The position numbers and the translations under genes are program-made. From NCBI GenBank assembly GCA_944326525.1, contig CALVEG010000001.1, positions 310,001 to 374,000 of the forward strand: 64,000 nucleotides of DNA. The letters run 5' to 3'. Numbering within the stretch: position 1 is the stretch's first letter; every line of letters starts with the position of its first letter. The stretch is from Candidatus Gastranaerophilales bacterium. GTDB taxonomy: Bacteria; Cyanobacteriota; Vampirovibrionia; Gastranaerophilales; Gastranaerophilaceae. Positions 1 through 64,000 of the stretch are shown here, piece after piece. The notes below the pieces were generated by a model. It did not search any database. It worked only from the letters and a program-made list of their open reading frames with translations, and had not been told where the DNA came from.

Positions 1-841
<841 letters not shown>

Positions 842-875
842 TTAACACACTTCTTTCTTTCTTATTTATCAGACA

Positions 876-904
876 ATTTTAGCACAAAGAGAAAATGAAA
901 CAAA
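876..904 (-). promoter_or_regulatory. Candidate extended -10 promoter for ilvC
   Basis: On the minus strand TG-C-TAAAAT (876-884) forms an extended -10, with TTTGTT 17 bases upstream (899-904). The predicted start leaves a leader of about 28 bases before the ilvC ATG. Assigned by motif only. Confidence 0.45.
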
Positions 905-965
905 ATAATCTTTTTAATAAAGAGCTGCGGACTTTGTATTTATTATGTTTAATAGAATAAAGCTT

Positions 966-1955
966 TTAATTTGTTACGATTTTGCTATTTTCTCCAAATA
1001 AAAATACTTGAAGCGCATTTTCTGCTGTTTTTACAGGCTTGTAAAAGTTTTTGACAAGCATTATCTGGTTTTGTATTGGTTGGTAATTTTTGTTTTTTAA
1101 GTATTCACCAAGTTTTTCTGCTGTTTTTGTGTAATTTTTCTGCTTTACAAACGGATAAAAAACTGTTCTTCGGCGGCTAATTTCAGAAATTGCATAATTA
1201 AGAACATCATCATAAGAAATTTCGTAACCGTCGTTTGTAATAAAATCAATAATAAAATTAAGATTGTCACTTGTTGTAATAGAGATATATCCTATAATTC
1301 TTTTTTTACAATGATCTTCAATTACGTAACGGTTTTTATAAAATTGTGAATACCCTCCAAATATCGGATCTTCAAATTCCTGTTTAATCCTCTCCAAAGA
1401 TGGTTTGTAAATTGTTTCAATTTCCGAATTGTAGAGTTTGCAAACAGTTCTGGCATCCCCGTTGCAAAAATGCCTAAAGCCAAATGGTACATCTGGGTTT
1501 TTGTTGAAATCTTCTATTTTCCAGAGAGTTTCGCTTGCGCATTGTCTGAATCCGCAGCCTTCTGTAAATAATTTTAAAAGCTCATCGTGGCATTCGTCAA
1601 CCGAAACAATAAATGAAGTTGCACCTTTTGCAGAATACTTCGACGTTACAAAGTCAATAAGCTGTTTGCCTGAATCGTAAAAATTGTTTTGGAATACAAG
1701 TCGGGTAATGTTTATTTTGTAAGGGTTCCCAATTGTTGGTTCAATCGTTATAAGCCCAAGTATTTCTTTACCGTCAAGAAGTATGTAAGATTCTTTTAAA
1801 AATTTATATTTTAAAGGCAAAATTGAGCTTATAATCCCGAATGGTTCATTAAAAAAGGCTTTGTAGAAAAACTCACCCTCAGCTGAACCTAAATAAGAGA
1901 TCATTTTTTTTAACTTCGGATAGTCAAAACAATTTAACTTTCGGATACGTGTCAT
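966..1955 (-). CDS. Double GNAT-fold acetyltransferase-like protein
   Basis: 329 residues. The N-terminal half (about 1-145) reads like a GNAT domain: a strand with ILGLITIEP, then a helix and the VFQNNFYDSGKQLIDFVTSK region where acetyl-CoA would bind. The C-terminal half (about 160-310) repeats the pattern, with RIIGYISITTSDN followed by a helix. Many GNAT proteins are such tandem folds with only one active half. The substrate is unknown. There is no Shine-Dalgarno; a TATAAT lies at -12 to -7 from the ATG, so the mRNA is probably leaderless. It is divergent from the dehydrogenase pair at 2031. The fold call is a judgement from pattern, not a search. Confidence 0.6.
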   Translation of the reverse strand: MTRIRKLNCFDYPKLKKMISYLGSAEGEFFYKAFFNEPFGIISSILPLKYKFLKESYILLDGKEILGLITIEPTIGNPYKINITRLVFQNNFYDSGKQLIDFVTSKYSAKGATSFIVSVDECHDELLKLFTEGCGFRQCASETLWKIEDFNKNPDVPFGFRHFCNGDARTVCKLYNSEIETIYKPSLERIKQEFEDPIFGGYSQFYKNRYVIEDHCKKRIIGYISITTSDNLNFIIDFITNDGYEISYDDVLNYAISEISRRRTVFYPFVKQKNYTKTAEKLGEYLKNKNYQPIQNQIMLVKNFYKPVKTAENALQVFLFGENSKIVTN

Positions 1956-1961
1956 ATTATA

Positions 1962-1990
1962 ATTATATATTTTATTTTAATGTTTCGCAA
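1962..1990 (-). promoter_or_regulatory. Promoter for GNAT gene, leaderless type
   Basis: TTGCGA (minus strand, 1985-1990), 17-base spacer, TATAAT (1962-1967), ending six bases before the ATG at 1955. Transcription would begin at about the start codon. Confidence 0.6.
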
Positions 1991-1995
1991 GTTTG

Positions 1996-2004
1996 TGTTA
2001 AAAT
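1996..2004 (+). promoter_or_regulatory. Extended -10 for dehydrogenase pair
   Basis: TG-T-TAAAAT without a recognisable -35. It lies a few bases from the divergent GNAT promoter, so the two promoters sit back to back. The same nonamer occurs before purA. Confidence 0.4.
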
Positions 2005-2030
2005 TTTTGTATTGAGGGAGATGATTTAAA

Positions 2031-3041
2031 ATGCGAGCAGCTGTTATAAATGGCAATAAAATTACGGTAAAAAATGAGCAGAATTTAACGCTGGATCAGA
2101 AAAAGGGCGCAATTGTAAAAGTTTTAGGCTGTGGGCTTTGCGGTTCTGATATCGTTAAATTCAGAGAAAAAATTTCGCCTAATGGAACTGTTTTAGGACA
2201 TGAAATTGTAGCAAGAATTGTTGAGATTAATTCTGAAACTGATTTCAAATGCGGTGATACTATTGTAACTTCTCATCATATACCTTGCGGGAAGTGTGTT
2301 TTTTGCAGGTCGGGAAACGTTTCTATGTGCGAGCATTTCAAAAAAACGAACATTATTCCGGGCGGTTTCAGTGAATTTGTGTATTTGTCAGAAGAACATT
2401 TGAAAAATGTTGCGCATCTTCTGCCCGAAAATTTAAGCGAAATTGAAGGTTCTTTTTACGAACCTCTTGGATGTTGTGTAAGAGCTGTTCATAGAGCTGA
2501 TTTAAAGAAAAATTCAACTGTTCTTGTTGTTGGATTGGGTTCTATCGGTATTTTGATGGCTCAGGCTTTGAAGGCTCATGGTATGAATGTTATCGGATGT
2601 GATCTTATAGATGAAAGAGTCGATTTGCTAAAAAGTTTTGGAATTAAGTCCATAAATTCTTCGAATTTTGAAGATACAAAGAAGTATATATTTGAAAAAA
2701 CTGAAAATTACGGCGTTGATGCAGTGTTTATGACTTCAGGAGCTGATAAGGCGATAGAATTTGCACTTAAAATGGTCAGAAACGGCGGAAAAATCCTTGT
2801 TTTTGCAAGTACTCCTAAAAATTTCGGTTATGCAAATAATGAAATTTATTATAGAGAATTGACGGTTCTTGGAAGTTATTCTCCGGCTCCGTCGGATTTG
2901 AAAGAATCTCTTGAACTTTTAAAAAGCGGTCAAGTGAAAGTTAAAAATTTGTCAACTGTTTATGAATTTGATAAAATAGACGAGGCTTTTGGTGACACAA
3001 TTGCAAATAAAATTTTGAAAGCTTATATAAAAATTTCATAG
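2031..3041 (+). CDS. Zinc-dependent MDR alcohol/polyol dehydrogenase
   Basis: 336 residues, medium-chain dehydrogenase/reductase family, likely oxidising a secondary alcohol or polyol with NAD(P). Catalytic zinc ligands: Cys in GCGLCGSD (about residue 37), His-Glu in GHEIVARI (about 60), and a Glu in the FYEPLGCCVRA region. The structural zinc cluster is GKCVFCRSGNVSMC (about 86-97). The Rossmann segment VVGLGSIGILMAQ follows at about 168. A good Shine-Dalgarno (GAGGGAG) precedes the ATG. It lies 38 bases before a second MDR gene, so the two are probably co-transcribed. Sorbitol, threonine or alcohol dehydrogenase activity cannot be told apart from sequence. Confidence 0.85.
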   Translation: MRAAVINGNKITVKNEQNLTLDQKKGAIVKVLGCGLCGSDIVKFREKISPNGTVLGHEIVARIVEINSETDFKCGDTIVTSHHIPCGKCVFCRSGNVSMCEHFKKTNIIPGGFSEFVYLSEEHLKNVAHLLPENLSEIEGSFYEPLGCCVRAVHRADLKKNSTVLVVGLGSIGILMAQALKAHGMNVIGCDLIDERVDLLKSFGIKSINSSNFEDTKKYIFEKTENYGVDAVFMTSGADKAIEFALKMVRNGGKILVFASTPKNFGYANNEIYYRELTVLGSYSPAPSDLKESLELLKSGQVKVKNLSTVYEFDKIDEAFGDTIANKILKAYIKIS

Positions 3042-3079
3042 TAAAAAGGCATAAACGCCCTAGATGACGAGGAAACAAG

Positions 3080-4126
3080 ATGAAGTCAATACAATATTAC
3101 GGTCCGCAGAATATAAAATATGAAGATGTTATGGTTAAACCGCCGGAAGAAGGTGAGATTGTTGTAAAAATAATGTCGGCTCTTACTTGCGGAACGGATG
3201 TCAAAACATATAGGAGAGGTCATCCTGTTTTAATAAAAAATATTCCTTCAGGATTTGGACATGAATTTTCAGGAATAGTTGAAAAAGTAGGTTTTGGAGT
3301 TACAAAATTTAAGCCCGGTGATAGGGTGGTTTGTGCAAATTCAGCTCCTTGCGGTAATTGTTTTTATTGCAGGCATAAAGAATATAATTTGTGTGAAAAT
3401 CTCGATTTGTTAAATGGTGCTTATGCTCAATTTATAACAGTTCCGGCAAGGATTGTTGAAAAAAATACTTACATTTTACCTGAGAATTTAAGTTTTGACA
3501 GAGCTGCGTTTTGTGAACCTTTGGCAAATGTTGTTCATGGGGTTGAAAGAACAGGAATTAAAGAGGGTGATACCGTCGGAATTATTGGAATAGGCCCAAT
3601 TGGGCTTATGTTTGCGCGTCTTGCAAAGCTTAAAGGTGCAAAGGTTATCGCTGCAGGCCGAAATCCTGTAAAATTGAAGTTGGCAGAAGAATTTGCTTAT
3701 GCTGATGAGGTTGTTGATTTGAATAGATATCCAAATCCTGAGAAGATATTTATGAGTTTTACAGAAGAAAGTAAAGGGCTTGATGTTGCGGTTGAGTGTG
3801 TCGGATTGCCTGAAATTTGGGAGAAAATTTTTACACTAGTTCGCCCGGGAGGAACAGTACACTTTTTTGGCGGCTGCAAATCCGGTTCTACCGTTACTTT
3901 TGATACTACCAAAATGCATTATGGTGATATTAGATTGATGAGTGTTTTTCATCATACGCCGGAGTATTTTAAGAAGGCACTTGATTATATTGCCTCTGGT
4001 GAGGTTGAAGTTGAAAAATTGATTACTAAAACTCTGGAACTTAAAGATGTTGAATATGCTATGCAGGAACATATTGCAGGCATGGCAGTCAAATTTTTGA
4101 TAAAACCTTGGGGAATTGAAAAATAA
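3080..4126 (+). CDS. Zinc-dependent MDR dehydrogenase, second of pair
   Basis: 348 residues, same superfamily as the preceding gene but clearly diverged, so not a recent duplication. Zinc sites: CGTDVK (catalytic Cys), GHEFSGIV (His-Glu), and the structural cluster CANSAPCGNCFYCRHKEYNLC. The Rossmann motif is GIGPIGLMFARL (about residues 171-182). The ribosome site is GAGGAAACAAG before the ATG at 3080. The operon ends at the hairpin terminator at 4141. The pair may act on successive steps or related substrates; nothing nearby names the pathway. Confidence 0.85.
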   Translation: MKSIQYYGPQNIKYEDVMVKPPEEGEIVVKIMSALTCGTDVKTYRRGHPVLIKNIPSGFGHEFSGIVEKVGFGVTKFKPGDRVVCANSAPCGNCFYCRHKEYNLCENLDLLNGAYAQFITVPARIVEKNTYILPENLSFDRAAFCEPLANVVHGVERTGIKEGDTVGIIGIGPIGLMFARLAKLKGAKVIAAGRNPVKLKLAEEFAYADEVVDLNRYPNPEKIFMSFTEESKGLDVAVECVGLPEIWEKIFTLVRPGGTVHFFGGCKSGSTVTFDTTKMHYGDIRLMSVFHHTPEYFKKALDYIASGEVEVEKLITKTLELKDVEYAMQEHIAGMAVKFLIKPWGIEK

Positions 4127-4140
4127 TTTTTGTAAATATA

Positions 4141-4173
4141 AAAAGACTGAGATTTGATTTTCTCAGTCTTTTT
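4141..4173 (+). terminator. Intrinsic terminator after dehydrogenase pair
   Basis: Perfect stem GACTGAGA / TCTCAGTC with an 8-base loop, flanked by A-rich and T-rich tracts. It can act in both directions and would also end the minus-strand small gene at 4211-4366. Confidence 0.85.
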
Positions 4174-4210
4174 AAGCTCTCAACTTCTTTAAATCTTGCT
4201 GCAAACACAC

Positions 4211-4366
4211 TTACTTAATAACAGCAAGTTTTGGCCTTATGCCGGATTCCATATTGATGTTTCTGGCATTAGCCACCGCCATAGAACGGCGTTTTCTCGC
4301 TCCTCTTAATATGTATTCAACACTGCCGCTAACATTACACGCAGGTTTTACTATCTTTTTGAGCAT
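4211..4366 (-). CDS. Small basic protein, unrecognised (51 aa)
   Basis: 51 residues starting MLKKIVKPACNVSGSVEY. It is rich in Arg/Lys (RGARKRRS) and has no membrane segment. I chose the ATG at 4366 because GGAG lies ten bases upstream (complement of 4377-4380); an ATG ten codons earlier has no ribosome site. A shared terminator follows at 4141. No family is recognised. Its reality rests on the ribosome site, isolated position and terminator only. Confidence 0.45.
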   Translation of the reverse strand: MLKKIVKPACNVSGSVEYILRGARKRRSMAVANARNINMESGIRPKLAVIK

Positions 4367-4478
4367 ATGTTTAATTCTCCAATTGTCTTTTAACACTTTT
4401 GTTATCGACAGGCTTTTGGTAAAACTTTAAAAATTTTGCGGAATTCGTTAACATTGTTTAACATATTTTAGAGGAATA

Positions 4479-4496
4479 TTTTTTTTTGGGGGGGGG
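4479..4496. repeat. T9-G9 homopolymer junction
   Basis: Nine T followed by nine G in the 248-base gap between the small gene at 4211 and rpmA. The rest of that gap holds only the rpmA terminator and no open frame I would support. Long G runs are unusual in such AT-rich DNA. Confidence 0.9.
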
Positions 4497-4586
4497 ATTT
4501 TGCTAGGCTTAAGTTTTTATATTGTGTGTGCGTTATTTGATGTCCAAAAATAATTGTTTAATGTATTCAAGAAGCTTACAAGTAAA

Positions 4587-4620
4587 AAAGAACCTCCACT
4601 TGAAAAATGGAGGTTCTTTT
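4587..4620 (-). terminator. Intrinsic terminator after rpmA
   Basis: Stem AAAGAACCTCCA / TGGAGGTTCTTT with a 9-base loop. On the minus strand the stem is followed by a U tract. It ends the rplU-rpmA transcript. Confidence 0.9.
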
Positions 4621-4644
4621 AAATATTTTCATATTTTGTTGATT

Positions 4645-4899
4645 CTACACAGCGTAAACGCTAACTTGTTTTCTGTCACGTCTGTGCGCTTCGAATTTTA
4701 CCTGACCGTCGATCAATGCAAATAAAGTATCATCTGAACCGATGCCTACATTGTTGCCAGGGTGGATTTTTGTTCCGCGTTGACGAACAAGAATATTGCC
4801 GGCTTTAACAACTTCGCCGCCGAATTTCTTAACGCCGAGTCGCTTCGCTTCTGAGTCACGTCCGTTACGGGTAGATCCCATACCTTTTTTATGTGCCAT
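4645..4899 (-). CDS. rpmA: 50S ribosomal protein L27
   Basis: 84 residues, full length. The N-terminal tail [16 protein letters not shown], which reaches the peptidyl-transferase centre, is intact. It starts directly with the mature form, so there is none of the N-terminal extension that Firmicutes cleave. Core motifs [10 protein letters not shown] and QRGTKIHPG are present. It follows rplU by 83 bases. A small dyad (CGTACT/AGTACG, about 4920-4938) lies in that gap. Confidence 0.98.
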
Positions 4900-4982
4900 A
4901 ATTATATCTCCTATTAGTTCGTACTATTTTAAGTACGATTGTTGTATCACTTTGTGCCGTTTTGGCGTCGTTTTTCGGGGAA

Positions 4983-5333
4983 TTAAGCTTCTTCAGTTGT
5001 TTCTGCTGCTTTTTTCTGAGCTGAAGTTCTGATTTTGTTAATCATTACTCTTGTGAAGCCTTGTCTGTGTCCCTGTTTTTTTCTGTAACCTTTTTTAGGT
5101 CTTTGTTTGAAAACGATAATTTTCTTAGCTTTGTCTTCCTTAACAACAGTTCCTTCTACTGAAGCGCCTGCTACATAAGGCTGACCTACTTTTGATTTTT
5201 TACCGTTTACTATCATAACGATGTTGTCAAAAACAACTTTTGAATCAGCTTCCTGATTAAGAAGTTCGATATCTACATAACGACCTTCTTCTACTTGGTA
5301 CTGTTTTCCGCCTGTTTCTACAATTGCGTACAT
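4983..5333 (-). CDS. rplU: 50S ribosomal protein L21
   Basis: 116 residues from [17 protein letters not shown] to an Ala/Glu-rich tail. An upstream ATG at 5399 in the same frame was rejected: AAAGGA lies seven bases before the ATG at 5333 and the family starts there. Typical motifs are GGKQY near the N-terminus and [15 protein letters not shown] near the C-terminus, the rRNA-contacting loop. First gene of rplU-rpmA, with a near-consensus promoter upstream. Confidence 0.97.
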
Positions 5334-5420
5334 TTGTTTGTCCTTTCTAATTGAGGTTTCGTAACCCTTACTGCATACGGCTAGTCGGGGTTTTGTCAAC
5401 GATTTACCTATAATACACGT
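5334..5420 (-). promoter_or_regulatory. Structured rplU leader, possible L21 autoregulation
   Basis: The predicted leader is about 87 bases and contains AACCCCGACTAGCC...AAGGGTT, able to fold as a stem. Several bacteria have L21-binding leaders before rplU. I see a compatible hairpin but cannot confirm a match to the known L21 leader consensus. Confidence 0.35.
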
Positions 5421-5426
5421 ATAGTT

Positions 5427-5455
5427 ATTATCAGATACTAAAAGCCTATTGTCAA
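5427..5455 (-). promoter_or_regulatory. Strong sigma70-type promoter for rplU-rpmA
   Basis: TTGACA (minus strand, 5450-5455), 17-base spacer, GATAAT (5427-5432). Confidence 0.8.
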
Positions 5456-5502
5456 GCAGTATTAATATTTATTAACTTTTTACTCATCTTTTTTGTTTGA
5501 AG

Positions 5503-5508
5503 TAAAAT
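5503..5508 (+). promoter_or_regulatory. -10 hexamer directly before murF
   Basis: TAAAAT ends seven bases before the murF ATG at 5516, and no Shine-Dalgarno is present. The -35 is poor (TTACTC at 5480-5485). Confidence 0.45.
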
Positions 5509-5515
5509 TATATGT

Positions 5516-6871
5516 ATGAAGTTTAATGAGAAAGAAATTATTTCCGCTTGTTCTGCGGAAGTGCTAAAAAATTGGGACGAAAATCTTTTATTTGAGATTT
5601 CGACTGACACAAGAACAATAAAAGAGGGACAGATATATTTACCGTTAAAGGGCGAAACTTTTGACGGTGAAAAATTTATTCCTCAGGCTTTGGAAAAGGG
5701 CGCTGTCGGGTATTTTACGACTGGCAGTGAGATTTTTGAAGGTGCCGAATTTGTTTTTAAGGTGGAAAACACTTTGACAGCCTATCTGGAATTGGCAAGG
5801 TTTGTAAGGCGCAAATATTCTCCCAAAACCGTTGCTATTACAGGAAGTTCAGGCAAAACTACAACTAAAGAAATGGTTTATGCGGTTTTAAGTGAAAAAT
5901 TTAATACGCAAAAAACTTTATCAAACCATAATAATGAAATAGGGTTGTGTCAGACAATATTAGGAATTAATGAGAATACTCAGGCTCTTATTGTAGAAAT
6001 GGGCATGAGAGGGTTAGGCGAAATTGAGCTGCTTTCAAAGTTTGCAGAGCCTGATTTTGCGATTATTACAAACGCAGGATCTGCTCATTTGGGCAGGCTT
6101 GGAAGCCTTGATAATATTGCAAAAGCTAAGTCTGAAATCGTAAATCATTTAAATATAAATGGAGCATTGATTGCAAATAATAACCCCCGCTTGCATAAGT
6201 TTACCGAAAATTACAAAGGGGAAAAGGTTTGGTTTTCAATTAATGATGTCGAAATACTTCAGCAAAGACAAGGTTATTCAAAATATTTATATAAAGGTCA
6301 AGAATACGAGCTTAATGTTGAAGGGGCTTATAATATAGAAAATTCTCTTTCGGCAATAGAAGTTGCTTTAAAAATGGGAATGTCTTATGAAGAAATTAAG
6401 TCAGGACTTTTGGCATACCACCCGATTGAAAAAAGATGGGAGTCGGAATTAATCGGTGGATTCAGTGTAATAAATGACAGTTACAATGCAAACCCTGAGT
6501 CGATGAAGGCATCAGTTTCGACGTTCTTATCATTGTACAAAAATCCTGTCGTAATTCTTGGAAATATGGGAGAGCTTGGCGGACAAGAAGAAGACTTGCA
6601 CAGTGAAGTCGGAAAGTTTTTGGCAGATGAAATTTCAAAAAATCTTGTGTTAAAAGATGTTAAAATTTTAACAGTTGGTGATTTAGCCGAAAAAATTGGT
6701 GAAAGTCTTGAACAGCAAGGAGTTTTTGTAAGAAATTTTGCAAACAATCTTGATGTGGCGCGTTACGTCCTTGAGAATATTAAGGATGGAAGTACAATAT
6801 TCTTGAAAGCGTCAAGAGCAATGAAGTTTGAAGAAATAATTGGATATTTAAGGGAGAATAAGAAATCATGA
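5516..6871 (+). CDS. murF: UDP-MurNAc-tripeptide--D-alanyl-D-alanine ligase
   Basis: 451 residues. It adds D-Ala-D-Ala to UDP-MurNAc-tripeptide using ATP, the last cytosolic step of the peptidoglycan stem peptide. Mur ligase order is visible: an N-terminal UDP-binding domain (about 1-90), ATP loop AITGSSGKTTTKE (about 107-119), the central NHNNEIGLC segment, then NDSYNANPESM (about 322) and GNMGELGG of the C-terminal domain. It opens the run murF-mraY-murD-ftsW-murG and overlaps mraY by four bases (ATGA). No Shine-Dalgarno; probably leaderless. Confidence 0.96.
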   Translation: MKFNEKEIISACSAEVLKNWDENLLFEISTDTRTIKEGQIYLPLKGETFDGEKFIPQALEKGAVGYFTTGSEIFEGAEFVFKVENTLTAYLELARFVRRKYSPKTVAITGSSGKTTTKEMVYAVLSEKFNTQKTLSNHNNEIGLCQTILGINENTQALIVEMGMRGLGEIELLSKFAEPDFAIITNAGSAHLGRLGSLDNIAKAKSEIVNHLNINGALIANNNPRLHKFTENYKGEKVWFSINDVEILQQRQGYSKYLYKGQEYELNVEGAYNIENSLSAIEVALKMGMSYEEIKSGLLAYHPIEKRWESELIGGFSVINDSYNANPESMKASVSTFLSLYKNPVVILGNMGELGGQEEDLHSEVGKFLADEISKNLVLKDVKILTVGDLAEKIGESLEQQGVFVRNFANNLDVARYVLENIKDGSTIFLKASRAMKFEEIIGYLRENKKS

Positions 6872-7848
6872 TAATGGTAGCAGTGGCATTTTTGCTTGGA
6901 ATGATATTGTGCCTGTTATTTGGTGTTCCGTATATTTCTTTTTTGAAAAAGAAAATGATAGGGCAGTATGTGAAAGACGTTGCGCCGGAAGCACATCAGA
7001 AAAAAGAAGGTACTCCGACGACAGGCGGTGTGTTTATAATAATCGCGGCAATTATTGCTTCAGTTATTGCTCTGATGCTTGCTCAAAGGTTTTCAGAAGA
7101 AGTTTTTATAATTCTTATAACATTTATTTTTTATGCGTTTGCAGGATTTCAGGACGATTATCTCAAACTTAAAGGTAAGCATAATGACGGTTTAAGTGCA
7201 AAAGGGAAATTATTAAGACAGATTGCTATTGCACTATTGCCTACGGCATTTGTTATGATGACAAATAACGAAGGTACTTATTTTACAATAGGCAGTTTTG
7301 CCTTAGATTTAAAATGGTTATATCCTGTATTTTCTGTTTTTGTAATAACAGGGGCATCAAATGCTTACAATTTAACTGACGGTTTGGATGGGCTTGCTGC
7401 TTCGACAGGTGTTTTTGCATTTGCTGCGTGTGCTGTAATTCTTTTATTAAACGGACATCCGGGGGCTGCTATTATTGCAGCATCAATTGCAGGAGCATTA
7501 TTCGGATTTTTGAAATATAACAAACCAAAAGCTGAAGTTTTTATGGGGGATACTGGTTCTCTTGCTATCGGCGGTTTGCTCGGAACACTTGCTGTAATCG
7601 GTAAGTTTGAATTTCTTTTGATTTTTATTGGTGGAATTTTTGTTGTAGAAGCGCTTTCAGTTATTTTACAGGTTATGAGTTTTAAAACAACAGGAAAGAG
7701 AATCTTTAAAATGGCTCCGATTCACCATCATTTTGAGCTTTGCGGATGGAGTGAAAAAAGAATTGTTGTGACTTTTGCTCTTATCTCTGCTTTGTTGGGT
7801 GCGTTTGCTTTGACGTTGTTTTATTTGACTCTGAAAGGAATTATTTAA
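6868..7848 (+). CDS. mraY: Phospho-MurNAc-pentapeptide transferase
   Basis: 326 residues, polytopic inner-membrane enzyme that moves phospho-MurNAc-pentapeptide onto undecaprenyl phosphate to form lipid I. Motifs seen: HQKKEGTPTTGG near residue 48, FQDDYLKL with the catalytic Asp pair (about 96-103), ASNAYNLTDGLDGLA (about 168-182), and the cytosolic HHH loop APIHHHFELCGW near the C-terminus. About ten hydrophobic segments. It starts inside the murF stop (ATGA), implying translational coupling. Confidence 0.97.
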   Translation: MIMVAVAFLLGMILCLLFGVPYISFLKKKMIGQYVKDVAPEAHQKKEGTPTTGGVFIIIAAIIASVIALMLAQRFSEEVFIILITFIFYAFAGFQDDYLKLKGKHNDGLSAKGKLLRQIAIALLPTAFVMMTNNEGTYFTIGSFALDLKWLYPVFSVFVITGASNAYNLTDGLDGLAASTGVFAFAACAVILLLNGHPGAAIIAASIAGALFGFLKYNKPKAEVFMGDTGSLAIGGLLGTLAVIGKFEFLLIFIGGIFVVEALSVILQVMSFKTTGKRIFKMAPIHHHFELCGWSEKRIVVTFALISALLGAFALTLFYLTLKGII

Positions 7849-7850
7849 TT

Positions 7851-9200
7851 ATGAAAACAGGCTGGCATGAAAGAAAAGTTTTAGTTTTAGGGCTGTCAAA
7901 AAGTGGAATTTCTGCGGCTAAATATCTGAATAAACACGGGGCTGATGTTTATATTACAGAAAGCCGTGAAAGAAAGGATGAGGATAATAAAACTATTGCG
8001 GAATTAGAGCTTTTGGGAATTAACGTCGAGATGGGCGGTCATTCTGATGAATTTATAAAGGATTCTTATATAGCAGTGACAAGTCCCGGAATTCCGCCAG
8101 AGTCTGAAATTATGAAACGTCTGAAAGAGGAGAAGATTTCAGTAATATCAGAAATTGAGCTTGCATATACTCAGACACAAAAACCTTTTATTGCAATTAC
8201 AGGAACTAACGGTAAAACTACAACAACGGCTTTGGCTGCATACATTTTGAGTAAGGAATTTAAGGCTTATCCTTGCGGAAACTATGGGGTTCCGCCTTGT
8301 GATCTTCTGGATGGTGATGTCGAAATTTTTGTATGTGAAGTAAGTTCTTTCCAGCTTGAATACAGCAACGCTTTTCAGCCGCAAATTTCTATTTGGACTA
8401 ATTTTACACCTGATCACATAAGCTGGCATGGTTCTCTTGAAAATTACTTTAAAGCTAAAGCAAAAATCTTTAAAACGCCTCAGGAGCCTGCATTTTCTGT
8501 TTTAAATGCAAAGGATCCGAAGCTTTTGGAATTTTCAAAAGAATGTGACGGAACAGTATTTATTTTTGCAGGAGAGCTTGGTGACAATTGCTGTTATGAA
8601 AAAAATGATGCAATTTATTTTAAGCGTGACGGCAAAGAAGAGCATATAATTGATCTTAAAGATTGCCCGCTTATTGGTGAACATAACTATCAAAATGTAA
8701 TGTGTGCCGTTATTGCTGCAAAATTGGAAGGTGTTTCCAATGAAAATATAAAAGATGCGATTATGTCGTTTAAGGTGCCGGAACATAGGCTGGAAAAGTT
8801 TGCGCAAAAAGATGGGATTGAATTTTATAATGATTCAAAAGCTACAAATCCGGAGGCTTCTCTTGTTGCAATAAGATCTTTTAATAATGAAGATGTTGTT
8901 TTAATTGCTGGCGGAAGAGATAAAAATACGGATTTAAAAGAGTTTGATGAAGCTTGCAAAAAACACATTAAAACAATAATTTTGATAGGAGAAGCCGCTG
9001 ATAGGTTTGAAGAAAATTTGAAATCCGACGGATTTGAAAATATTATCAGAGAATCTTCGCTTCAAAGTGCAGTTGATAAGGCTGTCGAATTAAAACCGGA
9101 TGTTGTTTTGCTTTCACCTGCGTGCGCAAGTTTTGATATGTTCAGCGGATATGAGGAAAGAGGAAGGGTCTTTAAAGATTATGTCTTATCGAGATTATGA
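7851..9200 (+). CDS. murD: UDP-MurNAc-L-alanine--D-glutamate ligase
   Basis: 449 residues. Adds D-Glu to UDP-MurNAc-L-Ala in the cytosol. Seen: N-terminal Rossmann-like VLGLSKSGISAAKYL (about 12-26) for UDP-MurNAc, ATP loop TGTNGKTTTT (about 117), YNDSKATNPEAS (about 325-336) and AGGRDKNTDL in the C-terminal domain. Two bases after mraY; it overlaps the ftsW start by 20 bases. Confidence 0.96.
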   Translation: MKTGWHERKVLVLGLSKSGISAAKYLNKHGADVYITESRERKDEDNKTIAELELLGINVEMGGHSDEFIKDSYIAVTSPGIPPESEIMKRLKEEKISVISEIELAYTQTQKPFIAITGTNGKTTTTALAAYILSKEFKAYPCGNYGVPPCDLLDGDVEIFVCEVSSFQLEYSNAFQPQISIWTNFTPDHISWHGSLENYFKAKAKIFKTPQEPAFSVLNAKDPKLLEFSKECDGTVFIFAGELGDNCCYEKNDAIYFKRDGKEEHIIDLKDCPLIGEHNYQNVMCAVIAAKLEGVSNENIKDAIMSFKVPEHRLEKFAQKDGIEFYNDSKATNPEASLVAIRSFNNEDVVLIAGGRDKNTDLKEFDEACKKHIKTIILIGEAADRFEENLKSDGFENIIRESSLQSAVDKAVELKPDVVLLSPACASFDMFSGYEERGRVFKDYVLSRL

Positions 9201-10392
9201 TAGAGGTAATTACAATGCAGAAAGACCTAATAATAACAGGTCTTCAATTCAAAGAGTTATAATATCTTCACCAGATAAAACTCTTTTAATTGTTGTGACT
9301 TTCCTTGTAATGATAGGTTTTATGATGATTTTTTCGGCATCAGCGCCGAAGTGTCTTGATGAGGGAGTTAATCCTGCTCAATTTTTGATTAAACAGATAA
9401 TATGTTTTATTGTCGGGTTTATAGGGCTTAAGTTTTTTACTAATTATGACTACAAGAAGTTGGCACAGTGGAATACTCTGCTTGCGGCAGGTATAATCAT
9501 CGCATTGATGCTTGTGGATTTTACGCCTTTAGGGGTTACGGTAAACGGTGCAAAAAGGTGGATTAACCTTTTGGGATTCCAGCTTCAGCCGTCGGAGTTT
9601 GCAAAACCGGCAGTAGTTTTGCTTATGGCATCAGCTTTCAAGGATAACCCGAATTTGTTTGATGAAACAAAGTGGTTTAAATATTTTATTCCGATACTTA
9701 TAATGATGGCGTTTATTTTTATGCAGCCTAATTTAAGTATGGTAATTTTACTTTTATCTGTTTGTGTTGTGATGTTTTTATGCGGGGGCGGTTCTTTGAA
9801 ACTCTTTTTCAGCTGTTTGGCTGCCGGAGTTACAACGATAATTCTTGCATTAACAACAATTATTAAACCTTATCAGCTTCAGAGATTAAGAATTTGGCGA
9901 CACCCGGAAACAGATCCTCAAGGTGCAGGTTATAACATAATCCAGTCTTTAATTGCTTTTGCTTCAGGCGGATTTAATGGTGTCGGTTATGGTGGATCAA
10001 TCCAGAAACTTGCGTATTTGCCGGAATGTCATACGGACTTTATTTTTGCAATTTTGGCGGAAGAGTTAGGGTTTATTGGCTGTGTGCTTGTAATTGGCTT
10101 ATTCTGGACTTTGGTACACAGAGGATTCATTATTGCATCTCGCTGCCCAGATTTATACGGAAGACTTTTGGCTGTTGGAATTACTTTTGCAATAGGTTTC
10201 CAAGCCTTTTTAAATATAAGTGTTGCAAGTTCTTTCTTGCCGACAACAGGTGTGCCGCTTCCGTTTATAAGTTACGGCGGATCATCATTAATTGTTTCAC
10301 TTTGGATGGTTGGAATTTTATTGAATATATCTAAAAAAAGAATAAAAAAAATAAGGAATCAAGATGAAGAAAGAGCAAGAGAAAGAAGATAA
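9181..10392 (+). CDS. ftsW: FtsW-type SEDS peptidoglycan glycosyltransferase
   Basis: 403 residues from the ATG at 9181 (MSYRDYDRG...). An in-frame upstream ATG at 9100 lies deep inside murD and was rejected; GAGGAAGGG precedes 9181. A polar N-terminal tail of about 45 residues is followed by about ten membrane spans. SEDS signatures: LQPSEFAKPAVVLLMA (about 134-149), PECHTDFIFAILAEELGF (about 280) and GVPLPFISYGGSSL (about 357). It polymerises lipid II at the division site with a class B PBP. RodA is closely related, but the mur neighbourhood favours FtsW. Overlaps murG by 29 bases. Confidence 0.92.
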   Translation: MSYRDYDRGNYNAERPNNNRSSIQRVIISSPDKTLLIVVTFLVMIGFMMIFSASAPKCLDEGVNPAQFLIKQIICFIVGFIGLKFFTNYDYKKLAQWNTLLAAGIIIALMLVDFTPLGVTVNGAKRWINLLGFQLQPSEFAKPAVVLLMASAFKDNPNLFDETKWFKYFIPILIMMAFIFMQPNLSMVILLLSVCVVMFLCGGGSLKLFFSCLAAGVTTIILALTTIIKPYQLQRLRIWRHPETDPQGAGYNIIQSLIAFASGGFNGVGYGGSIQKLAYLPECHTDFIFAILAEELGFIGCVLVIGLFWTLVHRGFIIASRCPDLYGRLLAVGITFAIGFQAFLNISVASSFLPTTGVPLPFISYGGSSLIVSLWMVGILLNISKKRIKKIRNQDEERARERR

Positions 10393-12670
10393 TTACACAT
10401 TTTTTGTTACCGGAGGCGGAACCGGCGGGCATATTTATCCAGCGGTTGCGATTGCTGATGCTTTAATTGAAAAAAGTGAAAAAGTTTTTTATGTCGGTAA
10501 CCCAAAGAATCTTGAGTTTGATATTGTGAAGGACAAAGGGTATAAGTTTTTGCCTGTAAATGTTCATGGAATGCCGAGGAAAAAAGGTTTTGGGCTTATT
10601 AAGTGGTGTGTAGAACTTTCTTTTGCAATAATGAAAAGTTGTTTCTATATATTAAAATATAAGCCGGATGCGATTTTCGGAACAGGTGGGTATGTTTCGG
10701 CTCCAGCTTTAATCGCTGCTAAAATTTTAAAGATTCCTTATATGATGCATGATTGTGACGCAAAACCGGGGCTTGTAACAAGAAAATTAGCCTCAGGTGC
10801 GGCAGCGGTTTCTTTAGCGTTTGATTGTGCAAAAAATGAAATTGCTAATAACAATTGTCTTATAAATGGAAATCCGATCAGAAAAAGTTTTAAAACTTTA
10901 ACAAAAGACGAGGCTCGAAAAAGTCTTGGAATTTCAGATAAAACAACAATCTGTATAATGGGCGGTTCTCAAGGGGCAAGAGCAATTAATGATGCTGCAG
11001 TAGAAATAATTCAAAAGCTTTCAAAAGAATTTGATATGCAGATAATTTTTCAGACAGGTAAAAAGAATTTTGAGCGTGTAATTGAGCAGTTGATAAAAAT
11101 TTATCCTGAGTACGAAAGTGACAAGAATTTGATAGTGAAACCATATTTTGATGATATGGTAAGGATATTAAAGGCTTCGGATATTGCGGTATCAAGAGCC
11201 GGATCTTTAAGTATTTCTGAACTTTGTGCTTCTGGTATTGCTTCAATTCTTGTACCTTATCCGCATGCGGCTGCTGACCATCAGCGCAAAAATGCTAAGT
11301 ATATGCAGGAAAAAGGTGCTTCGCTTTATTTAGAAGACGACGAATTGAACGCAGATACTTTGTTAGAAAATATTTTATCTTTGATAAATTCGTCTCAAAA
11401 ACTTTCTGAACTTCAAAATAGAGCGCTTTCTCTTGCAAAATATGATGCCGTTGATGAAATATGCAATAAATTGATAGAAATTGTGTGCCAAAAGGGTGAT
11501 AAAATGAACTCTTATGATAAGGCTAAAAGTATTTTGACTTCAAGCGGAAAGTTTTATATAGAACTTGGATTGGATAGAATTTCTGCAATTCTTGAAATTT
11601 TGGGTAATCCTCAGGATAAGCTTAAATGTATTCATGTCGCAGGAACTAACGGCAAGGGAAGTGTTTGTGCGATTCTTGATAGTGTTCTAAAAGAAGCCGG
11701 CAAAAAAACTGGGCTTTATACAAGTCCGCATATTTTTAAGTATACCGAACGTATAAAAATAAACGGAATTGATATTTCTGATGAGGATTTTGCAAACCTC
11801 GTTTTTGATATTTGTAGGTTGGCTGATGAAAATAAAATTCATTTAACAGAATTTGAAATATTGACAGCGGCTGCGTTCAAGTATTTTGCCGACAATAATG
11901 TTGATGTCGTTGTTTTAGAAACGGGGTTAGGCGGAAGGTTTGATGCTACAAACGTTATTAAAAGCAACCTTTGCGCAATTATTACTCATATTGATCTTGA
12001 TCACACAGAGCGTCTTGGCGATACAAAGGATAAAATCGCATTTGAAAAAGCAGGAATAATTAAAAAAGATTGTCCTGTTGTGACATCTGAAGGGTATGAA
12101 GCTATTAGAGATGCGGCTGACAAAAATGATTCATTGTTACTTATGACAGCTCCGTTTGAAGATACTTCAAATCTTTCATTAAAGGGGCTTTACCAGCAGG
12201 AAAATCTTTCGCTTGCGCTTGCTGCAGTAAGACTCGTTTTCCCTGAAATTTCCGAGTGTGTAATCCAATCTGCACTATCTAAAGTAAAACATCCTGCAAG
12301 ATTTCAGTTTATAGAAAATAAAAATCTTATAATAGATGGAGCTCACAATCCAAACGGAATTTTGGCGTTAAGAGAAAGTTTAGATTTTTATTTTCCAAAT
12401 AAAAACCGTCGTTTTGTCTTTGGTTGTTTAAGGAATAAAGATTACAAAAAAATGATGAATTTATTGTTTGATAAAAATGATGAGATTTATTTCAATCATT
12501 TTGATAATCCAAATTCTTGTACTGTTGAAGAACTTCAATCGGTATGTGAATTCCCTACCAAAGAATTCCAATCTCTTTCGGATTTTGAATACCGTGAGGA
12601 TACTCTGACAATAATTTGTGGATCTTTCTATATGATTAATGAAGTAGTTAATCCTGATTGCTTTCTTTAA
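10364..12670 (+). CDS. MurG-FolC fusion: lipid II synthase + folylpolyglutamate synthase
   Basis: 768 residues in one frame. Residues 1 to about 379 are a complete MurG, the GlcNAc transferase that turns lipid I into lipid II at the inner membrane face: TGGGTGGHIYPAVAIADAL (17-35), FGTGGYVSAPALIAA, GGSQGARAIN and the UDP-GlcNAc site SRAGSLSISELCASG. Residues 381-768 are a complete FolC-like Mur-family ligase (dihydrofolate/folylpolyglutamate synthase): VAGTNGKGSVCAIL, YTSPHIFKYTERI, LETGLGGRFDATN, DLDHTERLGDT and IIDGAHNPNG. At the joint, AAAGGG sits before an ATG at 11504 and an out-of-frame TGATAA lies at 11497-11502, as if two genes once ended and began here. A one-base error, a true fusion or frameshifting are all possible. 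The 3' end overlaps the opposite gene by 23 bases. Confidence 0.88.
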   Translation: MKKEQEKEDNYTFFVTGGGTGGHIYPAVAIADALIEKSEKVFYVGNPKNLEFDIVKDKGYKFLPVNVHGMPRKKGFGLIKWCVELSFAIMKSCFYILKYKPDAIFGTGGYVSAPALIAAKILKIPYMMHDCDAKPGLVTRKLASGAAAVSLAFDCAKNEIANNNCLINGNPIRKSFKTLTKDEARKSLGISDKTTICIMGGSQGARAINDAAVEIIQKLSKEFDMQIIFQTGKKNFERVIEQLIKIYPEYESDKNLIVKPYFDDMVRILKASDIAVSRAGSLSISELCASGIASILVPYPHAAADHQRKNAKYMQEKGASLYLEDDELNADTLLENILSLINSSQKLSELQNRALSLAKYDAVDEICNKLIEIVCQKGDKMNSYDKAKSILTSSGKFYIELGLDRISAILEILGNPQDKLKCIHVAGTNGKGSVCAILDSVLKEAGKKTGLYTSPHIFKYTERIKINGIDISDEDFANLVFDICRLADENKIHLTEFEILTAAAFKYFADNNVDVVVLETGLGGRFDATNVIKSNLCAIITHIDLDHTERLGDTKDKIAFEKAGIIKKDCPVVTSEGYEAIRDAADKNDSLLLMTAPFEDTSNLSLKGLYQQENLSLALAAVRLVFPEISECVIQSALSKVKHPARFQFIENKNLIIDGAHNPNGILALRESLDFYFPNKNRRFVFGCLRNKDYKKMMNLLFDKNDEIYFNHFDNPNSCTVEELQSVCEFPTKEFQSLSDFEYREDTLTIICGSFYMINEVVNPDCFL

Positions 12671-14207
12671 CCATTTCAGTAATCAAATTATTAAGTTCTG
12701 CCGGACAAAAATCGTTACAGGTGTTCCAGATTAATGTCGGTTTCGGTTCTTTGATTGAAGGCGACGGATAATCGCTGTTACAGAATCCTTTAAGCATATT
12801 GGTTGAACCGTCAATGTTTGGGGTGAAATGTGTACAGCAATTGCAAATTCTTAATATAAAACCGTAATCATCAAGTTTTGTTTTTAATTCTTGCAAAGCA
12901 TCAATCATCCTTAAATGAGTGCCTGTTGTAAATTTTTTGTTCTTATAAAAGAATCTTATCTTAGCAAGCCCGTGGTCTGAAATAAATTGCATTTTACAGT
13001 TAAGGTTGCTTCTGTTTGTAGAAACAACAACATCCACATCAAATTTTTGAGATTCGTCTGCCGAATCTTCCCTGTTTAAAAGTTTATTTACCAATTTTCT
13101 AACAGGTGGAAGGTTTTTAATAATGTGTCCGAAAGAATAAATCGGATACATGAATAGTCTTAGGATTTCTGTTTTATTAAGTTTTGACTCGACTAGACTT
13201 AATGCAAAACCGACTGCCAAAAGAATAAATGTAAATAAAACAAACTTAAAATCAAGGAAAAAATAAGAATTGTAAGAATGTTTAAGTACAATTGCATAGA
13301 TAATTAAAAGTGTCCAAATGTTTGGATATATAAGAGAAAGTACGTGTTCATTGAACACAAAATTCTTTGAAAATATTTGCAAAATACCGTTTCTAAAAAG
13401 GTTCATTCTTGCAGATAATCTAGGTTTTTTAAATTCATAGTTAGTACAGTCGACAATAGTTTGAATATTGGGATTGTAAGTGCATTTGAAGCCAATTTTT
13501 GAAAGTAAAAGGCTGTATTTTAATTCGGAATTTATATCTTTAAAATCAACATCGCCTATTTCTGTTACAATATCTTTTTTGATTATGAAAACACCGCTGT
13601 CAGCTTGAGATGCAAGCCCGAAAAGTGAACGTGCACGACGTAGAAAATTCATATGATATTTTTGATAAGCAGCCTTAATTTTATCAATTGGTCCAAAGTT
13701 TTCAACGTCAATAATTGTTTCACCGCTTAATACGCTGTTTTGAGAAAGTGCTGCATTAACCGTTGACAAAAAGTCAGGAGCAATGCTTCTGTCGGCATCA
13801 ATAAATACAAAAGAATCAATGAAATCATCATGTGAAAGTTGTTCTAAAAGTATAGAAATAGCTTGATCTTTTCCTATTGTACCAACATCTTTTATGTTAA
13901 TTGTGTGGATAAAATCATCATTTATATAAAGATTTTGAGAGCCATCAGTACAGTTATCAAGAATTAAAAATACTTTAAAATTCCCAATCGGATAATCCTG
14001 TGACTTAATCTCGTTAATTAAATTTTCAAGCGTGTCCGCATTGTTATGTGCATAAATTACAACAGCGAGATTGTCTTTATCCTCAAATTGAGAATATTTT
14101 TTTTCGCGTTTGAATTTTTTGTCACTAAGGTTTCTAATAGCCAGTGCAAGAAAAAATACTGTATAAATAGCCACGTAAATGTATAAAATATCTAAAATCA
14201 GTTCCAT
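12648..14207 (-). CDS. Membrane family 2 glycosyltransferase with Cys-rich C-terminus
   Basis: 519 residues. Order: one N-terminal membrane span (about 1-25), a GT-A fold (about 45-260) with AVVIYAHNNADTLENL, LILDNCTDGS and the metal-binding DADRS, then two spans (about 300-345). The C-terminal cytosolic part (about 390-519) has closely set Cys/His: CNCCTHF, then KGFCN and NTCNDFC. The C-terminal part could bind metal. Acceptor and sugar are unknown; a cell-surface polysaccharide role is the default for this family. AGAGGGATATT gives a good ribosome site. Convergent with and overlapping the murG-folC gene by 23 bases. Confidence 0.8.
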   Translation of the reverse strand: MELILDILYIYVAIYTVFFLALAIRNLSDKKFKREKKYSQFEDKDNLAVVIYAHNNADTLENLINEIKSQDYPIGNFKVFLILDNCTDGSQNLYINDDFIHTINIKDVGTIGKDQAISILLEQLSHDDFIDSFVFIDADRSIAPDFLSTVNAALSQNSVLSGETIIDVENFGPIDKIKAAYQKYHMNFLRRARSLFGLASQADSGVFIIKKDIVTEIGDVDFKDINSELKYSLLLSKIGFKCTYNPNIQTIVDCTNYEFKKPRLSARMNLFRNGILQIFSKNFVFNEHVLSLIYPNIWTLLIIYAIVLKHSYNSYFFLDFKFVLFTFILLAVGFALSLVESKLNKTEILRLFMYPIYSFGHIIKNLPPVRKLVNKLLNREDSADESQKFDVDVVVSTNRSNLNCKMQFISDHGLAKIRFFYKNKKFTTGTHLRMIDALQELKTKLDDYGFILRICNCCTHFTPNIDGSTNMLKGFCNSDYPSPSIKEPKPTLIWNTCNDFCPAELNNLITEMVKESNQD

Positions 14208-14317
14208 AATATCCCTCTTAATTCTACAGAAATATTGTAGTTAAAACCTGATTAAATTTCCATTTAATGTAAATAATTGTGAAAGTTATGGTTGTTTTTA
14301 GTTTGTTTATATCCATT

Positions 14318-14353
14318 AAAAAAGCCGCAGAATAGAAGTTTCTACGGCTTTAA
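14318..14353 (-). terminator. Intrinsic terminator after ycf23
   Basis: Stem AAAGCCGCAGA / TCTACGGCTTT with one C-A mismatch; the A run on its left becomes the U tract on the minus strand. Confidence 0.75.
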
Positions 14354-14373
14354 ATAAGTTTAATAAAAATTGC

Positions 14374-15132
14374 TTAAACAAGTTCAGCAACTTTTTCAGC
14401 GTTGCGAGAAGCAATTTCAACAAGCTGTTGAGAAGTTGCAATCATCGCAATTTCAGAATTTAATTTGTTAATGCAAGAACCGCATCCGATAGCGCTAGCA
14501 CCTGCAGCAAAAGCAAAAGGTGCAGTAGTCGGGTTGATTCCGGTTGCAGTCATAACAGGAATTTCAACATTTCTAACAAGTTCAACAGTGTTAGAAATAG
14601 TAAGTTCAACTCTTTCCATCAAACCTCTAACGCCGTTAGCTTGTTCAGCTTTAGAGAAGTGTCCTTCAGTTTGGATTAGGTCAATTCCTAAATCTTCAAG
14701 TTCACGAGCCAATGCAATTTGTTCAGAAATTTCGATTTCTCCAGGGATTGTAACGCAGAAAAATACGTGTTGTCCTTTTAATAGAGAAAGAGTTTCTTTT
14801 GCAAGTTCAAGAACTTCGTTTGCAGAGAAAGTTTTTCCGCTTTTGTAAAGAACATCAAAGTTTCCAAGTTCAATAGCATCAGCGCCGAGTTCAACAGCTC
14901 TTGCAAGTTTTGAAGGAATAATTGATGATACAAATATCGGCATATCAGTCATTTCTCTAACTTCTTTAATAATATCTTCATCAGCACAGATATCAACAGC
15001 GCTTGCGCCTGTTTTGTCAGCAGCTGTAACAACTTTTTTTACGCTTTCAATATCAAAGTTGTCGATACCTGCAATAACTTTTACTGCTCTTTTTTCTTCT
15101 AAGTGTTTTTTGAATAAATCAATTCTTTCCAT
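14374..15132 (-). CDS. ycf23: Ycf23 family (DUF561) TIM-barrel protein
   Basis: 252 residues. It matches the Ycf23 family found in cyanobacteria and red-algal plastid genomes: KHLEEKRAVKVIAGIDNF at the N-terminus, ASAVDICAD, PIFVSSIIPSKLARAVE, LIQTEGHFSKAE, and MTATGINPTTAPFAFAAGASAIGCGS near the C-terminus, a phosphate-binding-like barrel end. Biochemical function is unknown; the fold resembles aldolase/ThiG-type barrels. Shine-Dalgarno AAGGAG, own promoter and own terminator make it monocistronic. The gene is the clearest cyanobacterial-lineage marker in the window. Confidence 0.88.
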   Translation of the reverse strand: MERIDLFKKHLEEKRAVKVIAGIDNFDIESVKKVVTAADKTGASAVDICADEDIIKEVREMTDMPIFVSSIIPSKLARAVELGADAIELGNFDVLYKSGKTFSANEVLELAKETLSLLKGQHVFFCVTIPGEIEISEQIALARELEDLGIDLIQTEGHFSKAEQANGVRGLMERVELTISNTVELVRNVEIPVMTATGINPTTAPFAFAAGASAIGCGSCINKLNSEIAMIATSQQLVEIASRNAEKVAELV

Positions 15133-15177
15133 ATGTGTATTCTCCTTAACTGATAAAAATTGTCAAATCTTTCCTGA

Positions 15178-15206
15178 ATTATACATTAAAATTTTAATAA
15201 TTTCAA
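15178..15206 (-). promoter_or_regulatory. Promoter for ycf23
   Basis: TTGAAA (minus strand, 15201-15206), 17-base spacer, TATAAT (15178-15183). Confidence 0.7.
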
Positions 15207-15283
15207 TAACTAACCGCTACAAATCACGTAAATATAATGAAAATAATTGGAATTAATAAATAATAAAAATGAGAGGTATAGTT

Positions 15284-15961
15284 ATGAAAAGAAAGATATT
15301 ACTGTTATTAATGTTGTTCATAGTGTCATTTGGAGCTATGGATGCCGGAATCGCAAAAACTTATGAACCGGATGAAGAAATCAATATAACCGTATATGAA
15401 AGAATAAATCCAGCTATAGTTGCAATAGATGCTCAAACTTCGGACGGAATATCAGCCGGTACCGGTTGTATAGTAAGTTCAGACGGACTTATATTAACAG
15501 GTTCGCATGTAGTCGATGATTCAAAAAGTATAGAAGTTACAATGTCTAACGGGCAGGTCTATAAAGCTGAACTTATTTCCAAAATGGGTAAAAATAAGGA
15601 TTTGGCACTGATTAAAATTTCTCCGAAAGTAAAGCTTCAGACAATAAAATTTGGGGATTCGCAAGATATCAAAGTAGGTCAAAAGGTTCTTGCAATCGGT
15701 AATCCGTTTGGATTTTCAGGTACTTTAACTCAAGGGATAATTTCAAGAATTGATTATACAAAGAACAAAATACAGACCGATGCTGCAATAAATCCCGGAT
15801 GCTCAGGCGGACCATTGTTAAATTCTTCCGGTGAAGTTATCGGTATAAACCAGTCAATTTATAATCCAGATAACAACATTTCCAATATAGGAATAGGCTT
15901 TGCTATTCCGATAAATGATGCGAAAAAGTTTATAGAAACTGTAAAAATAACCCAAAAATAG
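15284..15961 (+). CDS. Exported trypsin-like serine protease (HtrA-type, no PDZ)
   Basis: 225 residues from the ATG at 15284, preceded by GAGAGG; an ATG five codons upstream lacks a ribosome site. Residues 1 to about 24 form a Sec signal peptide. Catalytic triad: His in LTGSHVVDD, Asp in KNKDLALIKI, Ser in INPGCSGGPLLNSSG. The last motif has Cys where HtrA/DegP proteins usually have Asn (GNSGGP). The protein ends after the protease fold with no PDZ domain, unlike the usual 350-470 residue DegP/DegQ. Probable role: periplasmic or surface protein quality control. A TATAAT lies at 15233-15238 but no clear -35 was found. Confidence 0.87.
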   Translation: MKRKILLLLMLFIVSFGAMDAGIAKTYEPDEEINITVYERINPAIVAIDAQTSDGISAGTGCIVSSDGLILTGSHVVDDSKSIEVTMSNGQVYKAELISKMGKNKDLALIKISPKVKLQTIKFGDSQDIKVGQKVLAIGNPFGFSGTLTQGIISRIDYTKNKIQTDAAINPGCSGGPLLNSSGEVIGINQSIYNPDNNISNIGIGFAIPINDAKKFIETVKITQK

Positions 15962-16134
15962 TAATGTTAAGAAATGTAAAAACGAGTTAAAATTTGCTAA
16001 AAACCTTAAATAGCAATAATTATAGGGAAAAATAAGAAAAACTATAAGGCAACTCTTATGTGCTAAAAAACTTTATCTAAATATAAGTGGAAACACTAAG
16101 GGGAAATTTACATTTTAGAAAAAGGAGTTAAGAA

Positions 16135-17511
16135 ATGGGATTAGAAGTTTCAAAAGTTTCTGCTGCAGATACGCAGAAGAAAGAACTAAAACTTGCATCA
16201 AAAAGATCGGAAGACAAAACGGAATTATCAAAGGCATTATCAAGCGGACAGACCACAAATACAAACAGTAAAAAATCAGAGGCTTTATCAACCGAACTTA
16301 AAAAGAAGGAAGGTTTGTCAACAGGGGCCAAGGTTGGTATAGGAGCAGCACTTGTTGGAGCTGCAGGAACGGCATTATATCTTTTAAAACCTTCTTTAGG
16401 AAAAGCATTCAAAACAGCGACACAACTCGCAACACATTCTAATCAAGCGCAAAAGGGATTAAAAGCTTCTCACGCATTTGGTACAGTCGGTATTCTTGCA
16501 GGCGCTTCTTTAGCTGCCGGTTGTGCTGATCAGCTTGATGAAATTCACAACCATTATGTTCCGTTGCCGGTAGATTCGGTTCCATATCCTGAATATATAG
16601 AAAAGATTGTTGAAAAACCTGTATATATAACAAAAACAGATACGGTCTATGATATAGATTCAATTCCGGTAATTGTAGAAAAAACCGATACATTATGGAA
16701 GACAGATACCTTAAAAGTGCCAGAATACATAACCAAATGGGATACCCTCTGGCTTCATGATACAGTACCGCAGATAGTAGAAAAAACTGATACATTATGG
16801 AAGACAGATACCTTAAAAGTACCTGAATACATAACCAAATGGGATACTGTATATGAAACCAAGACAGATACACAATACATAGAAAAGCCTATATATATAG
16901 AAGTTCCGGGTGAAACAATCTATGTAAAAGAAAATTTCGAATCAGAAGTTCCTGAAAAAATGAAAGAAATGCTTCAGGATTTGGGAATTGATACAACAGG
17001 AGTCGGCAAATTTGTATACGGATTAGATTGGCAAGATAACAAGAATAATCAGGTTCACAGAACCCTTTGGGATGGAGGCAGAACAAGCCGAGATGGTGAT
17101 GTATACGTAATGAACGATATTGGAACAAAATGGTCAAATCCTGACGAAAATTACGTATTCGGTAAAAATGAAGAATTCAGACGCCACGAATTGTATGTAA
17201 ATGACGGAGAACAATTGAGTAATTGTGTTAACCTTCCGGCAAAAGACATAAATGTTTCAAACGGAAATGGAGCACCAAACTGGTTTATCTTTGATCCGGA
17301 TCAGTCGACCGCAGAACCCGGAAACTGGTTACGTCAAGCACCGGTATCATATAAGAAAGTAGCAGACGGAGTTTGGGAATCAAGTGACGGCTTCAGATAT
17401 GAAAGAGGACCGGAACCGAATACAATTAAGAAAATAAATCAGTACGGATCAGAATGGCTTCTAAAAGATGTTTATGTAATCGGCGGTAATGACGCAAAAG
17501 ATCCTCAATAA
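16135..17511 (+). CDS. Unrecognised membrane protein with KTDT/WDT repeats
   Basis: 458 residues, no known family. Layout: charged Lys/Ser/Thr-rich N-terminus (1-62); Gly/Ala-rich hydrophobic segment GAKVGIGAALVGAAG (about 63-84); a second one ending LAAGC (about 115-130), which resembles a lipobox but is internal; a repeat zone (about 140-262) with IVEKTDTLWKTDTLKVPEYI twice and further TDT/WDT units; then a C-terminal domain rich in Trp, Tyr and Asp (about 275-458). Two 72-base repeats encode the main units. Strong Shine-Dalgarno (AAAAAGGAG). The Asp/Thr repeats suggest a surface or spacer role, but this is inference. A terminator follows. Confidence 0.85.
   Translation: MGLEVSKVSAADTQKKELKLASKRSEDKTELSKALSSGQTTNTNSKKSEALSTELKKKEGLSTGAKVGIGAALVGAAGTALYLLKPSLGKAFKTATQLATHSNQAQKGLKASHAFGTVGILAGASLAAGCADQLDEIHNHYVPLPVDSVPYPEYIEKIVEKPVYITKTDTVYDIDSIPVIVEKTDTLWKTDTLKVPEYITKWDTLWLHDTVPQIVEKTDTLWKTDTLKVPEYITKWDTVYETKTDTQYIEKPIYIEVPGETIYVKENFESEVPEKMKEMLQDLGIDTTGVGKFVYGLDWQDNKNNQVHRTLWDGGRTSRDGDVYVMNDIGTKWSNPDENYVFGKNEEFRRHELYVNDGEQLSNCVNLPAKDINVSNGNGAPNWFIFDPDQSTAEPGNWLRQAPVSYKKVADGVWESSDGFRYERGPEPNTIKKINQYGSEWLLKDVYVIGGNDAKDPQ
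16675..16848 (+). repeat. Two 72-base direct repeats, 102 bases apart
   Basis: 16675-16746 and 16777-16848 are nearly identical, differing at only a few positions, mostly synonymous. Each encodes VEKTDTLWKTDTLKVPEY plus a WDT unit, with a 30-base unlike stretch between them. Confidence 0.9.
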
Positions 17512-17533
17512 AACAATTTCCCATAATATCCTT

Positions 17534-17566
17534 AATGCGGGATTCTTAATCAGAATCCCGCATTTA
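17534..17566 (+). terminator. Intrinsic terminator after TDT-repeat gene
   Basis: Perfect 13-bp stem AATGCGGGATTCT / AGAATCCCGCATT, 5-base loop, followed by a short T-rich stretch. Confidence 0.85.
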
Positions 17567-17600
17567 TGTTCTTAATAAATTTTACTTTTAAAACATAAAA

Positions 17601-17629
17601 TGAATAAACTTATATTTTCGTGTTATACT
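17601..17629 (+). promoter_or_regulatory. Extended -10 promoter for ilvE
   Basis: TG-T-TATACT (17621-17629) with TGAATA 17 bases upstream of the hexamer (17601-17606). Confidence 0.55.
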
Positions 17630-17662
17630 CAAGAGTGTAGGTTAGGAAATAAGGAGGGTTAA

Positions 17663-18577
17663 ATGACTGAGTACGTTTACTTAAACGGAGAATATGTCGA
17701 TATAGCAAAGGCTTCCATTCCGGTTCGTACGCATGCTTTTTTATATGGTACAGCGGTTTTTGAAGGCATCAGAGCATATTGGAATGAAGAAGAAAAACAG
17801 CTTTATGTTTTCAGAGCAAAAGAGCATTATGAAAGACTTCAACGCAGTGCAAAGATTATGTATATGGAAAGTCCTCATACCGTTGAAGAGTACTGTAAAA
17901 TTACTGTTGATTTAATGAAGAAAAATAATTACAAAGAAGATGCTTACATGCGTCCGACTTTGTATAAATCAGCTCAAAAGGTCGGTCCTGGGCTTTTTGA
18001 TAACCCTGATTCATTTATGATAATTTCAAACAAAATGGGTGATTATATAGACACTTCAAAAGGCTTAAGCGTATGTGTTTCAAGCTGGAGAAGAAACAGT
18101 GATAATGCTATTCCTCCAAGAGCGAAAGTTGCAGGCGGATATGCAAATGCTGCATTAATAAAGACCGATGCCCATAATGCAGGATTTGATGATGCTGTTG
18201 TATTGGATGAACAGGGTAAAGTTACAGAGGGTTCTGCAATGAATTTGTTTGTTGTTCAGAACGGCAAGCTTGTAACTACAATGAAAACAGATGATATTTT
18301 GGTTGGAGTTACAAGAAACACGATTATTGAATTAGCAAAAGACGTTCTTGGCCTAGAGGTTGAAGAAAGAGCAATAGACAGAACTGAACTTTATATTTCT
18401 GATGAAGCGTTTTATTGCGGAACAGGAGCTCAGGTCAGCCCGATTGTTAAAATTGATAACAGAAAACTTGGTGACGGAACTGTCGGGCCGATTGCAAAAG
18501 ATCTTCAAAAACTTTATTTTGATGTTGTTAAAGGTAAAGTTCCGAAGTACAAAAAATGGTGTATGCCGGTTTACTAA
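17663..18577 (+). CDS. ilvE: Branched-chain amino acid aminotransferase
   Basis: 304 residues, fold-type IV PLP enzyme catalysing the last, reversible transamination to Leu, Ile and Val. Seen: VRTHAFLYGTAVFEGIRAY near residue 21, the PLP lysine in RAKVAGGYANAALIK (about residue 155), and LDEQGKVTEGSAMNLFVV (about 183-200), where Glu binds the pyridine nitrogen. GCGTGAQVSPI marks the C-terminal phosphate loop. Strong Shine-Dalgarno (AAGGAGGG). D-amino acid or 4-amino-4-deoxychorismate enzymes share the fold, but length and motifs fit IlvE. ilvC lies at the left edge. Confidence 0.92.
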   Translation: MTEYVYLNGEYVDIAKASIPVRTHAFLYGTAVFEGIRAYWNEEEKQLYVFRAKEHYERLQRSAKIMYMESPHTVEEYCKITVDLMKKNNYKEDAYMRPTLYKSAQKVGPGLFDNPDSFMIISNKMGDYIDTSKGLSVCVSSWRRNSDNAIPPRAKVAGGYANAALIKTDAHNAGFDDAVVLDEQGKVTEGSAMNLFVVQNGKLVTTMKTDDILVGVTRNTIIELAKDVLGLEVEERAIDRTELYISDEAFYCGTGAQVSPIVKIDNRKLGDGTVGPIAKDLQKLYFDVVKGKVPKYKKWCMPVY

Positions 18578-18587
18578 AAAATTATTA

Positions 18588-18613
18588 TCAGCCTCCTTTT
18601 AACGGGAGGCTGA
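18588..18613. terminator. Hairpin between ilvE and mlaE-like gene
   Basis: Perfect 9-bp stem TCAGCCTCC / GGAGGCTGA with an 8-base loop. On the plus strand it is followed by TT and nine A, not a U run, so termination of ilvE is doubtful. It may stabilise the ilvE 3' end. Confidence 0.4.
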
Positions 18614-18635
18614 TTAAAAAAAAATGGTGAAATAA

Positions 18636-19370
18636 TTGATTGAATTTTTAGGGCTTTGTGTTCAAAATTTAATAAAGAGTATAAAATATTTACTTACGGG
18701 GCAGTTAAGGTTTTCTGAGGTTATAAATAAAGCTGCTGCAATCAGCTATGATTCACTTTCAATTTCATTGATAATTGCTTTTATATCAGCAGCTGTTATA
18801 ACGATTCAAGTTTCGAAGCAATTTTTAATGAGTGGAGCTGAGGCTTATATTGGCGGAACTATAGTAATAGTTTTAATAAGAGAAATTGCACCTGGATTTG
18901 TAGCATTAGCGATAGGAGCAAGGGCAGGAACGGCGATTTCTGCTGAAATTGCCAATATGCAAGTTACAAGTCAAGTAGATGCAATGAAAACATTAAAAGT
19001 TGATCCTGTCGGGTATTATTTTACTCCTAGAATTTTAGCCGGAGCTATTACTGTTCCTATGGTTGTTTTGCTTGCAGAATTTATCGGAACGGCAGGTGGG
19101 ATGCTTGTTTCTTATCTAACAATTAATTTGCATCCTGCAAGGTATATGTATTCAGTTTGGGCGTGGCTGAGTACAAGGGATATTTATATAAGCCTTTTAA
19201 AGGCTTCAATTTTCGGTGCTTTAATTGCGCTGGTTTGTGCAACGCAAGGGTATGAAACTAAAGGCGGAGCAAAAGAAGTAGGTGTTTCAACAACGCAGGC
19301 AGCTATTTTGTCTACAGTTTATATGCTGATTGCAGATTTTCTTATCAATCTTGTGTTTTATATTAAGTAG
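18636..19370 (+). CDS. mlaE: MlaE/YrbE-type ABC transporter permease
   Basis: 244 residues. Permease of a lipid-moving ABC system of the Mla/Mce/TGD type, acting in the inner membrane. Family signatures: FLMSGAEAYIGGTIV, the long REIAPGFVALAIGARAGTAI segment with EIANMQVTSQVDAMKTLKVDP, then four to five membrane spans. The start must be TTG at 18636: an in-frame TAA lies just before it, GGTGA lies about five bases upstream, and the next Met is too deep. The partner ATPase and MCE-domain subunits are not nearby, so they are presumably elsewhere. Confidence 0.88.
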   Translation: MIEFLGLCVQNLIKSIKYLLTGQLRFSEVINKAAAISYDSLSISLIIAFISAAVITIQVSKQFLMSGAEAYIGGTIVIVLIREIAPGFVALAIGARAGTAISAEIANMQVTSQVDAMKTLKVDPVGYYFTPRILAGAITVPMVVLLAEFIGTAGGMLVSYLTINLHPARYMYSVWAWLSTRDIYISLLKASIFGALIALVCATQGYETKGGAKEVGVSTTQAAILSTVYMLIADFLINLVFYIK

Positions 19371-19375
19371 AAATT

Positions 19376-20764
19376 CTAAGCCAAATATTTTTGAGCGGTA
19401 TTTTTGTCAAAGACTTCAATACTGTTTTTGGAGTGAATGAATATTATGCAGCTGATAATGGATTTAAGCGTTTCAAAATCGGAAATTGCCATTTTGTTGC
19501 GTAATTCTTCCATGTTGTTTGCCAGAAATTCCATAATAACGGTTTTGTCATCGTATACAAGGCTTGAAAAATAATCGAAGGCTTCTTTGTTTTTAATTCC
19601 CTCAAGATAGATAATATCAGGGGATTGAAATTCTATAAAGCGTGAGGCTTTATCCATATTAAAGCCTATATTTTCGTTAAGTTCGCACTGGTTAATGTTT
19701 GGCAAATGATATTTAGCAAGGCTTTCAAGTGTCATAATATTTTTATTCTTATTTTTCTGTGCGCATTCAAGTAAAAGTGAATAAATTACATGGGTTTTGC
19801 CACTAAGAGGAGAACCGCATACAAGGATTACTCCAGGGGTATCAAGCGCATTTTTGACAATATTTAATTGAGATTCGTTAGTTATAATTTTATTTAAAGG
19901 TTTGGGTGGTTTATATATTTTAAGGAAAATTCTCTCGCCCATAATTGTCGGGAATGTTGAAATGCTTGTTACAACAGAAATCCCATCAACATTAAAGTTT
20001 AATTTACCGAGTTGAGGAACCTCACTAACTGAAGGATCAAGTTCAGCAAGTGTTTTAAGCTTTGCGGTAAAGGAAAGCGTTAATACTTGCGGAATTATTC
20101 CTTTATTTATAACTTCTCCGTTTTTTTTGAAATTAACTCCAAGTCCGGAGTCTTCTTTTTGAAATAAAACTTCATGAACATCTTCAGTAATTGCTTGTTT
20201 TAATATTGCTCGGATAATTTTTTGTATATGAGCGTCGGATAAGTCTTCGCTATGAAGTTCTTCTCTCCAATCAAAATTTTCGCCGTCTAATGTTGTGTAG
20301 ATATCCCCAACGCTAATGTCATTTGGGTAATATTCATCAATTTTTTTTATAATAACTGATTCAGAAGCTAAAACCGGTTCTATTGTACATTCTGCTGATT
20401 CTACTATCCTGTCTATTGCAAAAAGATCAAGTGGATCTGCCATTGCAACAGTCAGTGTATCTTCAATTTTGAATAAAGGAAGAATTCTGAAACGTTTGGC
20501 ATCAGAATAGTTGATATATTTTAAGCATTTAGGATCAATTGTGTAATCTTCAAGGTTCACAAAAGGTGTATGAAGCTTGGTCTCAAGAAATTTAACCAAA
20601 CTTGCTTCAGTCAGCATTCCTGAATTAATAAGCGCCTGTCCTATATTGATATTTTGTGCAGCCGCAATTTCCTGAGCTTGTTCAAGAGTTTCATACTGAA
20701 TAAGCCCTGATCTTACAAGGTCATATTTAAGTTTTTCTAAAGTTTTGTTTGTTGCTGTTTCCAT
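19376..20764 (-). CDS. Degenerate PilB/GspE-like ATPase
   Basis: 462 residues. N-terminal MshEN/T2SSE_N-type domain (about 10-150): INIGQALINSGMLTEASLVKFL and PFVNLEDYTIDP, as in pilus-assembly and type II secretion ATPases. The C-terminal half (about 165-460) follows the GspE layout, but key sites have drifted: Walker A is GSPLSGKT instead of GPTGSGKT, Walker B reads SPDIIYLEGIKN instead of the usual PDIIMVGEIRD, the His box (TLHTN) is replaced by EFLANN, and the tetracysteine zinc site is absent. The usual length is about 560. ATPase activity is doubtful; a regulatory or scaffolding role in pilus assembly is an inference. The start shares a base with the stop of the response regulator (TAATG). 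Confidence 0.8.
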   Translation of the reverse strand: METATNKTLEKLKYDLVRSGLIQYETLEQAQEIAAAQNINIGQALINSGMLTEASLVKFLETKLHTPFVNLEDYTIDPKCLKYINYSDAKRFRILPLFKIEDTLTVAMADPLDLFAIDRIVESAECTIEPVLASESVIIKKIDEYYPNDISVGDIYTTLDGENFDWREELHSEDLSDAHIQKIIRAILKQAITEDVHEVLFQKEDSGLGVNFKKNGEVINKGIIPQVLTLSFTAKLKTLAELDPSVSEVPQLGKLNFNVDGISVVTSISTFPTIMGERIFLKIYKPPKPLNKIITNESQLNIVKNALDTPGVILVCGSPLSGKTHVIYSLLLECAQKNKNKNIMTLESLAKYHLPNINQCELNENIGFNMDKASRFIEFQSPDIIYLEGIKNKEAFDYFSSLVYDDKTVIMEFLANNMEELRNKMAISDFETLKSIISCIIFIHSKNSIEVFDKNTAQKYLA

Positions 20765-21135
20765 TAATTTTGTTTACCTAAGTATTTTTCGACTTGTTTA
20801 AGAACTTCATCAAGTTCAAAGGGTTTTGTAATGTATTCATCCGCTCCTGTTTCTTCGCCGATAAGTTTGTCTTCTTCTTGAGAGCGTGCTGTAATCATTA
20901 AAATAGGAATTGATTTATATTTACTGTCATATTTTAAAAGTCTGCTGATTTTGTAGCCGTTAATTTTAGGCATCATAACATCAAGTATCATTAAATCAGG
21001 AATAATTTCTTTAGCGAGCCTAAGCCCTTCTTCACCGTCAAATGCGGTGTAACAGTTAAACCCTGCTGTTTCCAGTACGAATTTTAAACTTTCAACTATA
21101 TCTTGTTCATCGTCAACGATTAGAATATTTTTCAT
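20764..21135 (-). CDS. CheY-like response regulator receiver
   Basis: 123 residues, a stand-alone receiver domain. Acid pocket Asp-Asp in VDDEQD (residues 8-9), phospho-acceptor Asp in LMILDVMMPK (about 52), Thr in MITARS and Lys in YITKPFEL (about 104). No output domain, so it acts by protein contact. It is coupled to the degenerate PilB-like ATPase (TAATG overlap), its most likely partner. The histidine kinase at 23027-24736 on the same strand is a candidate phosphodonor. Ribosome site AGGGGAAATT. Confidence 0.93.
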   Translation of the reverse strand: MKNILIVDDEQDIVESLKFVLETAGFNCYTAFDGEEGLRLAKEIIPDLMILDVMMPKINGYKISRLLKYDSKYKSIPILMITARSQEEDKLIGEETGADEYITKPFELDEVLKQVEKYLGKQN

Positions 21136-21289
21136 AATTTCCCCTAGTCAAAATCTATTATAAAAGTATTATATCACACTAAAAACCTTATCAGGTAATG
21201 TTAAAATTTGTAAATCATTTTTAAAGTTATTTAGTTTTAGTTGGTTATTTTTTAAGTAACATAATGTTAAAGAGTAACGGAGGTTAAAA

Positions 21290-22171
21290 ATGATAAAATT
21301 ACTGCATCCAAAATTGAGGTTTGAAGGCTGGGAGCCCATGGGGTTATACAAAAGACCGGCGGATACAAGAACAGTGGAAGAATTAAAAGGAACAATTGAA
21401 GCTTGGTCACGACGGGTAGGAGATGTAAAAGCAATTTTGCCGGAGTTGGATAGTATGAATCCAAAGCATTTAGGACTTGTTGCCGATACGATAGAACTTT
21501 CTCAAAAGCCGGCAAATATGTTTAATGATGTAGATATGGTAAATCCGGATGAGCGGTTCGGGCCTTTTAATCCTTTAGAAAAATTAATGGCAATTTTTCC
21601 GATAATATCTCATAAAAATCCTCATGCTATGGATTTTTCACAAGAAGTTGTTGATACAACAGGAAAAATGATGTCGAAGTTTTATTTAAAAGCTGCGGCA
21701 GATACTGAATTTTTATTGGATGACGGTGTAGATAGGCATTTCGAAAATGCAATTCCTATAGTTGAAAATATAGCAAAAGAGTCAATGACAGTTCCTGCTG
21801 AAAATTATGGACGTGAAGCTGAGTTTGTAGGTTCAGTTCTTGCAATAATAGAGGAAGATTCAGATCCTGTTAAAATAGCATTACTTAAAGATGTTTATGA
21901 AGCTTTAGACAATAAGTGTATAAAAGAATTTGATTTTGGAGATCTTATAAAAAGTGAAGTTTCTCCAGATGTGATAAAGGAAAATTTGAAGACAATAAAG
22001 GATGATTTAGGTTTAGCATACGGTTACGGTAAGATCGTTAATGTAAATGAATATTTGACGAAGAATCCTGAAGATAAAAGGATTCCTTTTCGAAACTTGG
22101 ATGATACTGTATTGCACAGGGTTACGCCTGAGGAATTAACCGAAAGATTTAAAACAGGAAATTATATTTAA
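21290..22171 (+). CDS. Unrecognised protein, PADTRT/KHLGLVADT family, copy 1
   Basis: 293 residues, cytosolic by appearance, no signal or membrane segment. It shares with the next gene an N-terminal block RF-x-GW-x2-MG...RPADTRT-x-EELK-x-TI and KHLGLVADTIELS, then a helical body with HAMDFSQEVVDTT matching EALDFTQEVINNT in its neighbour. Copy 1 has about 30 extra C-terminal residues. Strong Shine-Dalgarno (CGGAGG). Predicted mostly alpha-helical. I do not recognise the family. It is divergent from the response regulator and followed 78 bases later by copy 2. Confidence 0.85.
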   Translation: MIKLLHPKLRFEGWEPMGLYKRPADTRTVEELKGTIEAWSRRVGDVKAILPELDSMNPKHLGLVADTIELSQKPANMFNDVDMVNPDERFGPFNPLEKLMAIFPIISHKNPHAMDFSQEVVDTTGKMMSKFYLKAAADTEFLLDDGVDRHFENAIPIVENIAKESMTVPAENYGREAEFVGSVLAIIEEDSDPVKIALLKDVYEALDNKCIKEFDFGDLIKSEVSPDVIKENLKTIKDDLGLAYGYGKIVNVNEYLTKNPEDKRIPFRNLDDTVLHRVTPEELTERFKTGNYI

Positions 22172-22249
22172 TTTGTAAGTTGCTGACAAAACGGCAAAAA
22201 ATATTTTGTTTGAATTTACAATAAAAGAAAGAAATAAAAAGGAGAAATT

Positions 22250-23035
22250 ATGGCCATAAAATTAACTGCACCTTTAACAAGGTTTGACGGCTGGCGTACT
22301 ATGGGAGCAGTAAAGCATCCGGCAGATACGAGAACAGCAGAAGAATTAAAAGAAACAATCAAATTATGGGCACTTGCAAATAAGGAAGTAAAAGAGTTTC
22401 TTCCGCATTTGAAAGAAATCCGAGAGAAACATTTAGGCTTAGTTGCGGATACTATAGAGCTTTCAATGAGGCGTGCGATGCTTCCTAATGATATAAATTT
22501 GATAGAGCCTGTTGAAGCAAACGGGAAAAGTATTTTAGGTTTAATGCTGGATTCTTATAAGGTTGCTTCAAAAGAAAATCCTGAAGCTTTGGATTTTACG
22601 CAGGAAGTTATAAATAACACTGACTCCAGAACTGCAAAGGTGTTTTTTCTGGAATCGGCGGGCGGCGTTTTAGAAAATAAGGATTTTTCAAAGCAATTTA
22701 AGACCGCAACGCCACTGGTAGAAATTTTTGCAAAACAGACTCTTAATACACCGAATCCATATAGTTTTGACAATCAGAAAAACTTTATGTTTCTTGTTAA
22801 GTCTGTTGTGAATGAAAAGGCAAATCCTGAAAAAATTTCGTTAGTAAAAGATTTTTATAATAAAATTGCCAATAAAGCATATTTTAATTTGTTCGAGTTT
22901 GTAGCAAACAAGGCACCTGTTTCCAAAGTTGAAGATAATTTGAATACAGTAGAACAAGTTGCAGATATGTTTGTTAGAGAAGGCAAAGTCCTTGATGCCG
23001 GAAAATTCGTTAACCGAAATACCAATTTATACTAA
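22250..23035 (+). CDS. Unrecognised protein, PADTRT/KHLGLVADT family, copy 2
   Basis: 261 residues, tandem paralogue of the preceding gene. Conserved blocks: TRFDGWRTMG, HPADTRTAEELKETIKLW, EKHLGLVADTIELS, EALDFTQEVINNT, and a C-terminal LVKDFYNKIANK region aligned with LLKDVYEALDNK of copy 1. The best conserved part is the first 70 residues, suggesting a shared partner or ligand site there. Shine-Dalgarno AAAAGGAG. Its end overlaps the opposite histidine kinase by nine bases. Function unknown. Confidence 0.85.
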   Translation: MAIKLTAPLTRFDGWRTMGAVKHPADTRTAEELKETIKLWALANKEVKEFLPHLKEIREKHLGLVADTIELSMRRAMLPNDINLIEPVEANGKSILGLMLDSYKVASKENPEALDFTQEVINNTDSRTAKVFFLESAGGVLENKDFSKQFKTATPLVEIFAKQTLNTPNPYSFDNQKNFMFLVKSVVNEKANPEKISLVKDFYNKIANKAYFNLFEFVANKAPVSKVEDNLNTVEQVADMFVREGKVLDAGKFVNRNTNLY

Positions 23036-24736
23036 AATTTCTTCGGGTTTAATATTTGCTGATGCAACAGGTAAGGCAAAGTGGAAGTTTGAACCTTTGT
23101 TGACAATACTGTCACACCAAATAGCGCCGTGATGAGCTTCCAGTAGCTGTCTTGCAATCGGAAGCCCAAGACCTGTTCCGCCGGCTTTGCGCGATAGGGA
23201 ATTTTCTATTTGTGCAAATTTGTCAAATGCGTGTAAGTATTCGTTTTCGGCGATTCCGATTCCCTCATCTTCAACCGAAACAATGACATAATCTCCTTTT
23301 AAATTCTTCATGTATTCTGTAAAACTTGGATGATACTTTATGTCTGAAGCGTTTTTAATTTCAGATCTGATTGTTATTGTTTTACCTTCAGGTGTAAATT
23401 TTATGGCATTAGAAAGAAGATTTGTCAAAACCTGTTCCAATCTTTGTGCATCCCCCATAATCTCAGGAAGTTTTTCTTCTGTTGCAATTCTTAGATTAAG
23501 TGATTTTTCTTTGGCAAGTCCTGATAGCGCTGATCTGACGTAATCTATAACCGTATTAACAGAAACCGGTTTGAATTGAAAATCCATTTTCCCTGCTTCA
23601 ATCTTAGAAAGATCCAAAAGATCGTTAATGATTCCGGAAAGCCTTGTGACATTACGCTTTGCCATAGATAAGAATTTTTCGGAGTTCTCCGTAACCTCTC
23701 CGCATCGCCCGCTTAATAATATATCAAGAGAGTTTTTGATTGAAGTTAATGGTGTTCTAAGTTCGTGCGAAACTATTGAAATAAATTCTGATTTAAGCTT
23801 TTCAAGTCGTTCAAGCTTTTTGTTTGTTTCGATAATTTCTTGGTATAAAGAAGCGTTTTTTAATGGTAATGTTACCTGCTGCACAATAGTTTGAAAGCAT
23901 TTTGAATCTTCTGGCGAAAAATGATTTTCCTTGAATACTTCTACGCAGCCGTAAAAAGTATCTCCTAACGCAATTCTTGCAAACATATTGTCAAATCTGA
24001 AAAGAGTAAAGTTAAATCTGCTTGCCGGATATTTTACGTATTTGATAACTTTTAATTTGTTTTCGTCAATTTTGAAAGGAACTTGCCCGTTTTCAAAAAG
24101 CGAGTTGTAATTGTAGATTGTACGAACTTTAATTGCATTTAAAAGTTCATCTGATATCTCGTACAATGAATTTAATATTAATACCGGTTTATCTCCGGAG
24201 CAGAATGAAAGTGTGCAAGCAAGTGAAAAGCTAAGGGTTTTATCTAATCCTTCAATCATAAACTCAAGTAGTTTTTCGCTGTTTAAAGTGCTTGCAAATT
24301 GTGAACTTATGCCGTAAAGAGTATTTTGTCTGTAAAGGCTTGCTGCAAGGTCCTTGTTTGTGTCGGCAAGTTTTTTTAGTGAATTTTGTGCACGAATGTT
24401 TATGCTCAAAGCCGAAAGAATCATAGAATCGGAAAAATCATCAGATATTAAGGCATTTATTGATTTAGAAATATCTTTGTCAGGAGTTTTTTTGCCTGTA
24501 ATAAGGATTAAGATTGAATTTTCAACCAAGTTTTTAATGTTTTTCAAAACTTCTTTTACACTGAAAGCCTTAATTTCATTATCAATAAGTACAATATCTT
24601 GAGTTTCGGCACTGAAAATATTTGTAATGAGCTTTACATCAGCAGAACTGTTAAAATCATAAGAATTTTCTCGACAAAGTCTGTCGTATTTTTCAATTAT
24701 ATTTATACGGTCTGAAATGAGAAAAATTTTCGTCAT
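23027..24736 (-). CDS. GAF-containing sensor histidine kinase
   Basis: 569 residues. N-terminal part (about 1-115) resembles a receiver fold (IFLISDRIN, DIVLIDNE) but lacks the full acidic pocket, so it is probably a pseudo-receiver. Then a GAF-like domain (about 135-300), a coiled segment, a HisKA domain with SIVSHELRTPLTSIK (H box, about 325), and a HATPase with NLLSNAIKFTPEG (N box), VEDEGIGI (G1) and GGTGLGLPIA (G2). No membrane span, so a cytosolic sensor. No Shine-Dalgarno: TACCAT lies six bases before the ATG. Likely partner: the receiver at 20764. Signal unknown. Confidence 0.92.
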   Translation of the reverse strand: MTKIFLISDRINIIEKYDRLCRENSYDFNSSADVKLITNIFSAETQDIVLIDNEIKAFSVKEVLKNIKNLVENSILILITGKKTPDKDISKSINALISDDFSDSMILSALSINIRAQNSLKKLADTNKDLAASLYRQNTLYGISSQFASTLNSEKLLEFMIEGLDKTLSFSLACTLSFCSGDKPVLILNSLYEISDELLNAIKVRTIYNYNSLFENGQVPFKIDENKLKVIKYVKYPASRFNFTLFRFDNMFARIALGDTFYGCVEVFKENHFSPEDSKCFQTIVQQVTLPLKNASLYQEIIETNKKLERLEKLKSEFISIVSHELRTPLTSIKNSLDILLSGRCGEVTENSEKFLSMAKRNVTRLSGIINDLLDLSKIEAGKMDFQFKPVSVNTVIDYVRSALSGLAKEKSLNLRIATEEKLPEIMGDAQRLEQVLTNLLSNAIKFTPEGKTITIRSEIKNASDIKYHPSFTEYMKNLKGDYVIVSVEDEGIGIAENEYLHAFDKFAQIENSLSRKAGGTGLGLPIARQLLEAHHGAIWCDSIVNKGSNFHFALPVASANIKPEEILV

Positions 24737-24742
24737 ACTTCC

Positions 24743-24770
24743 ATGGTAGCAATAAATCCAATAATTGCAA
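24743..24770 (-). promoter_or_regulatory. Candidate leaderless promoter for histidine kinase
   Basis: TTGCAA (24765-24770), 16-base spacer, TACCAT (24743-24748) on the minus strand, six bases before the ATG. Confidence 0.4.
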
Positions 24771-24929
24771 ATATGTTAAGGTCAGAATTAAATGGAGTAC
24801 GAAAATTTAATAAATAACAAATAATGTAAATAATTGTAAAGAAAATAAAAAAGATTTAAAAAAAATTAAAGAAGCAGAAAAGAAAGTCCGTATTAGAAGA
24901 TAAGAAATATAATAGGAAAGGACTCATAA

Positions 24930-26627
24930 ATGGGTTTATCGGCATCACAAGCGAGATTGTTAAGCATAACCTCAAGACTGTCAGATAATGAATTGCGCAG
25001 TCAGACAATCACGACTGCAAAAACTTCACTTGCTAATGAAACAACAGCAGCAAGTGCAGCTTACATGGATGCCTTAAATTCAACAGAATTATTGTATACA
25101 ACCTATGATGGCGGTGGAAACAAAGTAACAGAAAAATTGACAGGCGTTTCCTTAAGTCAGTATGGCGAATTAAAAAATCAGTACGGTATAATAAACCAAC
25201 ACGGTCAAATCCTTGTATCAGAACAAGATGCAACAAATTATGAAACAAGTTCTGATATGTATGACTTTTTGGATAAATATGGCGTATTGGCTCCGGAAGG
25301 TGAATGGGACACTATTCAGGTGGAAAATCCTGAGTGGCAGGTAGCTTGGGACGAATACAACAAGGAATATGAAGACTGGAAGGCAAGAGAACCTGATAAA
25401 TCAAGTGAAATATATTGGAAATCCGGTGTAAATAACGAATTATATTTAAAGTTTATAGCGGCATCAAAACCTTGCTATACAACAGCTGAAAGTGGTGAGA
25501 GTGGAGCTGGCTGCTATAGACATGTGCTTGCTCATTTATTGGATCTTGAGTTGATTGAAGGCGGTGAACCATTCAGAACACACGTTGCAGATCCTTCAAA
25601 ATATCCAAAAACATATCAAACTACTACAAATGAAACAATTTCAATAGATGCTGGCAGAATTGATGGTTCAGCTATTAATGGTGAAAAATTGAGTGATGAA
25701 ATGGTTCCGGTGTCAGAGGCTGTATGTGATCCATATGATATAATCTATGCAGCAGAAAATGAAACCATGAAACAAAAGCTTTTGGATATATATGCAGATC
25801 CAACAGCATCAGAACAAGAAAAAACAAATGAATTATTAATGAATAACTATTATTTTGATGCAAATGGAGATATTCAATTAAAAACATTGAAGCAGAAAAT
25901 TATAGATATGTATTATGTTTTAGACAAATTTAAAACATTAGGTATTCCTTATGAACCTGCATTGTTAGATTTGTTGGCTTCATTCCAAGAAGACATGCAG
26001 CAGGCATTTAAAGAATTTGATAAAGATGCATATAATCGTGACTACAATGATTGGTTAGCGCAAGAACCTGCTAAACCAGAAGTACCATATTATATAGAAG
26101 AAAAAGTTCCGACAATAGAAAACAAAGATATGGGACAGTGGTATGTCAACTTGTGGCACAGAATGAACGGTCCAAGCCAAGATAAAGCGGGAACTGTATT
26201 AGAAGACGGAACAGTGGTTGAAGGCGGAAAAACTTCAGGCGGTCGTCCGTTATATAAAGTATTGGAAGACGGTTTGATGGATAATCCGGGCTGGCTTCAG
26301 TCTGCACTTGAAAATGGAACTGTCACTTTAGAACAAGTTCAGTTTGTAGAAGAAGCTGAAGTTGGTACAGGGCTTGCAGATTGTGAATGGGCTTCTATTG
26401 TTTGGACAAATGCAGCGGATATTACAGAAAGTCAAAATGAAGCAGCGATTACAATGGCTGAAATTCAATATGAACAAGCATTGAATGATATTCAAGCAAA
26501 AGATAAACAGTTTGATAATCAATTAAAAATTCTTGATACAGAACATAATGCTCTGCAAACAGAATATGACAGTATTAAATCAATTATAGAAAAAACAATA
26601 GAAAGAAACTTGAAACTGTATTCATAA
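24930..26627 (+). CDS. Large unrecognised protein, MGLSASQARLL type
   Basis: 565 residues, acidic, rich in Glu, Asp, Tyr and Trp, without signal peptide or membrane span. The N-terminus MGLSASQARLLSITSRLSDN and following helix, plus a C-terminal coiled helix (QFDNQLKILDTEHNALQTEY, about 525-565), give helical ends around a variable middle, reminiscent of flagellin/hook-type proteins; this is pattern only. The middle has a Cys pair (about residues 186 and 195) and an acidic repeat-like WDEYNKEYEDWKAREPDK / YNRDYNDWLAQEPAKPE (about 145 and 375). Shine-Dalgarno AGGAAAGGA. Followed 155 bases later by another unrecognised gene. Confidence 0.85.
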   Translation: MGLSASQARLLSITSRLSDNELRSQTITTAKTSLANETTAASAAYMDALNSTELLYTTYDGGGNKVTEKLTGVSLSQYGELKNQYGIINQHGQILVSEQDATNYETSSDMYDFLDKYGVLAPEGEWDTIQVENPEWQVAWDEYNKEYEDWKAREPDKSSEIYWKSGVNNELYLKFIAASKPCYTTAESGESGAGCYRHVLAHLLDLELIEGGEPFRTHVADPSKYPKTYQTTTNETISIDAGRIDGSAINGEKLSDEMVPVSEAVCDPYDIIYAAENETMKQKLLDIYADPTASEQEKTNELLMNNYYFDANGDIQLKTLKQKIIDMYYVLDKFKTLGIPYEPALLDLLASFQEDMQQAFKEFDKDAYNRDYNDWLAQEPAKPEVPYYIEEKVPTIENKDMGQWYVNLWHRMNGPSQDKAGTVLEDGTVVEGGKTSGGRPLYKVLEDGLMDNPGWLQSALENGTVTLEQVQFVEEAEVGTGLADCEWASIVWTNAADITESQNEAAITMAEIQYEQALNDIQAKDKQFDNQLKILDTEHNALQTEYDSIKSIIEKTIERNLKLYS

Positions 26628-26782
26628 AGGAGGCAGCGTGAAGCAGTGTGGTTAAAATAAAAATGCAAATATTAATGCAAAACGAGATTTAGTATCTGGT
26701 TTTGCAAGAAGATTTTGAAATTAGTTATAAATTTTAAAATACAGATCGTGAATGTGCAGTGTAATATAAGGAGAGAAAACGA

Positions 26783-27793
26783 ATGGACAAGTTTACCATC
26801 AAAGGCTTAATGGATTATTATTTAAGGACAAATAGTACGGGTACGGCATTTAGAGATTTGACGCAAGAGGATTTGGCAAGTCTTGCTGTGCTTTCTATTT
26901 TTGATCAAAAAGGTCAAACTGTTAAAACCAGCAGTTATAGTTATGAAAGGCCTGATGGATTCATAGATTCATCTGAGTTTAACGTAACTCGTGAAGAGTA
27001 TGAAAAAGCTGTAAAAAATATAAGTAAACAAATTAAAAAAGAAATCGGTGCAGATTTTACAGGTGTAAATATTCCCTCATATGACGATATGCAGGCTATG
27101 TTAAAGGGTGATAACAAGATTAGTTTTTCAGAGATAAATTTATTTGTAAGAGAGAAGATTATAAGAGAACCAGGAGCTGAAAAACCAAGACCAATTGTAA
27201 TTCCAGAGAAAACAAAAAGTAATGCAAAAACTCGGGCGCAGATGGAGCAGTTTTTAGCAGAAGTAGAAAACAGCCCTGCAAGTATTGTTGCTATGGAAAG
27301 AATAGATGCAAAGCTGGCGGAGGCACAGAAAAATGGAACAACAGCTTTTGATTTTACTGGTTTGACAGATGATGTCCAGAAGGAAATTGATGCATTTGTT
27401 CCGGATAATGATGCTTCTTATAATGTTCAAGATGGTTTAGACGGCTACCAATACAATGATAACGGGCAGGTCGTAACCCGTATAAATAATACAGCAGGCG
27501 CTTATGAAAAATATAAATATGAAAATGACAAATCAGATGCAAAATATTCAGAAATGATGCGCTATAACGGAAATGGTTATAAAACAGAATATTTCCGTCG
27601 TGAAACATTAATGGGTGAAGACGGCAGATCTTTTACAGGTGTTGTAATTTATGTGCTTGATGAAAACGAAAAAGTAGTAAGAATTACATATCCTGAAGGC
27701 GCTGTTTATGATAAAAAAGTTGATGATTTCAATGATTATAATATGTTTATGCAGTGGCTACAATATGATGAAGCTATTAACGGTGCAGAATAA
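26783..27793 (+). CDS. Unrecognised acidic protein (336 aa)
   Basis: 336 residues, soluble by appearance. The N-terminal 120 residues contain two EF-hand-like acidic stretches (PDGFIDSSEFNVTREEYEK and KGDNKISFSEINLFVREK), each in the D-x-[DN]-x-[IF]-x-x-x-E pattern, so calcium binding is possible. The C-terminal third (about 235-330) is Tyr/Asn/Gly-rich. Shine-Dalgarno AAGGAGAG. It probably belongs with the preceding gene; a shared terminator closes the region. No family recognised. Confidence 0.82.
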   Translation: MDKFTIKGLMDYYLRTNSTGTAFRDLTQEDLASLAVLSIFDQKGQTVKTSSYSYERPDGFIDSSEFNVTREEYEKAVKNISKQIKKEIGADFTGVNIPSYDDMQAMLKGDNKISFSEINLFVREKIIREPGAEKPRPIVIPEKTKSNAKTRAQMEQFLAEVENSPASIVAMERIDAKLAEAQKNGTTAFDFTGLTDDVQKEIDAFVPDNDASYNVQDGLDGYQYNDNGQVVTRINNTAGAYEKYKYENDKSDAKYSEMMRYNGNGYKTEYFRRETLMGEDGRSFTGVVIYVLDENEKVVRITYPEGAVYDKKVDDFNDYNMFMQWLQYDEAINGAE

Positions 27794-27821
27794 ATAAATT
27801 TTGTAAAATATTTAAACTAAT

Positions 27822-27852
27822 AAATCCCTGCTTATAAAAGGCGGGGATTTTT
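27822..27852. terminator. Bidirectional terminator between convergent genes
   Basis: Stem AAATCCCTGC / GCGGGGATTT with one G-T pair and a 9-base loop, between the gene ending at 27793 and rel ending at 27851. Confidence 0.8.
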
Positions 27853-30073
27853 AATTTTTCTTATGAGGTTTAGAATTTCTTTGCTTATTATTTTGTTTGT
27901 TGTTTTTAGGGTTTCGTGGCTGATTTGAGTGTGCGTAAGAGGTTTGAACACGTTTTACGCTATAGACATCGGGGATAGATTGAATGCTGTTGATAACTTT
28001 TTTAAGGGTGTCAATGTTGTTTAATTCAATTCCTAGTTCAATAATACCGATTTTGTTATTTTTAGATTTAACGTTTGCGTAATTTATGTTGGTATTGTTA
28101 TCGGAAACAGCAGCGATAATATCTTTAAGAAGTCCCATTTTTTCTGCCGTTTCGACTCTGATTGTAGTACTGTAAGTTTTGGTTGTATGATCACCCGACC
28201 AACGGATATCCATCATTCTTTCCGGGGGTACATTTTCGAGTGTTTTGCAATCTATCCTATGTACAGAAACCCCTTTTGATCTTGTAACAACTCCTACAAT
28301 GGGTTCTCCGGGAATAGGAGAACAGCATCTGGCAAATGAGTACATAAGACCTTCAAGTCCTATAATATCCTTTTCTGATTTTCTTTTCTTCGTAGTGTGG
28401 AAGCTGGTTTCAGGTATTTTCTTTTCTGGTTTTTTAAGCTTATTTATTATTTTATTTAAGGTGGTTTCGCCATATCCCAGTGCTGCGAAAAGGTCGTCAG
28501 CTGATTGGTAATTCATTGCAACTGCAACTTTATCAAACTCACCGGATTTTACGTAATCATCAAAAACTGCTTTTGTAAGTTCGTGTTCGAGATTAGCTTT
28601 ACCGACTTCAATATGGTCTTCACGGTTGTTTTTCTTAAACCACTGTTTAATTTTAGAAGATGCCTGTTTTGTTACAACAAAATTAAGCCAGTCAAGTCGT
28701 GGGGCTTGAGTTTTTGAGGTTAAAATTTCTACGATATCTCCGTTATTTAATTTGGTATCAAGCTGTGCAATACGTCCGTTAATTAAGGCTCCGATAGTTC
28801 TATGTCCGACATCTGAGTGGATTCTGTAAGCAAAATCGACTGGAGTTGCGTTGATTGGTAAATCAAGGACATCGCCGTTTGGGGTGAATGCAAATACTTG
28901 ATCTGAGAATAGGTCAAGTTTAACTGAATTTACGTAATCTTCGGCATTTGTCATATCTTTGCCATATTCCGCCATTTTGCGCATCCAGCTGAATTGCATA
29001 TCGGTTGGGTTGTTAGCCTTTTGAGAACCTTTTTCTTTATATCTCCAGTGTGCGGCAACACCATATTCAGCGACTTCGTGCATTTCCCAAGTTCGGATTT
29101 GAACTTCAAGGGGTTTGGATCTTGGGCCTATAACAGAGGTGTGAAGTGATTGATACATGTTACCTTTGGGCATTGCGATGTAATCTTTAAATCGTCCCGG
29201 TATCGGTTTAAATTGTGAGTGTATAAGTCCCAAAACTTCGTAGCATTCTTTTTCCGTGTCAACGATTACACGAACTGCTGTTATGTCATACAGGTCGTGA
29301 AAAGCAATATTTAAGCGTTTCATTTTGCTGTAAATACTGTAATAGTGTTTTGCACGTCCCGTAATCTGTGCGTTAATTCCGCTTTTTTTGACATCTTGAG
29401 AAATTTTGTCGATAAGCAGGTTAACAGTCATTTCTCTTTCTGCTTTAGTTTGTGATACGAGTTGTGCGATTTCAAAATATTTATCTGGTTCAAGGTATCT
29501 TAAGGAAAGATCTTCCAATTCTGCTTTAATACGTCCGATACCTAAACGATTGGCGAGCGGGGCAAAAATATCAAGAGTTTCACGTGCGATTTTCTGTTGT
29601 TTGTTTGGTGCCATAAAATTAAGGGTTCGCATATTGTGAAGTCGGTCAGCAAGTTTTAAGAAAATTATTCTAATATCATTTGCCATTGCGATGAAAAGTC
29701 TTCTGAAATTTTCAGCCTGACGTTCTTCATTTGATTTAAATTGCAATTTCCCAAGCTTTGTAACTCCTTGGACAAGAGTTAAAACATCGTCACCAAATTG
29801 TTCTTTAATTTCTTCCGGTTTTGTATCCGTGTCTTCCAAAATATCGTGTAAAAAAGCCGCAATAAGAGTATGTGAATCAACTTTTAAGTCAACAAGAATT
29901 TTTGCAACTTCAACCGGATGAATAATATATGGTTCTTCAGAAATTCTATATTGACCTTCGTGAAGTTTTTTGGCAAAAAGGTAAGCTTTTTCTATTTGCT
30001 TTATATCTTCATCATCTCTATTTTGAGCGATTAATTTTTCTTTTATTTCTTCGAAAAGTGGTTTTTCAGACAT
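27851..30073 (-). CDS. rel: Bifunctional (p)ppGpp synthetase/hydrolase
   Basis: 740 residues, long RSH enzyme. HD hydrolase domain (about 25-180) with YIIHPVEVAKIL and AFLHDILEDTDT intact; synthetase domain (about 235-350) with PGRFKDYIAMPKGNMYQSLHT and EVQIRTWEMHEVAEYGVAAHW; TGS (about 390-450) with VFAFTPNGDVLDLPINATPVDFAY; a Cys/His segment (SFARCCSPIPGEPIVG), and ACT (about 660-725). Both activities appear intact. The last 25 residues are an Asn/Lys/Gln-rich basic tail. TATAAT at -12 to -7 and no Shine-Dalgarno: probably leaderless. Confidence 0.95.
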   Translation of the reverse strand: MSEKPLFEEIKEKLIAQNRDDEDIKQIEKAYLFAKKLHEGQYRISEEPYIIHPVEVAKILVDLKVDSHTLIAAFLHDILEDTDTKPEEIKEQFGDDVLTLVQGVTKLGKLQFKSNEERQAENFRRLFIAMANDIRIIFLKLADRLHNMRTLNFMAPNKQQKIARETLDIFAPLANRLGIGRIKAELEDLSLRYLEPDKYFEIAQLVSQTKAEREMTVNLLIDKISQDVKKSGINAQITGRAKHYYSIYSKMKRLNIAFHDLYDITAVRVIVDTEKECYEVLGLIHSQFKPIPGRFKDYIAMPKGNMYQSLHTSVIGPRSKPLEVQIRTWEMHEVAEYGVAAHWRYKEKGSQKANNPTDMQFSWMRKMAEYGKDMTNAEDYVNSVKLDLFSDQVFAFTPNGDVLDLPINATPVDFAYRIHSDVGHRTIGALINGRIAQLDTKLNNGDIVEILTSKTQAPRLDWLNFVVTKQASSKIKQWFKKNNREDHIEVGKANLEHELTKAVFDDYVKSGEFDKVAVAMNYQSADDLFAALGYGETTLNKIINKLKKPEKKIPETSFHTTKKRKSEKDIIGLEGLMYSFARCCSPIPGEPIVGVVTRSKGVSVHRIDCKTLENVPPERMMDIRWSGDHTTKTYSTTIRVETAEKMGLLKDIIAAVSDNNTNINYANVKSKNNKIGIIELGIELNNIDTLKKVINSIQSIPDVYSVKRVQTSYAHSNQPRNPKNNKQNNKQRNSKPHKKN

Positions 30074-30079
30074 GGTATA

Positions 30080-30085
30080 ATTATA
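30080..30085 (-). promoter_or_regulatory. -10 hexamer directly before rel
   Basis: TATAAT on the minus strand ends six bases before the ATG; a TG lies a few bases upstream of it. No ribosome site and no clear -35. Confidence 0.5.
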
Positions 30086-30160
30086 ATACAGATTTTATCT
30101 GTAATTTTCAAGCAAAATCGACAAATTTCATCCATATAAGCGACATGCAGAAAGGAATTT

Positions 30161-30445
30161 ATGACCTCGGACAGTAACAAGCAGATAATTTTTACTTTAA
30201 GAATATTGCCGAATTCTTCGAAAAATGAGATTATAAAGTCGGAAGATGTTATAAAAGTGAAGATTACGTCACCGCCTGTAGATGGTAAGGCAAATAAAGC
30301 TCTTATTGAATATTTGTCAAAGAGTTTTAAAATTCCAAAAACATCTTTTAAGATAATAAAAGGAGAAACTTCAAAAGATAAAACATTGATGGTAAGTGTT
30401 ACGGATGAAGAAAAGTTACAAAATTTGAGAAATTTTTTGAAATAG
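30161..30445 (+). CDS. DUF167 (YggU) family protein
   Basis: 94 residues. Family signature: LRILPNSSKNEII at the N-terminus, IKVKITSPPVDGKANKALIEYLSK in the middle (PPVDGKANKAL is diagnostic), and GETSKDKTLMV. Small alpha/beta protein, function unknown across bacteria, often near pyrroline-5-carboxylate reductase or YggT genes, neither of which is here. Ribosome site AAAGGA. Divergent from rel. Confidence 0.9.
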   Translation: MTSDSNKQIIFTLRILPNSSKNEIIKSEDVIKVKITSPPVDGKANKALIEYLSKSFKIPKTSFKIIKGETSKDKTLMVSVTDEEKLQNLRNFLK

Positions 30446-30507
30446 TGCAAAAAAAATTTTTACGGTATTTAGTAATAGCGAGATAGTTATATAGAAGGAA
30501 ACACAAG

Positions 30508-30876
30508 ATGAAGATACAAGCTATGAATTCTTCAAAATATGATTCAACATCATTTGGAGTAAAAGTTTCGCCGAAATTGCAGAAAAAACTTAAGGCAGAG
30601 GCTAAGGCGTTAGGTGAAGATAAGCTAAGAAAAGTAAAATATCAAATATCAAAAGTAGAAAGATGGGGAAATCCTGAGTCTATTGTTGATCTTCAGTATT
30701 CTCAAGCAGAGTCCTTAAATTATATAACAATAAAAAATCCAAAAATTTCAAAGCGAGTTTATACTACTATTACATACGGAACAAAAGCAGGAGAAGCTTT
30801 CAATTTGTTATCGGAAGGATTAATAAAGAAAACAGAGAAAATTCTTCGTGATGCAATTTGTAAATATGATAATTAA
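30508..30876 (+). CDS. Small unrecognised protein with N-terminal FG signature (1)
   Basis: 122 residues, basic. It starts MKIQAMNSSKYDSTSFGVKVSPKL; the SFGVK element at 15-19 recurs in the next gene (NFGIK). The middle has SLNYITIKNPKISKRVYTTITYG. No signal peptide by the usual rules and no membrane span. Shine-Dalgarno AGAAGGAAA. First of two small genes with a shared layout: short polar lead, F-G-[VI]-K, a variable helix, then a beta segment and a C-terminal helix with LLSEGL / LLQAWF. Confidence 0.8.
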   Translation: MKIQAMNSSKYDSTSFGVKVSPKLQKKLKAEAKALGEDKLRKVKYQISKVERWGNPESIVDLQYSQAESLNYITIKNPKISKRVYTTITYGTKAGEAFNLLSEGLIKKTEKILRDAICKYDN

Positions 30877-30897
30877 ATTAACTGAAAGGAAATAGTC

Positions 30898-31419
30898 ATG
30901 CAAGTGAATGCAATTACCCAGAATAATAAAAGTAATAATGTGAATTTTGGAATAAAGATTAGCGGAAAAGTTTCAAATGAGATCTGTAAGGAAATTTTTG
31001 ATCAAAAAATGAATAAATATATGCCCTCATATGTTCATCAGTATGAAAGGTTAAGAGCTTCAGGAATGGATAGTTCAGAACTTTATCTTGTCCGAGGCAA
31101 AGATCATGACACATTTATGCTAAAAAATTCTACAATAACAACAGCTTATGAAAAGCCTATTGCGAGGGCAGAAAAAGGTAATTTGCTTCAGGCTTGGTTT
31201 AATATAAAACCTGAAGACATTCAAAATGCCGAAAAAATGTTAAGAGAAGTAATTGAAGAAAAACGACAAGGTCTTGTTTCAATGGCTGATAATGTAGTTG
31301 TTCGAGCTTTGTTATACAGCAAAAATAATGAAAAAAATGTTTCGAAAGCTGTTGAAAAACTTGATGATAATACCGTAATTGATTTGTTTTATCAGGCAAA
31401 AGGCATAGTTAAGTCATAA
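30898..31419 (+). CDS. Small unrecognised protein with N-terminal FG signature (2)
   Basis: 173 residues. It starts MQVNAITQNNKSNNVNFGIKISGKV, paralogous in outline to the preceding gene (FGIKISGKV against FGVKVSPKL; DTFMLKNSTITTAYEKP against LNYITIKNPKISKRVYT). The extra C-terminal 50 residues form a helical extension. Shine-Dalgarno GAAAGGAAA. Probably co-transcribed with the preceding gene (21-base gap). Function unknown. Confidence 0.8.
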   Translation: MQVNAITQNNKSNNVNFGIKISGKVSNEICKEIFDQKMNKYMPSYVHQYERLRASGMDSSELYLVRGKDHDTFMLKNSTITTAYEKPIARAEKGNLLQAWFNIKPEDIQNAEKMLREVIEEKRQGLVSMADNVVVRALLYSKNNEKNVSKAVEKLDDNTVIDLFYQAKGIVKS

Positions 31420-31434
31420 CGTGTTTGGTGTGAC

Positions 31435-31465
31435 TTGAAAAAAAATCTTTTTAAGCTACTATAAG
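31435..31465 (+). promoter_or_regulatory. Candidate promoter for His leader transcript
   Basis: TTGAAA (31435-31440) and TATAAG (31460-31465) with a 19-base spacer. Start expected near 31472, giving a short leader before the peptide ATG at 31485. Confidence 0.45.
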
Positions 31466-31484
31466 AATAATTAAAGGGAAAATA

Positions 31485-31556
31485 ATGGAAAATCAAATTT
31501 TAAAACTTCATCATCACCATCATCATAGCGACCTGAGAAGGGCTGTGAATTGGTAG
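31485..31556 (+). CDS. Histidine-rich leader peptide (23 aa)
   Basis: A 23-codon frame: eight codons (MENQILKL), then six consecutive His codons at 31509-31526 (CAT CAT CAC CAT CAT CAT), then SDLRRAVNW and TAG. AAAGGG lies seven bases before the ATG. The His run followed at once by an antiterminator arm and terminator matches the layout of amino-acid leader peptides such as hisL of enteric bacteria. The peptide itself is expected to have no function; its translation senses charged tRNA-His. The gene downstream is not a recognised histidine gene. Confidence 0.8.
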   Translation: MENQILKLHHHHHHSDLRRAVNW

Positions 31557-31653
31557 AGCGCGCGAAAGTTTTAAAATCAATTCAATTCTAATAAGAAAAT
31601 GGCCTTTCTCGGGATATGAGCGTGAAAGGTTATTTTTTACCCGAAAAGCGGGT
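31532..31653 (+). promoter_or_regulatory. Histidine attenuator: antiterminator and terminator
   Basis: Two mutually exclusive folds. Antiterminator: CCTGAGAAGGGCT (31532-31544) pairs with GGCCTTTCTCGGG (31601-31613), 13 contiguous pairs including three G-U. Terminator: GGCCTTTC (31601-31608) pairs with GAAAGGTT (31624-31631) plus two inner pairs, followed by TTATTTTTT (31630-31638). The arm 31601-31608 is common to both. A ribosome stalled on the His codons leaves 31532-31544 free, so the antiterminator forms and transcription continues; a ribosome reaching the TAG at 31554 covers that arm and the terminator forms. A further small stem (ACCCG/CGGGT, 31639-31653) follows. Confidence 0.75.
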
Positions 31654-31690
31654 TAATTTAGAAGATTAGAATTGGAGAAAAGAAAATAAA

Positions 31691-33064
31691 ATGACATTAA
31701 CAAATATTATATCGGCAATAGGAAATACAAGCAGTGTTTACCCCCTTATACTTCGTGATTGCGGGGTTGAGATTCCGTCAAAAGTTTACCTTACTTATCA
31801 GGAAAACAAAGACGATAAAAATGTTGCATTTTTAGCGACAAGAGAAAGGATTATTGATGAATATGCAACATCTGCTGTTTGGCTTGGCGGAATACCGCTT
31901 GTAGAAAGATTAGTTAATAAATTTGTGATAAAAAGAAAAGGTTTTGCGCCAGATGTCAATTTAAAATTATTTAAAGAAAGCGATTGTCAGGGGTTGGAGT
32001 ATAATACAAAAGCTTTTTCCGAAAGAATTAAAAACGGTGAAATCACCGGAAATATGGCGAAGAAAATTGAGCAGTCAATTGAAGATTTGAAAAAGGTTAA
32101 GGGAAATAAAGCTTTGTATGAAAAGCTATTATCTGCAAAATTTGCTGCTGCAACGGTTATTCCGATAGCTTTTATGGGATTTATAATCCCGAAAATGGTG
32201 TTTGGGCTTACTGCAAAAACAAAAGCCGCACAAAAAGAACGTGACCAGAAAAAACAGCTTAATAATGGCAAACCTATTTCTAATACTAATTTACAGTTCG
32301 GAGCTTTAAATAAAGATGTATTTTCTTCAATGTCATTAAGAAAATCTTCTTCAGTTGCTTTTGGCGGAAATATGGCATCTTCAATTGCTAATTTTACAAC
32401 TTACCAGAAAATGGCGGCTATTGACGGCGGTTATGCTGTCGGACGCGTTGTTACATCAAGAAAGAAAAATGAGGCGGTAGATTTAGGTTTTAAGATGCTT
32501 GGAATGATGTTTCTTAATTATGTAGCGCCCAAATATATTGAAAAAATTCTTGATTCTGCGGCAAATAAAGCACTTAATCTTGATGTAAAGCTGGATCCGA
32601 TTATGCTTGCTGATAAAGAATTTTTACAACAAATTGCTGATAAATCTTTACCTCTTCCTAAAAGTAACGACGGCAAGGAGCTTTTGAAATTTATTGACGA
32701 AAATCCTGATGCATTGTTTACAAAGTATGCTGCAAAGTTTGAAAAAGTAAAACTTCTTTACGAAAATCCGAAAATTAGGAAGAACGGAATTAGAGATCCA
32801 AAAGCTTATGTAGATATAAAGGAGCTTGCAAAATTTAAAAAATCCATAGAAGAATTTGCTCAGATGGCAAGAGCTTCTGCAGGAACTTCTACATTGGATG
32901 CGGTTCAAAGATTTGCAAAGAAGGCAAAGTTCGTGAAATCTTTGAATATATTGACAAATGTTGGGTTAAGCAGTTTTCTTCTGGCTTACTGTTTGCCAAA
33001 AGTGCAGTATGTATTTAGAGAATGGTATACAGGCTCTAAACTTGAACCGGGTATTGTAGACTAA
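31691..33064 (+). CDS. Unrecognised membrane protein behind His attenuator
   Basis: 457 residues. Hydrophobic segments at about 55-75, 155-178, 270-290 and 425-445; long polar helical linkers between them. An internal NLQFGALN (about 201-208) and SSVAFGGN (about 220) echo the FG signature of neighbouring small proteins. It has no transporter, aminotransferase or tRNA-synthetase motif, and nothing that ties it to histidine. Shine-Dalgarno TTGGAG. The only visible promoter is that of the leader at 31435, so its expression should depend on the attenuator. It ends before a strong terminator. Confidence 0.85.
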   Translation: MTLTNIISAIGNTSSVYPLILRDCGVEIPSKVYLTYQENKDDKNVAFLATRERIIDEYATSAVWLGGIPLVERLVNKFVIKRKGFAPDVNLKLFKESDCQGLEYNTKAFSERIKNGEITGNMAKKIEQSIEDLKKVKGNKALYEKLLSAKFAAATVIPIAFMGFIIPKMVFGLTAKTKAAQKERDQKKQLNNGKPISNTNLQFGALNKDVFSSMSLRKSSSVAFGGNMASSIANFTTYQKMAAIDGGYAVGRVVTSRKKNEAVDLGFKMLGMMFLNYVAPKYIEKILDSAANKALNLDVKLDPIMLADKEFLQQIADKSLPLPKSNDGKELLKFIDENPDALFTKYAAKFEKVKLLYENPKIRKNGIRDPKAYVDIKELAKFKKSIEEFAQMARASAGTSTLDAVQRFAKKAKFVKSLNILTNVGLSSFLLAYCLPKVQYVFREWYTGSKLEPGIVD

Positions 33065-33088
33065 AGATTTGTTTGAATTTTAAATAGC

Positions 33089-33117
33089 AAAAAAGCGGGC
33101 ATGATGCCCGCTTTTTG
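33089..33117. terminator. Bidirectional terminator between convergent genes
   Basis: Stem AAAAAGCGGGC / GCCCGCTTTTT around ATGAT; serves the membrane protein gene on plus and the UDG gene on minus. Confidence 0.92.
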
Positions 33118-33134
33118 TTATAGAGTTTATTAAT

Positions 33135-33791
33135 TTATACACATGCGAACTCTTTGTTTTCAACATCTCCTGTTACAACGTCGTTAAATCTTTGAACGTC
33201 ATTAAGGTAGGTGTTTTTGATTTCTCTTAAATCTCTTGCCATAAGAGTTCTTGGTGCATTTTCAGCAAGTGAATGGTTTCTTAACAAATAAGATGGGTGG
33301 AAAATTGTCATCGCAGGATAATCAACGCCATCAACAGTAATTGTCATCCATTGACCTCTAACTTTTGAGATTGTTGTTTTCTTATCAAGTTCAACAAAAG
33401 ATTTTAGAGCTGTAGCACCGCAAAGTACAATAGCACGAGGTTTGATAAAGTCAATTTGTGCATTTAAAAATTTGCGGCATGCTGCTTTTTCTTCATCAGT
33501 TGGAACTCTGTTTTCCGGCGGTCTGCATTTTACAGTGTTTGTAATATACAAATCTTCTTCTCTGGAGATTCCGGCAGCAGCCAAAAATTCATCCAAAAGT
33601 TGTCCTGCGCGTCCTGAAAATGGTCTTCCGCTTTCATCTTCCATTTCGCCAGGTGCTTCTCCGATAAAAACGATCTTAGCTGTATCAGCGTTTCCGTCGC
33701 CAAAAACTACGTTCTTACGAGTACTTGCCAAAGCGCAGCCTTTGCATCCGTTACACTTTTGTCTTACTATCTCCAGACATTGTTCTTTCAT
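33135..33791 (-). CDS. Family 4 uracil-DNA glycosylase
   Basis: 218 residues. Removes uracil from DNA; family 4 enzymes carry a [4Fe-4S] cluster. Cluster cysteines appear as KCNGCKGC (about 12-19), NTVKCRPPENR (about 86) and AACRKFL (about 102). Active-site motifs: GEAPGEMEDESGRPFSGRAGQLLD (about 44-67) and HPSYLLR near 167. Ribosome site GGAGAG. It overlaps the 3' end of the AGCS symporter gene by 41 bases and is co-transcribed with it. Confidence 0.93.
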   Translation of the reverse strand: MKEQCLEIVRQKCNGCKGCALASTRKNVVFGDGNADTAKIVFIGEAPGEMEDESGRPFSGRAGQLLDEFLAAAGISREEDLYITNTVKCRPPENRVPTDEEKAACRKFLNAQIDFIKPRAIVLCGATALKSFVELDKKTTISKVRGQWMTITVDGVDYPAMTIFHPSYLLRNHSLAENAPRTLMARDLREIKNTYLNDVQRFNDVVTGDVENKEFACV

Positions 33792-35274
33792 CTCTTCTCT
33801 CTCCTTGTTTATATGTGTTATTTTTGAATAATCCTACATTATATTTCTTACAATATCGTTTTAAATCTTTCAAAACAACCTCCGAAAGGATGAAAACTGC
33901 AAACAAATTCGGAACTGCAAGGAATAAAGTGAAGGCATCCGAAAGATTTATGATACTTTTGAAGTTCATAGCAGAGCCGACTACTATGAATAAACAATAT
34001 ATTACCTGAAAAGTTCTGGTTGTCAATTTGGAGTTACCAAAAAGGAAATTCCAGCTTTTTATGCCGTAGTATGAACCGCAGAGCATGGTAGAAAGCACAA
34101 AGCAACTTGCCATAATTGTTAAAAGTATCGGAAAGAACGGGCAAACCGAACCAAATGCCTTTGATGTTAATTCAATTCCTGCTAATCCGGTATTATCTAA
34201 GTAAACCCCTGATATTACGATTACAAAAGCCGTTGCGCTTCCGACAATTACTGTATCAACAAAAGGTTGAAGCATGGCAATAAAGGCTTGTACTGCGGGT
34301 TTACTGGTTTTTACGGCAGAAAAGGCAATCGGTGCTGTTCCAAGTCCTGATTCATTTGCAAACATTGCTCTTCTAAATCCCCATAACATACACGCAAACA
34401 TGCCGCCTGCAAGTGCTTGAGGTTTAAAAGCTTCTTTAATCACAAGTGCAATTGCATGCGGAAAATGATGAATATTAAAAAGACAAATTGTGAAAGCCGT
34501 TAAAACATAAAGGCTGCACATAACTGGTGTAACTTTCGAGGTGAATTTTCCTATAGCCTTAATCCCGCCGATTATTGTGAAATAAGTAATAATTGCGACA
34601 ATTAATCCAAGAAGCCAGCTTTGTTCGGCAAAGAAGCTTTTATCTCCGCCTGTAACTTCCGTAATCTGTGTAGTCATAGCGTTGATTTGAAACAAATTCC
34701 AGCCGCCAATCATTGCAAAGATACAGCAAAGTGCGTAGATTTTGGATAAATATGGCGCAAATTTCCCGAAAATTTTGTGGTTTTTAAGCCCGTTTTGAAT
34801 ATAATACATCGGCCCGCCGTCAACGGTTCCGTCAGGATGAACTTCTCTAAATTTAAGCCCTAAAAGGACTTCGGCAAATTTCAGTGCCATAGAGAAAAAT
34901 CCAGCAATAATCATCCAGAAAATTACCCCAGGGCCTCCGATAGAAACAGCAGCGGCAGAGCCAGCGACATTTCCTATTCCGGCAGAAGCCGAAATTGTAG
35001 CGGTTAGCGCTTGAAAAGATGAAACTTCACCTTTCTTTTTTCTTTTAATGAGGTCTTTATGTTCGTAATTTTTGGTAATTAATTTTATGGCGTGCTTAAA
35101 ACCCCATATTCCGATAAAACCTGTTCTTAGGGTAAAATAGATTGCGGCAGTCATTAAAAGTGCCACAAGCAGCTGAACTTCAACCCCGTAAATATTTACG
35201 GAGTAAAAAATTATCCCTGAAATTTTATCGGCTATTGGTGATAAAAAGCTATCTATTAGATTATCTAAACTCAT
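33751..35274 (-). CDS. AGCS family sodium:alanine/glycine symporter
   Basis: 507 residues, about eleven membrane spans, importing alanine or glycine with sodium. AGCS markers: FQALTATISASAGIGNVAGSAAAVSIGGPGVIFWM (about 88-122), a family signature, and GGPMYYIQNGL, GGIKAIGKFTSKVTPVM, GFRRAMFANESGLGTAPIA. The C-terminal tail is polar. No Shine-Dalgarno; TATAAT lies at -13 to -8, so probably leaderless. Its 3' end overlaps the UDG gene. The exact substrate is not set by sequence. Confidence 0.92.
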   Translation of the reverse strand: MSLDNLIDSFLSPIADKISGIIFYSVNIYGVEVQLLVALLMTAAIYFTLRTGFIGIWGFKHAIKLITKNYEHKDLIKRKKKGEVSSFQALTATISASAGIGNVAGSAAAVSIGGPGVIFWMIIAGFFSMALKFAEVLLGLKFREVHPDGTVDGGPMYYIQNGLKNHKIFGKFAPYLSKIYALCCIFAMIGGWNLFQINAMTTQITEVTGGDKSFFAEQSWLLGLIVAIITYFTIIGGIKAIGKFTSKVTPVMCSLYVLTAFTICLFNIHHFPHAIALVIKEAFKPQALAGGMFACMLWGFRRAMFANESGLGTAPIAFSAVKTSKPAVQAFIAMLQPFVDTVIVGSATAFVIVISGVYLDNTGLAGIELTSKAFGSVCPFFPILLTIMASCFVLSTMLCGSYYGIKSWNFLFGNSKLTTRTFQVIYCLFIVVGSAMNFKSIINLSDAFTLFLAVPNLFAVFILSEVVLKDLKRYCKKYNVGLFKNNTYKQGERRDERTMSGDSKTKV

Positions 35275-35281
35275 CTACTTA

Positions 35282-35287
35282 ATTATA
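35282..35287 (-). promoter_or_regulatory. -10 hexamer directly before AGCS symporter gene
   Basis: TATAAT on the minus strand, ending seven bases before the ATG; the -35 is unclear. Confidence 0.5.
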
Positions 35288-35344
35288 ATATAAACATGAA
35301 CAAATGTTTTTAAGGTGTATTTATTTGTAACAATAAAATGGCAG

Positions 35345-36124
35345 CTAAGTAAGTTGTAGATTTATGTTTGATGTTTTATTGACGTAGTTTGTGAGTGCTT
35401 TAAAAACAAACGGATGCAATTTACCGTCTTTTACGTCTGCGTAAATTATAGTCAATGCTTGCTGAGGGGTAAATGCTTCTTTATAAGGTCTTTTTTCCGT
35501 TAGCGCAGAATATTTGTCAGCCATAGATAGAATTTGTAAGTTTAAATCTGCCATAAAATCTTGCGTAACAAAAGGATATCCGCTTTTCTTTGCATTTTGA
35601 TGATGGTTTCTTATAAGGTTAAGCGTTTTTTTATCAAGATTAGTGTTCTTTAAAATTTCATAACTAAGTTCAGAGTGCTTGTGCATGATTTTTGTTTCAG
35701 CTTCGTTAAGTTTTCCTTGTTTATTTAATATTTCGCTTGGAATGAGAACTTTTCCGATGTCGTGAAGGTATGAAGCGTCAAGAAGCGCTTTTTCATCAAC
35801 AAAATTTCGGAGAGAAAACGGCAGATTTTGAATAATTCCGGATGAGATATTTCTTACATCATTGCAATGATTGTTTAAAAGTGGTTTTAAATCCTCAAAA
35901 TTCAATACAGGTTCAATAGAAACTTCTTTTAAAATCGCATTTATTTTAGGATTTGAATTTACAAGTTTGGTGATTACGGCTTCATTAGCAAATCTTTCAG
36001 GAAGGTTGCTTTCAAACCTGTCTTCAGAAGCGTTATGCCTGAAGTTGACAGGCGTTGTTTGCCTTTTGTGCTCAACGCTGTTAACGCCATACGTACGTAA
36101 TAAGGAATTTATTTCCAATCCCAT
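35345..36124 (-). CDS. HD-GYP domain protein, probable c-di-GMP phosphodiesterase
   Basis: 259 residues. Polar N-terminus (1-50), then an HD-GYP domain (about 85-255): DASYLHDIGKVLIPSEILNK, IMHKHSELSYEIL, NHHQNAKKSGYP and ADKYSALTEKRPYKEAF. The usual HHE is HHQ here and the GYP triplet is intact, so metal binding may differ slightly. No receiver or sensor domain is recognisable. The start MGLEINSLLRTYG resembles MGLEVSKVSAADT of the gene at 16135. Ribosome site only fair (AAGGTG, ten bases upstream). Confidence 0.85.
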   Translation of the reverse strand: MGLEINSLLRTYGVNSVEHKRQTTPVNFRHNASEDRFESNLPERFANEAVITKLVNSNPKINAILKEVSIEPVLNFEDLKPLLNNHCNDVRNISSGIIQNLPFSLRNFVDEKALLDASYLHDIGKVLIPSEILNKQGKLNEAETKIMHKHSELSYEILKNTNLDKKTLNLIRNHHQNAKKSGYPFVTQDFMADLNLQILSMADKYSALTEKRPYKEAFTPQQALTIIYADVKDGKLHPFVFKALTNYVNKTSNINLQLT

Positions 36125-36262
36125 ATTTTACACACACCTTTTCCACTACACTTATGTATAAATAAAGTATTTTTTTTAGTTGAAATTGCATAAATGTTAA
36201 AAAAAATTAACCTTTTGATGAATTTATTACGGTTTGATAAACTTTATCTGGAGGAGAATTTT

Positions 36263-37252
36263 ATGGAAAATAATAATAGTAATGTTAATAATAATTGTTA
36301 TGTGTTTTGGAAAAGGATTTTAGCTTTTTGGACAGATTCAATTTTACTTTTAATCGTGGCTTATGTATTGTTGACTCTGTTTAAAAATCAGCTTTTTAGC
36401 ATAGGAAATTGGGGAATATTAATCGGGTTTGCAATTTTTATGCTTTATTATGGCTTACAAAACAGCAGATTGTGCGGCGGACAAACTTTAGGTAAAAGAT
36501 TATTTAAAATTAAAGTTGTGGATTTTAATAATCAGTTTTTATCCGTCCAAAAATCCTTGTTACGTGCTCTAATTTTGACACCAATGTTTGTTTTTGGATC
36601 ATTGTTGTTGCCTGTCGGGAATGTTGTTATTATTTATTCAATAATAATCGGCTTTATTTCATTTGTTATAGTAATGCTGTTTTTGTTTAATTTTCCACAA
36701 AGAAGATCTTTGCATGATCTTGTCGCAGGTAGTATTGTTGTGAATTCAAATTGTGAAGCTGTTGAATTTGTCAAAACTCGTAAACCGCTTATTATAATTT
36801 CAATAGGGGCTGTTTTAACTGTTTTATTAGCTGCGTTATGTTTTGTTTATATTCCTAAAGTTGGTATGAATTTAGATGAAATTAACGGTGTTGCAAGGTT
36901 GTACAGGCAAAATGATTTGAATTTGGCTGGGTATTCGATTCAGTATATTTATGATTACAACTATAATACTCGTGAAAGTGTTACGAAAAAAGGGATTTCT
37001 TTAACTATTGCAGAGAATAGTAAAGATTTTCAAAATGAAAAATTTGCATCTGCAAGAATAAACGATTATGCCAAGATTTTCTTGAATTCCGAATTCAAAA
37101 AAGATGATATTGAGTTTATGACAATAGGAATCGCAAATTATGCGACTTTGGGTACAAATTCAAAAATAAAGATGTTTTCAAAAAAAGCATCTATGCAAGA
37201 TTGGCTTAATGGTGTCGATATTCCAATATTAAGTAGTGAAAAGATTAAGTAG
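36263..37252 (+). CDS. RDD family membrane protein
   Basis: 329 residues from the ATG at 36263 (MENNNSNVNNN), chosen because GGAGGAG lies six bases upstream; an in-frame ATG at 36194 has no ribosome site. RDD domain (about 12-165): FWKRILAFWTDSILLLIV with the Arg and Asp, then GGQTLGKRLFKIKVVD and RRSLHDLVAGSIVV. A further span (about 175-197) precedes an extracytoplasmic domain of about 125 residues. RDD proteins are linked to ion transport or membrane stress, but this one has an unusual soluble tail. Closely followed by panE (17-base gap). Confidence 0.85.
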   Translation: MENNNSNVNNNCYVFWKRILAFWTDSILLLIVAYVLLTLFKNQLFSIGNWGILIGFAIFMLYYGLQNSRLCGGQTLGKRLFKIKVVDFNNQFLSVQKSLLRALILTPMFVFGSLLLPVGNVVIIYSIIIGFISFVIVMLFLFNFPQRRSLHDLVAGSIVVNSNCEAVEFVKTRKPLIIISIGAVLTVLLAALCFVYIPKVGMNLDEINGVARLYRQNDLNLAGYSIQYIYDYNYNTRESVTKKGISLTIAENSKDFQNEKFASARINDYAKIFLNSEFKKDDIEFMTIGIANYATLGTNSKIKMFSKKASMQDWLNGVDIPILSSEKIK

Positions 37253-37269
37253 GTGCAAGCATTGTAATT

Positions 37270-38202
37270 ATGGATGAAATTAAAAATGTTTTAATTTGCG
37301 GGATTGGAGCTGTTGGAAGTATTTATGCCGTAAAAATTCAAAACAGTAAAAATCATAATTTAAAAGTGCTTGTGGATGTTGAAAGGTTCAAAAAATATAA
37401 ATCTTCTCCGCTAATTTTTAATGATGTTGAATATAATTTTGATTATGTATTGCCTGAAGATCAAAATTTTAAGGCTGATTTAATCATTATTGCAACCAAG
37501 TTTTCCGGATTTTCTCGGGCAAAAGAAGACATTAAAAATTTTTTAAAAGATGATACGATTATTTTGTCTTTATTAAACGGAGTGACAAGTGAGAATGATT
37601 TGGCAGAACTCTATGGATGGAAAAGGGTGCTTTTATCATATTGTATTTGTCATAGTGCCGTAAGACGCGGGCGTTGTGTTGTGCATGACGGAGTGAGTAA
37701 AATTGTCTTTGGAGCCAATGAGTTTGCTGAAAATTCTAAAGAAAATGTCGTAAAAGTTAAAAGTTTTTTTGAACAATGTGGAATAGATTATGAAATTCCT
37801 GATGATATTAAGCGTTCAATGTGGCTTAAATTTATGCTTAATATAAGCGCAAATCCTCTAAGTGCAATATTTCGTATGACATTTGGTGAAATGCTGAAAA
37901 ATACTAAATTTATGGATATGGCATATAAGATTATTTTAGAAGCACAACAAATAGCCATTGCTGAAGGAATAAAAAATGCTGATACGATGCCAAATGAGGC
38001 TATGCAACTTTTTAATGCTATGATACCTGAGGGGAAAACCTCAATGCTTCAGGATGTCGAAGCTGGACGTAAGACCGAGATTGATTTGTTTTCCGGTGCT
38101 GTTGTTAAATTAGGAGAAAAATATAACATCCCGACTCCTTATAATAAAATTGTTAAAGAAATGGTTGAAATTATTCATAAAAATCAAGATTCTAAACAAT
38201 AA
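37270..38202 (+). CDS. panE: 2-dehydropantoate 2-reductase
   Basis: 310 residues. NADPH-dependent reduction of ketopantoate to pantoate, on the route to CoA. Rossmann motif ICGIGAVGSIYAVKI (about 9-23), LSLLNGVTSENDL, the catalytic Lys in DDIKRSMWLKFMLNISANPL (about 178-197) and a C-terminal MLQDVEAGRKTEIDLFSGAV with the substrate-binding Glu/Asp. Typical length. No clear Shine-Dalgarno; it may be coupled to the RDD gene. Other ApbA-like reductases share the fold. Confidence 0.87.
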   Translation: MDEIKNVLICGIGAVGSIYAVKIQNSKNHNLKVLVDVERFKKYKSSPLIFNDVEYNFDYVLPEDQNFKADLIIIATKFSGFSRAKEDIKNFLKDDTIILSLLNGVTSENDLAELYGWKRVLLSYCICHSAVRRGRCVVHDGVSKIVFGANEFAENSKENVVKVKSFFEQCGIDYEIPDDIKRSMWLKFMLNISANPLSAIFRMTFGEMLKNTKFMDMAYKIILEAQQIAIAEGIKNADTMPNEAMQLFNAMIPEGKTSMLQDVEAGRKTEIDLFSGAVVKLGEKYNIPTPYNKIVKEMVEIIHKNQDSKQ

Positions 38203-38327
38203 TTTTTTTTAATTTGTAGATTTTTTGTAAAATATTAAAAATGTAAATTTGTTTTTAAGAAAAAAGGCACTTTTTAGCGATAATAATTTTTTAAATAATA
38301 AAGGGGAAAAATAAAAAGGGAATTATT

Positions 38328-39014
38328 ATGGTTGATGGAATTTCAGCAGAGCAAGCTGTGATTAATTATGTTATGGCTTCATTGCCAGAGGTTGAATCTA
38401 AAAAAGAATATACTCTCAAATCCGGCGAGTCTTTGTGGGGAATTGCAAAACAAGAATTGGGCGGGAAAAAGCTTTCCAATCGTGAGATAAGAGATTATAT
38501 GCTTTTAATTGCTAAGTTAAATAATCTTACAACTGTGGAAAAGATGAATGGGCTTCAGGCAAATCAGAAAATTTATTTGCCAGCACAAGTATCTGGACAA
38601 GTACCTAAAGATATACAAACTCGTACCGATCTTGAAAAATCTATTGATGATGTTGTAAATATTTTGCAGAATGATAAAACAGTTTATGTTAGAAAAGGAA
38701 CACCTGATTTTATAAATATTTACCATGTTTTTCGTAAAAAAGCTTATGATCAAGGATATCTACCGATGGAAAAGGTAGTTCTTTCTTTTTGTATGGATAA
38801 AAATGGCAAGATTAAAAATATTGCAATGAATGATTTGAAAGATATAAATAGTGTTGCTTTTGATTATGAAATAGATGCAAATGGAAGAACTAAAACAAAA
38901 ATATATCCTAAACGCCCCATTCAACAGCTAAAAAAGGAAGATATGGACGTATTATTTAAGGAAGTTTATAACCAATATGAAAATTATAAGAAAAATCCAA
39001 AAAGATATTATTGA
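38328..39014 (+). CDS. LysM domain protein without signal peptide
   Basis: 228 residues. A LysM motif at about 24-85: EYTLKSGESLWGIAKQELG, then NREIRDYMLLIAKLNNL and LQANQKIYLPAQV. LysM domains bind GlcNAc-containing glycans such as peptidoglycan. The remaining 140 residues are an unrecognised domain. There is no Sec signal or membrane span, odd for a cell-wall binder. Ribosome site AAAAAGGG. Convergent with the 72-residue gene (7-base overlap). Confidence 0.83.
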   Translation: MVDGISAEQAVINYVMASLPEVESKKEYTLKSGESLWGIAKQELGGKKLSNREIRDYMLLIAKLNNLTTVEKMNGLQANQKIYLPAQVSGQVPKDIQTRTDLEKSIDDVVNILQNDKTVYVRKGTPDFINIYHVFRKKAYDQGYLPMEKVVLSFCMDKNGKIKNIAMNDLKDINSVAFDYEIDANGRTKTKIYPKRPIQQLKKEDMDVLFKEVYNQYENYKKNPKRYY

Positions 39015-39226
39015 TTATTATAATATTCGATAGTTTCTTGTCTTTGTTTTTGAATCTGCTCAATCATTTCATTAGCTTTGTCTTCAGCGCTTTCGTAGTT
39101 GACAGATGAATTATTCAAATTGCCACCTGATGTTGACTTAAGCATTGGTAGCGTCATTGCAGCTACAATCCCAATTATTAATATTGTTAATAGCATTCCT
39201 ATCATACCAGATGCAGGTTTTAGCAT
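39008..39226 (-). CDS. Small pilin-like membrane protein lacking Glu5 (72 aa)
   Basis: 72 residues: a hydrophobic N-terminal helix (GMIGMLLTILIIGIVAAMTL, about 7-26) followed by a polar, Gln/Glu-rich tail. The IIGIVAAMTLP stretch matches the end of type IV prepilin helices (compare IIGVVAAMTMP at 56116-56940), but the usual FTLxE start and Glu5 are missing. It overlaps the preceding 129-residue gene by seven bases, at the end of the rne operon. May be a minor pilin-like or accessory membrane peptide; uncertain. Confidence 0.65.
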   Translation of the reverse strand: MLKPASGMIGMLLTILIIGIVAAMTLPMLKSTSGGNLNNSSVNYESAEDKANEMIEQIQKQRQETIEYYNNQ

Positions 39227-39609
39227 AACTTATTCCTTTTTATATAAAGAGTTACAGCCTCTTCAACCGTTTTAGGTGTATTAAGTGCATCATCAGGATT
39301 GTTTGGCTCAAAAAGTTTTTTATCAACAAAAAATTTATTGTATATTGTAAGTCCTAAGAAAATTACGAACGATGAAAGTGCAACCCCGCCCATTGCGATA
39401 AGGAATTTTGCGATAGCATCAGATTTACTTTGATCTACAGTCTGAGCTGCGTTTGTCGCTGTGGTTGGAAGAGCCGGCAGTTGATCTGTAACTGCAGATG
39501 GGTCACAAACACCTGCCTGAGCGGCAATAATAACTGTTATTGCCGCTAATAGCATTATTGAAAATATTTTAAAATATGTTTTATGTTGTTGTTTCAATTT
39601 TTTCATCAT
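39220..39609 (-). CDS. Small two-span membrane protein in rne operon (129 aa)
   Basis: 129 residues: hydrophobic segment 15-33 ending AAQAGVCD, a signal-anchor or signal peptide; a Pro/Thr/Ala linker; a second span (about 67-90); then a cytosolic-looking tail TPKTVEEAVTLYIKRNKLC. It starts within the last 29 bases of rne and overlaps the next small gene by seven bases, so the three are translationally linked. Unrecognised. Confidence 0.7.
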   Translation of the reverse strand: MMKKLKQQHKTYFKIFSIMLLAAITVIIAAQAGVCDPSAVTDQLPALPTTATNAAQTVDQSKSDAIAKFLIAMGGVALSSFVIFLGLTIYNKFFVDKKLFEPNNPDDALNTPKTVEEAVTLYIKRNKLC

Positions 39610-41509
39610 TTACTTTCTTGGTTTTACTTTTTTTAGAAGAACCGCGGTTTGGACGTCTTGTTTTTTTAGGTGTTTCGTCGGGTGTTGATTCTTCTGTAGA
39701 TTCAGGTTTTGGCTCTGGAGCTGGGGCTTCAGCCTGTGGCTCTGCTTGAACTTCCGGCTGAAGCGTTGGAGCTTCGGCTTCCTGTTTTTTATTTCTTTTG
39801 CCTCTAATTTTTTTAGTCCGCTTTTCTGGTTTTGCAGGTTGTGGTGCAGGCTCTTGCTCTGTTACTTGAACTTCTTCGACCACAGGTTCTGAATTTTGAG
39901 GAGTTTCAATTATTGGTTTAAGTTCTTCTTCCGGTTTTAGAACTGTTTCTGCCGTTGGAATTTCTTCGTTTGACTTAATTTCAGCTTGAAGTTCTGCAAC
40001 TTGTTCTCTTTCCTGGCGGTCGAACTTTTTACGTCTATTTTTTTGTTTTTTATTATTTTCTCGTTTTTCAACTTCTTGAACTGCTGTTTGTGCAGGATTT
40101 TCAACTTCAATTGTCGGCTGAACAGGTTGAGTCTGCTCTACGGTAATCTCTTGAGGTTGTTGGTTTTTGTTCTTATTATTATTGTTGTTATTGTTTTTCT
40201 TGAAGTTGTTTACAGGAAGTTTAAGTTTTGCAGCTTTTGCTCTGTATTCACCTTCTGCTGTTGGGGTTGCAAAGTTAAAATCAATAACCGAGCAGCCTGT
40301 TCCTTGGCAGTGAGGACATTTTTTTGTAAATATTTCCGCAAGACTTTGTCCCTGGCGATGGCGTGTAAGTTCAACAAGACCTAAATCTGAAAGTTGTCCG
40401 ACTTGAGGTTTTGCTTTGTCAGGTTCCAGTGCAATTTCCAATTCTTCCATAATCGCAAGCTTATCCGCGCGGGATAGCATATCAATAAAGTCTATGATAA
40501 TCATACCGCCGATATTTCTTAGTCTTAATTGGCGTGCAATTTCATGAACAGCTTCAATGTTTGTTTTTAAAATTGTTTCATCCTGAGTTGCAGAGCTTAC
40601 GAATTTACCGCTGTTTACATCTATTACTGTCAGTGCTTCTGTCTGCTGGATAAATAGATATCCGCCTGAGGGCATATTTACTTTTATATTCAGTGCTGCT
40701 TTAATCTCTTTATGGATATCCATTGCAACAAGCAGTGGTTCTGTGCCTTTGTAAAGAGTAACATCAATGTTTTTATTCATGTGCCAGTTTTGCAAAAGAT
40801 TTTGAACTCTGTTCATTGCAAATGCTGTGTCAACGATGATTTCTTTTGTATCTTCAGTACAAGCCTCTCTTATTACACGATACAAAAGATCTTGATCTCG
40901 GTAAATTAGGTTTGGAGGAGTCATTGTTTCTGCTGCGGTTATGATGTTGTTCCATTTTTCGAGCAGAATTTCCAAATCTTCTTGAATATCAGCTTCACTT
41001 TGACCTTCAGCTTCTGTTCTTATGATAACGCCCACTCCGACGGGTTTGATAAGATTCATTATAGCTTTTAGTCTTGCACGTTCTCTTGAGTTTTCAATCT
41101 TTTTAGAAACACTTACACCGGGTTCATAAGGCATTAAAACCAAAAATCTTCCGGGAAGGCTTATTTGAGTTGTAACTCTAGGTCCTTTATGTCCTGTTGG
41201 TTCTTTTACAACCTGAACGATAAGTTTTTGTTTCGGTGAAAGTTTTTCTTTTAAACTTCCTTTTCCCATAACGTCTTGGGCGTGAAGAAATCCCATTTTA
41301 TCTGTTCCGACATTTACAAAAGCCGCATCAATACTTGGCAAAATGTTATCAACTGTTGCTAAGTAAACATCGCCTAATAAAACTTCGCCTCTATGGATAA
41401 AGAAATCAGTAACTTTTTTACCTTCTAAAACAGCCGCAATGTTATCACGCTCTGCTATAACTATTTTCTTAGGTGCTGGCTGTGGCGCATTGTAGTTTTT
41501 GTTGTTCAT
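39581..41509 (-). CDS. rne: Ribonuclease E/G family endoribonuclease
   Basis: 642 residues. Single-strand endonuclease for mRNA decay and rRNA/tRNA maturation. Order: S1-like domain (about 40-120) with GEVLLGDVYLATVDNILPSIDAAFVNVG; 5'-sensor and RNase H-like parts; catalytic Asp in ALTVIDVNSGKF (about 302) and GGMIIIDFIDM (about 345); zinc link KKCPHCQGTGC (about 400). Residues about 430-642 are disordered, with an Asn-rich run and Pro/Glu/Lys stretches ending in basic KKTRRPNRGSSKK, as in cyanobacterial enzymes with a C-terminal scaffold. Ribosome site AAAGGA. Follows the radical SAM gene, a conserved pairing. Confidence 0.94.
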   Translation of the reverse strand: MNNKNYNAPQPAPKKIVIAERDNIAAVLEGKKVTDFFIHRGEVLLGDVYLATVDNILPSIDAAFVNVGTDKMGFLHAQDVMGKGSLKEKLSPKQKLIVQVVKEPTGHKGPRVTTQISLPGRFLVLMPYEPGVSVSKKIENSRERARLKAIMNLIKPVGVGVIIRTEAEGQSEADIQEDLEILLEKWNNIITAAETMTPPNLIYRDQDLLYRVIREACTEDTKEIIVDTAFAMNRVQNLLQNWHMNKNIDVTLYKGTEPLLVAMDIHKEIKAALNIKVNMPSGGYLFIQQTEALTVIDVNSGKFVSSATQDETILKTNIEAVHEIARQLRLRNIGGMIIIDFIDMLSRADKLAIMEELEIALEPDKAKPQVGQLSDLGLVELTRHRQGQSLAEIFTKKCPHCQGTGCSVIDFNFATPTAEGEYRAKAAKLKLPVNNFKKNNNNNNNKNKNQQPQEITVEQTQPVQPTIEVENPAQTAVQEVEKRENNKKQKNRRKKFDRQEREQVAELQAEIKSNEEIPTAETVLKPEEELKPIIETPQNSEPVVEEVQVTEQEPAPQPAKPEKRTKKIRGKRNKKQEAEAPTLQPEVQAEPQAEAPAPEPKPESTEESTPDETPKKTRRPNRGSSKKSKTKKVNDEKIETTT

Positions 41510-41529
41510 AAAAAATCCTTTGCTTAAAC

Positions 41530-44073
41530 CTATAACTCTCTTATGTTTTCATCAAAGAACCTTGTTCGTGTAATGTCTGTTTTTACATCAGGTGCTATAA
41601 GCTCCATAAGGACATCTGCTCTCAGTGACGGGATTCCGCCTTCAAGGTTCTGACCGGTTTTTAAAATTATGAATAGACTGTTTCCGTCGAATTTGTATGA
41701 CTTTATACACGGTTTGATGTCTATTTTTTTAATTAAACCTTTTTTGTTTTTCTTCTCAATAAATATTTCCTGAGAATTCAAAACTCTGTTTGTATTATAC
41801 TTAAAATTTTCAAAATCGTAAAGAGTATCATCAAAAAGTTTGATCTCATATTCTGCCCAAAATACTGTTGTATCAATGGATTTTGAGGATTTATCTATTT
41901 TTACAATACTTAGTATTTTTGAGCCTGCGGGAAGTGAGGATTCCAACTTTTGTTTGATAATATCTGTCGATAAATCTTCATAAAGCTCAAGATCTATAAA
42001 TTCGCATAAGCTTTGCGCAAATAGAGGAAGTGCTACTCCCATTGAAACTTTCATTGTTGGATTAAAACCTTGTGAATATGCTATATTTAATCCGCTTCTT
42101 GATAAAACTTTTAAGAAGGTATTTTGCCAATCAAGGTGTGAAAAATACCTTAAAATCCCTGTTTTGGTAAGTTTAATTCTGTATTTAAAAACTTCTCGTT
42201 TGTCAGTTTCTCTGGTATGGGGATCTACAGGTGTAAAATCAAGTTTCTGAGCTTTATCCGAAGCCTTATATTTGGGCGCAAGGACTTTTCGTGTTTTTAA
42301 GTTTTTACAAACTCCGCAATTTACACATCCTTTTTCACAAGTCGGGACAATGTGTGAGGAATTTACTTCTGAATTTATAATTTCTGGAACCGAAAGCGCT
42401 TTTTTATATTCTTCCTTAAACCACTCTTTATCAACTCCGATATCTATAAAATCCCAAGGCAGAGGTTTTTCAGTATCGTAATTCATTTCGGCAAGCTTTT
42501 GCAGTGAAATTCCGCATTCTTCCGCTGTTTGGTGCCAGATATTTTTATCAAAATATTCTCCCCAAGCATCAAGATAACATCCTTTTTTATAGAGTGCTTC
42601 AATATATTGGCAAAGACTTCTGTCTCCTCTTGTTAATACAACTTCAATTCTTGAAACGAATTTATCGTGGTAATTGATTTTAACGCCTTTAAGGTGTGAA
42701 GTTTTTTCTTTTAAATAATTTATATGTTCGGTTACTTCGTCCAAATTCATCTGACCGTGCCATTGGAAAGGAGTGAATGGTTTTGGAACAAAGATTGACA
42801 ATGTGCAGGTTATATCAAGTCCGTGGGTTAGACCTTTTTCTTTCTTTATAAGTTTTGCTCGGTATTTAATTTTGGATAAGAGTTCAGCCATCTCGTCCAT
42901 ATCTTTTAAGGTTTCAGTCGGAAGCCCGCAGATGAAATACAATTTAACTTTTGACCAGCCGTTTTCATACAGAGTCAAAATAGCATTCAAAATCATATCT
43001 TCAGTGATGTTTTTCTTAATAACGTCACGTAATCTTTGTGAGCCTGCTTCAGGGGCAAGTGTCATTGTGGATTTTCTGACACTTTGAACAAGATTTGCAA
43101 GCTCAAGGTTAAATCCGTCTATTCTTTGGCTTGGAAGTGAAACTGAAATTTTCTTTTCGTTAAAATCTACTGCAAGCTCTTTTATCACTTCGTTTATATT
43201 TGAATAATCGTTAGAAGACAAAGAAAGAAGAGAATATTCATCATAACCTGTATTTTCAACAAGTTCTTTTGCTATTTTAATAATATCTTCGGCGCTTCGT
43301 TCTCTAATCGGAAGATTTACGTGTCCTGGCTGACAAAATCTGCACATTCTGCCGCAGCCGCGTCTTATTTCAACTATTGCTCTGTCGTGAACAGAAGATG
43401 AAAACGGTATCGGATAAGATTTTAAGGCTGTTTCGTAATTTAATTGAGCAATTCTTTTTGTGACATTTTTTGAATAATCCGAACACCAAACTCCGTCAAT
43501 TTTTGCAAGTTCTTTAATTCTTTCGGCTCTGGAGAGTCCTTTTGTTTTTTCAAGTACTTCGCAAACTTCAAGGATAGAATCTTCGCCATCACCTATTAAA
43601 AATCCGTCTATAAAGTCGGCAATCGGCAAAGGATTATAAGCACAAGGCCCGCCTGCAAGAATTATCGGATGTTCATCGGTTCTTTCGGAATTTTTATAAG
43701 GAATTCCGGCCATATCAAGCATTTTCAAAATTGTCGGATATGCAAGCTCATATTGAATTGAAAACCCGATAGCATCAAAATCTTTAATTGCACGCTTGCT
43801 CTCAAGTGCATATAGCGGCTGAGGCTTGAAGTCGGCTTCAGGAGCGTAGACCCTGTCTGCCATATAATCAGGATGTGAATTTACCTGATTATAAAGCACT
43901 CTTAAGCCTAAGTTGCTTATCCCGATTTCGTATTTGTCGGGAAATGCAAATGCAAATCTTATTTTTGCTTTATCAAAATCCTTATTAAATGATAAAAACT
44001 CTCCGCCTACATATTGGTAAGGCTTTGTGCAGTTATATAAACTTTCGTGATACTTTCTGAAAAAACAATTCAT
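41530..44073 (-). CDS. TIGR03960 radical SAM protein fused to DUF2344
   Basis: 847 residues. Radical SAM cluster VEIRRGCGRMCRFCQPGHVN (about 240-255), with three Cys of the CxxxCxxC type. N-terminal region (about 1-200) has the B12-binding-like layout of TIGR03960, including AYPTILKMLDMAGIPY and ILAGGPCAYNPLPIADFIDG. A ferredoxin-like Cys group CEKGCVNCGVCK lies at about 580. DUF2344 (TIGR03936) occupies about 640-847: RYFSHLDWQNTFLKVLSRSGL. Function is unproven; the family is conserved next to RNase E/G and L21/L27, suggesting RNA modification or ribosome maturation. No Shine-Dalgarno seen. Confidence 0.9.
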   Translation of the reverse strand: MNCFFRKYHESLYNCTKPYQYVGGEFLSFNKDFDKAKIRFAFAFPDKYEIGISNLGLRVLYNQVNSHPDYMADRVYAPEADFKPQPLYALESKRAIKDFDAIGFSIQYELAYPTILKMLDMAGIPYKNSERTDEHPIILAGGPCAYNPLPIADFIDGFLIGDGEDSILEVCEVLEKTKGLSRAERIKELAKIDGVWCSDYSKNVTKRIAQLNYETALKSYPIPFSSSVHDRAIVEIRRGCGRMCRFCQPGHVNLPIRERSAEDIIKIAKELVENTGYDEYSLLSLSSNDYSNINEVIKELAVDFNEKKISVSLPSQRIDGFNLELANLVQSVRKSTMTLAPEAGSQRLRDVIKKNITEDMILNAILTLYENGWSKVKLYFICGLPTETLKDMDEMAELLSKIKYRAKLIKKEKGLTHGLDITCTLSIFVPKPFTPFQWHGQMNLDEVTEHINYLKEKTSHLKGVKINYHDKFVSRIEVVLTRGDRSLCQYIEALYKKGCYLDAWGEYFDKNIWHQTAEECGISLQKLAEMNYDTEKPLPWDFIDIGVDKEWFKEEYKKALSVPEIINSEVNSSHIVPTCEKGCVNCGVCKNLKTRKVLAPKYKASDKAQKLDFTPVDPHTRETDKREVFKYRIKLTKTGILRYFSHLDWQNTFLKVLSRSGLNIAYSQGFNPTMKVSMGVALPLFAQSLCEFIDLELYEDLSTDIIKQKLESSLPAGSKILSIVKIDKSSKSIDTTVFWAEYEIKLFDDTLYDFENFKYNTNRVLNSQEIFIEKKNKKGLIKKIDIKPCIKSYKFDGNSLFIILKTGQNLEGGIPSLRADVLMELIAPDVKTDITRTRFFDENIREL

Positions 44074-44110
44074 AATTCTTGTGCTAGCTATATTTTATTA
44101 GTGTTTGAAT

Positions 44111-44458
44111 TTATGCCGGATTGTCAGGGAAGTATTTGTCTATTTCGATAATTGTCCCATCAAGCGTATTATCTTCAAACGATTTTAAAAATCTGAAAAG
44201 ATCATCGTTTGGAACATCATAATTATACAAAACAACTTCGCCGTCAAGTTCCCTCATTACACGTACTATGTAATGGCAGGTTTTTGAATACTTAATCAAA
44301 TGTTCTTTGTTAAAAACATTTCCGTTGTGATCTTTGTTAAGCTTTACATAATTAAATCCTGCATAATACTTAACTTTCTCGCTGGATGATGCCGGAGGAA
44401 GTTCCTTATTATGCATTGAAAATATGTTTATAACTTTGCGGTTAATCTCGTCACTCAT
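44111..44458 (-). CDS. Unrecognised small protein (115 aa)
   Basis: 115 residues, soluble alpha/beta by appearance: VKYYAGFNYVKLNKDHNG, TCHYIVRVMRELDGEVVLYNYDVPNDDLFRFLKSFED. It lies upstream of the radical SAM gene on the same strand, 37 bases away. TAAACT at -12 to -7 is a weak leaderless candidate. No family recognised. Confidence 0.6.
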   Translation of the reverse strand: MSDEINRKVINIFSMHNKELPPASSSEKVKYYAGFNYVKLNKDHNGNVFNKEHLIKYSKTCHYIVRVMRELDGEVVLYNYDVPNDDLFRFLKSFEDNTLDGTIIEIDKYFPDNPA

Positions 44459-44543
44459 AATACCAGTTTAATATGACTTCGACCGGCATGGCTAAATGTA
44501 AAGAAAATTGAAGAATAGAGATTTGAACTTTTTGCAGTGCTGT

Positions 44544-44846
44544 TTATTTTTTTTCTTCGGCATTTTGTTCAATATATTCAATAACATCTAAAGCAAGCTG
44601 TCTTTGAATTTCAACGGGAGCGTGTTTTAGATATTCCATCGCGTGAGAAACTCTAATGTTTTTGTCGTACCATCTGCGCATAATGTAGTTGTACTGTTCA
44701 TCAAGCGACATTTCAAAATCCAAATCTTTAAGTTTGTCGATAACATAATCTGCGCAGATTGTTTGAATGTTTTCTTCTGCTTTTTCCCAAAGAGCAATAG
44801 CTCTGCTCATTGTTGCATCTACATCATACCAGCGTTTGAAATTCAT
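44544..44846 (-). CDS. Unrecognised small helical protein (100 aa)
   Basis: 100 residues, predicted almost entirely helical: FKRWYDVDATMSRAIALWEK, a short linker, then MRRWYDKNIRVSHAMEYLKH. The two halves share W-Y-D followed by S-[RH]-A, suggesting an internal duplication of about 50 residues. Ribosome site GGGGG before the ATG. Function unknown. Confidence 0.7.
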   Translation of the reverse strand: MNFKRWYDVDATMSRAIALWEKAEENIQTICADYVIDKLKDLDFEMSLDEQYNYIMRRWYDKNIRVSHAMEYLKHAPVEIQRQLALDVIEYIEQNAEEKK

Positions 44847-44906
44847 AAAACCCCCGTAAAATTTTTGCTTTACTATATTGTTTATAATATCATAAATTGT
44901 ATAAAT

Positions 44907-44935
44907 TTGTTATAGTTTGTTTAAAGTAGTATAAT
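44907..44935 (+). promoter_or_regulatory. Near-consensus promoter, leaderless type
   Basis: TTGTTA (44907-44912), 17-base spacer, TATAAT (44930-44935). The hexamer ends six bases before the ATG at 44942, so transcription should begin at the start codon. Confidence 0.7.
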
Positions 44936-44941
44936 CCTGTT

Positions 44942-46093
44942 ATGAAAAAGATAATTTCAGCAGTTTTAATAAGTTCAATGATTTTTACCTCGGCGGCATT
45001 TGCCGATCCTGTTTTTGAAGGTCATGCTGAGTATAGCGATCAATACAGGCAAGAGGCAACGGATCTTTTTACCGGAGAAGTAGAACATCTTGAAAGAAAA
45101 GACATAATTAATATGACTGTCTCACAGGTTTTGGACGGAAGTATTAATATGGAGGGTGATGAGTTTTTTGCTGAAGTTACGAATGAAGTAAGCGGAGATA
45201 AGGGGGTAATCATTCCGAAAGGAACGATTGCGCACGGCAAGATTACTCATTCAGGGGATCCGAAAAGAATGGGAAGGGATGCTTGGTTAGAGCTTTCTTT
45301 TGATTATCTTGTAACTCCTGACGGAAGAGAAATTCCGATTGAAGGTAAGATGACCACAAAACTTCATCCTGCAGTTGAAACTACTAAAATTTTGGTTCAG
45401 GATGTCGGATATACTGTTGCCGGTGGTGCTGTCGGCGGATTGATGGCGTTAAATTGGCTTGGGCTGGAAGCGGCAATTGCTTCTCAAGGATATACTCTTG
45501 CAGGTGGTGCTGCGGTTGGTGGAGCTATAGGGCTTGGAATGGCTTTGATGAGAAAGGGAAATGAAGTCTTAATCGCTCCCGGGGATGAAATTCGAGTAAA
45601 AATTAATACTACGGTTCCATTGCCTGTTTACAAGGATACTGCTCTAAAGCAGCACGAAATTTTTTATCCGGGACTTGATATAAGAATAAGTAATATTGAA
45701 CACGAAGAAGACCCATTTGGCGAATTAAATACAATTACTATAACTCTTTTGATTTCAAATATGTCTGATAAAGATTTTTCAGGTCTGGATATGGCTTTGG
45801 TTAACGATTATAATAAAGTATTTCGCCCGTCAATTTTCGGGGATACCAAGATGATGTTCAGAAAAATTAATTCAGGTGACAAAATTCTTGGAAATATTTC
45901 ATTTACGGTTGATAACATTAACAGAAGTTTTTGGCTTGCTTTTTTTGACAGAAGAAGCGGAACTGCAGTTACAAAAATTTCACTGGATAACGCTTACAGA
46001 AAACTCCCTGAAAAACAAAAGAAGAAAAATATTAAAAAAGCCAGACGTAAAACTAACTACAAAAAAGAGCCCGATCTTCTTGATGATATTTAA
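44942..46093 (+). CDS. Exported protein, unrecognised (383 aa)
   Basis: 383 residues. Sec signal peptide 1-21 (ending SAAFA-DP). A beta-rich segment (about 50-145) has IIPKGTIAHGKITHS and LVTPDGREIPIEGKM, patterns also seen in TraB/VirB10-like outer proteins; this is weak and not asserted. A Gly/Ala-rich zone (about 158-200) could be a glycine-zipper membrane hairpin. A second beta domain (about 205-345) and a Lys-rich tail follow. Probably leaderless. It is adjacent to purA but on its own promoter. Confidence 0.8.
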   Translation: MKKIISAVLISSMIFTSAAFADPVFEGHAEYSDQYRQEATDLFTGEVEHLERKDIINMTVSQVLDGSINMEGDEFFAEVTNEVSGDKGVIIPKGTIAHGKITHSGDPKRMGRDAWLELSFDYLVTPDGREIPIEGKMTTKLHPAVETTKILVQDVGYTVAGGAVGGLMALNWLGLEAAIASQGYTLAGGAAVGGAIGLGMALMRKGNEVLIAPGDEIRVKINTTVPLPVYKDTALKQHEIFYPGLDIRISNIEHEEDPFGELNTITITLLISNMSDKDFSGLDMALVNDYNKVFRPSIFGDTKMMFRKINSGDKILGNISFTVDNINRSFWLAFFDRRSGTAVTKISLDNAYRKLPEKQKKKNIKKARRKTNYKKEPDLLDDI

Positions 46094-46098
46094 CAATT

Positions 46099-46129
46099 TT
46101 GTTTAATTTAATTCCTTTTGTGTTAAAAT
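46099..46129 (+). promoter_or_regulatory. Extended -10 promoter for purA
   Basis: TG-T-TAAAAT (46121-46129) with TTGTTT (46099-46104), spacer 19. Confidence 0.45.
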
Positions 46130-46168
46130 GAATGAGTTGAGATAAGGTTTTTACGGAAGGGATATGAT

Positions 46169-47443
46169 ATGGCAAATAAAGTTGTAGTTGGCTCACAGTG
46201 GGGAGATGAAGGTAAAGCAAAAATTACCGATATATTAGCGCACGATGCTGATTTAATTATTAGGTATCAGGGCGGATGTAATGCAGGACATACTGTTGTT
46301 GCTGATAATAAAACTTTTAAATTCCATCTTATACCGTCGGGTATTTTGTATAAAGGTAAAACCTGCTTTTTAGGTGCAGGAACTGTTATATTACCAGAGT
46401 TTTTTGAAAAAGAAGTTAATGATCTGATTGCAGAAGGTATAGATGTTTCGGGATTGAAAATAAGTCCGCTTGCTTCGATTACGATGCCATATCATACAGA
46501 AATTGACGGATATTCCGAACAAACCGCAGGTAAAGGTAAAATCGGTACTACAAAAAAGGGAATAGGACCGACTTACACTGATAAAGCCGCGAGACTAGGT
46601 TTAAAAGTCGGTGATTTATACAATCTTGAAACTTTAAACGAAAAACTTGATATTATTCTTCCGATAAAAAATAAAATGCTTGAAAAAGTTTATGGACTTC
46701 AGCCATATACAAAAGAATGCGTACTTGCTTTATGCGAAAAATATGCACAGATTTTTAAACCATACGTATGTTTTGAATGGCAGGAGTTGTTGGAAAATTC
46801 TCGCAATAAAACTATTTTATTTGAAGGTGCTCAAGGGGTTATGCTTGATGTGGATTACGGAACTTATCCTTTTGTAACTTCTTCAAATCCGATAGGTGGA
46901 GGTGCTGCTACAGGAAGCGGTTACGGGCCGACTATGATTGATGAGGTTATTGGTGTTGCCAAGGCTTATGTTACAAGAGTCGGTGAAGGACCTTTTGTTA
47001 CTGAATTAAATGATGAAACAGGCGAGAAAATCCGCCAAATTGGTCATGAATTCGGTGTAACAACAGGCAGACCGCGTCGCTGCGGATGGTTTGATGCTGT
47101 TATAATGCGTTATTCTGTTTTGGTTGGCGGGTTAACCTCGATTGCGCTTACAAAAGCTGATGTTTTCGATACTTTTGATGAAATTAAAGTTTGTACGGCT
47201 TATAAAGACATAAGAGATGGAAAAATTTATAAAAATTATCCGACAGATGTATTTATGCATAAATACTTAGAGCCTGTTTACGAAACTCATAAGGGCTGGA
47301 AATCTGATATTTCTCAAATTAGAGAATACGGAAAACTTCCTGAAAATTGCAGAAAATATCTTGAAAGATTGGAAGAACTTCTTGGCGTTCCTGTTTCAAT
47401 AGTTAGCGTTGGACCGGATAGAGAACAAACAATTTTTAAGTAA
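46169..47443 (+). CDS. purA: Adenylosuccinate synthetase
   Basis: 424 residues, normal length. Converts IMP and aspartate to adenylosuccinate with GTP, first committed step to AMP. Seen: SQWGDEGKAKITD (GTP loop, 8-20) with the catalytic Asp and Lys, GGCNAGHTVV with catalytic His, GTTKKGIGPTYTDKAAR (IMP site), EGAQGVMLDVDYGTYPFVTSSN, TTGRPRRCGWFDA, and VGPDREQTI at the C-terminus. Good Shine-Dalgarno (GAAGGG). Confidence 0.98.
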   Translation: MANKVVVGSQWGDEGKAKITDILAHDADLIIRYQGGCNAGHTVVADNKTFKFHLIPSGILYKGKTCFLGAGTVILPEFFEKEVNDLIAEGIDVSGLKISPLASITMPYHTEIDGYSEQTAGKGKIGTTKKGIGPTYTDKAARLGLKVGDLYNLETLNEKLDIILPIKNKMLEKVYGLQPYTKECVLALCEKYAQIFKPYVCFEWQELLENSRNKTILFEGAQGVMLDVDYGTYPFVTSSNPIGGGAATGSGYGPTMIDEVIGVAKAYVTRVGEGPFVTELNDETGEKIRQIGHEFGVTTGRPRRCGWFDAVIMRYSVLVGGLTSIALTKADVFDTFDEIKVCTAYKDIRDGKIYKNYPTDVFMHKYLEPVYETHKGWKSDISQIREYGKLPENCRKYLERLEELLGVPVSIVSVGPDREQTIFK

Positions 47444-47549
47444 ATTAGAATATCTGATAGATGACTTTTAGGGATATAAAAATTTACAAAAAGGCAATTT
47501 TTATTGTTCTTGTGTTTTTATAATCATATAAGTTAGGAAGGAAAAGTGT

Positions 47550-50378
47550 ATGATAAGAATTACCCCAAGTTTTGGCTCTGGAGAAATAGCTTCATTGCAG
47601 GCTTCATCTTCAGTGCAGAACAAGCCAAAACCCGTAACAGATCCGTCAAAAGAGATTAAATCTTTGCCGAATGTTACACCTGATTATGCGGTTAAGACGC
47701 CTTTGAAATACTCAAAAATAGGGAAATTTGAGCTTCCTTTCGACCTTGAAGCATCTTTGTATAAGCTTTCTAACGGGCAGAGAGTAGTAATTGTGCCCAA
47801 AGAAGGCAAAACCGTTGTTAAAACCTATGTAAATACAGGTTCAATGAATGAACCTGATAATTTAAGAGGTATAAGCCATTATATTGAACATAATCTTTTT
47901 AACGGCTCAGAGGGGCTTGGTGCCGGGGACTTTTTTAAGAAGGTTGATGAGATGGGTGCTAATACCAATGCAAGTACAGGATTTTCCGAAACTAACTATT
48001 TTATAAGTTCAAATTTATTAGAAAAAGAAGATTTGGAGCAAAAAATAAAGCTTCATGCCTCAATGCTTGAGACCCCAAAATTTTCTGAGGATATGCTTGA
48101 AAAAGAAAAGGGAATTGTTAATTCTGAAATAAACATGATAACAGGAGATCCTGTAAATGTCGGTTTAAATAAAGCTTTGAAAAATTTATATCAAATTCAG
48201 ACCAAATCTGTTGATATGATAGGTGGCACGACTTCAAATATTACAAATCTTACAAGGGAAGATGTCGTGAATTATTTTAACAACAATTATTATCCTGCGA
48301 ATATGATAACTGTTGTTACAGGCGAAGTTGATCCTGAAAAAACTATAGGTTTAATTGCAAAACATTTTAGTTTGAATAAGCGTCCGCCAGAGTCGAGATA
48401 TAATGAGAAACTTAGCCCTATTGAAAAACCTGTTCGAGAAGATTTAATTTCAGATAAGGCAACAGCAACGACTGTAATCCTTGCTTTTAACGGACCAAAA
48501 AATAACGACGCAAAAGAGAAAATTTTGTCGCAAGCTTTAGCTCAAATTTTAACAATGTCAAAAACTTCTCGTATTGACAAAAAGCTGAAGGATTTAAACA
48601 GCAGCTCCATTACTCAAATTGAGCGTATAAGTACAAAACCTAATGATGGTCGTGCGATTATGATTATGGCCGACGGAACGGAAGAAAATTCTGAAAAGAT
48701 TATAAAAACGATTTATAATGAAATTGCGCAAATTTCGACAAATCCGCCATCAGAAGAAGAATTAAATGTTGTTAAAAAACGTATGCTTAAAGAATTTTCA
48801 AATCTTTTTGAATATTCAGCATACACTAATGCCCTAATCGGTGGAGTTTTTCTTGATAATGATCTTAATATGATGACAGATTTTGCCAAAACAGTAAACT
48901 CAATTACACCTCAAGATATAACAGAAGCAGCCAAAAAATATTTAGACTTAAATAAGTGTTCAATGACTGTTGTTCACCCGTCAACAGCAACCCAGGAAAG
49001 TATTAAAGAAAATTACAATAAAGCATCAGGTGTTGCATTTTCAGGATCTGCTGTTAAAAAACAGGCGGTTAATATGGATACAGTAAAAGAATATCGTCTG
49101 AATAATAATTTTGAAGTCGTTCTTCATGATACCAAAAATGATAATGCTTGTTTTGATATTCTTTATTCAAACAGTATTTTGCCTAAAAATGTTAAACCTG
49201 CAGCAGCTTCCTTGTTATTCAAAATTTTAAATTCAGGTTCTATAAATAAATCAGAAATAGAATTCCAACAGGAATTGGATAAAGATTCAATAGATATGAT
49301 GTTTGCTTCAGGTCAAACAGATTTGATGGTGAAATCAAGTTTTTCTGCAGGCGATATGCAAAAGGCTTTAAAATCAGCAAAGGAAGTTTTGCAAACTCCA
49401 AGATTTAAACAAACAACTTTAGATAAAATGAAAAGCGAGTTAAAAGATGAAATTCTAACTTCAGAGAAAACCGCTAATGATAAGCTTTTGCCGGAGTTGT
49501 ATAAGGGAATACAGAGCGGATATTCAAAAGAGGAAATTTTAAATTCAATTGATTCCGTAACTTTGGATGATTTGAAGAACTTGTATGACTTTATAATCAA
49601 AAACGGGCAGGCAAATATAGTTGTATCAGCGCCGTTTTCGCAGAAACCTGAATTAAAACAGCTTGTATTTGATGAGATTGCGGCTTTGCCGAAAGTTGCG
49701 CCAAAAAATTCAGATATAGCTAAAGTTTATACAGAAAATCCAGAAACAAAAGTTTTGACGGATATTTATGCAAAACCGCAGGCGCATATAATTAAAGCTT
49801 ACAAATTTCCTGTTAATCAGAATATAAAAGATGAAATTACTCTAAACCTTTTAGATACAATTTTGGGTGGAAATCCATCATCAAGACTTTTCCAAGATTT
49901 GAGAGAAAGTCAGAAACTTGCATATTCTGTTCACTCCAGAATTAATATCGTTGGCGATATCGGAGTAATGGAGCTTGAAATTGGCACAACGACAGAAAAT
50001 AAAGATACTGGCGAAGTTAGTTTTGACAACTTGAAAAAATCAATAGATGGTTTTAATAAGCATATTCAAAAAATGAAAACAGAACATGTTACAGATGCCG
50101 AACTTGAAAATGCAAAGCGCAGTCTAAAAAATTCCGTGTTAAATTCAAACGAGTCAAACAGCGGCAAAAATAAATCCATCGGATATGGTCTTATTTCACC
50201 TTATGGAATAGGCCAAGAAAATTTAATTCTTGAAACTATAGACAGTATAACCGCAGATGATATTTATAATGCTGCAAATTACATATTTAAAGGTAAACCG
50301 GTTTATTCTATTTTGGCAACCGAAAATACTCTGAATGCAAATAAAGAATTTTTGGATTCATTGAGCAAATCAGAGTAA
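47550..50378 (+). CDS. Tandem M16 zinc metallopeptidase
   Basis: 942 residues with two M16 (pitrilysin/processing peptidase) units. The first is active-type: inverted zinc motif HYIEH near residue 110, third ligand Glu in EKGIVNSEINMI downstream. The second (about 500-942) lacks the zinc motif and keeps the GGNPSSRLFQDLRESQKLAYSV hallmark, as in other two-domain M16 proteins. N-terminus MIRITPSFGSGE carries the FG signature seen in several neighbours; no Sec signal. Probable role: peptide degradation. Shine-Dalgarno AGGAAGGAAA. Confidence 0.9.
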   Translation: MIRITPSFGSGEIASLQASSSVQNKPKPVTDPSKEIKSLPNVTPDYAVKTPLKYSKIGKFELPFDLEASLYKLSNGQRVVIVPKEGKTVVKTYVNTGSMNEPDNLRGISHYIEHNLFNGSEGLGAGDFFKKVDEMGANTNASTGFSETNYFISSNLLEKEDLEQKIKLHASMLETPKFSEDMLEKEKGIVNSEINMITGDPVNVGLNKALKNLYQIQTKSVDMIGGTTSNITNLTREDVVNYFNNNYYPANMITVVTGEVDPEKTIGLIAKHFSLNKRPPESRYNEKLSPIEKPVREDLISDKATATTVILAFNGPKNNDAKEKILSQALAQILTMSKTSRIDKKLKDLNSSSITQIERISTKPNDGRAIMIMADGTEENSEKIIKTIYNEIAQISTNPPSEEELNVVKKRMLKEFSNLFEYSAYTNALIGGVFLDNDLNMMTDFAKTVNSITPQDITEAAKKYLDLNKCSMTVVHPSTATQESIKENYNKASGVAFSGSAVKKQAVNMDTVKEYRLNNNFEVVLHDTKNDNACFDILYSNSILPKNVKPAAASLLFKILNSGSINKSEIEFQQELDKDSIDMMFASGQTDLMVKSSFSAGDMQKALKSAKEVLQTPRFKQTTLDKMKSELKDEILTSEKTANDKLLPELYKGIQSGYSKEEILNSIDSVTLDDLKNLYDFIIKNGQANIVVSAPFSQKPELKQLVFDEIAALPKVAPKNSDIAKVYTENPETKVLTDIYAKPQAHIIKAYKFPVNQNIKDEITLNLLDTILGGNPSSRLFQDLRESQKLAYSVHSRINIVGDIGVMELEIGTTTENKDTGEVSFDNLKKSIDGFNKHIQKMKTEHVTDAELENAKRSLKNSVLNSNESNSGKNKSIGYGLISPYGIGQENLILETIDSITADDIYNAANYIFKGKPVYSILATENTLNANKEFLDSLSKSE

Positions 50379-50403
50379 ATTCGGGTTTGAAAATGTCTTT
50401 TAT

Positions 50404-50607
50404 CTAATCAAATTTTGAAAGATCTCTGTATGCTGTAATCGCATAAATTATAGCTGAAACTCCGACAAGAATGTAAACGGTTCTGGCTAAGAATGTCATA
50501 TCTCCAAATATTAAAGCTACAAGATCAATACCGAAAGCTCCTACAAGTCCCCAGTTAATAGCACCGATAAGAACAAGAATAAATGTGATAATTTTTAAAA
50601 TATGCAT
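50404..50607 (-). CDS. DUF378 small membrane protein
   Basis: 67 residues with two membrane spans. DUF378 markers: ILVLIGAINWGLVGAFGIDLVA near the N-terminus and ARTVYILVGVSAI in the second span. Function unknown across bacteria. Shine-Dalgarno AAAGGAG; monocistronic. Confidence 0.9.
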   Translation of the reverse strand: MHILKIITFILVLIGAINWGLVGAFGIDLVALIFGDMTFLARTVYILVGVSAIIYAITAYRDLSKFD

Positions 50608-50712
50608 AATAAAATCTCCTTTTATGCATAATATAAATTATTCCAGTTTTATTTCCATTCGCTAAAATGTTATTATCCACTTTTATATATTTGATAAAAA
50701 CAAACAATTAAA

Positions 50713-50746
50713 AAACAAGCCCGAAAATAATTTCGGACTTGTTTAA
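50713..50746 (-). terminator. Intrinsic terminator after gap
   Basis: Stem AAACAAGCCCGAAA / TTTCGGACTTGTTT with one mismatch and a 4-base loop. Confidence 0.82.
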
Positions 50747-50768
50747 AATTTTATAAGTTATTTAAAAA

Positions 50769-51773
50769 TTATAACTTAGAAGCAACCATCAAAGTAGTTT
50801 CAGCTAAACGAGTTGAATAACCCATTTCGTTGTCATACCAAGAAATAATTTTAACTTGGTTTCCGCCCATTACACGAGTTAATAGAGCATCAACTGTAGA
50901 TGATTGAGAAGTTCCGATGTAGTCAGAAGATACAAGCGGTTCTTCAGTGTAGCAAAGAACGTGTCCGTCAGCACCTTCTTTTAATGCTGCGTTAACTTCT
51001 TCAACTGTAACATCTTTAGAAAGTTCAAATACAACGTCAACTAAAGAAACGTCTGGAGTAGGAACTCTCATAGCGAAACCGTCCAATTTACCTTTAAGTT
51101 GTGGTAAAACAAGAGCAACAGCTTTAGCAGCACCTGTTTTAGTTGGAACGATGTTAAGAGCACCAGCTCTTGCACGACGAGGATCTTTGTGACCTGCATC
51201 AAGAATTCTTTGGTCACCTGTGTATGAGTGAACAGTTGTCATCAAACCTTTAACGATACCGAATTTTTCATCAATAACTTTAGCAACAGGAGCTAAGCAG
51301 TTTGTTGTACAAGAAGCCATTGAAATTACATTGTGTTTAGCCGGATCGTATTCTTTTTCGTTAACGCCTAAAACGATAGTTTTATCTTCGTTAGTAGCAG
51401 GAGCTGAAATGATAACTTTTTTAGCACCAGCTGCGATGTGAGCTTTAGCTTTTTCAGCATCTGTGAAGAAACCTGTTGATTCTACAACAACTTCAACACC
51501 AAGATCTTTCCAAGGCAATTGAGCAGGATCTTTTTCTGCGAAGAATTTAATTTTTTTACCGTTTACGATGATACCTTCTTCATAAGCTTCTACAGTACCG
51601 TCAAATTTGCCCATAACTGAGTCATATTTGAAAATACGTGCAGCATCTTCAGGTTTCAAACCTGGGTCGTTGATTGCTACATAATTAATTTTGTCAAAAA
51701 TACCTTCTCTGATAGCGGCTCTCAATGTGTTACGGCCTATTCTACCAAAACCGTTAATTGCTACATTTACCAT
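50769..51773 (-). CDS. gap: Glyceraldehyde-3-phosphate dehydrogenase
   Basis: 334 residues, type I. Interconverts glyceraldehyde-3-phosphate and 1,3-bisphosphoglycerate. NAD motif GFGRIGRN (8-15), catalytic Cys in SMASCTTNCLAPVAK (about 152), DGFAMRVPTP, and the C-terminal WYDNEMGYSTR. An Asp after the second strand (VAINDPG) fits NAD rather than NADP preference, thus a glycolytic rather than photosynthetic type; that is inference. Strong Shine-Dalgarno (AAGGAG). Confidence 0.98.
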   Translation of the reverse strand: MVNVAINGFGRIGRNTLRAAIREGIFDKINYVAINDPGLKPEDAARIFKYDSVMGKFDGTVEAYEEGIIVNGKKIKFFAEKDPAQLPWKDLGVEVVVESTGFFTDAEKAKAHIAAGAKKVIISAPATNEDKTIVLGVNEKEYDPAKHNVISMASCTTNCLAPVAKVIDEKFGIVKGLMTTVHSYTGDQRILDAGHKDPRRARAGALNIVPTKTGAAKAVALVLPQLKGKLDGFAMRVPTPDVSLVDVVFELSKDVTVEEVNAALKEGADGHVLCYTEEPLVSSDYIGTSQSSTVDALLTRVMGGNQVKIISWYDNEMGYSTRLAETTLMVASKL

Positions 51774-51801
51774 AAGTCTTTACTCCTTCTTATTATGTAA
51801 A

Positions 51802-51831
51802 TCTATAACATGTAATTTATAACATCAACAA
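51802..51831 (-). promoter_or_regulatory. Candidate promoter for gap
   Basis: TTGTTG (51826-51831), spacer 18, TG-T-TATAGA (51802-51810) on the minus strand. Confidence 0.45.
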
Positions 51832-51922
51832 AAAAACTAATCAATAGGTTTAGTCCTTTTGAATTATTAAGAAATAGTTAATATTTTGTTTTATTTAGTT
51901 ATTAAAATATTTATTTTTGGTG

Positions 51923-51928
51923 TAATAT
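51923..51928 (+). promoter_or_regulatory. -10 hexamer directly before small membrane protein gene
   Basis: TAATAT preceded by TG; it ends six bases before the ATG at 51935. No Shine-Dalgarno. Confidence 0.45.
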
Positions 51929-51934
51929 TTTACT

Positions 51935-52264
51935 ATGAAGGTAGTATCAATAAAAAGTTCAAATAATTTTTCAGGTGTTTCGCAATCTCGCAAAAGCTGG
52001 CTTGATCGAATTCACGAAAACACAAGAAATAATGCGGATATGACAGATGCTATTGTTGTTCCGAGAACCATTTTTAAAGGTTACTTAGGAATAATGACTG
52101 GAACAACTATTGTGACGCTTGGCGGGCTTGTCAATAAAGCAAAGCATCCGAACATTTTCAAAGGAACAATGGCGGCTGGGCTTTTAACTTCATTTTATGG
52201 AACTTGGGCTTTTGTAAGACCGTTTATTGTAAAAGATGCCAAAGGGGTTGAAAAAGTGAAGTAA
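51935..52264 (+). CDS. Small membrane protein, unrecognised (109 aa)
   Basis: 109 residues with two hydrophobic segments (about 48-66, 77-98). The N-terminus MKVVSIKSSNNFSGVSQSRK resembles the starts of the FG-signature proteins (FSG here). Its stop codon abuts that of radA on the other strand (TAA/TTA at 52262-52267). Function unknown. Confidence 0.72.
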   Translation: MKVVSIKSSNNFSGVSQSRKSWLDRIHENTRNNADMTDAIVVPRTIFKGYLGIMTGTTIVTLGGLVNKAKHPNIFKGTMAAGLLTSFYGTWAFVRPFIVKDAKGVEKVK

Positions 52265-53638
52265 TTACTGCGGTGAAACGCAGGCGGTAATTGCATCCAT
52301 AAGCCGCTTAACCTTAACAATTTCAATTTTTCCTATGTTTTCTGGGACATCGTTTGCATAAGGAATAATTGCTTTTTTAAATCCTGTTGCAATAGCTTCG
52401 TTAAGTCGCTTTTCGATATTGTTTACGGGATGAATTTCTCCTGATAATCCTATTTCGCCAATAATTACGGTTTGGCTGTCTACAACTACATCTCTTGCGC
52501 AAGTTGCAACTGCAATTGCAATTCCTAAATCAGCGCTTGGCTCATCAACTTCAATTCCGCCCGTAACGTTTACATAAACATCTTGTTTTGAAAGGTTTAG
52601 ACCAATTCTCTTTTCTAAGACAGCAAGAATTTGGTGAAGTCTGCTTAAATCTACTCCGTTTGTAACTCGTCTTGGGGCTGCGTATGGAGTAGTTCCCACA
52701 AGAGCTTGAATTTCGACAAGAAGCGGTCGGGTTCCTTCGTTTGTGACAATAATTGCGCTTCCTGGAGCCGCTACTTGAGAGCGTTCGTTCAAAAATAATT
52801 CATTCGGATTTGTGACGCAGTTTAAACCGTCTTCTTTCATTTCAAAAATCCCGACTTCTGATGTGTTGCCGAATCTGTTTTTCATTGAGCGAAGCATTCT
52901 ATAGGATTTGTATTTGTCACCTTCAAAATAAATAACTGTATCGACCATGTGTTCAAGAACTTTAGGCCCTGCAATGCTTCCTTCTTTTGTAACATGACCT
53001 ATTACAACTGTTGTTATATTGCGGCTTTTTGCAATATGCATTAATATATTACAACACTCTCTTATTTGAGAAACGCTTCCTGCTGTACTTGCGGCATTGT
53101 TTGAATAAATTGCTTGAATACTGTCTATAACTACAAAATCAGGCATAAGTTCTTCGATTTGGATTTTAATATTTTCCATATTTGTTTGGGGGTAAATAAA
53201 CAAATTATCAGAATTAATCTTAAGTCTATTTGCTCTAAGTTTAAGTTGGTTTGCACTTTCTTCTGCCGATATATACAGAACTTTTTTACCGCATTTGCAT
53301 AATTCACCACAAGTTTGAAGTGTAATGGTAGATTTTCCGATTCCCGGATCTCCGGCCAGAAGTACGAGTGAACCTTGAACAAAACCGCCTCCTAGTATTC
53401 TGTCAAATTCAGGAATATTTGTGCTTATTCGAACACCTTCATCTACTTCAATTTCTTTTAGAAGTTTAGGTTTTTCAGTGTTTATAAACTCATTAGCGGT
53501 TGCATTTGGCATTTTAGCTGAAAATTGTACTTCTTCAGTTAAGCTTCCCCAGCTTCCGCATTCGGGGCACTTGCCAAGGTAACCTGCGGTTTCATAACCA
53601 CATTCGGAGCATATCCATTTAGATTTAACTTTTGCCAT
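52265..53638 (-). CDS. radA: DNA recombination/repair protein RadA (Sms)
   Basis: 457 residues. Branch-migration ATPase. C4 zinc finger CSECGYETAGYLGKCPEC (10-27), Walker A AGDPGIGKST (about 94), Walker B FVVIDSIQAIYS, the RadA-specific KNRFG (about 252-256), then a Lon-protease-like domain (about 330-457) with GGIEVDEPSADLGIAIAV, lacking the Lon Ser-Lys dyad as usual. No Shine-Dalgarno; a strong promoter ends seven bases before the ATG. Confidence 0.96.
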   Translation of the reverse strand: MAKVKSKWICSECGYETAGYLGKCPECGSWGSLTEEVQFSAKMPNATANEFINTEKPKLLKEIEVDEGVRISTNIPEFDRILGGGFVQGSLVLLAGDPGIGKSTITLQTCGELCKCGKKVLYISAEESANQLKLRANRLKINSDNLFIYPQTNMENIKIQIEELMPDFVVIDSIQAIYSNNAASTAGSVSQIRECCNILMHIAKSRNITTVVIGHVTKEGSIAGPKVLEHMVDTVIYFEGDKYKSYRMLRSMKNRFGNTSEVGIFEMKEDGLNCVTNPNELFLNERSQVAAPGSAIIVTNEGTRPLLVEIQALVGTTPYAAPRRVTNGVDLSRLHQILAVLEKRIGLNLSKQDVYVNVTGGIEVDEPSADLGIAIAVATCARDVVVDSQTVIIGEIGLSGEIHPVNNIEKRLNEAIATGFKKAIIPYANDVPENIGKIEIVKVKRLMDAITACVSPQ

Positions 53639-53645
53639 AAATTGA

Positions 53646-53674
53646 TTATATTATTGTTGTTTTTTTTAGTCAAT
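53646..53674 (-). promoter_or_regulatory. Near-consensus promoter for radA, leaderless type
   Basis: TTGACT (minus strand, 53669-53674), 17-base spacer, TATAAT (53646-53651), ending seven bases before the ATG at 53638. Confidence 0.72.
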
Positions 53675-53683
53675 CGTTATGAA

Positions 53684-53716
53684 AAAAGGGCGCCGCATTT
53701 GCGGCGCCCTTTTTAT
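53684..53716 (-). terminator. Strong terminator of the secreted-protein gene
   Basis: 15-bp perfect stem AAAAAGGGCGCCGCA / TGCGGCGCCCTTTTT with a 2-base loop. It ends the minus-strand gene starting at 54876, just before the radA promoter. Confidence 0.93.
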
Positions 53717-53730
53717 ATTATCGTAATTTG

Positions 53731-54876
53731 TTATTTTACGGCAGGTTGGGTTGTTTGTTCAGTTGTTTCTTGAGTGGAAGTTTCGGTTTCTTCGGTAGAA
53801 CTGTCTTCTTTTACAATTGGTTTTCCTGTCGCGTTAATCAAGTTCAAATCATATACTCTTAAAGCAAAATACGGAGCTTTTCTATCGTATTCCTGCAAAA
53901 ATACAACAAAAGTATCATCAAAATAACATTTTCTCGGAGCCTGTTTTTTATCATCAGGAACCAATGCACAATTTTTTGCAATCATTGCTGCTTCACTTTT
54001 TAATTTGACACCTTCGTTATTCATTGTAAATTGTAAGGTTTGAATAGCCTCATCAATCATCATATCTGTGCCTTTTATCTGCTTCTTTGTCAATTCCGGA
54101 TACTTCTGCATTTTATATAAATTCAAATTCGGTACCCTTAATTCGTCTTTCGGCAAAAAGTCATGCCAGCCCATGTATCCGCGTTCTTTATACATCATAT
54201 CTCTGTATAGTTTGTCAAAGGTTTTGTTGTCATCTGTTCTGTATAGATAAATAATGTCTTTTCCTGTTGTTTTAATTGATACAGCAAAATCATCTCTGGA
54301 GTTATAGAACAGAATTCTAACCATATCATCAAGTTTTTTGTCAGATTTTGGGCTTATGCCAAAATAATCCACTTTGCCGCTAAATTTTGAAAATCTTCCA
54401 GGTTCAAGTTTGTCGAACGGTGAATAGTATTTAAAGTCTTTTTTAAGCATAGCGTAAAAAAGGTATTTGTCAGGAGATGCAGCCCAATCAATCATATCAA
54501 GAATGTCGCTTGTTTCGTTAAATTTTTCCTGCAAGTTTGTTTCAATTTGAGTTTTTAAATCAGGTGAAATTAATCCGAAAGTTTTGTAGTAGTAGTTTGA
54601 GCTAATCATATTGGCTTTAAATTTTTGTTTATTTAATTCTTTTACAGTGATATTTTTTTCGTCGCCAACAAGTTTAACCGGACCTTTCACGAGATTGTTT
54701 TGGAAGTCGTTCCAAACAATTTGGAATGTTCCTACCCAAGCTCGGTTTTGTTGATCTGTTTTTGATTGCATCGTTGGAACAAGAACAAAATCCGTATTAG
54801 TTTTGTCCTGCCCAAAAGCAAATACTGCGCTTGAACATAGTGCAATCAATGCAATAAGTGCTAATAATTTTTTCAT
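53731..54876 (-). CDS. Secreted protein, unrecognised (381 aa)
   Basis: 381 residues. Sec signal peptide 1-20 (MKKLLALIALIALCSSAVFA). Body about 25-345 is mixed alpha/beta with ILDMIDWAASPDKYLFYAML and a C-terminal DDTFVVFLQEYDRKAPYFALRVYD, a pattern recalling the end of serpins (F-[FL]-F-I...FxGRV); I do not claim that family. The last 30 residues are a Thr/Glu/Gln-rich tail. Shine-Dalgarno AAAGGAG. Own terminator. Confidence 0.82.
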   Translation of the reverse strand: MKKLLALIALIALCSSAVFAFGQDKTNTDFVLVPTMQSKTDQQNRAWVGTFQIVWNDFQNNLVKGPVKLVGDEKNITVKELNKQKFKANMISSNYYYKTFGLISPDLKTQIETNLQEKFNETSDILDMIDWAASPDKYLFYAMLKKDFKYYSPFDKLEPGRFSKFSGKVDYFGISPKSDKKLDDMVRILFYNSRDDFAVSIKTTGKDIIYLYRTDDNKTFDKLYRDMMYKERGYMGWHDFLPKDELRVPNLNLYKMQKYPELTKKQIKGTDMMIDEAIQTLQFTMNNEGVKLKSEAAMIAKNCALVPDDKKQAPRKCYFDDTFVVFLQEYDRKAPYFALRVYDLNLINATGKPIVKEDSSTEETETSTQETTEQTTQPAVK

Positions 54877-54914
54877 ATTTTCTCCTTTATTTAGACTGCC
54901 AACTTTGGTTTAAA

Positions 54915-55283
54915 CTATTCTAAATTTAAAAATCTAAAGAAGCTTTTAATATTTCCTGCCGTATTTTTAGCATGAGGAATATCAGCTTCTTTATAATATT
55001 TTTCATAATTTCTTATTATATTATCAGGCAAATCTTCTCCGCTTGCAAGTATTTCCGAAATGAGCGCCAGATATTCATCCTGCTCTTCTCGATAGTCGAT
55101 ATCACGTTTCCTTAAATCCTCATCAGCTTCCAGATGTACAAGAGCGTGGAAAGCAGCATGAATGCTTTTATCTTTTGTGTCAGGCGGAAATCTTAGCAAT
55201 GCTTCTCGCACAGGAATATAGCCGAGCAAAGCTTTTTTAACAAGCTCGGATACAAGAAGTCGTTCTTCTTTTTGGATATCCAT
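54915..55283 (-). CDS. Unrecognised protein coupled to BlaI-type repressor (122 aa)
   Basis: 122 residues, helical, acidic/basic alternation (EADEDLRKRDIDYREEQDEYLALISEIL). Its ATG shares the A of the preceding TAA (TAATG), so it is translationally coupled to the repressor and likely works with it. No protease, membrane or sensor motif, so it is not a BlaR1-type partner. Function unknown. Confidence 0.75.
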   Translation of the reverse strand: MDIQKEERLLVSELVKKALLGYIPVREALLRFPPDTKDKSIHAAFHALVHLEADEDLRKRDIDYREEQDEYLALISEILASGEDLPDNIIRNYEKYYKEADIPHAKNTAGNIKSFFRFLNLE

Positions 55284-55624
55284 TATACTAGAAGTCCGCT
55301 GTGTTCTTTTTCGATAAATCTTATCATTTCAGCGTAATTTTTATCGAAAAACTGTTCTGCTACAGTATTAATTGCCTCAAGTGCCATTTCGTGTTTGTTC
55401 AACGCTGCACGGTAGAAGAATTTTTTACCAACCTTATATCTAACCAAAATACTTTTTAGGGTAAGTCTGTCCATAACAGTTTTAATTGTAGTGTATGCTC
55501 TTTCAATACCTCTGTCTGAAAGGCTGTCTACAACATCTTGAATGGAAATATCACGTTCTTCACACTCTGCGGTAAGAGCCCATATTGTATTTAAAATATC
55601 AATTTCCAGTTTGCCGCAAGCCAT
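55283..55624 (-). CDS. BlaI/MecI/CopY-type winged-helix repressor
   Basis: 113 residues. Winged helix (about 5-75): LEIDILNTIWALTAECEERDISIQDVVDSL and RAYTTIKTVMDRLTLKSILVRYKVGKKFFY, the Penicillinase_R pattern in which the -YTT-I-T-M-RL- helix reads DNA. The C-terminal part (about 80-113) would dimerise. No beta-lactamase or BlaR1 is nearby, so the regulon is unknown. Ribosome site GAGGAAAA. Confidence 0.85.
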   Translation of the reverse strand: MACGKLEIDILNTIWALTAECEERDISIQDVVDSLSDRGIERAYTTIKTVMDRLTLKSILVRYKVGKKFFYRAALNKHEMALEAINTVAEQFFDKNYAEMIRFIEKEHSGLLV

Positions 55625-55656
55625 TTTTCCTCACTTTTCTGATTGTATTCTATATT

Positions 55657-55685
55657 TTTATACCAACGAATTACTAACATTGTAA
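55657..55685 (-). promoter_or_regulatory. Promoter for BlaI-type operon
   Basis: TTACAA (55680-55685), spacer 17, TATAAA (55657-55662) on the minus strand. A small dyad ACA-T-TGT (55677-55683) overlaps the -35 and could be an operator. Confidence 0.55.
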
Positions 55686-55758
55686 CATAAAAGAATTATA
55701 TTTCAAGTATTTTTTTATATTAATTTGAGATAATTTTAAAGTTTTTTATTTGCTTTTT

Positions 55759-55793
55759 AAAAAAGGAAAATCGCCCAAGGTGAGCTTAGGCGA
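55759..55793 (-). terminator. Intrinsic terminator of pilin-like transcript
   Basis: Stem TCGCCCAAG / CTTAGGCGA with one mismatch and a 5-base loop; on the minus strand it is followed by TTTTCCTTTTTT. It would end the transcript from the prepilin gene after a long 3' region. Confidence 0.65.
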
Positions 55794-55866
55794 GAATTAT
55801 AACAAATAGTTTATTAAAAGTTTTTTTTATTAGTTAAAGTAAGTCGGAAGTTATGTTCTTTAACCT

Positions 55867-55901
55867 AAGAGCCTTGCTTGTATGTTACAAGCAAGGCTCT
55901 T
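55867..55901. repeat. Perfect 16-bp inverted repeat with 3-base loop
   Basis: AAGAGCCTTGCTTGTA / TACAAGCAAGGCTCTT around TGT. No U run follows on either strand, so it is not a standard terminator. It lies in the 491-base gene-free stretch 55625-56115. Confidence 0.9.
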
Positions 55902-55954
55902 GGCAATTTGCATTTTTGTAACTTATATTATGCAAATGTTAAAGGTTTCTCACT

Positions 55955-56041
55955 AAACCATTTTGTCTTCCACTGTCATTCTGAACTTGTTTCAGAATCT
56001 CGTTGAGATGCTGAGATAAACTCAGCATGACAAAATGGTTT
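55955..56041. repeat. 87-bp REP/MITE-like element with 13-bp terminal inverted repeats
   Basis: Ends AAACCATTTTGTC (55955-55967) and its complement (56029-56041). Inside are two hairpins: TTCTGAA..TTTCAGAA (about 55979-55997) and ATGCTGAG..CTCAGCAT (about 56008-56028). The GTCATTCTGAACTTG text resembles dispersed palindromes seen in many bacterial genomes. No coding capacity, no clear target-site duplication. Confidence 0.75.
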
Positions 56042-56054
56042 GTTCTTGTTTTTA

Positions 56055-56085
56055 GGGAGATCCTTCGTTGATGCTCAGAATGACG
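56055..56085. repeat. REP-like unit next to the MITE-like element
   Basis: GGAGATCCTTCGTTGATGCT...CAGAATGACG: the companion type of unit to the preceding GTCATTCTGAAC sequence (inverted CATTCTGA core). Nothing else in 55625-56115 looks coding. Confidence 0.55.
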
Positions 56086-56115
56086 TGTTTTTTTTTAACT
56101 TAACGTCTTTGCTGA

Positions 56116-56940
56116 TTACTTGTTATAAAGTACAGCTCTTGCAGCGGCTGATGCCGGAATAACTGATTGGTTATAAAGAGCGATCGGATAAATATCTGTC
56201 GGGCTTGATACTTGACAAGTTGCATCATCTGCACCAGCTGTTTCTCCTGTACTAGCAAATCCGCCATCGCACTGTACAACACGGTTTGGAGCTTTTTGTC
56301 CGTTTACATCAATATATCCATAGCAATAGTTATCAGTTGCAACACCGATTCTGTCATCTGCTTGTATACAGTTTTGTTGAGTGTTATCAAATATAAAAGC
56401 AATACCATCATTCATCATTAAAATAGTAGTAGCATCAGGCCATTTTGCAGAACCCCCTGCTGCAGCAGCTGTCAGAGCCGTAAACGGCTTTCCTCCGTGA
56501 CCAACACTAGCACCAGCACCAGCACCAGCAGCTGGTGTTCCAGAAAAAGCGATACGATCTGCTGAATCGGTATCACTAACAATAATCCATTGATCAGGGC
56601 TGCCGGCAGTAGTGTTAAAACTTGCGCCAGATGCTTCTCTAACTATATTTAAACGATCATGAAATACTTCCCAAAGTGATTGTGGGCCTGCGGCATCAGC
56701 CGTTGCTGTAGCGTTAGTGCCAGCAACAACCTGAGACAAATCATAGTCGTTAAGTGCAATATTCATTACAACAGCCTGTGAAAGAACCGTTAGTGATTTT
56801 TTAAACGCTGTTTTGTACTGTGCACCTTGTGTTGAGTTAATCAATGTAGGCATTGTCATTGCAGCTACGACACCAATAATACCCAAAGTAATCAACACTT
56901 CTGCGAGGGTGAAACCACCCATACCAATAGTTTTCTTCAT
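56116..56940 (-). CDS. Type IV prepilin-like protein
   Basis: 274 residues from the ATG at 56940, chosen because GGAGG lies nine bases upstream; an in-frame ATG at 56976 has none. Prepilin leader MKKTIGMGG then FTLAEVLITLGIIGVVAAMT, with Glu5 and the long hydrophobic helix, to be cut by PilD-type peptidase before Phe. The head domain (about 60-274) is Ala/Gly/Thr-rich, with GTPAAGAGAGASVGHGG and TALTAAAAGG, and four Cys in the last third (CIQ, YCYG, QCDGG, TCQ) that may form disulfides. It could be a pilin or a pseudopilin. It has the only full-consensus promoter seen. Confidence 0.88.
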   Translation of the reverse strand: MKKTIGMGGFTLAEVLITLGIIGVVAAMTMPTLINSTQGAQYKTAFKKSLTVLSQAVVMNIALNDYDLSQVVAGTNATATADAAGPQSLWEVFHDRLNIVREASGASFNTTAGSPDQWIIVSDTDSADRIAFSGTPAAGAGAGASVGHGGKPFTALTAAAAGGSAKWPDATTILMMNDGIAFIFDNTQQNCIQADDRIGVATDNYCYGYIDVNGQKAPNRVVQCDGGFASTGETAGADDATCQVSSPTDIYPIALYNQSVIPASAAARAVLYNK

Positions 56941-57000
56941 GTGTAAATACCTCCGTTTGTTATACTTAAATTCCACTTGATATATGGGAATTTATTTATA

Positions 57001-57029
57001 ATTATATCTCATGAATAGAATTATGTCAA
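57001..57029 (-). promoter_or_regulatory. Full-consensus sigma70 promoter for pilin-like gene
   Basis: TTGACA (57024-57029), 17-base spacer, TATAAT (57001-57006) on the minus strand. Leader of about 54 bases. The motif GAATAG occurs three times nearby (57013, 57036, 57066). Confidence 0.85.
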
Positions 57030-57122
57030 CATGGCGAATAGAAAAATTAACAAATTCTATATGTTGAATAGTTATTTTACCCCCTTGGAATTGTAATTAT
57101 ATATATAGAAATAAGAGGAATT

Positions 57123-57428
57123 ATGTGTCTAAAATCTCAGTTGGGTCAGAAAATCCAAATTCTGCGCAAAAAAAAGAGGCTTACACAAGAGCAGTTTGCC
57201 GAAATGATTGGTATTGATCCGAAAAATGTCAGCAAAATTGAAATCGGGGCTAATTATCCTTCACCTGAAACGCTTACAGCTATTGCTAAAGCTCTCGATG
57301 TTGATATTTATGAACTTTTTGTTTTTAGGCAAGAACTTTCTGCTGATGAGATGAGGGCTGAAATTACAAAAGCTATTGAAAACGACAAAACTGCTTTTTA
57401 TCTTTATCAAATGTTGAAAGTAATGTAA
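57123..57428 (+). CDS. XRE-type helix-turn-helix regulator
   Basis: 101 residues. Cro/CI HTH at about 6-62: LGQKIQILRKKKRLTQEQFAEMIGIDPKNVSKIEIGANYPSPETLTAIAKAL in pattern. The short C-terminus (about 72-101) is helical. Ribosome site AGAGGAAT. Divergent from the pilin-like gene, sharing a 182-base region with repeated GAATAG motifs, so it may control itself and that gene (inference). Confidence 0.9.
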   Translation: MCLKSQLGQKIQILRKKKRLTQEQFAEMIGIDPKNVSKIEIGANYPSPETLTAIAKALDVDIYELFVFRQELSADEMRAEITKAIENDKTAFYLYQMLKVM

Positions 57429-57472
57429 AATTCTTTTATTGATGGGGTTGGTTAGTAATATTTAATGGTTAT

Positions 57473-58477
57473 TTAATTCTTTTTTAGAAGTTCGGTTAAT
57501 TCAGGCAAAATTTTAAACATATCTCCGACGATGCCGAAGTCTGCAATTTCAAATATAGGTGCATTTTCGTCAGTGTTTATCGCAATAATTTTTTCGCTGT
57601 CCTGCATTCCGACAAGATGCTGAATTGCACCCGAGATTCCGCAGGCGATGTAAACTTTTGGCCGAACCGTTTTGCCTGTCTGACCTATCTGAATACATTT
57701 TGGGGCTATCCCCATATCTACGGCACCTCTTGTGGCTCCAATTGTGCCGTTTATGGTTTTTGCAAATTCTCTTAAAACCTCAAATCCCGCTTCACTTCCT
57801 GCACCTTTGCCGCCTGCAACAATTATTTCGGCACTGTCAAGCTCGTTGAGTTCATTTTCTAAAGTTTTTACAAACTCGAGAAGTTCTGTTTTAGGCTTAA
57901 ATTCTGAAAAATCAGGAGTTTTCAGAATAAATTCAGTGTTTTTTAAAATATCTTCTTTTAGCGAAGGGAAAACTTTTGGTCTGACAGTTGCCATTTGAGG
58001 CAAGGTTTTGCACAAAATTGTAGCCATAAGTTTGCCGCCAAATGTAGGGCGGGTTGCCGCAAGCTGGCCTTTTTCATTGATATCAAGGTCTGTGCAATCT
58101 GCGGTTAAACCTGTGTGAAGCGCTGACGAGATTCTCGGTGCAAGATCTCTTCCCTCATTTGTTGCGCCGATTAAAACTATTTGCGGTTGAATTTCTCTAA
58201 TCAATTCGATTGCAAGTTTTGAATAATGTTCGGTGTCGTAATTTTCGAATTTTTCGCTCTCATAAACATAAACTTTATCTATTCCGCTTTTTAAAAAACC
58301 GTCTTTGTAGTCCTCAAGTTTATTTGGTTCTGTAAAAAGAATCGCCGAAACTTTGCAATCTCCAAGCTTACGCGCTAATTCCGCAGATTTTTGCGCTAAC
58401 TCAAAAAATACGGTATGGATGAATTTTTCTTTTGTAATTTCTGCAAAAAGCAGGATTTCGTTTTTATTTTCACTCAT
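57473..58477 (-). CDS. etfA: Electron transfer flavoprotein alpha subunit
   Basis: 334 residues from the ATG at 58477, with AGG six bases upstream; a GTG two codons earlier is possible. FAD-binding C-terminal domain: VAGGKGAGSEAGFEVLREFA, GATRGAVDMG, QIGQTGKTVRPKVYIACGISGAIQHLVGM, IAINTDENAPIFEIADFGIVGD. N-terminal domain pairs with EtfB. Overlaps etfB by eight bases. It carries electrons between flavin dehydrogenases and a reductase; the dehydrogenase partner is not in the window. Confidence 0.95.
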   Translation of the reverse strand: MSENKNEILLFAEITKEKFIHTVFFELAQKSAELARKLGDCKVSAILFTEPNKLEDYKDGFLKSGIDKVYVYESEKFENYDTEHYSKLAIELIREIQPQIVLIGATNEGRDLAPRISSALHTGLTADCTDLDINEKGQLAATRPTFGGKLMATILCKTLPQMATVRPKVFPSLKEDILKNTEFILKTPDFSEFKPKTELLEFVKTLENELNELDSAEIIVAGGKGAGSEAGFEVLREFAKTINGTIGATRGAVDMGIAPKCIQIGQTGKTVRPKVYIACGISGAIQHLVGMQDSEKIIAINTDENAPIFEIADFGIVGDMFKILPELTELLKKN

Positions 58478-59264
58478 TTGCACCTGCCATATATTCGGTG
58501 AGTTTTGTTTTTAAAATTTGTGCTGTGTCTTCTGTGTAAGTAATTTTCTCGCTGTTTCTGGTAATTATAGGGCGGAAAGCCTTGCTTACATAAGTAGGCG
58601 AACCTTTTATCCCGACTTCTTCTGCGGTTAAGCCAAGATCTTCCATTGTAAGCGTGCTTATTTCTGCATTTTGGGCTTTTTTATAACCGTCTATAAGTGC
58701 TCGGGTTGGTTCAAAATCGCCCATTTGCATGCACAATAAAACAGGAAGTTCGGCTTTAATCGTTTCAATACCTTCATCTGCTTGACGCTTCACTATGATA
58801 TGGGTTTCGTCGCAGGATAGAATTTCTTTTACAAAAGTTACTTGCGGAATATTAAGGTGGTTTGCAATACTTGGACCTGTTTGGGCAGTGTCGCCGTCTA
58901 TTGCAAATTGTCCGCAGATAACCATTGAATAATCCGGAATTGCTGTTTGAATTGCTTTTGAAATTGTTTTGCCTGTTGCATAAGTGTCAGAGCCTGCAAA
59001 TTTCTTGTCGCTTATCAATAAACCTTTATCAACCCCAAGAGCTATTGTTTTTTTTAGCATGCTTACAGCTTGCTGAGGTCCCATTGTTAGTGCTGTAATT
59101 TTTGTGGCAGGGTTTAATTTTTTAATTTGTAACGCTGCTTCAAGCGCATAAACATCGTAAGGGTTGATGATACTCTCAACCCCTTCACGATTAATTGTAT
59201 TATTTTCCGTCCACTTTATATCCGATGTGTCAGGAACTTGTTTAATGCAGAGTGCTATTTTCAT
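58470..59264 (-). CDS. etfB: Electron transfer flavoprotein beta subunit
   Basis: 264 residues. IALCIKQVPDTSDIKW, NPYDVYALEAALQIKK, ALGVDKGLLISD and VICGQFAIDGDTAQTGP define EtfB. The C-terminal GIKGSPTYVSKAF resembles the clostridial, often electron-bifurcating, ETFs rather than mitochondrial-type ones; this is inference. It follows the four-cysteine gene by three bases with no ribosome site of its own, so it is coupled. Confidence 0.94.
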   Translation of the reverse strand: MKIALCIKQVPDTSDIKWTENNTINREGVESIINPYDVYALEAALQIKKLNPATKITALTMGPQQAVSMLKKTIALGVDKGLLISDKKFAGSDTYATGKTISKAIQTAIPDYSMVICGQFAIDGDTAQTGPSIANHLNIPQVTFVKEILSCDETHIIVKRQADEGIETIKAELPVLLCMQMGDFEPTRALIDGYKKAQNAEISTLTMEDLGLTAEEVGIKGSPTYVSKAFRPIITRNSEKITYTEDTAQILKTKLTEYMAGANE

Positions 59265-59267
59265 AAA

Positions 59268-59471
59268 TTAATTAGAATTGTTTTTTCTCTGTCTTTGAGC
59301 GGCTTGTCTTGAATTTGCAGCAAGCAAAGCATTATAAGCCATTATATACATAGAACATTTTTTAACACTCGGTATATACCAGCTGCATCTTTCTTGAGTG
59401 CAAACCATGTCTATACCTGTTCCTATGCTTAATACCGGACAAAACGGAATATCTTTTTTTAAAGCCATCAT
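59268..59471 (-). CDS. Four-cysteine small protein between nfnA-like and etfB
   Basis: About 66-67 residues, start MMALKK or MALKK (AGGAG upstream favours the second ATG at 59468). Four Cys: PFCPVL (11), MVCTQERC (24, 29) and KKCSMY (39), spacing that could hold an Fe-S cluster or zinc. The C-terminal 25 residues are Ala/Gln/Arg-rich. It sits inside the operon, 10 bases after the NfnA-like gene and 3 before etfB. No family recognised. Confidence 0.8.
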   Translation of the reverse strand: MMALKKDIPFCPVLSIGTGIDMVCTQERCSWYIPSVKKCSMYIMAYNALLAANSRQAAQRQRKNNSN

Positions 59472-59481
59472 TCTCTCCTGT

Positions 59482-60327
59482 TTACTTTTGCAGCGAAGCT
59501 TGTTTTAAAAGATTACAATTTTCGTCGCGTTTTCTCTCCTGATCCTTGTAGATTCTAGTTCTGTTTATAACTTCGTCAAAGTCGATTTGGTGAGCATCAA
59601 AGTCAGGGCCGTCAACGCATGCAAATTTAACTTCTCCGCCGACAGTAACGCGGCATGCTCCACACATTCCTGTACCGTCTACCATAATCGGATTCATGCT
59701 GGCTTCTGTGTATATTCCTTTGCCTCTTGTCATTTCTGCAACCGCTCTCATCATTGGCATTGGACCTACTGCAATTGCATAATCAACTTTTTCGCGATTC
59801 ATGATTTTTTCCAATACCTGAGTTACGAATCCTTTTTCGCCCATTGAGCCATCGTCTGTTGTTATAAATAATTCAGTGCAAGCATTTTGCATTTTGTCTG
59901 CCCAGAAAATTAAATCTTTGTTTCTTGCACCCATAATCATGTATACTTTGTTGCCTGCTTCTTTAAATGCTTTTGCAATTAAGTAGCATGGTGCTGCTCC
60001 ATAACCTCCTGCAAGACAAACTACTGTGCCGTAATTTTTGATATGAGTCGGTTTTCCAAGAGGTCCTACGATATCGTGAATTTCTTCACCTTCATTTATT
60101 GCGGCAAGTTTTTTTGTTGAATAACCTACAGCCATAAATACAAGAGTTAATTCACCTTTTTCTTTGTTTACGTCAGCGATTGTTAGCGGAACTCTCTCAC
60201 TATTTTCATCAGCTCTGAATATTATGAATTGTCCGGCTTGCGCATTTCTTACAACGTAAGGTGCTTCTACTGTTATTTCATATTGGTTTGGACAAATTTC
60301 TTTTTTAGCTAAAATCTTATATCCCAT
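59482..60327 (-). CDS. NfnA-like FAD/[2Fe-2S] flavoprotein (ferredoxin-NADP reductase subunit)
   Basis: 281 residues. FAD domain with ERVPLTIADVN and GYSTKKLAAI, NAD(P) domain with CLAGGYGAAPCYLIAKAF and GARNKDLIFW, and a C-terminal [2Fe-2S] site DGTGMCGACRVTVGGEVKFACVDGPDFDAHQIDF. This is the small-subunit type of NADH-dependent ferredoxin-NADP oxidoreductase (NfnA) or sulfide dehydrogenase beta. The large subunit (NfnB, GltD-like) is not in the window; EtfAB follow instead. Ribosome site AGGAGAG, spaced rather far. Confidence 0.9.
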   Translation of the reverse strand: MGYKILAKKEICPNQYEITVEAPYVVRNAQAGQFIIFRADENSERVPLTIADVNKEKGELTLVFMAVGYSTKKLAAINEGEEIHDIVGPLGKPTHIKNYGTVVCLAGGYGAAPCYLIAKAFKEAGNKVYMIMGARNKDLIFWADKMQNACTELFITTDDGSMGEKGFVTQVLEKIMNREKVDYAIAVGPMPMMRAVAEMTRGKGIYTEASMNPIMVDGTGMCGACRVTVGGEVKFACVDGPDFDAHQIDFDEVINRTRIYKDQERKRDENCNLLKQASLQK

Positions 60328-60409
60328 TTTATTAATTCTCTCCTATAACTTTTCTTATATTATACAACAAAAATCATCTGCGTACAGAACTTTAACATTT
60401 TTAACGTAA

Positions 60410-61453
60410 TTAGATAATTTTACATGTATAATTTGGTGTATTTTTAAGTTTTTCTTCAATTTGCTCAAATGTTAAAAGCCCTTGGGTTGCGCCAAATTCA
60501 GATACAGCTGCTGCAGAATTGATGGAAGCGTACATTAAAGATTTTGCTATATCAAGTCGATTACGTTCTAGCGCAGCGCAGAATGTTGATGCAAAAGCGT
60601 CGCCTGCACCAAGGGTTGAAACAACAGGTCCGTCAAATACAGGACAAATATAAAACTGATTGCCGTCATAAGCGTAAGCTCCGTTTTTACCATCAGTTAT
60701 TACTACAACCTGATAATCTCTGACTTTAAGCTTTTTGAACATTTCTTTTATATCGGGGTGAAGCGGTTCTTCGGAGTATTTAACTTCTCTGGTATCTGGT
60801 CTTACTTGAATTTTAGTGGCAAGTGAAGCTTCTTCTTTATTCATGACAACAATATTAGCGTTTTCAAGAATTTTTTTAAGGTAATTAAATCCTTTTTTAA
60901 TACTTGTTGATCCTGCGTTAAAGCATACAAAAACATTATTTTCGCTTGCAAATGTTGCAATATCGTCAAGAACTTTTGTACTGTCGCCGTTCATAGGTGC
61001 AATATAAAGAAGTTTAGCGTTTTTTATTGCCTCAAAATTAATATCGGATTTTTTAATCATAGCATTAGCGCCTCTGTGCGCAAGAACTGTTCTGTCGCCC
61101 TGGAAACTAACCAGAATAATTGAAAATCCTGTACTAATTTTGGGATCTTGAATAATATTTGAAAGGTCAATATTTTTGTTTTTAAAGGATTCAAGAACTC
61201 CTTCTGAATAAATATCATCACCGATTTTGAATATAGCACTGGTTTTGTAACCTAAATTTGCAAAATTCACAGCGGTATTAACTCCTCCTCCGCCAACTTG
61301 AGAGGTAAAGTCTTCAATTTCTACTTTTGCGCCGTAGGGGTAGCTCATAAATTCTGATTTTTTATTTTTTGTGTAAACCGATACAATATTTGCATCATCG
61401 CTTTCCACAAATACATCCATTGTTGCGCTTCCAATAGTTATCACGTCACACAT
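60410..61453 (-). CDS. PfkB family sugar/nucleoside kinase
   Basis: 347 residues from the ATG at 61453, with GGAGG eight bases upstream; an in-frame ATG at 61486 has none. N-terminal signature VGGGGVNTAVNFANLGY (about 53-69) and C-terminal VSTLGAGDAFASTFCAAL (about 288-305), with the catalytic Asp and anion hole. ATP-dependent phosphorylation of ribose, adenosine, fructose or a related substrate; motif divergence does not set which. Monocistronic. Confidence 0.9.
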   Translation of the reverse strand: MCDVITIGSATMDVFVESDDANIVSVYTKNKKSEFMSYPYGAKVEIEDFTSQVGGGGVNTAVNFANLGYKTSAIFKIGDDIYSEGVLESFKNKNIDLSNIIQDPKISTGFSIILVSFQGDRTVLAHRGANAMIKKSDINFEAIKNAKLLYIAPMNGDSTKVLDDIATFASENNVFVCFNAGSTSIKKGFNYLKKILENANIVVMNKEEASLATKIQVRPDTREVKYSEEPLHPDIKEMFKKLKVRDYQVVVITDGKNGAYAYDGNQFYICPVFDGPVVSTLGAGDAFASTFCAALERNRLDIAKSLMYASINSAAAVSEFGATQGLLTFEQIEEKLKNTPNYTCKII

Positions 61454-61587
61454 TTTAATATCCTCCAATTGATTATATCCTATCATAAAAATGTAAATTA
61501 TTGTGAACTTTATTTTAATTTAAAAAGCATTCTTACGGTTTAAGTTTTGTTTATATTTTTAAAGAGGAAAATTAAGGGGAAATATTC

Positions 61588-63459
61588 ATGGGGAATTTAG
61601 CTATCGACGCAAATGGGAAAGTTTTCGAATCAACTTATCAAGATAGTGGCGTGATTAAAAAGAACAAGGATAAGAATAAGTTAAAAGAAAAAACTAATAA
61701 TTCAGTTATGGTTGAGAGTAAGCCCACTTTACAAGCGGATACTGCAAGCCGTAAAAAAGACGTGATAACGATAGTTAGTAAAGGCGGATTAAAACTTTCT
61801 CCTGAAAGTAGTAAGAAAATAGTTGTTAGTCCAACTTTAAAACCTCTACTAAGTTCGGAGAATGACTCTTTGCTTAAAGAAACAGAGCAAACCGGCCGTT
61901 ATGAATTAAGTTGGGGTGAAATTGGCGACATTGCTTTAAAAAGTAGCGGAAACTTTGTAAAAAGCATGTTTTGTGACGAAAACGGATTCAGCATTGAAAG
62001 GACGGCAATGACCGTCGGAACTATAGCAGCATTAGCTTTTGCTGCTCCTATAGCCGCAAGTTTGGGTGCTAGTGCAGCAGTTGTTGGGGCAGTTGCAGGA
62101 ACTACAAAATTATTAGGTTTGGGTCTTGCAGGTTATATGACTTATAACGGTGGAAAAAATATTGTTGAAGGTACTCAAAAATATTATGAGTCTACAACGG
62201 AGCAGGATGCAAAAAACAATATGGAACAAGCAATGGATGGTGCTGTAGAAGTTACGGCGGCTCTTCCTGCATTCTTGTTTATCAAAGGCGGAGCTAATAA
62301 AGGTAAGAAAATGGCTTCTAAAAATGCAGATCCAAAGCCAGCGGCAGATCCAAAACCAGCGGCAGATCCAAAGCCAGTGGCAGATCCAAAGCCAGCGGCA
62401 GATCCAAAGCCAGTGTCAGATCCAAAACCAGTGTCAGATCCAAAGCCAGCGGCAGATCCAAAACCAGTGTCAGATCCAAAGCCAGCGGCAGATCCAAAGC
62501 CAGTGTCAGATCCAAAACCAGTGTCAGATCCAAAGCCAGCGGCAGATCCAAAACCGGCAGAATCGAAACCTGCGGAAAACAAGCCGTCTGCTACGGATAG
62601 AAAAATCCCCGAAACTAAAAATCTTAGTGATGAGAAAAATTTAAAAGAATTAATCGCTAAATTATTAAATAAAGATTCTAAAAATTCCGATCTGGTAAAG
62701 AGATTTATGGAAGACCTTAAGGATTATAACGATCCAGCTTTCAATGAGTCTGTTATACGACAAACATTAACTGAATCAGCAGATTTGTTAAATTGCGGAT
62801 TAAAAGTTTATGTTGAAAACGGTAAAATCTTCTTAACTTTAGAGGATGGCGTAACCTATGCTGTAAAACTAAAAACCGCGGTAAAGCCGGCAACAGCGCC
62901 GAAAGCAGGCGAGGCAAAGCCAGTGGCAGAGCAGAAAGTTGAAGCTCCTAAGTCAGGCGAGGCAAAGCCAGTGGCAGAGCAGAAAGTTGAAGCTTCAAAA
63001 GCAGAAGAAGTAAAACTGGCAGAGCAAAAGCCGACAGAACCTAAACCTGCGGAACCTAAAGCTGAAGCTGCTGTTGATTACAACAAATCTGTCAGAAGTA
63101 AATTAAGTAAAAGTTCTGATGGTTCTACTAATGAATACTTCTACAATGAAAAAGGTGATATGGTAAAATTGATAGAACGGGATAATACAGGTAAAATAAA
63201 GTATAAAAATATTTATGAGTACAATTCATCCGGTGAAAAAGTGAAATATATTTTGCAAACTTCAGATGGAAGAATTTGTGAAACTTTCTATAAAAACGGC
63301 ACTGAAGCAAAGAAAATATGGAAATTGGATGATGGTATAGTTGAAGAATTATATCCAAAGAGTAAAGACATTTATGAAGGAGTCAGAACATATCCAGATG
63401 GAAGAAAGGTGAAAATACGAGAGGAAAATCGTTACGTCCAAGAGCTTGGAGCACTATAA
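61588..63459 (+). CDS. Unrecognised repeat protein with DPKP tandem array
   Basis: 623 residues. Lys/Asn-rich N-terminus (1-90); a hydrophobic Gly/Ala-rich zone (about 148-195) that may cross or insert into the membrane; 13 hexapeptides DPKP[AV][AS] (248-325); a helical/mixed domain (about 350-430); two 14-residue AKPVAEQKVEA repeats and Pro/Glu stretches (about 440-490); and a C-terminal YD/MORN-like beta segment (EYFYNEKGDMVKLIER, KYKNIYEYNSSGEKVKYI, EGVRTYPDGRKVKI). A surface or envelope role is likely but inferred. Layout (charged lead, Gly/Ala membrane zone, repeats, C-terminal domain) parallels the gene at 16135. Confidence 0.83.
   Translation: MGNLAIDANGKVFESTYQDSGVIKKNKDKNKLKEKTNNSVMVESKPTLQADTASRKKDVITIVSKGGLKLSPESSKKIVVSPTLKPLLSSENDSLLKETEQTGRYELSWGEIGDIALKSSGNFVKSMFCDENGFSIERTAMTVGTIAALAFAAPIAASLGASAAVVGAVAGTTKLLGLGLAGYMTYNGGKNIVEGTQKYYESTTEQDAKNNMEQAMDGAVEVTAALPAFLFIKGGANKGKKMASKNADPKPAADPKPAADPKPVADPKPAADPKPVSDPKPVSDPKPAADPKPVSDPKPAADPKPVSDPKPVSDPKPAADPKPAESKPAENKPSATDRKIPETKNLSDEKNLKELIAKLLNKDSKNSDLVKRFMEDLKDYNDPAFNESVIRQTLTESADLLNCGLKVYVENGKIFLTLEDGVTYAVKLKTAVKPATAPKAGEAKPVAEQKVEAPKSGEAKPVAEQKVEASKAEEVKLAEQKPTEPKPAEPKAEAAVDYNKSVRSKLSKSSDGSTNEYFYNEKGDMVKLIERDNTGKIKYKNIYEYNSSGEKVKYILQTSDGRICETFYKNGTEAKKIWKLDDGIVEELYPKSKDIYEGVRTYPDGRKVKIREENRYVQELGAL
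62329..62562 (+). repeat. 13 tandem 18-bp units (DPKP array)
   Basis: Units GATCCAAARCCAGYGKCA. Units 4-7 (62383-62454) and 9-12 (62473-62544) are identical to the base, including synonymous sites, showing a 90-bp higher-order period from a recent duplication. Confidence 0.95.
62909..62998 (+). repeat. Two 42-bp direct repeats (GEAKPVAEQKVEA)
   Basis: GGCGAGGCAAAGCCAGTGGC occurs twice, 42 bases apart, each followed by AGAGCAGAAAGTTGAAGCT, in the same reading frame of the repeat protein. Confidence 0.9.
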
Positions 63460-63468
63460 TAGAAAAAT

Positions 63469-63504
63469 AAAAAAGGAGTCTGTAGATTTACAGGCTCCTT
63501 TTTA
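63469..63504. terminator. Bidirectional terminator between repeat gene and pnp
   Basis: Stem AAAAAGGAGTCTGTA / TACAGGCTCCTTTTT with one mismatch and a short loop. Confidence 0.85.
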
Positions 63505-63521
63505 GATTTATATTTAATTAG

Positions 63522-64000
63522 CTATTGATTTAAAAGTTGAGCTTTTTCTTCTTCGGTTACACCTTTGATTGTAAGGTTTACTCTGCCTTTTTCATCAATT
63601 TTAATGATCTTCACAATTACTTCATCGCCGATTTTGACGTGTGGTTCAATTGTCTCAATTCTTTCATGGCAGATTTGAGAGATGTGTACCATTCCGTCTT
63701 TTCCGCCGCAAAGCTCTACGAATGCTCCGATTGGGATTATTCTTACAACTTTACCCTTCATAATCATTCCGACTTCGGGTTTGAAGGTTAATTCTTTAAT
63801 CATTCTTTTTGCGATTTCTGCACCCTCTTGGTCGTTTGATGTGATTGTCACAACTCCTGAATCTTGAATATCAATTTCGGCACCTGATGCGTCAATAATC
63901 GCTCTGATTTGTTTTCCGCCGGGTCCGATTACTGTTCCGATGTCTTCAACAGGAATTGTCATTGTAGTGATGCTTGGCGCAAACGGTGAAAGATGATCTG
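63522..64000 (-). CDS. pnp: Polynucleotide phosphorylase, C-terminal part (cut by window edge)
   Basis: The frame is open to the right edge: DHLSPFAPSITTMTIPVEDIGTV and on. Only about 159 residues, the KH domain (IGTVIGPGGKQIRAII) and S1 domain (GMIMKGKVVRIIPIGAFVEL, GKDGMVHISQI, VIVKIIKIDEKGRVNLTIK), are inside; the two RNase PH-like domains lie beyond. 3'-5' phosphorolytic RNA decay, commonly partnered with RNase E, which is also in this window. An ATG at 63962 is internal, not the start. Confidence 0.97.
   Translation of the reverse strand, partial: DHLSPFAPSITTMTIPVEDIGTVIGPGGKQIRAIIDASGAEIDIQDSGVVTITSNDQEGAEIAKRMIKELTFKPEVGMIMKGKVVRIIPIGAFVELCGGKDGMVHISQICHERIETIEPHVKIGDEVIVKIIKIDEKGRVNLTIKGVTEEEKAQLLNQ

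Follow-up and report, generated by a model that had tools for sequence, protein, structure and literature searches.

In a 64,000-nt stretch of DNA from a Candidatus Gastranaerophilales bacterium (hereafter the window), we describe what is probably a classical histidine attenuator with a dual output, acting on a lineage-specific membrane protein for histidine acquisition. The attenuator parts span positions 31485–31638 and comprise a leader peptide with six His, an antiterminator of 15 bp and, overlapping it, a terminator (Table 1). The product of the gene behind them is most likely part of the uptake or scavenging of histidine, or of His-containing peptides, in Gastranaerophilales that are auxotrophic for this amino acid. 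As far as sequence comparison allows, the attenuator is strongly supported; histidine acquisition is, we infer, the simplest reading of the regulation, the phylogenetic complementarity and the protein composition taken together.

A His-codon leader before mutually exclusive hairpins

As in other ribosome-mediated attenuators, the regulatory codons form a run within a short leader that has a ribosome site of its own, and this run is the only one of at least five His codons in the 1.95-Mb genome. An earlier note on this DNA had described the 23-codon leader with its six His codons and AAAGGG, and the terminator that shares an arm with the antiterminator, and both descriptions agree with the sequence. 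The antiterminator that it proposed also exists, but its 13 bp were too few: helix C consists of 15 uninterrupted pairs that begin five bases past the His codons, with a further 7 bp inside. Because the 5′ arm of the terminator overlaps the 3′ arm of the antiterminator, the two hairpins exclude each other. Helix A, which starts before the His codons, would by analogy correspond to the protecting helix known from classical attenuators and, without translation of the leader, would favour the terminator state. Promoter-like sites such as those upstream are no commoner in the region than in shuffles, and most relatives have a TTGA-type sequence at a similar distance in the loci compared.

Table 1. 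Features of the attenuator and the controlled gene (positions in the window)
Feature	Position	Strand	Pairing or basis
Promoter-like sites TTGAAA-16-TACTAT	31435–31462	+	consensus match only
AAAGGG, leader ribosome site	31473–31478	+	sequence
Leader peptide ORF MENQILKLHHHHHHSDLRRAVNW	31485–31556	+	23 codons (31485–31553) and TAG stop (31554–31556)
Helix A, 5′ arm, before the His codons	31498–31507	+	10/10 pairs with 31567–31576; own arms beat swapped arms
Six consecutive His codons	31509–31526	+	sequence
Antiterminator (helix C), 5′ arm	31532–31546	+	15 pairs with 31599–31613; double changes in 3 of them within the genus
Inner antiterminator helix, 5′ arm GAATTGG	31547–31553	+	pairs with 31577–31583; 96.9% of cells paired
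Helix A, 3′ arm	31567–31576	+	paired at P = 0.97 in the fold without a ribosome
Inner antiterminator helix, 3′ arm	31577–31583	+	7 bp with 31547–31553
Anti-RBS arm CAATTCTAAT (helix R)	31583–31592	+	10 contiguous pairs with 31665–31674
Antiterminator (helix C), 3′ arm, common to terminator 5′ arm	31599–31613	+	pairs with 31532–31546
Terminator hairpin	31600–31632	+	31600–31608 pairs with 31624–31632
U-tract TTATTTTTT	31630–31638	+	sequence; terminator end
ATTAGAATTG (31665–31674) running into GGAG, ribosome site of the gene (31674–31677)	31665–31677	+	sequence
Controlled gene for a protein of 457 aa, helical, membrane-associated and without His, in the lineage-specific family ‘type A’	31691–33064	+	

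The proposed folding check of both states bore out the two hairpins: against dinucleotide shuffles, the whole leader has a z of −3.7 and the terminator and antiterminator segments −4.4 each, and none of 200 shuffles matched the stability of the native segments. In constrained folds, the terminator forms without a ribosome or with one placed at the leader stop. With the ribosome on the first His codon (His1), the antiterminator is the minimum-free-energy structure, only about even with the terminator at equilibrium, and with a stall at the fifth (His5) the terminator forms again. In these folds a stalled ribosome thus frees the antiterminator arm at His1 and not at His5, and the model therefore needs stalling at early His codons together with kinetic folding. 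A weak third helix (helix D, 31553–31564 with 31613–31626; z −2.2 to −4.4 for own versus swapped arms) joins the antiterminator loop to the terminator loop, for example through TGCGTTA/TAACGTA in relative L060 and TCGCTTTT/AAAAGCGA in L037; a pseudoknot would result.

Predicted pairing with the ribosome site of the gene

The anti-RBS arm is the complement of ATTAGAATTG, the last base of which is the first G of the gene’s GGAG. Its CAATTC word can pair alternatively with GAATTG of the inner antiterminator arm, a word that recurs in the RBS region of the gene; as in translational (RBS-sequestering) attenuators, an RBS-complementary arm thus competes with the antiterminator. In the constrained folds, GGAG is for the most part closed when no ribosome is present or when one sits at the leader stop or on His5, and it is more open with a ribosome on His1. 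Such pairing would allow control of the gene at its ribosome site.

Within the genus this pairing is nearly invariant, and both it and the terminator are too constant there to count as covariation. Among the relatives, L029, L031 and L056 have lost the U-tract and kept the antiterminator and the RBS pairing. In L039, L041, L046, L047, L051 and L055 no terminator is evident by eye, which leaves the translational switch alone; a T-rich stretch is still there in L039 and L041, hence the judgement by eye. In L046, for instance, the possible pairings are GGTTATAATGTG with CACATTATAACC and, as the alternative, CAATTTCACATT with AATGTGAGATTG beside GGAG; together they would make up a purely translational form of the switch.

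Conservation and covariation across genomes

Several lines of comparative evidence support the attenuator. First, a DNA search found the leader in 14 of the 14 genomes searched of the genus. His-rich leaders also lie upstream of 40 of the 44 named Gastranaerophilales orthologs, the remaining four having weaker leaders by eye, and before 18 of 19 further orthologs, and the His leader is kept down to about 45–50% protein identity.

Second, arms pair better with their own partners than with partners swapped between loci. Across 37 loci, z was −10.8 for the antiterminator, −8.7 for the terminator, −9.1 for the RBS pairing and −7.8 for helix A; across the 10 loci below 65% identity, the corresponding values were −6.3, −4.8, −5.7 and −5.1. 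Over all helices, z ran from −3.4 to −10.8 and from −2.2 to −6.3 in the two sets, values that are supportive rather than exact, since the permutation leaves shared ancestry in. Within the genus, besides the double changes, 95.5% of antiterminator cells are paired, against 33–54% when the arms are slid.

Third, a covariance model of the leader has matches in 117 of the 241 genomes of the order, one each except for one genome with two, and those compared by coordinate lie directly upstream of the gene. The neighbouring genes vary between genera in the locus comparison, and leader and gene therefore form a conserved unit; by the same token, the neighbourhood, not being conserved between genera, yields no clue to function. 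Two sets of matches were set aside: weak ones in hisD-positive genomes of genus g47, three of the four sequences being alike and without a short His ORF (coding identity by eye), and the second match in genome G178, a plain terminator.

AT-rich DNA abounds in hairpins and promoter-like sites, and a His-rich short ORF could lie beside an ordinary terminator by chance. Conservation in dozens of genomes with covarying exclusive helices refutes this explanation, to which we assign a negligible probability. The classical attenuation logic that had been read into the locus holds across genera, with the leader, the alternative folds and their order conserved and the arms covarying, and the suggested survey of Gastranaerophilales relatives returned His leaders, compensatory pairs and the downstream gene alike. 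The RBS pairing, helix A, the weaker helix D and the link to His auxotrophy had been missed.

The controlled protein

The transcription unit looks monocistronic: promoter-like sites precede the leader (Table 1), the next ORF is on the other strand, and a hairpin lies at 33090–33116. The type A protein has about four moderately hydrophobic segments, with stretches around 62–80, 153–171 and 414–442, and its AlphaFold model is helical (pLDDT 81, pTM 0.72). It was rightly called an unrecognised membrane protein. Searches against Pfam, NCBIfam, PHROGs and PDB sequences gave nothing above cut-off, which includes the Pfam and NCBIfam models of known amino-acid transporter families, and a Foldseek search of the model gave no match at E 0.001. 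Structure comparison (Foldseek, VIA-align) reached a best Z of 5.9, within noise for helical models; the best structural rows, membrane pyrophosphatase, ABC exporters and the MSL channel, fall within the range expected of unrelated helical proteins. Because the hydrophobic segments are few and moderate and neither a family nor a convincing fold was matched, transport is a guess from genetics.

The composition of the family is distinctive. Histidine makes up 0.14% of type A residues, against 1.35% in the ORFs of the window and 1.87% in flanking ORFs, and 25 of 39 orthologs have no histidine at all, as is true of the 457-aa protein itself. A single His-free protein is not exceptional, but depletion across the family is. 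Such avoidance would be expected of a protein that the cell has to produce when it runs short of histidine. Two other long ORFs of the window also lack histidine (26783–27793 and 61588 onward; 336 and 623 aa).

As a separate observation, the neighbouring ORFs at 30508–31419 and 35345–36124 have short F-x-G-like words in common (TSFGVKVS, VNFGIKIS, VNFRHN), and F224-x-G226 is invariant in the controlled protein; the words are possibly a lineage-wide sorting or interaction motif.

Complementarity with histidine biosynthesis

The earlier note saw no known link between the gene and histidine, yet across genomes the gene replaces histidine biosynthesis. hisD and hisG each occur in 76 of the 241 genomes of the order, and the two lists of genomes are identical. 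Both genes are absent from the source genome (98.5% complete) and from ten other members of its genus in the 241-genome sample, and hisD is absent from 14 of 14 genus genomes. Strong type A orthologs (profile E of 1e-56 or better) occur in 141 of the 241 genomes, distributed as 3 of 76 with hisD versus 138 of 165 without. Within g6, g21 and g47, the three genera that hold both hisD states in number, the figures are 1 of 31 versus 15 of 19, all of these counts being tallied by hand and ignoring kinship (no tree correction).

The exclusion has exceptions in both directions. Twenty-seven hisD-negative genomes do without a strong ortholog and three hisD-positive genomes have both, so that the type A protein is neither the only route to histidine nor strictly tied to auxotrophy. 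Those three (G018, G174 and G025) still carry His leaders; in the hisD-positive genomes inspected, the homologs lack a His leader and are preceded instead by leaders of the Arg type or by one that contains no run. In G174, hisG and hisD lie side by side (G174:C10:29015-30756), with model scores above those of all other genomes, whose listed positions are apart; this looks like a his operon regained beside the His-leader gene, or like contamination.

Paralogs behind Arg leaders

The source genome also encodes a paralog (type B, L097:1093-2946 on G000:C8) behind two tandem Arg leaders. In the first, MIQYRRRKLINEVLFKD, the GAGGTTTTGTTTAAA/TTTAAACAAGACCTC antiterminator pairing and the terminator are clear alternatives; the second has CGACGA codons. 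Arg-rich leaders recur across the paralog family, and type B tends to exclude argininosuccinate synthase (argG), in the same direction as in the His case. argG is present in 12 of 49 relatives, and strong type B paralogs (E of 1e-25 or better) occur in 1 of the 12 with argG versus 28 of the 37 without, a small test with thresholds chosen after seeing the data. No leaders were seen in a third subfamily (520–560 aa). The second leader before type B (L097:1334-1420; equivalents in L105–L134 and L208–L225) ends in a conserved MNLxWGL-stop, kept even without Arg codons (L223–L225), which might reflect an arrest peptide or a constraint on the RNA.

These data bear on the main rival to histidine acquisition, in which the attenuator is real and histidine shortage serves only as a starvation signal, the protein doing other work, such as envelope remodelling, adhesion or stress defence, from which auxotrophs would profit in times of low host nutrients. 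The lack of a recognised transporter family or fold and the few hydrophobic segments would fit such a role, as would a RelA/SpoT-like ORF (27851–30073) that adjoins the locus and has a relative in 14 of the 23 loci compared. The exclusion is pathway-specific, however, his for type A and argG for the Arg-leader type B, and if the gene served starvation in general, one would expect it in His prototrophs too and would expect no amino-acid-matched paralogs. We consider this explanation unlikely. Of the two options that had been set out, handling histidine or using its shortage as a signal, the first is favoured, by the replacement of biosynthesis and by the almost His-free protein.

A further suggestion, a metal-sensing role of the His run, finds no support, and we think it highly improbable; on this view the nascent peptide would bind metal or arrest, and would sense Ni, Zn or Cu instead of His-tRNA charging. 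Six His in a row do bind metals in other contexts, but in relatives the run is often interrupted by Tyr, Arg, Asn, Ser, Cys or Leu-Ile (HYYHHH, HLIHHH, HRHHH, HHHHCH) while the RNA arms persist; the Arg leaders of the paralogs and the association with hisD/hisG loss also argue against it, and no metal gene was recognised nearby.

Relation to known systems

The locus resembles the enteric his operon attenuator (Rfam His_leader) in its His-codon leader, its exclusive antiterminator and terminator with a shared arm, its pre-leader helix and the order of its parts. It differs in that its target is a membrane protein and its hosts have no his genes, in the extra RBS-sequestering arm and in the loss of the terminator or U-tract in some relatives; the Rfam comparison that had been proposed brought no family, His_leader included, to its gathering score in the window. 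His-specific T-box riboswitches likewise sense His-tRNA charging and can control transporters; here, in contrast, the sensor is a translated leader peptide, and no T-box covariance-model match was found in the window.

In some Firmicutes, His attenuators are reported to control his operons and the hisZ*YX transporter (PMC9413887). Their leaders, with three to five His codons, likewise precede alternative hairpins, and some control transport genes; the present locus belongs to another phylum, and its target family has no Pfam, NCBIfam, PHROG or PDB relative. RBS-sequestering translational attenuators are a known variant (PMC9413887), in which leader translation decides the pairing of the next gene’s RBS as proposed here, except that here this arrangement stands beside a terminator in most members and alone in the terminator-less group that includes L046. 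His-leader attenuation and RBS-sequestering attenuators are thus already known; what is new is the target, the lineage in which the attenuator occurs, its dual output and the matching of paralogs to leaders for different amino acids. We found no report in the literature on histidine and attenuation in Gastranaerophilales or Melainabacteria.

Proposed mechanism and implications

We propose that, when charged His-tRNA is plentiful, the ribosome would move past the His codons as far as the stop of the leader, covering the antiterminator 5′ arm, so that the terminator would form; in transcripts that escape termination, CAATTCTAAT would pair at and before the gene’s GGAG and lower translation. When His-tRNA is uncharged, the ribosome would stall on the first His codons, mask the pre-His arm of helix A and leave 31532–31553 free. 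The antiterminator could then take up the terminator arm and the CAATTC region, with the result that the gene would be transcribed and its ribosome site opened.

A wider proposal, on which our judgement is evenly balanced, is that type A and type B belong to a new membrane-protein family for amino-acid acquisition, in which paralogs have replaced lost pathways under cognate attenuators, His for type A and tandem Arg for type B. A protein family that general databases miss gains a testable function in this way, and most genomes of an abundant gut lineage carry the family: the attenuator shows which amino acid is concerned, and the missing pathway shows why it is needed. If these readings are true, an amino-acid attenuator has shifted from transcriptional to translational control in one lineage with its sensor unchanged, and the family would be a new kind of nutrient-acquisition protein.
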